From contig JAJSZP010000006.1 in assembly GCA_030262775.1 (NCBI GenBank), forward strand, positions 1 through 36,141: a stretch of DNA of 36,141 bases. Reading direction: 5' to 3'. Below, one piece after another: positions 1 to 36,141 of the stretch. Positions within the stretch are counted from its first letter, which is position 1. Each line of letters starts with the position of its first letter. The notes beneath the pieces are model-generated. The model was not told the DNA's origin, searched no databases, and worked only from the letters and a program-made list of their open reading frames with translations. The stretch comes from Deltaproteobacteria bacterium. Lineage in GTDB: Bacteria; Desulfobacterota; Desulfobacteria; Desulfobacterales; ETH-SRB1. Both the position numbers and the translations under genes were made by a program.

Positions 1-228
<228 letters not shown>

Positions 229-302
229 ACAAAACTTTTGACACAAATATTGTACGTTTTTATGTGCTTATATCTAAATTTGTTAGATTGATGATTATAT
301 TT

Positions 303-418
<116 letters not shown>

Positions 419-425
419 ATTTTAT

Positions 426-458
426 AAACCCGGAACCATTTTTGGTTTCGGGTTTTTT
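426..458 (+). terminator. Rho-independent terminator of the rRNA operon
   Basis: AAACCCGGAACC-ATTTTT-GGTTTCGGGTTT stem (one G-T type mismatch) followed by a T run. Confidence 0.85.
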
Positions 459-2310
459 ATTTTGGGATAGCTAAACTAAGGTATTTTTTATTTTCCTCGA
501 ACATTAATTTTTTGCTAACCATTATTCGGAGAAAAGAAATAATTTTATCATCTGACAATTCAGGAAAATGTTCTAATATTTTTTTTATTGATCGGTGATG
601 CTGGCAGAAAAGATATATTTCCCTGGATTTTCCTTTAAGACGGTGAGTTAATGTTCTATCATTAAACTGTTTTTGAATTATTATGAGAAAATTCCGACCA
701 TCAAGAAAACTGAGAATGGGCTCAAAAAAAGAATTTTTATGAAGAGATTCATATTCCATCTTCCAGGCTTTAATCCTTTGTTTGACAGGCTTCCAAAGTT
801 TTTTCTGATACCCAAGATCGCCTTGATATGCTTGTATTAAAAATCGCATTGAAGAAGATATATTTTGTGGCAATAGATCTGCATAGCGAGGGTGGTTATA
901 TAATGCTTTAATTCCGAATTGTTGTGGGTTTTGCCATACCGGACTTTCAAGGCCCAGCCAAAAATTAACCTGCCGCAAAGGACGGAATGGAGCTGTAAAT
1001 TCCAAATTCCGCAGTGTTTCTTCAACATCGTCCATATCACTGCCTGGGAATTGAAGTATCAGATTTGAATTATTAACAATTTCCAGATGTTCGCAATTTT
1101 TCATAATTTCTAAATTTTGTATGGCTGTGGTTCCTTTATTCAGTTTTTTGAGCAGCCTGGTGCTGAGCGACTCTATGCCGATCTGCACTTCACTCATTCC
1201 TGCATCACGCATTATTTTAAGATTTGCCATGGTTGTTGTAGCTCGTATTTCAGAAAAAAAACGAAAATCCTTATTAAGCTCTTTCAGTTGAGTAAAAACT
1301 TTTTTAGACTCTTTAACCGGAAGGGCATTATCAGTAAAGGCAACAGAAAGTGTCTTATACTTTGAAGTGAGGCTATCAACTTCGCAAACCACTTCAGAAT
1401 GACCTTTTGATCTATAACCATCCCACTGCAGGTTTAGATTGCAAAAAGCGCATCCCTTGATTTTTTTTGATCTTTGTGCATAGTGCCACCAGCATCCTCT
1501 GGAAATTTCACATAAAATAGTGGGGAAAAAATTTGTATTTGAGCTGAATGTTTGAAGCAGATCAAAATAATCGTCAAAATCAGGCATCGGGAGATTGCCA
1601 AGTGTTTCCATTTGATAGAATATGTTTGAATTATTATCTGTTATGGATTCCTTTGAGATAACACCTTTAATGGGAGGGATTTTATCTGTTTTACCAGAAA
1701 TGCCGAGTTGATGTACTAATTGGCTTAAAGGCAACTCACCTTCGCCTTTGACCACGAAATCTATCTCCGGTATTAATTTAAACAGCTCTTTTGATGCACC
1801 TGCAAATGTTGAACCTCCTAATACAATTTTAAGGTCAGGATGCTTTATTTTTATTTGCTTAATTATATAAAGCGAGGAAGTTAGCTGGCACTGACATACA
1901 GAAAAACCTGCAAGACAAAATTTATTCCAGTTTATGCTTTCAATAAAAGAATCGGTAACTTTTTTTACCTTTGAAACAAGTTCGTTAAAGCTTAACTTGT
2001 TAAATGGAGACTTATTTTTAGCTTCCCTATAAAAAATTTTTTCAATAGTTTTAAGTTTTTCATGGGATAACATGGCAGCGTATATAGTCTCAGCAAGCCA
2101 AGTTCTTTCTGAAATGAAATGATATAGTTTATAGCCTATAGTTTCAGCCACCTTTAAATAAAAGTGATGAGCTGCAATATTGAGATAGGGGAACTGTAAT
2201 TTTAAATATGCTTTCAGAGTACCTATCTGAATGGATGGGCGGCTGAAAAGTGACCACGGCATAGAAACAAGTATTACATCTTTACATTTGTTTGTTCGCT
2301 GAGATTTCAT
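457..2310 (-). CDS. B12-binding-domain radical SAM protein resembling RiPP maturation radical SAM protein 1
   Basis: N-term VSMPWSLFSRPSIQIGTLKAYL, B12-type region IVLGGSTFAG...IDFVVKGEGE, SAM region CEISRGCWWHYAQRSKKIKGCAFCNLNLQWDGYRSKGHSEVV, small C-terminal wHTH/PqqD-like tail. Confidence 0.8.
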   Translation of the reverse strand: MKSQRTNKCKDVILVSMPWSLFSRPSIQIGTLKAYLKLQFPYLNIAAHHFYLKVAETIGYKLYHFISERTWLAETIYAAMLSHEKLKTIEKIFYREAKNKSPFNKLSFNELVSKVKKVTDSFIESINWNKFCLAGFSVCQCQLTSSLYIIKQIKIKHPDLKIVLGGSTFAGASKELFKLIPEIDFVVKGEGELPLSQLVHQLGISGKTDKIPPIKGVISKESITDNNSNIFYQMETLGNLPMPDFDDYFDLLQTFSSNTNFFPTILCEISRGCWWHYAQRSKKIKGCAFCNLNLQWDGYRSKGHSEVVCEVDSLTSKYKTLSVAFTDNALPVKESKKVFTQLKELNKDFRFFSEIRATTTMANLKIMRDAGMSEVQIGIESLSTRLLKKLNKGTTAIQNLEIMKNCEHLEIVNNSNLILQFPGSDMDDVEETLRNLEFTAPFRPLRQVNFWLGLESPVWQNPQQFGIKALYNHPRYADLLPQNISSSMRFLIQAYQGDLGYQKKLWKPVKQRIKAWKMEYESLHKNSFFEPILSFLDGRNFLIIIQKQFNDRTLTHRLKGKSREIYLFCQHHRSIKKILEHFPELSDDKIISFLRIMVSKKLMFEENKKYLSLAIPK

Positions 2311-2350
2311 AATAATAAACTGGAAAATTTTAGTTATTTCGGCCCAGTTC

Positions 2351-3094
2351 CTAATTTTCCCCCTGAAGAATTTTGCTTACAGTTTTTATATCTTCTGGAC
2401 GGTCTACACCTATACTTCGGTAATTTGTTATTACAACATGCATTGGAATTCCGTTTTCAAGCAGGCGTAGCTGTTCAAGCTTTTCAACGACTTCAAGACG
2501 GCTCTGTCCAAGAGTAACAAATTGTCTTAAAATTTTCATACGGAAGGCATACAAACCGATGTGACCATACAGCTCGTTTTTCTTACCGTTTCGGCTTGCA
2601 GGTATAGGAGAGCGTGAAAAATATAGAGCCGTATGATTTTTAGCAAAGACTACCTTAACAAGGTCGGGATTTTCGGCTTCCTTTGGATGAATTTTTCTTG
2701 CCAAAGTAGTCACATGAATTTCTGGTAATTCAAAAGGTTTGATCAGTTCGCTAAGCATAGCCGGGTCAAGTGTTGGTTCATCGCCCTGTATGTTAACAAC
2801 AACCGCGTCTTCAGGCACACAGAGTTTTTCTGCTGCTTCCAGTACACGATCGGTGCCGCTTATGTGGTCATTGCATGTCATAACAACAGGCACATTCAGT
2901 GATTTTGCGCTTGAGGCAATCCGTTCGTCATCTGTGGCCAGTATTATTCGTGATAATTCCGGACACTTTCTCGCGCGCTCATAAACATGCCAAAACATGG
3001 GTTTTCCAAGTATCCTGGCCAGTGGTTTGCCCTGAAAACGCTTGGAATTATAACGTGCTGGAATTATGCCATAAAATTTTGGAAGTTTATTCAT
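2351..3094 (-). CDS. kdsB: 3-deoxy-manno-octulosonate cytidylyltransferase
   Basis: [61 protein letters not shown] are KdsB hallmarks. Confidence 0.97.
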
Positions 3095-3172
3095 TGCAGA
3101 AGAGTTTCTTATATTTTTTATTTCAGAAATTTACAAACCAAAAAAAGCAAATGAGCGTAACCCCAATCCTTC

Positions 3173-4456
3173 TTACCTGTTATTTAAAATTTTTGTAATA
3201 ATGTTGCATGCTTGTGCTGTACCGCCCTGGCGGTTTTTTAGATACATGAGAGCTTTGTTAAGCACATCTTTATGTGAAGAAGGCTTCTTTGTGTTTTCTA
3301 ATAAAATATCAGCTACTTCCTTCCAACCCGAAGCAATGCGAACAAAGCCCTTTTTTACTATTTCGTTGCCTACCCAGTAAAAGTTTTTCCAGTAAGGTCC
3401 TATAACAGGGATAACTCCACAATTTAAAGCTTCCAGAAAATTTTGTCCACCTAAAGGTGCAAGACTGCCACCCACAAAAGCAGCCTTTGAATGTTTGTAG
3501 GCAAAATTCAGCTCACCAACTGTATCCCATAATATAATTGTGCCAGGCTGAACATGAGTCTTTGCATTTGAGCGCAATATAAAGGGGATTGACAGGCGGC
3601 CTAAGGCATTTTTCCAGTAGGTTATTCTTTGCAGATGTCTTGGAAACAAACCAATAACTGTATTGGGCTGCCTGACCCGGATATAATGGATAATCTTTTC
3701 AACTGCTGTTTCCTCCTCTTGTCTCACAGAACCCAGTATTATTAAATACATGCCAGGCCCAATGATTGAGTCGAGGGTGTCTTTTTTATCGGATAGACCT
3801 TTAGTATTATAGCTTAGACGGTCGAATTTTATGTTCGGCATAACATTAACATTTTTTAGACCGAATAATTTTGCGAATCGACTCGCATCTTTTTCGGATA
3901 TAGCAAAGATTTTATCAGGCCTGATAGTTCGCCATAATGAGGGCCATATAAGATACTTCCTCAAGCTTTTCTGGGTTATCCTGCCGTTTATAATCATTGT
4001 TGAACAACCATATTGTTTTAGCGCATACAAAAGCCCTGGCCAGATTTCAGATTCCAGGAGCACCATAATTTTGGGGCAGACCTGGCTTACAGCTTTTTTC
4101 ATAATGATTGGTCTGTCAAAAGGGCAATATGCCAGAGATACGCTTATTTTTTTGTGATCCTTTATAATATCTATAATTGATTGTTCAAGAATTTCTAATC
4201 CCTGATGAGTGTTGGTCGTTACTATAACTTTGATTGGATATGATAAGCTTAAATTTTTTAGGATTTCACATGCCAGATATGATTCACCAACTGAAGCAGC
4301 TTGAATCCATAGATCCGCCTCAGATAACTTTTTTTTAAGTATTTTTTGCTCATATCCTTCGGCAAGACGATGATTTAAACGAAGTACCGGAAGAAGTATT
4401 TTCCAGACTAAGTCATAAAACCATAAAAAAACTTTTATTGCTGATTTGTGAGAGAT
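3173..4456 (-). CDS. Kdo transferase-like glycosyltransferase (WaaA family paralog); 5' end extended beyond the ATG ORF, apparent non-canonical start
   Basis: ORF 3173..4102 has VLLESEIWPG, INGRIT, FVGGSLAPLGGQNFLEAL. The same frame stays open upstream and encodes LWIQAASVGESYLACEIL...VTTNTHQGLE, the expected N-domain. AGGAG (4465-4469) lies 8 nt from ATC (4454-4456). Confidence 0.85.
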   Translation of the reverse strand: MSHKSAIKVFLWFYDLVWKILLPVLRLNHRLAEGYEQKILKKKLSEADLWIQAASVGESYLACEILKNLSLSYPIKVIVTTNTHQGLEILEQSIIDIIKDHKKISVSLAYCPFDRPIIMKKAVSQVCPKIMVLLESEIWPGLLYALKQYGCSTMIINGRITQKSLRKYLIWPSLWRTIRPDKIFAISEKDASRFAKLFGLKNVNVMPNIKFDRLSYNTKGLSDKKDTLDSIIGPGMYLIILGSVRQEEETAVEKIIHYIRVRQPNTVIGLFPRHLQRITYWKNALGRLSIPFILRSNAKTHVQPGTIILWDTVGELNFAYKHSKAAFVGGSLAPLGGQNFLEALNCGVIPVIGPYWKNFYWVGNEIVKKGFVRIASGWKEVADILLENTKKPSSHKDVLNKALMYLKNRQGGTAQACNIITKILNNR

Positions 4457-4492
4457 GGGTTTTTCTCCTGTTTTAAACTATAAATATTCGGG

Positions 4493-5293
4493 CTAAATTT
4501 CTCTGGGTTTTGGAAATGGAAATGAGTTGAGCAATTGTTGTTTAATTTTCATTAAATTGGGGCGTGAGTAAGTATTTGCAAGTTGCAATATATTGTTAAG
4601 AGATGTATCCGCATTTAAAAATAAAGGTTCAGGTGAGTCAATACCAAATGCGCTGTAATAATCGTAAAATTTGAAATTTTGTCCACTGATTTTGTCCGAT
4701 AATTGTATCCAGGCATTAGGAATTCTAAAGGCATCGGCACTAATTAAGCCATGTAGGCTGGAAGATAAAATAAACTCACAACTTGCAATTTGACGTATGA
4801 AGTCTTCTGTTTCTGATAATACGTCAATAATTATTAAATTTGCATTTTTCTCCGCGAATCTTTGCAAAATCTGATTTTGTCGATCCTTATAATGAGGAAC
4901 AACACCTACTGCATACAGTTTTGATATAATGATGTGATCGGGCAAAAGCATATCACACAATAATCCTGGATCGCCATACGTTTGTATATGCTGTCGGCAT
5001 TTTAGCATGCCTGCCGATTTATAACCTCTTATAGCGTGATAATAATGAATACTATTTTTTTCCCCGCAATCTTCAATAAAGCCGCTTCCCCAAATATGTA
5101 TTTTGCTGCGGAATCGTCCATGTTTAACTCGTTGTAAAATACTACCCACAGCAGTCAAATCGCACTTATTGGGTCTGGCATGCATAACACGTCGCCCCGA
5201 CAGGCGCTCGCACAGTATAGGCGACAGCCAATCCCCAAAGTTTTTCTTATTATTTTTTAGGCTTGTGGACCAATACAACTTTAATGGTTTCAT
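4493..5293 (-). CDS. Polysaccharide pyruvyl transferase family protein
   Basis: NFGDWLSPILCERLSGR, WGSGFI, YGDPGLL, FILSSSLHGLISADAFRIPNAWIQ. Confidence 0.85.
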   Translation of the reverse strand: MKPLKLYWSTSLKNNKKNFGDWLSPILCERLSGRRVMHARPNKCDLTAVGSILQRVKHGRFRSKIHIWGSGFIEDCGEKNSIHYYHAIRGYKSAGMLKCRQHIQTYGDPGLLCDMLLPDHIIISKLYAVGVVPHYKDRQNQILQRFAEKNANLIIIDVLSETEDFIRQIASCEFILSSSLHGLISADAFRIPNAWIQLSDKISGQNFKFYDYYSAFGIDSPEPLFLNADTSLNNILQLANTYSRPNLMKIKQQLLNSFPFPKPREI

Positions 5294-5311
5294 AACTGAG
5301 TGATATAATAA

Positions 5312-6130
5312 TCATAAAATGATAGTCGGATCTTTTTGAAAATCCTTTCGATAAATAGCAATGCCTCGTTTTTTTACTTGCTTCCAAAATGTCCTGTCTT
5401 TTGATATAAACACTTGTAATGGTTTGTTGCTGTATATACGAATAAATCGCAATAAATCACGCTTAGTTAAGCCGATATCCATACTCGAAAAGTACAACGA
5501 ACCGATATCCTTGACTCGCCAACGCCGTGGCATGCGATGATGTATCTGCATGCGATGCAAGTCGATCAGATATATTTTTAACTGACTGGGATTGATCCGT
5601 TTTCGTCCTGCCAAAATATTGAGCAAGAAATGGCAGATATAAAAATCTTTATGGTTAATTCCGTGTTCATGAATCTTTCGGGCAATTTTAGCCACTTCCG
5701 TGATCAATGCCCGTTTTAGAGAATAGCTTGGAGGTGATGTCGGCCAATCACGGCAGAAATCTTCAAGGCTTATGGTGTTTGTTAATTCTTCAGTGATAAC
5801 AAAGGATCTTAGATGAGCAGGATTCCAACCTTTTTTGCCATATCCTACCAACCGCATGGTTTTAATTCCTAATTGCTCAAGACGTTGGATAGCTCTCCAT
5901 TCATTTTGCGCACTAATTACCGGCAGACGAAATTGCAGAAAATTTTTTAATATCTCTTTCCATCCAACACCATAATGCAGTTTGGCAAAATAATTTTTGC
6001 CATTAAGTTTAAAACGCAGTGTTTTACGACCATCTTGTTCGCGATATATCTTGCCGTCAATACTGAACAATTGATCGAAACTATTTTTGTTTTGACAATG
6101 TTCTATCCATGTTTTGGGTAAAACTATCAT
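5312..6130 (-). CDS. waaP: Lipopolysaccharide core heptose(I) kinase family protein
   Basis: FAKLHYGVGWKEILKNFLQFRLPVISAQNEWRAIQRLEQLGI, INHKDFYICHFLL, YLIDLHRMQ; overlaps waaG by 4 nt. Confidence 0.93.
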   Translation of the reverse strand: MIVLPKTWIEHCQNKNSFDQLFSIDGKIYREQDGRKTLRFKLNGKNYFAKLHYGVGWKEILKNFLQFRLPVISAQNEWRAIQRLEQLGIKTMRLVGYGKKGWNPAHLRSFVITEELTNTISLEDFCRDWPTSPPSYSLKRALITEVAKIARKIHEHGINHKDFYICHFLLNILAGRKRINPSQLKIYLIDLHRMQIHHRMPRRWRVKDIGSLYFSSMDIGLTKRDLLRFIRIYSNKPLQVFISKDRTFWKQVKKRGIAIYRKDFQKDPTIIL

Positions 6131-7254
6131 GCTGCCACCTGTTCAATAATATCAGCGGCCTTTTCCGGCAGGCTAAAAACATCGGTGTTGGCAATATAAT
6201 TTCTACCATTATATTGCCATTTGTTTTTTTTATCAGAAATTAACATTGAGACTAATAATTGATTGAGTGTTTCCTGCTTAAAAGGTGAAGATATTATTTT
6301 TCCCGCACCGGCAAGCTCAATATGATAACTGTAGCCGCAAACATCAGTTGCAAGCACCGGTAATTCTGATGCCATTGCTTCAATTAAAACCATACCAGCA
6401 GTTTCTCGGTAGGCAGGATGTAGTAAAAGATCGGCCGACACTAAAAATCTGGGCACATCCTTCCGACCGCCTACAAAACGTATTTGCTTTGAAATACCTA
6501 ATCGTTTGGCCAACCACCAAAAAGGTTTAGTGTTATCTTTACCCACGATTAACAAAATCGTTTTTTCTCGCAATCTGAAAGGTAGAGAGGATAGTGCCCG
6601 GATCGCACGATCAACGCCCTTGGTCTTAAAGCCGGAGCCGACCATTAAAACTACATTTTGATTAGAATTGATACCTAATTCATTGCGCAATTTTGCACGA
6701 ATTCCCTCAGCGTTAGGGGGTGCTATGCGATTTCTGGCAATTCCTGGAGGGAGTAAATAAAACCGCTGTTCGGCAGTACCATAATAATCCTTGAAAAATG
6801 CTTTTTCCAGTTCGGAGATCAATAAAATTTCTGTTTTTGATTGCTTATCAAAAACGGCTCGCTCCAATTTTAAATAACTGCGGCAGCGCCCGCTCAAACG
6901 ATACAAAAAACTTTTTGTTTGTGCCTTGGCAGCATAACAAGTGTCAGACGCATAATATACATCCAAACCAGGCATTTTGTTGAATCCGACGACAGCATCA
7001 TAATATTTTGCAGCCAAATGTTTACTAAGCTTTTTAGCAAATGATTCACAACGCCGATGATTGGTTAAACGCCAAACCGGAATTATCGAAACATGCAAAC
7101 CATCCGGCATCTCTCCCACCCATGAACAGGTATACACATCTACTTGATGACCACGCGCCAAACATACTTTGGCTATTCGCAGAAAATCTTGCTGTAACCC
7201 ACCAAAGGGGAAATATTTAAATAGGCAAAATGCAAATTTTGCTTTTTTATCCAT
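6127..7254 (-). CDS. waaG: LPS core glucosyltransferase I-like GT4 glycosyltransferase
   Basis: FCLFKYFPFGGLQQDFLRIA, LLPPGI, GSGFKTKGVDRAIRAL, LLHPAYRETAGMVLIEAMASELPVLATDVCGY. Confidence 0.93.
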   Translation of the reverse strand: MDKKAKFAFCLFKYFPFGGLQQDFLRIAKVCLARGHQVDVYTCSWVGEMPDGLHVSIIPVWRLTNHRRCESFAKKLSKHLAAKYYDAVVGFNKMPGLDVYYASDTCYAAKAQTKSFLYRLSGRCRSYLKLERAVFDKQSKTEILLISELEKAFFKDYYGTAEQRFYLLPPGIARNRIAPPNAEGIRAKLRNELGINSNQNVVLMVGSGFKTKGVDRAIRALSSLPFRLREKTILLIVGKDNTKPFWWLAKRLGISKQIRFVGGRKDVPRFLVSADLLLHPAYRETAGMVLIEAMASELPVLATDVCGYSYHIELAGAGKIISSPFKQETLNQLLVSMLISDKKNKWQYNGRNYIANTDVFSLPEKAADIIEQVAA

Positions 7255-8740
7255 GATTGGACTTTTTAGTAAAAGATTCGATGAACTTTACGTTATGTAC
7301 CATTTCGCGATGGAATACCCTTGCTACTTCCGGCATATCCTTCCAGTTTCTCATAAAACGAGCACAATCACGTTTTAGCGCCCGTCTTAAGCTCCATTTA
7401 AAGATGTGTTCACGCATACCTTCTATATCAATAATAAACATCCTGCTGTCAGCTACAATAAAGTTTGTAGCTTTGAAATCACCATGACTCATGCATGCGT
7501 CGTCAAGCAACTTAAGAATTTCTCCGAATTTTATACTCAGAGCTTCTATGTTAATTTTTCTTGATCTATCAGAAGTGATCAGGCGGTATAGATCTGTTCC
7601 ATCAATATATTCTGATAGGTAATATGAAGTTGACCGAAAAGGCCCCCATCTTTTTTCAAGAAAAGCTATGGGTTTTGCAGTTGGAATCCCCATGCTCACA
7701 AGTCTGTGAGCATTTCGCCATGAAGACCATGCACGAGTATTGCGGGCACATCTTTTTAAGGCATGAATGAAGTTTTTTATATTGTATCTTTTTATTACAA
7801 TGCGCTTTCCATCAACCTCAGCCAGTGCAACGGTTGAGCTTCTCCCGTCTTTCAGCAATTTGCTTGAAGAAATTATCGGGTCAGGGTTTGCAACCAGTCT
7901 TTTTATTTCACCATAATAAGAATTGCGTTCGCAGACCATAAAATTATTCCATGATTTATTGCATACAAAGGCTGTGCATTCGCGGAAGATTTTATTCAGA
8001 TATTTTTTCTTCCTGTTTTTCCTTTGGGATTTTACTTCTTTTAATAGCTGATTAAAAAAACCGCTATCTGGGGGCCATAATCTTTTTTCTGCATAAGTCT
8101 GAAAAACAGCAGAAAACAAATGGTCGAATTCAGGATTGAGCTGGGCCAGAAATAATCCTAAGTTATTAAGACTTATTGCTTTTGGCATGGGTGTTCCTAC
8201 TTGTACTGTATCTACTGTATCGCCGTCAATTGTATAAATGTCGTTGCCAGAGAGAAGCAAGTTGCCTAAATGAAGATCTTTCTGTTTGAGGCCCGTCTCG
8301 TGCTGTTCAGCAATTACGACTGTGATTTGTTTAAGTAATTCACAGCGTTTTTCATCGGTTTTTGCCTTTAAAAGAGCTTTCTGGGGATTATGGGCAGGAA
8401 TAATTCTTTCAAAAACAAGAAGTGGTGTGCCGTCTTGCAGTAGATTGCCCTGAAAAAGAAGAGCAGGCGTTTTTATTCCGGCATTTTTTAAGGCAGTTAC
8501 TCCCTTTATCTCGCGGTCATAGTGCCTTCCGGCACCTCTGGAACTTAAAAACATTTTTACTATAACCGGTTTTTTATCCCATTCACCAGCACACACCAAC
8601 CGCTTACCCGGAATTATGCGCAGTATTTGAGTGCAAACCAGTTCAGAAGTAAAACCATCTGTTTTCATAAGAAGATGAAAAGGAAGTTCAATGTTACGCC
8701 CGGATGAACGAAGATACTGGCTGTCGATTGTTGTTATCAT
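7247..8740 (-). CDS. Tandem (two-domain) LPS kinase-like protein, InaA/RfaP-type
   Basis: Two kinase-like motif sets: VIVKMF...QKDLHLGNLLL...YTIDGD and IVIKRYN...SHGDFKATNFIV...FIIDIEG. Confidence 0.85.
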   Translation of the reverse strand: MITTIDSQYLRSSGRNIELPFHLLMKTDGFTSELVCTQILRIIPGKRLVCAGEWDKKPVIVKMFLSSRGAGRHYDREIKGVTALKNAGIKTPALLFQGNLLQDGTPLLVFERIIPAHNPQKALLKAKTDEKRCELLKQITVVIAEQHETGLKQKDLHLGNLLLSGNDIYTIDGDTVDTVQVGTPMPKAISLNNLGLFLAQLNPEFDHLFSAVFQTYAEKRLWPPDSGFFNQLLKEVKSQRKNRKKKYLNKIFRECTAFVCNKSWNNFMVCERNSYYGEIKRLVANPDPIISSSKLLKDGRSSTVALAEVDGKRIVIKRYNIKNFIHALKRCARNTRAWSSWRNAHRLVSMGIPTAKPIAFLEKRWGPFRSTSYYLSEYIDGTDLYRLITSDRSRKINIEALSIKFGEILKLLDDACMSHGDFKATNFIVADSRMFIIDIEGMREHIFKWSLRRALKRDCARFMRNWKDMPEVARVFHREMVHNVKFIESFTKKSNHG

Positions 8741-8790
8741 ATTTGATACTTATTTAGAGACCTTTGCCCCACTTTTTTGCTCTTAGTCTT

Positions 8791-10356
8791 TCACCTTTGC
8801 CCGAAATTTGATCCCCCTTCATTACTTTTATCTTTTATAAACTCGAAAACAGCAATCATCTTCCCTTCTTTATTTGCAAATATTTTGCCGGGTTTCAGTT
8901 TTAGCGTTAATAATGTATTCGTTAACTTTTTATAATGCGTTTTTCGTGTTTTTAAAGCAACAAAGTCATCAGATGAACACTGCGGTATTGTGAAGTTATC
9001 AGAAGCATCCCATTTCATAAATTTTTTTCCGGCATAATATGAAAGTTGAGAATTATTTGTATAGAGTTTTGACTGCTGCGGCATATTGTACTTAAGCCAT
9101 GTACCGGCCGAAACAATATATGCTTTGGATTGATTGGGAGGTGTAAATGCATAAACAAACATAATTAAGAAAGCGAGAGATAGTATAGGGAATACAAAAT
9201 TATTTTTAAAAACTGTTTTTTTATCCAGCCATTTCTGCATAATATAATACAGGCTGAATGGAGTCCAGAGCAGCAAAAGCAGGCTTGCCGGCATTAAAAA
9301 ACGGTATGATATGAAAAAATTTTGTCCTAAGAATATGGCAGGTATAACCAAATTTAATATCGTAAAATATATTATCGTTCTTTTTAAGCCGATTTCCACA
9401 GGCATAACTTTTTTCCAAAAAGCGTGACCAAAAAGCAACATGTGTACTGGCCAGAGAGTCGCCGTCAATTTATATGCATATATTCCAGCCAGCCCGCATA
9501 TTACCATTGTTAAACCACACCCCTTTGCAAGGTCGTGAAGAACAGTCTGGCTGATGATTACTGTTTTTTCATTGATATTGGTACGTAACAATATCAGGCC
9601 GTTTTGCAGTTGATTCCAGAATTCGCTTAACCTTCCAAGCTGGGCAATATCTCTATCCGGTATATTGAGCCACCAAACAATTATTATGGATATCGCTATC
9701 ATATTGAAACTATATGCTTTAAGAAGATTTCCAAATTTATTCCAGAGAGATGTCTCTTTTCGAAACAGGAGAACCAGAGGGCCGAAGCAGCATAGCACCA
9801 AGCCTTCAGGCCGAAATAAGATTGCAGCACTGATAAATATTCCCCAGCTTAGGGCATATCGCCATTTTAAGTATTTATAAAAACGAACAAAATGCAAGAG
9901 AGCTAATAAAGAGAATGCCCAATAACCAAACCCTCTAACAATGTAGTGTTGATAATGATGTAATTGCGGATGGCTAAGAATAATAAGTGCACCTAGAAAT
10001 TGCACGAAACGTGAACCGCCTAATTCCTCAATAAGAGCGATGAAGCTAATTACGATTATAACAAGAAGTACTGCATTCAATACATAGGTTGAGTTCTCAA
10101 AAGATAAATGAGCTATTTGAGACACCCAGGCAATAAATATTGAATAAAACGGCCAATTATAATGTTTCATCGCATCTTGCCACCCACTGTTTGAAAAAGC
10201 CTCGGCTGTTTGCAAATATAGAATTCCATCATTATTTATGGGATTTTGGGTGTTAACAGCGATAAATAGAGTTATCAGGCTTATTATAGCCGCAATCGGC
10301 CGGATATAATTAAACTGATCAATCAGGTAACTGCAGCGTTTTATGTGGTTTTTCAT
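8791..10356 (-). CDS. Multi-pass membrane protein, GT39/PMT-like glycosyltransferase
   Basis: Many hydrophobic segments; NNDGILYLQTAEAFSNSGWQDAM and FRPEGLVL are typical of GT39/ArnT-like proteins. Confidence 0.65.
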   Translation of the reverse strand: MKNHIKRCSYLIDQFNYIRPIAAIISLITLFIAVNTQNPINNDGILYLQTAEAFSNSGWQDAMKHYNWPFYSIFIAWVSQIAHLSFENSTYVLNAVLLVIIVISFIALIEELGGSRFVQFLGALIILSHPQLHHYQHYIVRGFGYWAFSLLALLHFVRFYKYLKWRYALSWGIFISAAILFRPEGLVLCCFGPLVLLFRKETSLWNKFGNLLKAYSFNMIAISIIIVWWLNIPDRDIAQLGRLSEFWNQLQNGLILLRTNINEKTVIISQTVLHDLAKGCGLTMVICGLAGIYAYKLTATLWPVHMLLFGHAFWKKVMPVEIGLKRTIIYFTILNLVIPAIFLGQNFFISYRFLMPASLLLLLWTPFSLYYIMQKWLDKKTVFKNNFVFPILSLAFLIMFVYAFTPPNQSKAYIVSAGTWLKYNMPQQSKLYTNNSQLSYYAGKKFMKWDASDNFTIPQCSSDDFVALKTRKTHYKKLTNTLLTLKLKPGKIFANKEGKMIAVFEFIKDKSNEGGSNFGQR

Positions 10357-10405
10357 TTATTATCTTTTTAAAGTTGACCGAGACTTAAAAAGTTTTTTGC
10401 GGAAA

Positions 10406-11371
10406 TTATTGCTTTTCGGGGCCATGAACTCTTCTTTTTTTTCTTTGGCGCTGGCGCCTTGCCAGATCTTCAGGATAAAGTTCAGGATAGTGCCTTTTCC
10501 ATCGTTTGTGAGACCATAACCATTGTTCTGGATATAAGCTAACCATTTTTTCAACAGAATCTGTCATAATCTGTGTATTTGTCTGCAAATCGCTGCGAAC
10601 GTTATCAGTTTTATGTAATTTTAATGGGGGTTCTACAACAACTGTTAGCTTTGAATCGGATTCTCTTATACAGTAAACCGGCAGAACCGGACAATTGTAT
10701 CGTGCTGCCAGCAAAGAGGCTGCATGTGTGGCATAGGTATTGCGGCCAAAAAAAGTAACATCAACTCCTTCTCTGCGAGAAGTCCCCTGGTCAATCAATA
10801 AGCCTACCATTTTGCCTTTGCGTAAAGTCCGAACCAATTTGGTCATAGCTCCTTTTTTGCTGATAATGGTATTACCTGTACTTGTTCTGAGCTTATGAAT
10901 TATCCGTTCAATAATATCAGGCTGATTTTGCACTACAACTAACAGCGACTTTTGTATATAAATTGACACAAAAAGATGGGACATCTCCCAGTTCCCTATG
11001 TGGGCGGAGATCATAATAACGCCTTTAGGGCTTTTTGTAGTATTTAACAGATTTTCTTTTCCCTTGATCCTGACTTTGCTAAGAATATCTTCCTTTGAAA
11101 AAAATGCCGTCTGACAGATTTCAAGGATAGTAATTCCCATATTCTGAAAAATACGAAGAGTGAGTTTTCTAATATGATTATCCGACCACTGTGGATGGGT
11201 AAATTTTAAATTGCGTCTCACGATGCGTCTGTGACGCGCATCAAGCAGGTATGCAAGACTCCCTAATATATTTCCTGCTTTGACAATATATTTTTTGGGT
11301 ATACCAACAATGAAAGTTTTTATTGATTCTGAAAGACTATTTGGTTTTGACATTTTCGACTGTTGCTGCAT
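10406..11371 (-). CDS. lpxL: Lipid A biosynthesis (KDO)2-lipid IVA lauroyl acyltransferase-like
   Basis: GVIMISAHIGNWEM, GKMVGLLIDQGTSRREGVDVTFFGR, LYPEQWLWSHKRWK. Start trimmed from 11455 because the longer start overlaps waaC; true start probably 11371 or 11353. Confidence 0.9.
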   Translation of the reverse strand: MQQQSKMSKPNSLSESIKTFIVGIPKKYIVKAGNILGSLAYLLDARHRRIVRRNLKFTHPQWSDNHIRKLTLRIFQNMGITILEICQTAFFSKEDILSKVRIKGKENLLNTTKSPKGVIMISAHIGNWEMSHLFVSIYIQKSLLVVVQNQPDIIERIIHKLRTSTGNTIISKKGAMTKLVRTLRKGKMVGLLIDQGTSRREGVDVTFFGRNTYATHAASLLAARYNCPVLPVYCIRESDSKLTVVVEPPLKLHKTDNVRSDLQTNTQIMTDSVEKMVSLYPEQWLWSHKRWKRHYPELYPEDLARRQRQRKKRRVHGPEKQ

Positions 11372-11379
11372 TAAAAACC

Positions 11380-12426
11380 TTACGAAAGTATAGAATCTAC
11401 CGCATCCATAACTTGTTCTACGCTTATCTGCTTCATACAGTCGATTGTACTGCACTGTCGCTTAAAGCAGGGACTGCAATCCAGTCCGGATCTCAGAATT
11501 TTATGTTCCGATCCGAAAGGCCCGGTTCTACATGGAGCTGTCGGCCCGAAAAGAGCTATGACAGGTGTACCAACTGCCGCTGCCATATGCATTGGACCGG
11601 TATCGGTGGATATAAGAAATTTTGTTTTTTTATAAAGTGCGGCAAGATTTTTCAAGGTTGTTTCACCTGTAAGATTAACGGCACTCTGGCTCATACAGGA
11701 CATTATCTTGTCAATTGTGCTTCTATCTGATTGACTTCCGGTAAAAATCAAGCTTGCATTGTATTTTTCAATCAATTTATCGGCCAGCAAAGCGAACTTC
11801 CGGTTATCCCAGAGCTTTGTTTTCCATTTTGCAACCGGGTTTATCGCTGCAAGTATTCCGGGGTTTTTAATCCCATGACGTTCTAAAAGCTTATCTGTTA
11901 TGTTACGGGTGTAATTAGAAACAGGAATCTTGTATTCAATCTCTTTTGACTTGATTCCCAATGCATTAATAAGCATCAGGCTTCTTAAAAGAGCGTGATT
12001 ATCCATATTGACAGGGAGAATACGCTCGTTTAAGAAAATGTAGCTATGTTCCATGTGCTCCATGCCTTTATCAAATCCTGTTTTCCTTTTTCCTCTGGCC
12101 AATGCTATCAGGACAGCACTTTTTAGCAGCCCCTGAAAATCAATTATTAAATCGTATTCCGTATCCCTTAGCTCTTTTACAAATCGATACACTTTTTTAA
12201 TATTATTCAGGCAGGATGGATTGAGAATTTCTTTTACCCATTGCTTTCTTTTTGAAATAATAACACGATCCAGAGCTTCATGTCCTACAACAAGACTGGA
12301 AGCTGCTTCTTCAATCAGCCAGGTTATATGTGCATCAGGATAGTGTTTTCTGATGGCATTAAGCGAGGGCATCGTATGTATCACATCTCCAATAGCGCTC
12401 AATTTAACGACAAGTATTTTTATCAT
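11380..12426 (-). CDS. waaC: Lipopolysaccharide heptosyltransferase I
   Basis: ILVVKLSAIGDVIHTMPSLNAIRKHYPDAHITWLIEE, DFQGLLKSA, STDTGPMHMAAAVGTPVIALFGPT. Confidence 0.93.
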   Translation of the reverse strand: MIKILVVKLSAIGDVIHTMPSLNAIRKHYPDAHITWLIEEAASSLVVGHEALDRVIISKRKQWVKEILNPSCLNNIKKVYRFVKELRDTEYDLIIDFQGLLKSAVLIALARGKRKTGFDKGMEHMEHSYIFLNERILPVNMDNHALLRSLMLINALGIKSKEIEYKIPVSNYTRNITDKLLERHGIKNPGILAAINPVAKWKTKLWDNRKFALLADKLIEKYNASLIFTGSQSDRSTIDKIMSCMSQSAVNLTGETTLKNLAALYKKTKFLISTDTGPMHMAAAVGTPVIALFGPTAPCRTGPFGSEHKILRSGLDCSPCFKRQCSTIDCMKQISVEQVMDAVDSILS

Positions 12427-12508
12427 AATTTTTTGACTTGTAACATTTTAACTTTATTTAATAAACTGAATATATTTTCAAAAAGCTAAGAAACGTGTTA
12501 TCCTGACA

Positions 12509-13555
12509 TCAGTTTTCCGTTAAAAATTTTACAGCAGCATCATATACCATGTCGATAGTAATGTTTTTCATGCACCTGTGGTCTACAGGACAGTCTGGTC
12601 TCAGACAAGGGCTGCATGGCACAGGGACCCTTATAATTTGACTTTTTGAACTACTGGGACTGGTTGTTACATAGTCGGTAGAACCAAATATCGCAATCTG
12701 CGGAGTATCAAGGGCTGCCGCAACATGCATCAAACCTGAATCATTTGTAATAAAAAGTTGACATCTCTCAATTAATGCTGCAGCTTCACGGAGGCTGGTT
12801 TTGCCGCAAAAGTTGACGCAGTGATTTTCCATCAATTCAGAGACATACTGCCCAAGTGCCTTTTCACCCGGCCCTCCGAATATAGCAATCCTGGCTCCGC
12901 TGTATTTCTGCAGTTTAACACTCAGTGCAGCATATCGTTCAGGAAACCACCGCTTGGCAGATCCAAAAACAGCGCCCGGGTTTATTCCGATAAGTCTGTC
13001 TTTTTCTGTAATACCGTGTTTTGCTAATATTTTTTCAGTATGTTTACGCTCTTCGTCTGTTACGACAAGGGTTAATTGCCTGCCGTCTGATTTTAGTGAA
13101 GCACCTTTAAGAATTCCAAGATAGTAATCAATTTGATGTGCCCTTTTCAGGGCCGGCGTTAGACGGATAAAATGTGTAAGCAATAGACTTCTTGCATCAG
13201 TGTTATAGCCGAGTCTGTTTGGGATTCCTGCCCCAAAAGCTATAAAGGCGGCTTTAAAAGCATTTTGAAGAAGGATGACAAGATCGAATTTTTTTTTTCG
13301 CAGTTCCTTGCTTAATCTGGGTATGCCGGACAGGCCTTTATGTTTTCCCGCAGCATCGTAAATCAGGATATTATCAATATAAGGATTGTTGTAAAAAATT
13401 GGGGCAACCCATGGTTTTGCAAGAAGGCTTATCTTTGCTTCAGGAAAATTTTTGCGCACAGCTCTGATTGCCGGTGTTGTTATTATAGCATCTCCAACCC
13501 AGTTGGTGGAACAGATTAGTATCTGTTTTATCTGTTTAGAATGAAGAGCTTTCAT
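12509..13555 (-). CDS. waaF: Lipopolysaccharide heptosyltransferase II
   Basis: ILICSTNWVGDAIITTPAIRAVRKNFP, GINPGAVFGSAKRWFPERYA, TNDSGLMHVAAALDTPQIAIFGSTD, SPCLRPDCP; TAATG overlap with lpxK. Confidence 0.95.
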   Translation of the reverse strand: MKALHSKQIKQILICSTNWVGDAIITTPAIRAVRKNFPEAKISLLAKPWVAPIFYNNPYIDNILIYDAAGKHKGLSGIPRLSKELRKKKFDLVILLQNAFKAAFIAFGAGIPNRLGYNTDARSLLLTHFIRLTPALKRAHQIDYYLGILKGASLKSDGRQLTLVVTDEERKHTEKILAKHGITEKDRLIGINPGAVFGSAKRWFPERYAALSVKLQKYSGARIAIFGGPGEKALGQYVSELMENHCVNFCGKTSLREAAALIERCQLFITNDSGLMHVAAALDTPQIAIFGSTDYVTTSPSSSKSQIIRVPVPCSPCLRPDCPVDHRCMKNITIDMVYDAAVKFLTEN

Positions 13556-14700
13556 TAGCCTGTATTAAGTCTATTTTTTATAAAAAGATTGAATTCATTA
13601 TCACAATTTTCAAATGATATCTTTATGCCTATAACCACAAGGTCAATTGGCCATGCAATTCTGTTTGCTATTCTGGCATAGTCTTTTTCTGTTGTAATAA
13701 TAAAGTCGGTATTAGATTCTATTGCTGATTGTAATATCATGTTAAGATCTCTATCCGTGTACCTGTGATGGTCTGTAAATTCTGAACAACCCGTTACCTT
13801 ACAGTTAACCCCTTTTACTGTATTGTAAAAATCTATATTCCTTGCGATACCTGAAAAAATAAATGCTGAGTGCCCACGCAAAAATTCAAAACCCTGTGTG
13901 CACGAGTCTCCATAAATTCCTTGAGATGAAATAGTTCCGCCTTTGACGACTTTATATATATATGGAACATGTATGGTCTTAAAAACTGGTTTGCCCCTTG
14001 CATATTTTTTTAATTTAACAGAATTATACGTACTTTCCGGCTCTTTAGCAGCAACATCCGACCTTGTTAGAATAAATGCATCACCACGCATCAGGGCTGA
14101 AAGCGGTTCCCTGAGTGTGCCTCTTGGTAAAAGCCGATGATTGCCGAAAGGACAAATACTGTCAAGCAGCACCAGGTCAATGTCACGCTTGAGCTGGAGG
14201 TGCTGGTAAGCATCGTCAAACACAATAACGTCCGGATTAAAACTGTTTAAAGCTGTCATGCCTGCATTAAACCGGTTTTTACCTACAACAACAGGTATGC
14301 TTTTCAGCCGGCTGGCTATCATAAACGGTTCATCACCTGATTCGTCAGGTTTCATGAATATTGTTTTTCCATCGCTTACAATCCCTCCGGTTTTTTCCGC
14401 AAGCCCTTTATATCCCCTGCTGATTACTACCACTTTACATCCCATGCGTTTTATCAGCTCGGCAACATGAATAGTCATGGGAGTTTTGCCTGTGCCTCCA
14501 ACTGTAATATTCCCAATTGATATTACTATACAGGGAAGTTTTTTTGACCTTAATACCCCCTTTTTATAAAAAGTTTTTCTTGTTTTAACAGCGCCGCCGT
14601 AAATAAGGGAAAGCGTGAATAATAAGGACTCGAAAGAAATAAGACCAGCTTCCCTTTTACTATTCATGATGCCTTCGATTTTTTTTAACATATTGTTCAT
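13555..14700 (-). CDS. lpxK: Tetraacyldisaccharide 4'-kinase
   Basis: VISIGNITVGGTGKTPMTIHVAE, VISRGYKG, DEPFMIASRL, VFDDAYQHLQLKRDIDLVLLD, LLPRGTLREPLSAL. Confidence 0.97.
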   Translation of the reverse strand: MNNMLKKIEGIMNSKREAGLISFESLLFTLSLIYGGAVKTRKTFYKKGVLRSKKLPCIVISIGNITVGGTGKTPMTIHVAELIKRMGCKVVVISRGYKGLAEKTGGIVSDGKTIFMKPDESGDEPFMIASRLKSIPVVVGKNRFNAGMTALNSFNPDVIVFDDAYQHLQLKRDIDLVLLDSICPFGNHRLLPRGTLREPLSALMRGDAFILTRSDVAAKEPESTYNSVKLKKYARGKPVFKTIHVPYIYKVVKGGTISSQGIYGDSCTQGFEFLRGHSAFIFSGIARNIDFYNTVKGVNCKVTGCSEFTDHHRYTDRDLNMILQSAIESNTDFIITTEKDYARIANRIAWPIDLVVIGIKISFENCDNEFNLFIKNRLNTG

Positions 14701-14728
14701 AAAAGCTAAACAGTCGCCAAGCCTTCAA

Positions 14729-14844
14729 GTAACTTCTCAAAAAATTCGGCTAAAGATAAAAAAGACAAGTCCGCTATTTTACATTTTATTATTAGTTGGC
14801 GAGTCTTGTATCATGTGATTTGCCAGGATTTATTGAGAAGTTAC
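14729..14844. mobile_element. MITE-like element, IS66-type ends, 116 bp
   Basis: Termini GTAACTTCTCAA...TTGAGAAGTTAC (12-bp perfect TIR, ~25 bp imperfect), flanked by perfect 8-bp direct repeats GCCTTCAA at 14721-14728 and 14845-14852. Confidence 0.85.
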
Positions 14845-16139
14845 GCCTTCAATTGGTATTCTATGACTTTTAGAGTTTTCTCAACAGCTCCCTTATTGGC
14901 GTTAAAAACTCTAAATGTTTTTTCTCCCATATTCCGGGCTTTATCGCTATCACTGAGAATATCAGCTATTGTTTCATAAAGGCTGTTTGCATTTTCTACC
15001 TGAACAGCTCCGCCTGAATCCACAAGCATTTGAGATATATTTACAAAAGCGCTCATATATTGTCCAAATATTACTGGTTTAGAATAGGCAGAAGGTTCAA
15101 GCGGATTGTGTCCACCCAGATCTACAAGGCTTCCGCCTACAAAAGCCACATCTGCTATTGCATAAAGCCTCTTTAGAATTCCTATAGCATCAACAACAAT
15201 CACATCAAATTTTTCATCTTTATCTATATTTTCGAAATTTTTCATAAGAATTGCAAGAAATCCGGCAGATTTGCATAATTTGAGCACAGAATTTGCACGT
15301 TCAGGATTCCTCGGGACAACAATAAAAACAGTATCGGTAAAGTTTTTTTTGATCCTTGAAAAAGCATCAATAAGTATTGATTCTTCGCCCTTGTGAGTAC
15401 TTCCTGCTATTAAAATTTTTTTAGCCGGCTGATAAATATGCATAGATTGTTTTAATATTTCAATTTCCTTTTCTGAAACAGGATCATATAATTGATCGAA
15501 TTTAATGTTTCCTGTTGTTGATATCATGTTTGAAGGTATACCAAGAAGCATGAAGCGCCTGGTATCTTCAATGGACTGGGTGCATATTTTTGCAAAAGAC
15601 AAAAATAGTTTATTGGAAATAAATAAAAAACACTTATATCCCTTAAATGACTTTTTGGATAGCCTGGCATTGATCAGGATAACCGGCACACTGCGTTTTT
15701 TCATCTCGAATAGAAAGTTTGGCCAGATATCTGACTCAACGATAATAACTATGGCTGGATCTATTTTTCCTGTAATATATTTTACAGAAAACAGCAGATC
15801 AAAAGGAAAGAAAAATATTGAATCCACATTTTTTTTAAAAAGCTTGTTTGCTATTTCAAAGCCTGTTTTGGTTGAAGCTGAAAAAACAATTCTTTTATCT
15901 TTAAAACGCTTCTCCAACTTCATGACAAGAGGAACAGAAGAGAGAACTTCTCCAACAGATAGCGCATGTACCCATATCGGCTTGTCCCTTTTGAATAATA
16001 TATTTTCAGGAAGCCTCTTTAACCCCAGTCTTTGCAGAAATGTTTTTCGCCTTTTTTCAAACAAAAGAATAATTGGAATTATCAGAGGAATGCCAACGGT
16101 GATTCCTATTGTAAGTATAATATTATACAGAGTGATCAT
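14841..16139 (-). CDS. waaA: 3-deoxy-D-manno-octulosonic acid transferase
   Basis: PIWVHALSVGEVLSSVPL, VIIVESDIWPNFLFEMKKR, NARLSKKS, GSTHKGEE, FVGGSLVDLGGHNPLEPSAYSKPVIFG. Confidence 0.96.
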   Translation of the reverse strand: MITLYNIILTIGITVGIPLIIPIILLFEKRRKTFLQRLGLKRLPENILFKRDKPIWVHALSVGEVLSSVPLVMKLEKRFKDKRIVFSASTKTGFEIANKLFKKNVDSIFFFPFDLLFSVKYITGKIDPAIVIIVESDIWPNFLFEMKKRSVPVILINARLSKKSFKGYKCFLFISNKLFLSFAKICTQSIEDTRRFMLLGIPSNMISTTGNIKFDQLYDPVSEKEIEILKQSMHIYQPAKKILIAGSTHKGEESILIDAFSRIKKNFTDTVFIVVPRNPERANSVLKLCKSAGFLAILMKNFENIDKDEKFDVIVVDAIGILKRLYAIADVAFVGGSLVDLGGHNPLEPSAYSKPVIFGQYMSAFVNISQMLVDSGGAVQVENANSLYETIADILSDSDKARNMGEKTFRVFNANKGAVEKTLKVIEYQLKA

Positions 16140-16158
16140 TTATAAACTCAAGACAAAA

Positions 16159-17235
16159 TTAGTCGGCATCAAATAAAATAACTATCCCAAAACATGAGAA
16201 AATCAGGTTTGCAGACCAGGCAGCAACCAGAGGGGGAAGCATTTCTCCATATCCAAGCGATACACAGAAACTATGAAGAATCCAGTATAGAAACGCAATG
16301 CCTATACCGCATGCCACATTAACAGGCAGTCCTTCCTTGATTTTTCTTTTAAAAGCTATTCCAGCTCCTATCAAGCATACAATTAGACAAATAAGGGGAA
16401 AGGCAATCTTGGCATAAAGATCCACCCTGTAAATAGTGGCCTCGTATCCTTCAGCCTCAACCTTCTTGATATAATTAGAAAGTTCGTTAAAACTCATTTC
16501 TTCAGACTTTTTAATTATCCTCTTTAAATCCTTTGGCAGAAAATTGATCTTTTCAACTTTTTCTTCATATAATTTTATCCTGTACTGATTGTTTGCCTGG
16601 TTTAAATTTTGCTCAATAATTTCATATAGGAACCATTGCCCGTCTTTGAATAAGCCTTTTTTTGCATCAATCCTTCTTACAAGTCTGAAATCTTCATCAA
16701 AAGCATTAATGCTTATTCCAAAAATAGCTTTTTCTGCAGGGTTATAAAAAGTTATGTGTGTTATTAAACGGTCGCCCTTGATCCAGATATTTTTTTCCTT
16801 AGAGATAACAGCAGATTCTTTTTTTACCTCTTTCAGCCATATTTCATTTGCTCTTTCCATAGTTATCGGCACTATTACCTCTGAAATGAAAAAAAGTAAT
16901 AAACTGAGTATAAGGCCAATTATAAAAATTGGCCTTAAAAGGTAATAGATAGTTACACCACTGCTTTGAAGAGCAATCAGCTCATTATTTTTAGTCATCA
17001 GCCCAAAGACAATTATAACAGACAGCAGAATGCAAACAGGTATTATCTGGGCGATTATGAAGGGAATTTTGAAGGTAAGAAAGACAAAGATTCTTGAAAA
17101 AGGAAGCCCGGCTTCCATAAAGTTGTCAATCTTTTCAAAAAAATCAACAGCTATATATATGCTTATGACCGCAGCCAGTACAAAAAACAGGCATTTGAAA
17201 ATTTCTCCAGTCAAGTATTTATGGATAATAGACAT
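16159..17235 (-). CDS. lptG: LPS export ABC transporter permease LptG
   Basis: YjgP/YjgQ-type: YLTGEIFKCLFFVLAAVISIYIAVDFFEKIDNF, NELIALQSSGVTIYYLLRPI; paired with lptF. Confidence 0.92.
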   Translation of the reverse strand: MSIIHKYLTGEIFKCLFFVLAAVISIYIAVDFFEKIDNFMEAGLPFSRIFVFLTFKIPFIIAQIIPVCILLSVIIVFGLMTKNNELIALQSSGVTIYYLLRPIFIIGLILSLLLFFISEVIVPITMERANEIWLKEVKKESAVISKEKNIWIKGDRLITHITFYNPAEKAIFGISINAFDEDFRLVRRIDAKKGLFKDGQWFLYEIIEQNLNQANNQYRIKLYEEKVEKINFLPKDLKRIIKKSEEMSFNELSNYIKKVEAEGYEATIYRVDLYAKIAFPLICLIVCLIGAGIAFKRKIKEGLPVNVACGIGIAFLYWILHSFCVSLGYGEMLPPLVAAWSANLIFSCFGIVILFDAD

Positions 17236-17247
17236 AAAGCAATCAAG

Positions 17248-18423
17248 TTAAGGTCTGCGCCTCCGGCGTCGCCAATTAAACAAATTAAGAAAAGAATCAA
17301 TCTTTATAGGACGGTCATTAGTCATTCTTATAAATAGATAAAGCCCTATTCCTCCGATTACAATATTCGGCATCCACATTCCTATTAACGGTGGATAAAC
17401 GCCAGCTTCGCCGAAAATCCATCCTGCAGAGAGCATCAAATAGTAAAGCAGAAAAAAAATCAGGCCAAATCCTAAGCTAAATGCTCGCTTTGCTGATTTT
17501 GACTGTACTCCCAAAGGAACGCCAAGCAAACCAAGAGCAAAACAGGCAAAAGGAATTGAGAATTTTCTGTAAAATTCTATAAGTGTTGTATAGTATTTGG
17601 CATCTTTATTTACGGTATTTTTTAAATACTTGCTTAGCTCAGTAAGACTCATTTCTTTTTCATCTTTTTGCCCCTTTTTTCCCGGGACAGACTTTTTCAG
17701 ATCAAGATTTATGTCATAAGTATCAAAATTTATTGAATGAACTGTTTTGTTCTCAATATTGACCTGATTAATTGTTCCATCATGCAGTCGCAGGTGAAAA
17801 AGGAGTTTGTCAGGTTCGTTGTATATTTCTCCTCTTGGAGCTACAACTGTACTTATAATATTTTTTGTTCTTTGATCTTCTATAAAAATATCTATTAGCG
17901 CCTTGTTTTTTAAGTCGATTTTATTTATATAAAGCATAACGTTTTCAAAATTATCATTGAAAGTCCTTTCTTTCATTCCAATATTAACATTGGATGAAGC
18001 CACTTCATATGTCAATTTTTTAAAAGACAGCCTTCCCCACGGCAGCCCATATATGGTCATAAAACCTGTAAGAATACATCCTATAAGGCAGAAAAGAAGT
18101 ACAGGAGGAAGAAGGCTGTAACTGCTTATGCCTCCGGCTTTAAGGGCAACAATTTCGTTGTCGCTTGACATACGGAAAAAGGTTAAAAGAACAGTCATCA
18201 TTGTGGACATGGGGATTACGAACTCAAGAAAATGCGGCATTGAATATATAAGCAGCAGCATAACATCAAACAGACTGATCCTGTAATTTACGATCATATT
18301 TGTAATATCAAGTATCTTTGTCAGCAGAAAAATAAAGTTGAAAAACAAAAGACTGATGACGAAAGGAGGGATCATCTCTTTGAAAATATATTTATATATA
18401 ATGGAGTTGATTGTCATAAACAA
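17248..18423 (-). CDS. lptF: LPS export ABC transporter permease LptF
   Basis: IYKYIFKEMIPPFVISLLFFNFIFLL, SSDNEIVALKAGGISSYSLLPPVL, IPFACFALGLLGVPLG. Confidence 0.92.
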   Translation of the reverse strand: MFMTINSIIYKYIFKEMIPPFVISLLFFNFIFLLTKILDITNMIVNYRISLFDVMLLLIYSMPHFLEFVIPMSTMMTVLLTFFRMSSDNEIVALKAGGISSYSLLPPVLLFCLIGCILTGFMTIYGLPWGRLSFKKLTYEVASSNVNIGMKERTFNDNFENVMLYINKIDLKNKALIDIFIEDQRTKNIISTVVAPRGEIYNEPDKLLFHLRLHDGTINQVNIENKTVHSINFDTYDINLDLKKSVPGKKGQKDEKEMSLTELSKYLKNTVNKDAKYYTTLIEFYRKFSIPFACFALGLLGVPLGVQSKSAKRAFSLGFGLIFFLLYYLMLSAGWIFGEAGVYPPLIGMWMPNIVIGGIGLYLFIRMTNDRPIKIDSFLNLFNWRRRRRRP

Positions 18424-18444
18424 CTTATATCGTAAGATTACCGT

Positions 18445-20214
18445 TTAGGCCATATTCTTGTTGTTGAACTGCGATTGATAGAGTTTGTAATATTCTTTCT
18501 TGAGAGAAATCAGCTCTTCATGTTTTCCTTCTTCCACAATCCTGCCTTTAATTATAACAACTATTCTGTTTGCATAACCAATAGTTGAAAGCCTGTGGGC
18601 AATAACGAATGTAGCTCTTCCCTTCATAAGATTTTCAAGCGCTTTCTGAACAAGCATCTCAGATTCGGTATCCAGAGAAGAAGTCGCTTCATCAAGTATT
18701 AATATCGGAGCGTCTTTTAAAAGAGCGCGTGCTATACATATGCGCTGCTTTTCTCCGCCCGAAAGACGACTTCCAAGCTCTCCGATTTTTGTGTCAAATT
18801 TGTCAGGAAAACTCCGGATAAAATCATATGCATATGCAGCTTTTGCAGCTCGTTCTATATCTTCATTTAAGGCATTTCGATTGCCATAGGCTATATTATT
18901 TCTGATGGTATCATTAAAAAGTATGGGCTCCTGTGTAACTATTGCTATCTGCTTTCGGAGAGAAGAAATTGAAGCTTCCCTGATATCAGCGCTATCTATA
19001 AGGACAGCTCCTTTGCTTACGTCATAGAATCTGGGTACAAGATTAACAAGAGAGGTTTTTCCTCCTCCGCTCATTCCAACCAGCGCCAGAATTTCTCCGG
19101 GCCGTACATCCAGGTTAATGTTTTTTAATACCATTTGATTGTCGTATTTAAAGAAGACATTACGAAAAGTTATCCTGTGAAATCCGGATTTTATTTTAAC
19201 AGGATTTTTTTGTTCTATTATATCAGATTCCCTCTCAAGGATATCATAGATTCTGTCAGTGGCGGCAAGACCCTGCTGTACTGCATTGTTAAGCTTGCTC
19301 AGTTTTTTTACCGGACCGTAAAGCATCAGGACAGCACCCATGAAAGAGAAAAATGTTCCGGCTGACGAGGTGCCTGCAATCACTTTGTAGCCACCGTACC
19401 ATATGACAAATGCTATTCCAATCCCTCCAAGAAATTCCATTACCGGTGAGGAAAGCGCTTTGGCTGCAACCGCTTTTAGCTCAAGATTGAAAAGGTTGAG
19501 TGTTTCTTTAAAGAAACGATGCTTTTCATATTCCTCCATTCCGAATGCTTTAACTATCTTATTTCCTGCAAATGTTTCGTGAAGAAAAGAAGTCAGCTCG
19601 GCCATTGATTCCTGGGTTCCTGTGGTTACCTTGCGCACACGTCTTCCCAGCGATACAATAGGGAAGAAAGCAACAGGCAATACTATAAAAGCGAACAATG
19701 CCATCTTCCAGTCTCTGTAAAATATTACTGTTGTTAAACCCGCTATGGTAAAGCAGTCTCTCAGAGACCCTGTGATCGCAGTTGAAACCATAGTCTTGAT
19801 GATATTAACGTCGTTGGTAATGCGGGAGATCAAAACACCTGTTTTTTCTTTGTGAAAAAAGGAAAGCGGAAGATTCTGAATTTTGCCATAGAGACCGTTT
19901 CTAAGTCGTCTTATTATATTTTGCCCTACATAATTCATAAGATATTCCTGACCGTACATTGCGATGCCAAGCGAAAAGTATATAATGATAACGGCAAAAG
20001 GAATAAGCTTAAGCATAGCTATATCTTTGTTGATAAATATATCATCAACTACAGGTTTTATCAGAAATGGTATGGCTGAATTTGCAGCAGCCATCACAAG
20101 CATGCATAACATCGCCAGAAAAAGCTTGGACCAGTTGTCTTTTATAAGTGATGCCAGGTGCCTGTGTCTGTCTTTTATTATACGTTTTTGTTCTTGTTTC
20201 CTGATTTTACTCAT
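18445..20214 (-). CDS. msbA: Lipid A export ABC transporter ATP-binding/permease protein
   Basis: ABC exporter with LALVGMSGGGKTSLVNLVPRFYD (Walker A), LGSRLSGGEKQRICIARALLKDAPILILDEATSSLD; located in the lipid A cluster. Confidence 0.95.
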   Translation of the reverse strand: MSKIRKQEQKRIIKDRHRHLASLIKDNWSKLFLAMLCMLVMAAANSAIPFLIKPVVDDIFINKDIAMLKLIPFAVIIIYFSLGIAMYGQEYLMNYVGQNIIRRLRNGLYGKIQNLPLSFFHKEKTGVLISRITNDVNIIKTMVSTAITGSLRDCFTIAGLTTVIFYRDWKMALFAFIVLPVAFFPIVSLGRRVRKVTTGTQESMAELTSFLHETFAGNKIVKAFGMEEYEKHRFFKETLNLFNLELKAVAAKALSSPVMEFLGGIGIAFVIWYGGYKVIAGTSSAGTFFSFMGAVLMLYGPVKKLSKLNNAVQQGLAATDRIYDILERESDIIEQKNPVKIKSGFHRITFRNVFFKYDNQMVLKNINLDVRPGEILALVGMSGGGKTSLVNLVPRFYDVSKGAVLIDSADIREASISSLRKQIAIVTQEPILFNDTIRNNIAYGNRNALNEDIERAAKAAYAYDFIRSFPDKFDTKIGELGSRLSGGEKQRICIARALLKDAPILILDEATSSLDTESEMLVQKALENLMKGRATFVIAHRLSTIGYANRIVVIIKGRIVEEGKHEELISLKKEYYKLYQSQFNNKNMA

Positions 20215-20224
20215 GTTGTATAGT

Positions 20225-20824
20225 CTATATCTTAATGAATTTATTTCTATGATTAAAGCAACTGTCAGCCTCTTTGGTAAGGCCGTTCAGTTCTTTTTCA
20301 AGGAGGGCACGGTACCTCATTAAATCATCTTTGCCGGCATCCCTGGGAACAAAGAATGGATTGCCATAAATACCCAGGCATGTTGTAAAAGGATACGGAA
20401 GAATAAAGCGATCCCAGCTTGCGAAAACTTTTATTCTTTTTGCACTGTAGCTGAAAGGCAAAATAGGGCGTCCGGTTTCTCTTGCCAAAATGATTATTCC
20501 TAACTTGACTTTGAATTTTGGCCCCTGGGGTCCATCCGGTATAATTAAACCGGGCCTTTGTTTTTTTTTAATATTCTTAATCAGCTTTGATAATGCTTTA
20601 ATCCCGCCTTTTGTTGTTGAACCGCGAAAAGCTTCATGTCCTTGTCTTTTAAGTATTCTTGCCACAAATTCACCGTCTTTTGAACCGCTTACCATAGCGG
20701 TTCCAGCCAATCCCCTGCTCAGATAGTTCAGAAGCAGAAGCCTTGAGTGCCATGCCGCATAAATAAATTTTCTTGAGTTAATAATTGGCCTTACTTTTTC
20801 AAATCCTCTCAATTTTATATTCAT
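20225..20824 (-). CDS. DUF374 / lysophospholipid acyltransferase-like protein
   Basis: AAWHSRLLLLNYLSRG, VSGSKDGEFVARILKRQGHEAFRGSTTKGGIKAL, IIPDGPQGPKFKVKLGIIILARETGRPILPFSY. Confidence 0.9.
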   Translation of the reverse strand: MNIKLRGFEKVRPIINSRKFIYAAWHSRLLLLNYLSRGLAGTAMVSGSKDGEFVARILKRQGHEAFRGSTTKGGIKALSKLIKNIKKKQRPGLIIPDGPQGPKFKVKLGIIILARETGRPILPFSYSAKRIKVFASWDRFILPYPFTTCLGIYGNPFFVPRDAGKDDLMRYRALLEKELNGLTKEADSCFNHRNKFIKI

Positions 20825-20906
20825 TGTATAAAATAGAATATCAATTAAAAACTTGCCAAAAATACTGACAAGTTTCCATTTGATTTCAACGAGGTTATCT
20901 ATTGCC

Positions 20907-22064
20907 TTAATTTTTCTTCTCCATCATTTTTAAAGCTATTTTAGCTACCCGCTCTGATGCACCAGTTCCGCCCAGCATGTCTCTTATTTCAAAAAGCTTT
21001 TTCCTTAGCTTTTGCAGCCCGTTGGTATCATTTAACATATTAAAAACAGTATCTGCTATATTTTCAGGAGATGCCTTATCCTGCAATAATTCCGGAACAA
21101 TATTTTTCCCTGCAATAAGGTTTACAAGGCCGAAATTTTTAACCTGTACCATTAATTTGCCCAGCCAGTAAGTCACAGAAGATACCTTATAAATTATTAC
21201 CGTTGGAGTTCCGGTAATCGCGGCTTCTAATGTAACAGTACCTGAAGCAGCCACAACTATTTTGCACATTTTAAAGACGTTTTTAATATCTCCTGTCGCT
21301 ATCTGATAATTACATATTCCTTTATGCTTTTTTAATATTTTTTCAACCTGTTTTCTTTCAACAGAGGGCGCACTGGAAATTATGAATTTTATGTTCTTGA
21401 GTCTGTTTTGTAGAATCCTGGCGGCTTCAAGCATTACTGGAAGATGTCTTATAACCTCTCCGTCACGGGAACCAGGCAGAATGCCTATAACCGGCATTTT
21501 ATGATTTTCATTTCCAACTGTTTCCAACGTGTCTGACTGACGGAGATCGTTTTGAGTATAATTGTCCAGCAAGGGATGGCCTACAAAGGTTGCCGGCACT
21601 TTGTGTTTTTTGTAAAAGTCTTCCTCAAAGGGCAGGATAACTGCAATATGATTTACAAGTTCCCGAATTATTTTGACGCGGCCAGGTCTCCAAGCCCAAA
21701 CCTGAGGACTGATATAATATAAAACAGGTATATTGAGCTTTTTAGAGGCTGCTGCAATTTTAAGGTTAAAGTCGGGGAAATCTATTAATATAACAAGGTC
21801 CGGCTTAATACTTTTTAAGTGTCTTTTGACATTGGCAATCGCCTTAAAAAGATTTGGTATTTTGGAAAACACCTCGGTTATCCCGACAACAGACAGCTCG
21901 GATGCATCAACAATGATTTCGACTCCAGCATCCCTGAGCGCTTGTCCCCCGATGCCTGAAAAATATATCTTATTGTTTTTATTGCATATAGCACTTACAA
22001 GCTTTGACCCGTGAAGATCGCCGGAAGCTTCACCGGCTATAATCATAATATGTTTCGGTTTCAT
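20907..22064 (-). CDS. lpxB: Lipid-A-disaccharide synthase
   Basis: IMIIAGEASGDLHGSKLV, FSGIGGQALRDAGVEI, YISPQVWAWRPGRVKII, FVGHPLLD, ILPGSRDGEV, ASGTVTLEAAITGTPTVIIYK. Confidence 0.97.
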   Translation of the reverse strand: MKPKHIMIIAGEASGDLHGSKLVSAICNKNNKIYFSGIGGQALRDAGVEIIVDASELSVVGITEVFSKIPNLFKAIANVKRHLKSIKPDLVILIDFPDFNLKIAAASKKLNIPVLYYISPQVWAWRPGRVKIIRELVNHIAVILPFEEDFYKKHKVPATFVGHPLLDNYTQNDLRQSDTLETVGNENHKMPVIGILPGSRDGEVIRHLPVMLEAARILQNRLKNIKFIISSAPSVERKQVEKILKKHKGICNYQIATGDIKNVFKMCKIVVAASGTVTLEAAITGTPTVIIYKVSSVTYWLGKLMVQVKNFGLVNLIAGKNIVPELLQDKASPENIADTVFNMLNDTNGLQKLRKKLFEIRDMLGGTGASERVAKIALKMMEKKN

Positions 22065-22095
22065 ATAATAAGTTAAATTTTATTCAGGTTTTTTG

Positions 22096-22264
22096 GGCTA
22101 CCAACTTAAGGCGGGACATTCTGTAATTTTAATAAATTATGCATGGTGCATTCTATGCAACATGGTGATGCTACATGGATATGTTATGTCAATCTTGGAC
22201 AATTGATGTTTTACGATAATCAAGAACAAAAAGTTCGAAAGTGTTCCGCCTTAAGTTGGTAGCC
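22096..22264. mobile_element. MITE-like element, 169 bp, different TIR family
   Basis: GGCTACCAACTTAAGGCGGGACA (22096-22118) is an inverted copy of TGTTCCGCCTTAAGTTGGTAGCC (22242-22264) with one mismatch; flanks GTTTTTTG / GGTTTTTG look like a near-perfect 8-bp duplication. Confidence 0.8.
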
Positions 22265-22273
22265 GGTTTTTGG

Positions 22274-23227
22274 TTACAGAAGGCTTTTGTTAGACTTGCT
22301 GATCTGATTCATAATGCTTAAAGCTGTCTTTAAAGCATCGCGTCCCATTAGTCCAGTAACTTCAGGGACATTACGATTTTGTACCGATTTTACAAAGGAT
22401 TTAAGCTCATCTTCCAGAGCGTCACTTTTTGTAAAGCAGAGCTGTTTTATTTCCATACCAGGGATAAGGCTGTTTGAACTTTTTTCGTTTTGTCTGATTA
22501 CGCTTATTTCATGATTTGCAAAATCAACAGAAACATATGCATTTTTTTGGAACAACCTGATTTTTCTTTCATTTTTTGTTGAAATTCTGCTTGCCGTAAC
22601 ATTTGCGACACATCCATTTTCAAATTCCAAACGAGCATTTGCTATATCAACATTTTTTGAGATTACAGGTATGCCTGCTGCGTGAATGCTTTTTATGCCA
22701 TGCCTGACAAAGTTAAGAATTATATCTATATCATGAATCATGAGGTCCAGAACCACGCTGACATCGGTGCATCTTTTTTTATATATGCTCAAACGATGTG
22801 ATTCTATAAACCTTGGATTTTTAACAATATCCTGAAGAGCGACAACAGCGGGATTGAACCTTTCAAGATGCCCGACCTGTATAATAAGGCCATTTGATTC
22901 CGCAATTTTAATTAGTTCGTCAGCTTCTTCAAGGGTTGTTGTTATCGGCTTTTCGATAAGAACATCAATGCCATTTTCAAGAAAATTTTTGCTGACGGCA
23001 AAGTGGACAGGCGTAGGAACGACTATACTCACAGCATCAACTTTTTCGAATAGATCTTTATAGTTTGTATATGCAGATACGCCTAGAGTTGCCGCTGTGT
23101 TTTCGGCATTTTCTTTTTCTATATCAACAACGCCGACAAGTTCAACTTCATCCATTCCTGCATACTTTTCAGCATGAAATTTTCCAAGATAACCCGTACC
23201 AATTACACCAACACGAAGTTTTTTCAT
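22274..23227 (-). CDS. Gfo/Idh/MocA family oxidoreductase in the lipid A cluster
   Basis: VGVIGTGYLGKFHAEKYAGMDEVELVGVVD Rossmann fold; VDVLIEKPITTTLEEADELI; HLERFNPAV. Confidence 0.92.
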   Translation of the reverse strand: MKKLRVGVIGTGYLGKFHAEKYAGMDEVELVGVVDIEKENAENTAATLGVSAYTNYKDLFEKVDAVSIVVPTPVHFAVSKNFLENGIDVLIEKPITTTLEEADELIKIAESNGLIIQVGHLERFNPAVVALQDIVKNPRFIESHRLSIYKKRCTDVSVVLDLMIHDIDIILNFVRHGIKSIHAAGIPVISKNVDIANARLEFENGCVANVTASRISTKNERKIRLFQKNAYVSVDFANHEISVIRQNEKSSNSLIPGMEIKQLCFTKSDALEDELKSFVKSVQNRNVPEVTGLMGRDALKTALSIMNQISKSNKSLL

Positions 23228-24052
23228 TTATTGTTCCGTTCTATGATTTATAGCAACAATAGCAAGCCCAAACCTGTCTGCCAATGCTATCATTTTTTCC
23301 CTGTCAAAAACAACGGCCTTTCCTGCTTCAATAGCCAGAGCCTTTGCGCCTGCTTCATGCATGGTACTGATTGTCTGAGCGCCGATAGCGGGCATATCAA
23401 ACCTGACATCCTGATTTGGTTTGCAAACCTTAACAACAACAGCGGTTCCATTGCCAAGTTTTCCGCCTCTTTTTATTGTGGCATCAGTTCCGTCAATAGC
23501 CTCTACCGCAAGGACTGATCCGCCCCCCACAACAACGCATTGACCTATGTCAAGCCTTCCAATTTCCTTTGCATATTTCCAGCCCAGGTCAATATCGACT
23601 TTTTCTGATCTGGTTGGCTTTCGTTTTGTCCAGCATCCTTCCTGAGCCAGAATGTCGGGCAGTAAGAATGTTGAAGCCCTTATTTTGATGCCCTCTTTTT
23701 CAAGGGTTCTGGCAAAGGCACTCAAAATTCCATCATCATGTGTATGGATCATACCGGCAAAAAGCGAGATTGCTTTCATATCCGGTTTTAAATCTTTAAA
23801 ATCCGAAAATATACTTGTCTTACGAATGGCGCCCATCATGACAGCTTCGCTTATATCGTGTTTTTTAAAAAAATTGATGAGACGCTTCAACTGCCCCAGA
23901 TGCATCCATTCTATTCCATCAACGTGGTCTTTCAGACTCTTGTCAGCCTCATTCAAAAAAGCTGCAGTATAAACAGAAAATCCTTTTGATTTTGCTTTTT
24001 TTGAAAAAATTATGGGGAACTGGCCGCTCCCCGCAATTAGACCTATCCGCAT
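23228..24052 (-). CDS. lpxI: UDP-2,3-diacylglucosamine diphosphatase LpxI (DUF1009)
   Basis: IGLIAGSGQFPIIFSKKAKSKGF, VMMGAIRK, HTHDDGILSAFARTLEKEGI, VVVGGGSVLAVEAIDGTDATIKRGG. Confidence 0.94.
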   Translation of the reverse strand: MRIGLIAGSGQFPIIFSKKAKSKGFSVYTAAFLNEADKSLKDHVDGIEWMHLGQLKRLINFFKKHDISEAVMMGAIRKTSIFSDFKDLKPDMKAISLFAGMIHTHDDGILSAFARTLEKEGIKIRASTFLLPDILAQEGCWTKRKPTRSEKVDIDLGWKYAKEIGRLDIGQCVVVGGGSVLAVEAIDGTDATIKRGGKLGNGTAVVVKVCKPNQDVRFDMPAIGAQTISTMHEAGAKALAIEAGKAVVFDREKMIALADRFGLAIVAINHRTEQ

Positions 24053-24080
24053 AAATTAATCCCTGACCCCTGATTTTTAT

Positions 24081-24851
24081 TCATCTTGTTATTCCTCGCT
24101 GAGATGATTTAATAAAATCTATAAAGTGAACTACTTCAGGAATCTGTTCCACTTCAGCCCTTACTCTCTCTATAGCCTCATTTATTGTAATGCCTATTCG
24201 AAAAATAATTCTGTAAGCTTTTTTTAATAATTTGAGTTTATTTTGAGAAAAGCCATTTCGCTTCAGCCCCACACCGTTTAAGCCGTGAAGTCTGGCTCTG
24301 TCGCCTGCCGCAATAACATAGGGCGGTATGTCTTTTACAACCGCTGATTTTCCTCCCACAAAAGCATAGTCACCTATTCTTACGAACTGGTGAATAGCTA
24401 CAAGTCCTCCAATGGTTGCATAATCACCAATTGTAATATGTCCTCCAAGCGTTGCATTGTTTGACATGACGACTTTTCGACCGATTTTGCAGTCATGGGC
24501 AATGTGAGTATAAGCCATCAGGAAATTTTCCTCGCCGACTTCAGTTATGCCGCCGCCAAATCCTGTTCCTCTGTGAATTGTAACAAACTCACGTATAATT
24601 GTTTTACGCCCGATGTTGACATAGGTTTTTTCGCCTTTAAACTTTAATGACTGTGGAGCAGCGCCAATTGCTGCATACTGAAATATATGACATTCCGGCC
24701 CCATGGTAACATAATGTTCAATCACTACATGGGGACCTATTATTGTTCCAGCTCCGATTGAAACATTTTCTCCAATAATCGAATACGGACCGACTTCTAC
24801 GGTGGAGTCCAATTCAGCTTTGGGATCAATAATTGCGGTTGGATGTATCAT
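24081..24851 (-). CDS. lpxA: Acyl-ACP--UDP-N-acetylglucosamine O-acyltransferase
   Basis: Left-handed beta-helix repeats; [66 protein letters not shown]. Confidence 0.97.
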
Positions 24852-25294
24852 GCTTTTTCTCCAATACTGGCCATAAATTCAGCTTCAGCAACGACTTTTT
24901 CGTCTACAAATGCGGTGCCTGACATTTTAACTGCCTTTGTTTTCTGCTTCAGTATTTTGATTTCAAGCAAAAGCTGGTCGCCCGGTAAAACAGGCTTTCT
25001 GAATTTGACTTTATCAATTCCCATAAAATATATAAGAGCGCCATGCTTTTCCTCTGGCATGGATATAAAAACCAGTACACCGCCCGCCTGAGCCATAGCC
25101 TCTATTATAAGTACGCCCGGCATAATAGGAGAGCCCGGAAAATGCCCCTGGAAAAACGGTTCATTTATGCTGACATTTTTGAGGGCGACAATTTTTTCAT
25201 CAGGTACAAGTTCAAGTATTCGATCAACCAGAAGAAATGGATAGCGATGAGGAAGCAAACTCATTATTTTTTGGATATCATATTCATTATTCAT
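24848..25294 (-). CDS. fabZ: 3-hydroxyacyl-[acyl-carrier-protein] dehydratase
   Basis: [49 protein letters not shown]; 4-nt overlap with lpxA. Confidence 0.97.
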
Positions 25295-25349
25295 TGTTTT
25301 TCTCCTGTCGCGTAGTCGTTCATGGTTAACAGTTCACGGTTAAAATGCT

Positions 25350-26399
25350 TCAGCCCCAACCAAGTTTCTTCTCAATTTTATTTAATTTCTTTTCAATTTT
25401 AGATAGCCTTTTACTGAGTTCCGGAAGCATAGGTATAATCCTCTGCATCCTCAGCCACACTCTGTGAGGCATTGCAGGTGTTCCGGATACGATCTGGTTA
25501 TCCGGGACAGACTTTGCAACACCTGCCTTAGGGCCTACAGTGACATTGTCACCAACTGTTATGTGTCCGGATATTGCTGCCTGTCCTGCAATTGTTGCAT
25601 GTTCGCCTATGACTACGCTTCCTGCAATTGCGACTTGTGCTACGAGCAAAGTGTTTTTCCCTACAGTAACATTGTGTCCAATTTGTACAAGATTGTCTGT
25701 CTTAACGCCCCGGCAAATCCAGGTTTTACCAAAAGTTGCTCTGTCGATTGTATTACATGCTCCAATTTCAACATCATCATCTATTTGAACGATACCTGTC
25801 TGAGGGATTTTACGATATTTATCCCCATCAGGAGCAAAACCATATCCATCACTTCCAATTACTGATCCGGCATGAATTATAACTCTGCTTCCGATCCTGC
25901 ATCTTTCACATACAGTCACATTCGGGTATATTAATACATCATCTCCAATTTCAACATCATCTCCAATAACTGCGTTAGGATGCAGGATAACATTTTCTCC
26001 AAGCACAACATTATTGCCAATTACAACAAAAGGAGCGATGGAAACATTTTTTCCGCATACAAAATTATTGCCGATATAGGCAGTTGAACATATTCCGTCA
26101 GAACTATTAGAGTAGTCCGGCCTGGAAGGCGGATGAAAAAGAGCCATTGTTTTTGCAAAAGAAACACGAGGATTATCTACTATTAAAATATTTTTTGAAG
26201 ACTCTCCAAAGCCTGATGGAACAATAACAGCCCCGGCATTCGTATCATCTATTCTTTTTAATAGTTTTTTATTATCAGCAAATGTTATATTATCAGCAGA
26301 CGCCTCATTAAAGGAGGCCACGCCAGTAATAATTTTTTCAGAATTGCCCTTAAAGCTGCCTCCGACAACTTCTACTATCTTTTTAAGGGATATTCTCAT
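25350..26399 (-). CDS. lpxD: UDP-3-O-(3-hydroxymyristoyl)glucosamine N-acyltransferase
   Basis: Hexapeptide repeats; NVTVCERCRIGSRVIIHAGSVIGSDGYGFAPDG, IGACNTIDRATFG, DNLVQIGHNVTVG. Start set at MRISLKKIVE (26399); the upstream ATG at 26459 lies inside an inverted-repeat element. Confidence 0.95.
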   Translation of the reverse strand: MRISLKKIVEVVGGSFKGNSEKIITGVASFNEASADNITFADNKKLLKRIDDTNAGAVIVPSGFGESSKNILIVDNPRVSFAKTMALFHPPSRPDYSNSSDGICSTAYIGNNFVCGKNVSIAPFVVIGNNVVLGENVILHPNAVIGDDVEIGDDVLIYPNVTVCERCRIGSRVIIHAGSVIGSDGYGFAPDGDKYRKIPQTGIVQIDDDVEIGACNTIDRATFGKTWICRGVKTDNLVQIGHNVTVGKNTLLVAQVAIAGSVVIGEHATIAGQAAISGHITVGDNVTVGPKAGVAKSVPDNQIVSGTPAMPHRVWLRMQRIIPMLPELSKRLSKIEKKLNKIEKKLGWG

Positions 26400-26416
26400 G
26401 ATCATATACCCATTAT

Positions 26417-26502
26417 GTAAGCGTTCACGGAGCCTTGAAATTAGAAATTTGGCATTCATGATTTTGTACTGTTCTTTCCAATTTCAAGCCGTGAACGGCT
26501 AC
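26417..26502. mobile_element. MITE-like element, IS66-type ends, 86 bp
   Basis: GTAAGCGTTCACGGAGCCTTGAAATTAGAAA versus reverse complement of right end GTAGCCGTTCACGGCTTGAAATTGGAAA; flanked by perfect 8-bp direct repeats CCCATTAT at 26409-26416 and 26503-26510. Confidence 0.8.
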
Positions 26503-26524
26503 CCCATTATTTTGTTTTTGTGGC

Positions 26525-27073
26525 TTACTTTTTGTCTTTTTTAGCCTGCTGTGCAACCTTATCATTGTATAGCGGGATCAGTTTGTCTGTTATATCTATT
26601 GTAGTGGGTGAATACAAAACACCGGCTTCTCGTTTCTCAACAATAAGGAGATATCCTTCTTTTTTTCCTATTTCCTCAATAAGCTCAAAAACATCTTTTT
26701 TTATACGATTAACAAGCCTGTTGTTTAAAATTTTGAATTCTTCCTTATATTTTTTTTCAAGAGATTTAAAATCATTAATTTTAATTCTGAATTCACGTTC
26801 TTTCTCTTCGCGCATTTCACTGCTCATAACCAGGACTTCGCGCTCAAGTCTCTTTTTTAACTCTTCTAATTCGGATCCTTTTTTCTTGAGATCAGTCTCC
26901 ATTTTTTCGCCCTGGCTTTTGATTTTCGTCTGTGCGGATTTGCCTGCACTTGATACCTCAAGAATTCTCTGAAAATCAACCACTCCAATCTTGGCAACAT
27001 CTGCGCCATATGACAAAGTAAGTGAAAACAAAAATAAGATTGCAGCAGCAGAAGCTATTTTTGTGGTTTTCAT
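26525..27073 (-). CDS. skp: OmpH/Skp family periplasmic chaperone
   Basis: Signal peptide, AKIGVVDFQRILEVSSAGKSAQTKIKSQGEKMETDLKKKGSELEELKKRLERE coiled coil, adjacent to bamA. Confidence 0.92.
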   Translation of the reverse strand: MKTTKIASAAAILFLFSLTLSYGADVAKIGVVDFQRILEVSSAGKSAQTKIKSQGEKMETDLKKKGSELEELKKRLEREVLVMSSEMREEKEREFRIKINDFKSLEKKYKEEFKILNNRLVNRIKKDVFELIEEIGKKEGYLLIVEKREAGVLYSPTTIDITDKLIPLYNDKVAQQAKKDKK

Positions 27074-27108
27074 TTTGTCCCCCTTAAAATTTCTAAAACA
27101 ATAAATTA

Positions 27109-27138
27109 GTTGAGTCGTTAACCACTCGACTACTCAAC
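27109..27138 (-). other. Hairpin immediately 3' of bamA (possible attenuator/processing site)
   Basis: GTTGAGT...ACTCAAC inverted repeat with an inner CG/CG pairing, 4 nt beyond the bamA stop codon. Confidence 0.5.
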
Positions 27139-27141
27139 CAG

Positions 27142-29784
27142 TTAAAACGCTGTTCCCATTGTAAAGTCCCAGCTACCGCCTGTATCCTCTCCCTCTTCAG
27201 GATCCAGTATATATCCATTTTCAAGGCGGATAGGACCTATGGGAGAATACCATCTAAAACCATATCCAACACTTTTTCGCATATCGCCCAGTTTTATGCT
27301 TTCACCAGAGCCATATACGTTGCCGGTATCATAAAATATAATACCGACGATTCCTGCTTTTTTGATTAAAGGAAATACAAATTCGATGTTAAACTGGAGA
27401 TATGTTTCTCCTCCAATCTCAGCACCATCTTCATCTGTAACATGAATATCCTGCCAGTCAAATCCGCGCATTGAATTCATGCCGCCAAGATAGAAGCGTT
27501 CGTAATCCGGGAGTTTTTTCCCGGAGCTTTCTCTTACATAGCCTATTTCACCGTGCAGAAAGCCAACAGTTCCCCAGAATAGAGGTATATACCAGCCTGT
27601 TTCCGCCAGATATTTTGTAAAGCCTATATCACCGCCAATACCTGCATATTCCAAACTTATCCTGTGATTCTGGCCTTCAGAGGGATTAAAAATCCTGTCC
27701 CTCGAATCATAACCCAGTATGGTGGATATACTGCTTAAAACATTTTCGCCTTCCATTTCCCAGATACTTTCTGACGCGTCGTCTTCAATATTGGAAATAT
27801 CACCAATCTCATATTTATATGATAAATAGAGTCTTGTAAAATCAAAGACCGGATACCCGAACCTCACACCGCCGCCTTTACTGCCCTTATCGTATGAGTC
27901 ATAATCTGTCTCCCTTTTGTAAAGATCAAAACCTGCTGATAATGGAATATCAAAAAGCCATGGTTCTGTAAAACTTAAGGTGTATTTGTTTGTTACTCCT
28001 CCAATTTGTCCTTGCAGCTTTAGAATCTGGCCCCGTCCGAAAAGATTTCTCTGGGATACGGATGCCATGACAAACAGATTTTCAACGCTGCTGTAACCGC
28101 CCCCAAAACTAAAAGTGCCGGTCGGCTTTTCAGAAACATCAATTTTCAATATCATCCTGTCATCTGAGCGTCCCTGTATTGTATTAACCTTAATATCCTC
28201 GAAGAAGTCAAGCCGGTAGAGATTACGCATCCCTCTTTTTAATCGACGCCCGCTGAAAAGTTCCTGCTCATAAACCTTAAGCTCGCGGCGTATGACCTTA
28301 TCCCTTGTTTTTGTGTTTCCGGCAATAATAATTTTTTCAAAATATACCTGTTTTCCTTTTTTAATAACATAAATGATGTTTACCATAAGTTGATCAAAAT
28401 TTTTGTCAATACGTGGTGTTATTTCCGCGTGTGCGTATCCTTCGTCAGAGTATATATCTGTAAGGGCAAGTACATCATTTCGAACAACTTCACGGTTGAA
28501 AAACTCTTCTTTTTTTATCTTAAGTTTTTTGGCCAATTCTTCTTTTGACAGAACTATGTCTCCTTTGATATCAACCTTTCCAACCTTGAACCGTGGTCCT
28601 TCATCTATTTTTATCGTGATATATATCCACTTGTCCTTATATTCGATCTGCGGTTCTCCAATCCTGGCCTGTATATATCCGTTATTATGATGAAAAGCCA
28701 AAAGCCTGGCAATGTCCTGATTAAGGTCTTCTATATTCAGCTCTCCGGATGAAGTTAGCCACGAAAAAAAACCCTTTTCCGACGTTCTCATCAGCCCTTT
28801 GAGTTTGTCGCTGTCAAATGCATTGTTTCCTTCCAGTATTATTTTTTTTATTTGAATTTTTTCGCCTTCTTCAATGATAAATTCAAGGTCTGCCTGATTG
28901 TGTTCAAGTTGCTTTAAATCGTAATCCACTTTAATATTATGATAGTTTTTTTCCTTATACAGTTCTTCTATCTGTTTGATATTATTGTTTATTTTAAATA
29001 TATTTAAAATTGAGCCCGTTTTGATGTTTAAATATTCCCTTATTTCTTCATCTTCATAAACTTTATTGCCTTTAATGTTGATTACCCTGATAGTCGGTTT
29101 TTCTTTGACTTTGAATATAATTATTTTTCCTTCAGGTTTATCATTAGACCCAATTCTTATATCCTCAAAATAACCCATTGAATATACAGATTTTAAGTCC
29201 TCTGAAATCTTTTTGGCATTAAAGATGTCGCCTTGTTTTGTTTTTATGTATTTTTTTATGGCATCAGTTTCTATTCGTTTATTTCCTTCAACAAGCACCT
29301 CAGCAACTTTTTTCTGCCTGAAAACCCTCATCCCAAGATTTTTGGCGAGTTTTTTTACGCTTCCGAACAGATTTTCTACATCTTCTCCTTCAATAAATAA
29401 AATGTTTGGCGGCTCATTATTAAAAGATTCTATCATTTTTGCGTCTAAGCTGAATTTTTGCCCCAGCCAGGTCATACTTCCCCAGACAACATAATCAGCT
29501 CCGCTCTTAATGCCGAGATTTTTTATTCCGGCTACGTTTTTTGGCTGATTTTCCAATGAAAAATCCGGGATGCTGTTGGTTTCTATCACAATAGCGCCGT
29601 TCTGTTTAAAATGGTTTTTTAATACCTCCTGGATTTCAGTTTCAAGATATGACAGGTCTTGTTGTGAGTGAATTTCAAAAGGCATCACCAAGACTCTAAC
29701 TGTTTCCAGAGAATATACTCCAGCCGGAAAAAATAAAATTATTGCCATTATAAGCAGGTTTAAAGATTTTTGCATAAAGAACAC
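27142..29784 (-). CDS. bamA: Outer membrane protein assembly factor BamA with an additional N-terminal domain
   Basis: Five POTRA-like repeats (e.g. EVLVEGNKRIETDAIKKYI), C-terminal barrel with YLGGMNSMRGFDW, GIIFYDTGNVYG, GYGFRWYSPIGPIRLENGYIL, terminal F. Confidence 0.96.
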   Translation of the reverse strand: MFFMQKSLNLLIMAIILFFPAGVYSLETVRVLVMPFEIHSQQDLSYLETEIQEVLKNHFKQNGAIVIETNSIPDFSLENQPKNVAGIKNLGIKSGADYVVWGSMTWLGQKFSLDAKMIESFNNEPPNILFIEGEDVENLFGSVKKLAKNLGMRVFRQKKVAEVLVEGNKRIETDAIKKYIKTKQGDIFNAKKISEDLKSVYSMGYFEDIRIGSNDKPEGKIIIFKVKEKPTIRVINIKGNKVYEDEEIREYLNIKTGSILNIFKINNNIKQIEELYKEKNYHNIKVDYDLKQLEHNQADLEFIIEEGEKIQIKKIILEGNNAFDSDKLKGLMRTSEKGFFSWLTSSGELNIEDLNQDIARLLAFHHNNGYIQARIGEPQIEYKDKWIYITIKIDEGPRFKVGKVDIKGDIVLSKEELAKKLKIKKEEFFNREVVRNDVLALTDIYSDEGYAHAEITPRIDKNFDQLMVNIIYVIKKGKQVYFEKIIIAGNTKTRDKVIRRELKVYEQELFSGRRLKRGMRNLYRLDFFEDIKVNTIQGRSDDRMILKIDVSEKPTGTFSFGGGYSSVENLFVMASVSQRNLFGRGQILKLQGQIGGVTNKYTLSFTEPWLFDIPLSAGFDLYKRETDYDSYDKGSKGGGVRFGYPVFDFTRLYLSYKYEIGDISNIEDDASESIWEMEGENVLSSISTILGYDSRDRIFNPSEGQNHRISLEYAGIGGDIGFTKYLAETGWYIPLFWGTVGFLHGEIGYVRESSGKKLPDYERFYLGGMNSMRGFDWQDIHVTDEDGAEIGGETYLQFNIEFVFPLIKKAGIVGIIFYDTGNVYGSGESIKLGDMRKSVGYGFRWYSPIGPIRLENGYILDPEEGEDTGGSWDFTMGTAF

Positions 29785-30510
29785 TTATCTCGTTTTCACA
29801 AGTTTTCCGTCAATAATGGTCAGGTTCTGCGACATGCACGATGCAAGCTCCAGGTTGTGTGTTACCACCACCAGTGCCATCCGGAATTCCTGGTTCAGCT
29901 CCAGAAGAAGTTCGTGAACCTGTTCGCTGTTTTTTTTGTCAAGATTACCGGTAGGCTCATCCGCGAGGAGAATGGCAGGCCTGAGGATTAATGCCCTTGC
30001 CAGGGCAACTCTCTGCTGTTCGCCTCCGGATAGTTTTCCCACCCTTTGAAAAAGCCGGTCTCTTAATCCTACTTTTACCAGTATTTCCTCTGCCGCCTCC
30101 CTGGAACTATCCTTACTGAGACCCTTGATAAGCGCTGGCATCATTGTATTTTCAATAGCGCTGAACTCCGGGAGAAGATGATGAAACTGGAAAACAAAGC
30201 CAACAAATTCGTTGCGGAATTGAGCTAATTTGTCATCATTAAAGAGAAAAACATCATCTCCTTTAAAAAAAAGATTTCCGCTGTCAGGCCGATCAAGAGT
30301 GCCGAATATATGTAGAAGAGTCGATTTTCCAATTCCGGATGCACCAACAACAGCTATTGTTTCACCGACATTCAGATTAAAGTATAAATTTTTCAGGATT
30401 TCGATACTGGCGCCACTGTTGTTGAAACTTTTGCAGATGTTTTTGGCGGCTATTAAATGAGCTGAAGCAGAATTGCTGTTAACCATAACGAAGTGCCTCA
30501 ACAGGATCAA
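29785..30510 (-). CDS. lolD: Lipoprotein-releasing ABC transporter ATP-binding protein LolD
   Basis: VVGASGIGKSTLLHIFGTLDRPDSG, FVFQFHHLLPEFSAIENTMMPALI, KLSGGEQQRVALARALILRPAILLADEPTGNLD; start could be 30510 or 30486. Confidence 0.94.
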   Translation of the reverse strand: MILLRHFVMVNSNSASAHLIAAKNICKSFNNSGASIEILKNLYFNLNVGETIAVVGASGIGKSTLLHIFGTLDRPDSGNLFFKGDDVFLFNDDKLAQFRNEFVGFVFQFHHLLPEFSAIENTMMPALIKGLSKDSSREAAEEILVKVGLRDRLFQRVGKLSGGEQQRVALARALILRPAILLADEPTGNLDKKNSEQVHELLLELNQEFRMALVVVTHNLELASCMSQNLTIIDGKLVKTR

Positions 30511-31714
30511 GTCTGGATGCCTGCCTTGCGGGATAGAGTGTTGCTAAAAAACTGATTGCCATTGCTGCAGAGGCTATCATAACAACATCTAAAAGCTCAA
30601 GTTTTACGGGGAGGGTTGTAATATAGTATATGTCGCCTGGAAGTTCGATGAACTGGTAATACTTTAGCACTGTACACAGAATAAATCCCAGGCATACTCC
30701 AAGAATGGTTCCTATAGATCCGATTACTATACCTTTAAAGACAAAAATTTTTCTGATACTTTTATTTGTGGCGCCCATGGCTTTTAGGATAGCAATGTCC
30801 CTGGTCTTTTCCATAACCATCATGATGAGCGTGCTGGCAATATTAAAGGCCGCAACAAGAACAATAAGCGCCAGAATGATAAACATAACCGTTTTTTCCA
30901 GCTTGAGCGCTGAAAACAGGTTTTGATTCATCTGCATCCAGTCCCTTGCCCAGTACTGAAATCCAAGCTCTTTGACTATTCTGCCCGCAATATTTCCGGC
31001 ATTGTAAATGTCGTTAACACGGACTTCAATTCCGTTTACGGAATCTCCCATGCGCAAAATTTTCTGGGCATCTTTTATATGTATGTAAGCCAGTGATTTG
31101 TCATATTCATACATGCCTGACTCAAATAACCCTGCCACCTTAAACCGTTTCATCGTCGGTATGTGTCCTATTGGAGAAATCATTCCCCTCGGTGATATCA
31201 GGTAAACAGAGTCGCCCTGCATTACTCCTAAATTTTTAGCAAGTTCTTTGCCTAAAATTAAAGCCGGCATGGTAATGGATGTACTTTCCATTTGAGCTGT
31301 TGCTTTAAGATTTTTCAGGGCAACCTTGTCGAGATTTTTTATAACCCTGTCTGCTGAATCAGGATCTATTCCTCTTAACACAGCACCTGATAGCGATAAT
31401 GAGGAACGAAGTATAACCTGGGAATTAATAAAAGGAGTGGCTGCTTCAACTCCGTCGGTATTTTCCACATGTTCCAGTATGCTGCGATAGTCGGAAAAAG
31501 GAACATTATGGCGCATAATGACTATATGCGATTCAACTCCAAGTATGCGTGATTTAAGGTCATATTCAAAGCCGGTCATGACGGCAATTACCACAATCAG
31601 GGCCATAACACCAACTGTAACACCTGCTATGGAAAGAATGGTAATCAGCGAAATAAAGGCTTGTTTCTGCTTGGCTCTTAGATAGCGACGCCCTATAAAA
31701 AATTCAAAAGACAT
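30479..31714 (-). CDS. lolC: Lipoprotein-releasing ABC transporter permease LolC/LolE
   Basis: FFIGRRYLRAKQKQAFISLITILSIAGVTVGVMALIVVIAVMTGFEYDLKSRILG; four-TM MacB-like permease; IASTLIMMVMEKTRDIAILKAMGAT. Confidence 0.94.
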   Translation of the reverse strand: MSFEFFIGRRYLRAKQKQAFISLITILSIAGVTVGVMALIVVIAVMTGFEYDLKSRILGVESHIVIMRHNVPFSDYRSILEHVENTDGVEAATPFINSQVILRSSLSLSGAVLRGIDPDSADRVIKNLDKVALKNLKATAQMESTSITMPALILGKELAKNLGVMQGDSVYLISPRGMISPIGHIPTMKRFKVAGLFESGMYEYDKSLAYIHIKDAQKILRMGDSVNGIEVRVNDIYNAGNIAGRIVKELGFQYWARDWMQMNQNLFSALKLEKTVMFIILALIVLVAAFNIASTLIMMVMEKTRDIAILKAMGATNKSIRKIFVFKGIVIGSIGTILGVCLGFILCTVLKYYQFIELPGDIYYITTLPVKLELLDVVMIASAAMAISFLATLYPARQASRLDPVEALRYG

Positions 31715-31728
31715 AATAAATAATAAAT

Positions 31729-33207
31729 TTAAACCTTTGGCTTCATGTGTGGGAAAAGAATAACTTCACGGATAGAGGCTGAATCTGTAAGGAGCATAGC
31801 AACCCTGTCTATTCCTATTCCCTCGCCTGCAGCCGGTGGCATACCATATTCAAGGGCTTTGAGGTAGTCTTCATCCATGAAGTGCGCTTCCTCATCACCA
31901 GCCTCTCTGTCTGCAACCTGCTGGAGAAACCGATTTTTTTGATCCTCAGGATCATTTATCTCCGAAAATCCATTGGCAATTTCATGCCCTGCAATGAAAA
32001 GTTCAAACCTGTCTGTAAGTTCGCTGTCTTTTTCGTTCTTTCTGGAAAGAGGAGAAATTTCTACAGGATATCCTGTTATAAATGTCGGCTGTATTAGTTT
32101 TGGTTCCACCAGAACATCGAACAGTTTTGCTATTACTTTTCCGAGATACCTGGTTTTTGTAATTTTGATTGACTTTGAAGAGGCAAATTCAATGAGTTTT
32201 TCTTTATCTTTTAAAAGGCCTGGATCTATGCCTCCAATTGTTTCCAGGGCAGATGCAAGGGTCATCCTGTTCCACTTGCCTCCCAGATCAATGGTGTTGT
32301 CCTGGTAAGTTATTACTGTTGATCCTGTAACCTTCATGGCCATATAAGCGAACATTTCTTCTGTTAATTCTATAAGGTCGTCGTGAGTTGCATATGCCTG
32401 ATAGAACTCCAGCATTGTAAATTCAGGATTATGCCTGGTTGAAATCCCTTCATTTCTGAAATTTCTGTTTATCTCAAAAACCCTTTCAAAACCACCTACA
32501 ACAAGTCGTTTTAAATACAGTTCAGGGGCAATGCGCAAAAAAAGATCCATGTCCAGCGCATTATGGTGAGTTGTAAATGGTGCAGCCTCTGCCCCGCCAG
32601 GGATAGGCTGCATCATAGGAGTTTCTACCTCAAGAAAATCCCTGCCAAGAAAAAATGTACGCATAGCCTGAATTATACGGCTTCTTTTTATAAATATTTC
32701 ACGCACATCCGGATTCATAATTAAATCAATATAGCGCTGGCGATAGCGCTTTTCAGGATCTTTAAGCCCGTGAAATTTTTCCGGAAGAGGCCTTATTGCC
32801 TTTGTGATAAGCTTCAGCTCATTTGCCATAAGAGTCCACTCGCCCGTTCTGGTTTTGAAAACCCCTCCTTTTAAGCCAACAAAATCACCGATATCCAGCT
32901 TTTTAAAGATATCGTAAGCCTGATCACCTATTTTATCTTTCCTAATATATGCCTGAAACAGTCCTGTTCTATCCCTGAACCTGATAAAAGCTGCCTTTCC
33001 AAAACGATTTATAGCCATCATTCGGCCTGCAACGGAAAAGACAGCATCATCTTCTTCAATCGAATTCGGGGACTCTTCTATGGCATTGCTCAAAGCCTTA
33101 ACAGTATGGGAAACAATAAAATCATTCGGGAACAGCTTTATATTATTGTTTTTTAATTCAGTGAGTTTTTTCCTTCGTCTCTCAATTGTATCGCTTGTTT
33201 TATCCAT
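31729..33207 (-). CDS. lysS: Lysyl-tRNA synthetase, class II
   Basis: GRMMAINRFGKAAFIRFRDRTGLFQAY, FLEVETPMMQPIPGGAEAAPFTTHHNALDMDLFLRIAPELYLKRLVVGGFERVFEINRNFRNEGISTRHNPEFTMLE. Confidence 0.98.
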   Translation of the reverse strand: MDKTSDTIERRRKKLTELKNNNIKLFPNDFIVSHTVKALSNAIEESPNSIEEDDAVFSVAGRMMAINRFGKAAFIRFRDRTGLFQAYIRKDKIGDQAYDIFKKLDIGDFVGLKGGVFKTRTGEWTLMANELKLITKAIRPLPEKFHGLKDPEKRYRQRYIDLIMNPDVREIFIKRSRIIQAMRTFFLGRDFLEVETPMMQPIPGGAEAAPFTTHHNALDMDLFLRIAPELYLKRLVVGGFERVFEINRNFRNEGISTRHNPEFTMLEFYQAYATHDDLIELTEEMFAYMAMKVTGSTVITYQDNTIDLGGKWNRMTLASALETIGGIDPGLLKDKEKLIEFASSKSIKITKTRYLGKVIAKLFDVLVEPKLIQPTFITGYPVEISPLSRKNEKDSELTDRFELFIAGHEIANGFSEINDPEDQKNRFLQQVADREAGDEEAHFMDEDYLKALEYGMPPAAGEGIGIDRVAMLLTDSASIREVILFPHMKPKV

Positions 33208-33229
33208 TTCTACTCAATGTTCGCTTTAA

Positions 33230-33257
33230 AATATAGTGATCAGTATGTTTTTCTCAA
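33230..33257 (-). promoter_or_regulatory. Candidate sigma70 promoter for lysS and the downstream gene array
   Basis: TTGAGA - 16 nt - TATATT on the - strand, about 23 nt upstream of the lysS ATG. Confidence 0.4.
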
Positions 33258-33370
33258 TAGACTTTCGCAACCCATTAAATTTTGCGACACCGCTAAATCA
33301 TGATAACTTTTTAGTGTCACAAACTTTTTTATTACCTGATTGCCGATCCATAACCCACAGTAAACGCTTA

Positions 33371-33399
33371 CAAAAAGGTTAAGCTGATTCTGCTAACCT
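33371..33399 (-). terminator. Candidate terminator downstream of pilC
   Basis: - strand AGGTTAGC-AGAATCA-GCTTAACCT followed by TTTTG. Confidence 0.5.
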
Positions 33400-33449
33400 G
33401 ATTTATAGATATATGTCAATATTAAGTTGTTCAAGTTGGAGAACCCTAA

Positions 33450-34658
33450 CTAATTTACCATAGCGGCCATCTTGAATATGGGCAGATACATTGCTATGAC
33501 AAGGCCTCCAATGGTAACGCCCAGAAAAACCAGCATAAACGGCTCTATCATTGCTGTCATGTTTTCAACTGCCTGATCAACTTCTTCGTCATAAAAATCA
33601 GCGATTTTTGACAGCATTTCATCCAGAGAGCCGGTGGATTCGCCGACCGCGATCATCTGGCATACCATCGAAGGGAATACTCCGCTTTGAGAAAGAGGTT
33701 CCGACATTGTACGACCCTCCTCTATAGCGGAACCTACGTTGCATACAGCTTTTTCAATTGTTTTGTTGCCTGCTGTTTTTGCTACGATATCCAGTGCATC
33801 TAAAATAGAAACTCCGCTGGTGAGCATAGTGCTCATGGTTCGTGTGAATTTGGCTACTGCGACTTTGCGTATCAGCATTCCGACTACCGGTAGTTCGAGG
33901 AATAAGTTATCTAAAAAAATTCTTCCTTTTTTAGTATTATAATACTTTTTTACGGCAAATATCGTTAAACCGGAAAATCCTATTATATACAGTATATTGT
34001 TTTTTACAAAATCGCTCACAGAGACAACAATTTGAGTGGGAAGGGGCAGACTGCCCCCCATGCCTTTAAACATTTCTTTAAATACGGGAATAACAAATAC
34101 CATTATTACAGCAATTACGGCTATAGCTATTAAAAACGTTATGAGCGGGTATATCATTGCGCCTTTCACCTGGCTTTTAAGCTTTGCCGATTTTTCCATG
34201 TAATGTGATAATCTCTTAAGAATAGTATCAATCATCCCGCCCGCTTCACCGGCAGCAATCATGTTTATAAAGAGCTCGTCAAATTGTTTGGGATGCTTTT
34301 TTAAAGCGTCTGCAAGAGTTTCTCCGCCTTCCACCGATTCCTTTATATTTTTCAACATATTTTTAAATGTTTTGTTTTCCTGCTGGGAATAGAGTATTTC
34401 AAGACACTGAATTATCGGAAGGCCCGCGTCAATCATAGTGGAAAACTGCCTGCAAAAAATTATTACATCAGATTGTTTGACTTTAGGTTGAAGAAAGGAA
34501 ATGTTCTCAAACAGATCTTTTGGTTTTTGCTTGATCTTAGTCGGAGTTATCCTGAGTTTGGCAAGATTGGCCCTTACAATCTCTTTATTGGGGGCATCCA
34601 TTTCCCCCTTTTTAGTCTCATTTCCCCTGTCTTTCCCTTTCCACTGAAAAACTGGCAT
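33450..34658 (-). CDS. pilC: Type II secretion / type IV pilus inner-membrane platform protein (GspF/PilC)
   Basis: MPVFQWKGKDRGNETKKGEMDAPN, FCRQFSTMIDAGLPIIQCLEIL, FINMIAAGEAGGMIDTILKRL, MIAVGESTGSLDEMLSKIADFYDEEVD. Start trimmed from 34688 to MPVFQWKG. Confidence 0.95.
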   Translation of the reverse strand: MPVFQWKGKDRGNETKKGEMDAPNKEIVRANLAKLRITPTKIKQKPKDLFENISFLQPKVKQSDVIIFCRQFSTMIDAGLPIIQCLEILYSQQENKTFKNMLKNIKESVEGGETLADALKKHPKQFDELFINMIAAGEAGGMIDTILKRLSHYMEKSAKLKSQVKGAMIYPLITFLIAIAVIAVIMVFVIPVFKEMFKGMGGSLPLPTQIVVSVSDFVKNNILYIIGFSGLTIFAVKKYYNTKKGRIFLDNLFLELPVVGMLIRKVAVAKFTRTMSTMLTSGVSILDALDIVAKTAGNKTIEKAVCNVGSAIEEGRTMSEPLSQSGVFPSMVCQMIAVGESTGSLDEMLSKIADFYDEEVDQAVENMTAMIEPFMLVFLGVTIGGLVIAMYLPIFKMAAMVN

Positions 34659-34717
34659 AATCAATCTTTCCTTATTGCGACAGTGCACGGTTGTCGGTTT
34701 ACAGTTTTATGTTTTGA

Positions 34718-35668
34718 TCAACTGTCAAACGTATAAAAGGCGCCTCTTGGCATATTTTTTTTTACGATTAACCCCTTTTCAATAAGAGCGTCAAGATGCC
34801 TGTATATTTCTTCAAGGCTGTTATCCGAAATTTTTGAAATATCTTCAGCAGTACATGGCCTTCTTTTTATGATGGATAAAAGATAGTTGCAGTCATTTTT
34901 ATTAAGAACACCATCATTTGACATTGAGTCAAGACTTTTTATTACATCGGCCCCGTTTAAATATGATGCCGCATCTAATAAGTCTTTTTTGGAAGCTGGC
35001 CTGATCCAGCTTTCAACGCCAGGCCTGTCAAGCGTATTTAATTGAATTTTATCAGGATAAATCAGGCTTAAAGTTTTTTTTATTCTATTAAGCTCATCCC
35101 TGTTGTCATTTATTCCAGGCACAAGAAAGACTTCCATCCAGAGTTGTTTTGCAAATTCCTTTCTTAAAGAAACCAGACCTTCGATTATTTCGGGAAGGTC
35201 TAACCCTGGATGTGGTCTGTTAATTTTTTTGAAATTTTGTTTTGAAGCAGCATCAAGAGACGCTATTACTATATCAACACCAGAGATTTGTTTTCTAATG
35301 TCGGGCTGAAAAAAAAGTGTGCCGTTTGTAAGTAGGGCAATCTTGTATTTTGGGCAATCTTTTTTTATAAAATTTATAATTTCTTTAATTCCTGTGTGAA
35401 GGGTGGGTTCGCCGGAACCTGAAAAGGTTATAAAATCCAGTTTTGGATTGCTGGATAAAAAGTCTTTCAGTTCTTCCTGCAGCGGTTCTACTGGTATATA
35501 TTCCTTGCAGTTCATGGTAAGATTTGTAGTTTTTCCGCACTCACAATAAACGCAATTGAGCGTACATGTTTTGTGAGGCATAAGATCAATGCCCAGAGAC
35601 AAACCAAGTCGCCGCGAGGGAACCGGTCCGAAAATATATTTGTAGCGCAGATGTTTTTTGTAAGTCAT
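34718..35668 (-). CDS. Radical SAM protein, COG0731-like, with C-terminal winged-helix
   Basis: FGPVPSRRLGLSLGIDLMPHKTCTLNCVYCECG, FSGSGEPTLH, LLTNGTL; C-term AEDISKISDNSLEEIYRHLDALIEKGLIVKK resembles a wHTH. Confidence 0.9.
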   Translation of the reverse strand: MTYKKHLRYKYIFGPVPSRRLGLSLGIDLMPHKTCTLNCVYCECGKTTNLTMNCKEYIPVEPLQEELKDFLSSNPKLDFITFSGSGEPTLHTGIKEIINFIKKDCPKYKIALLTNGTLFFQPDIRKQISGVDIVIASLDAASKQNFKKINRPHPGLDLPEIIEGLVSLRKEFAKQLWMEVFLVPGINDNRDELNRIKKTLSLIYPDKIQLNTLDRPGVESWIRPASKKDLLDAASYLNGADVIKSLDSMSNDGVLNKNDCNYLLSIIKRRPCTAEDISKISDNSLEEIYRHLDALIEKGLIVKKNMPRGAFYTFDS

Positions 35669-35673
35669 TTACT

Positions 35674-35760
35674 GTAACTACTCAGGTTTACGGTTGGTTG
35701 CATCAACACGTTAAATTTTCATCGCTCTCTAACCTTAGAAGGGTTAACCCGAGTAGTTAC
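35674..35760. mobile_element. MITE-like inverted-repeat element, 87 bp, GTAA-type ends
   Basis: GTAACTACTCAGGTTTACGGTT versus reverse complement of right end GTAACTACTCGGGTTAACCCTT; no clean 8-bp duplication (CATTTACT / CATATTAT). Confidence 0.65.
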
Positions 35761-35829
35761 CATATTATAACTTAAACAACAATAGCTCTAACCAGCATTT
35801 CTCATTTTTTTAAACTATTACTCAGGACA

Positions 35830-36072
35830 TCAAAAAATGTAATCAAAGTTTATTCCATAAAGTTCAGTTACATCATCCAACTCATCGTCTATCACTAAAT
35901 CAGCTTCCCAATATTTTTCTTCAAATTGCCTCACATGTTTGAAAGCTTCAGAACAATATTCTGAATCAATCTTGTTTCTAAAGGTCTCTTCTAAACGGAT
36001 ACGTTGATCCTTAAAACTTGTCTTATTAGAAAACTGAAGTTTCACCGAAATTAAAGCATAATTATCATGCAA
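35830..36072 (-). CDS. Hypothetical small protein
   Basis: 80-aa ORF using a TTG start; no recognised family, and it may be a fragment. Confidence 0.3.
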   Translation of the reverse strand: MHDNYALISVKLQFSNKTSFKDQRIRLEETFRNKIDSEYCSEAFKHVRQFEEKYWEADLVIDDELDDVTELYGINFDYIF

Positions 36073-36141
36073 CCATGCGTAGCAGCATGTTAATGAAATA
36101 TTTTTTCAAGGATTTGGTGTGACTGTGGCAAACAGCATCAA

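Follow-up and report, generated by a model that had tools for sequence, protein, structure and literature searches.

In the deltaproteobacterial genome G000, the 3' end of the Kdo transferase gene waaA very probably owes its present form to a mobile element: an IS66-type MITE would have inserted into the last codons of the gene and ended it with its own TAA, the loss of about one residue would have been tolerated, the native stop codon would then have decayed, and the element itself would have shrunk. The window, that is, the whole stretch of 36,141 nucleotides analysed here, is contig C6 of this genome (2.57 Mb, 251 contigs), and the 116-bp element sits in it between the consecutive minus-strand genes waaA and lpxK.

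Anatomy of the element at the waaA-lpxK junction

The features of the junction are as follows.

14841..16139, minus strand: waaA (Kdo transferase), 432 aa, intact (Pfam PF04413, E 5e-54, and PF00534; structure 2xci)
13555..14700, minus strand: lpxK, 381 aa, intact, start codon and 5' leader undisturbed (Pfam PF02606, E 1e-85)
14729..14844, minus strand as read along waaA: IS66-type MITE, 116 bp, no gene (ends, own-genome BLAST, long-form comparison)
14833..14844, minus strand: terminal inverted repeat on the waaA side, GTAACTTCTCAA (sequence inspection; 22/25 match to the ends at G004:C463)
14729..14740, plus strand: terminal inverted repeat on the lpxK side (sequence inspection)
14721..14728, no strand: lpxK-side copy of the 8-bp target duplication, GCCTTCAA (TTGAAGGC on the minus strand; identical octamer on the lpxK side in G002)
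14845..14852, no strand: waaA-side copy of the 8-bp target duplication, GCCTTCAA (identical bases in G002 contig C332)
14841..14843, minus strand: current waaA stop TAA, within the element end GTAA (sequence and ORF)
14714..14716, minus strand: remnant of the native stop codon of waaA, reading CGA in G000 and TAA at the equivalent place in G001, G002 and G007 (junction alignment)

A sequence-only reading of the window had described a 116-bp element with matching ends and perfect 8-bp repeats on either side, and all of these are present. The ends are perfect 12-bp inverted repeats (GTAACTTCTCAA/TTGAGAAGTTAC), and the 26-bp arms are 81% complementary. Over spans of 50-3000 bp, mismatch-free 12-bp inverted repeats bordered by an equally perfect 8-bp direct repeat occurred once in the window and in 0 of 300 dinucleotide-Markov shuffled windows.

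The 3' end of waaA reads CAA TTG AAG GC|G TAA, in which the minus-strand GTAA (14841-14844) belongs to the element; the earlier proposal that the terminal repeat supplies the stop of waaA is thus borne out. The solved structures align to WaaA up to residue 400 (2xci) or 428 (4bfc), which places the end of the protein beyond the matched fold. The waaA-lpxK gap was lengthened by the insertion from about 13 to 140 nt.

Empty and filled sites in relatives

Alignment of the junction among relatives, which had been proposed as a check, revealed an empty site in G001, where waaA ends one codon further on (...QLKDW*; AAG GAC TGG TAA) and the ATG of lpxK follows after 13 nt. The flanks in G001 and G002 both place the native stop (TGG TAA) one codon past the insertion point. 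An old stop lying 13 nt before lpxK contradicts the earlier claim that the insertion uncoupled waaA from an overlapping lpxK start. In G004 and G005, WaaA is 6-7 residues longer (after QLKD/N), and these are the only relatives with a 4-nt ATGA overlap with lpxK; because their junction is of different sequence, this overlap is not clearly the pre-insertion state.

The element halves of G002 are on separate contigs. On C332, waaA ends GAAGGC|GTAAC (...CAATTGAAGGC|GTAACTTCTC) and the contig terminates inside the element, while on C160 TTGAAGGCTTGGTAACGGTTTAACTTTTATG and lpxK (TTGAAGGCTTGGTAACGG...ATG-lpxK) come after a 390-bp element, with TTGAAGGC TTGG TAA CGG retained downstream of it. From their sequences, the octamers TTGAAGGC on C332 and C160 appear to be the matching pair from a single insertion. 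In G007, a 288-bp element is followed by TTGAAGGTAACGG...lpxK (downstream sequence, TTGAAGGTAACGGTTTAGC). The left flank of the element is another gene both at G002:C160 (L109) and at G007:C181 (L112). These far-side joins to unrelated genes would stem either from mis-assembly or from recombination among copies of the element; the reciprocal of the odd joint in G002 C160 was searched for and was absent.

Removal of the element together with one copy of the duplication gives a joined-flank frame, WRLFSFYEQYVKKNRRHHE, that in G000 alone is open for 19 further codons. From this frame it could be argued, as in the sequence-only reading, that the insertion cost WaaA 19 codons and disrupted a long overlap between waaA and lpxK. 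We regard this as very improbable: the frame exists arithmetically, but G001, G002 and G007 have TAA where G000 has CGA, and relatives in the genus never exceed 6-7 extra terminal residues in WaaA. Judged by these relatives, the joined-flank frame is unlikely to be an ancestral coding sequence. Since TAA stands at this place in the three congeners, the CGA at 14714-14716 is best read as the decayed native stop, and the apparent 19-codon tail would have arisen because this stop decayed in DNA that was no longer coding. The insertion would therefore have shortened WaaA, as had been claimed, by about one C-terminal residue (QLKA* now, about QLKAW* earlier) and not by 19 codons. The apparent truncation, as a trace of stop decay after insertion, illustrates that reconstruction from a single genome can mislead. 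A reading of the repeat as chiefly an RNA structure under selection in the waaA-lpxK mRNA, with a role in processing or attenuation, is very unlikely. Its transcript is predicted to fold at -26.3 kcal/mol (z -4.15), better than 200/200 shuffles, but such folding is expected from the inverted ends, and congeners are without the element or have unrelated repeats at the equivalent place. In addition, the search for an Rfam family gave only sub-threshold chance matches and none at the gathering score, so that a known structured RNA was rejected as the identity of the element, which contains no terminator-like site and no terminator or promoter above shuffle expectation. A tolerated insertion is the reading that we adopt below.

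Family, long form and candidate transposase

The ends of IS66 elements start with GTAA and make 8-bp target duplications. The terminal inverted repeats of the window element are GTAA-initial and perfect over 12 bp (GTAACTTCTCAA), and they are flanked by the duplication GCCTTCAA/GCCTTCAA. The 116 bp hold no transposase gene, and the ends are common to a transposase-bearing element, G004:C463:640-3287. Related copies are dispersed, with 10 exact GTAACTTCTCAATAA ends in G000 and 1-14 in each of 7 congeners; this 15-base end was found in 8/8 genus genomes, and the reversed-pattern control gave 0. BLAST against the element's own genome also revealed related ends and partial copies, among the elements of G000 being ones of 154, 155 and 249 bp with the same ends and 7-8-bp duplications, one having a mismatch; the 155-bp copy carries one substitution in one end. 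The expectation that other copies would show independent 8-bp duplications was likewise confirmed, by CTTGAATT at another copy in G000 and by perfect duplications of unrelated sequence at seven further copies in the genus (CTAATTGG, GTATTTAT, TTTTTCAT, CTCATTTT, TAAAATAC, CTTAGTTT and CAAAGTCA), and the element is not single-copy. Several additional genus copies that were fetched have 8-bp duplications with one mismatch.

A long form of 288 bp is present in many copies in the genus. Compared with the 288-bp copy that lies upstream of the G007 lpxK, the window copy shows 93.9% identity over its bases 1-66 and 97.9% over bases 70-116; it corresponds to long-form bases 1-66 and 242-288, with about 172 bp absent internally. 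By this comparison, the window element is an internally deleted form of the 288-bp family. Because the joint contains 19 bp (bases 59-77) that match the right arm of the long form in inverse orientation as well, the alignment suggests that the deletion went via an internal palindrome.

The transposase-bearing element at G004:C463:640-3287 (L155) is intact, is 2,648 bp long and has 25-bp perfect ends; over its first 25 bases, the terminal repeat agrees with the waaA-side end of the window element at 22 positions. It encodes a 542-aa IS66-family transposase (PF03050) and a 286-aa DruA-family protein (PF14236). These ends, shared with a PF03050-bearing element, join the GTAA ends and the 8-bp duplications in upholding the earlier assignment to IS66-type MITEs. 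No 8-bp duplication is recognisable around the G004:C463 element, and the three-gene tnpA-tnpB-tnpC layout of classical IS66 was not found in it. The IS66 loci of G000 itself (C223, C102) were rejected as partner because their ends do not match. Thus, the system resembles IS66 insertion sequences and MITEs in its GTAA...TTAC ends, its 8-bp duplications and its same-ended intact genus relative with an IS66-family transposase, whereas it differs in that this relative has DruA as its second gene with no tnpA/tnpB-type genes seen, and the MITE is gene-less.

In this genus, IS66-family transposase genes repeatedly adjoin a DruA-family (PF14236) gene (G004:C463, G000:C223, G006:C108, G007:C178, G003:C165, G003:C168 and G004:C225). 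Since both genes at G004:C463 lie within the 25-bp perfect terminal repeats, DruA-like proteins could be accessory components encoded by transposons; among the papers searched, none combined the terms DruA, IS66 and transposase.

Taken in sequence, a non-autonomous MITE, presumably moved in trans by an IS66-family transposase that recognises the GTAACTTCTCAATAA... ends, entered the last codons of waaA at TTGAAGGC and generated an 8-bp duplication, as anatomy and comparison show. Because the phase of insertion was NN|GTAA, the TAA of the element would have terminated waaA one codon ahead of the native TAA. The insertion was presumably tolerated because only about one residue was lost and the duplicated 8 bp kept the last codons of waaA and the leader of lpxK intact. 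The native stop, turned non-coding, would have decayed to CGA in G000, and the element, which is 288 bp in G007 or 390 bp in G002, would have shrunk to 116 bp in G000 through internal deletion.

History of the insertion

The insertion allele is present in G000 and at least two congeners, and common descent is favoured because the octamer, the orientation and the GGCTTGG allele are shared. It is a real, though lesser, possibility, bearing on the history only, that the insertions in G000, G002 and G007 were not one event and arose by separate insertions at the same site or by interspecies recombination. In the waaA, lpxK and rpoB trees, much of which is unresolved, G002 groups with G004 (and with G005 for waaA and lpxK), both of which have empty sites, and G000 groups with G001, G006, G007 and L098 for lpxK; G005 was left out of use for rpoB (wrong-frame row), the remainder of that tree being largely unresolved. 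Both groups thus include an empty site, that of the second being in G001, and a MITE in G052 struck the same gene end independently. Against separate events, the target octamer and orientation are identical, all the elements come from the 288-bp family, and the GGCTTGG target allele is common to G000 and G002, unlike in G001, G004 and G005. The distribution would fit a single ancestral insertion that some lineages later lost, and equally recombinational spread or parallel insertion.

A parallel in another family and comparable cases

In G052, which belongs to a different family, a 271-bp element bounded by the same GTAACTTCTCAA ends of 12 bp follows waaA (L048, minus strand from 1758), the last codons of which read AAA GAA AC|G TAA, so that the element supplies the stop; no matching 8-bp duplication was found at it. 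Exact 14-mer GTAACTTCTCAATA ends number 142 in G052 and 90 in G037 (control pattern, 0), and their counts point to major expansions of these elements in further families of the order. Because the genome is crowded with such ends and the element is without a matching duplication, chance is sufficient to explain the G052 parallel. Among 77 distinct ends examined in the fetched loci, a non-random sample, there were 7 rows with a long open frame ending inside the element, 5/7 of them at the fourth base. It is unlikely that GTAA-ended MITEs have been recurrently recruited as the waaA stop codon, with GTAACTTCTCAATAA as a ready-made stop letting elements settle at the 3' ends of operon genes; the cases behind this idea are one common to G000 and G002 and one independent in G052.

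A gene end supplied by a MITE is an already known, mostly harmless kind of event, of which waaA is a new and well-documented case. QMITE1 and QMITE2 of Coxiella burnetii overlap the 3' ends of several genes, including ubiB (2 bp) and kdgK (1 bp), and alter protein ends (PMC5896051). The likeness is that a MITE overlaps the 3' end of a gene and sets the end of its protein; the MITE families and hosts are different, and the QMITEs mostly add residues, whereas the end of the window element is an immediate stop (PMC5896051). Short inverted-repeat mobile sequences have also been reviewed as joining bacterial coding sequences in frame; those are mostly translated through, while the window element halts translation at its fourth base (PMC2229807). 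The junction is a well-resolved natural case in which an operon of essential lipid A genes accommodates a mobile element, owing to the in-phase stop codon at the element's end.

Variability of the junction and divergence of its genes

Among relatives, the gap between waaA and lpxK varies from -4 to 411 nt, and that of the control junction lptF-waaA from 19 to 517 nt. Because the control gap varies as much, the junction is not clearly special, and we do not claim it as an insertion hot spot. Repeat-like but unrelated inserts, about 200-350 bp long, lie between waaA and lpxK at L036/L102 (G006; GTGCCTAAAGTGAGCTAAAGT...GCTCACTTTAGGCAC), L098, L111 (G003), L037, L041 and L042, and unrelated junction repeats also occur in several sister-genus genomes. 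In G002, G004 and G005, identity to G000 is 66-69% for LpxK and 84-86% for WaaA, and in G001 it is about 88% for both; the contrast in the former three would reflect either very different divergence rates or exchange of lpxK. In G057 (L060, C166:23746-), waaA and lpxK appear as a single fused open frame of 820 aa.
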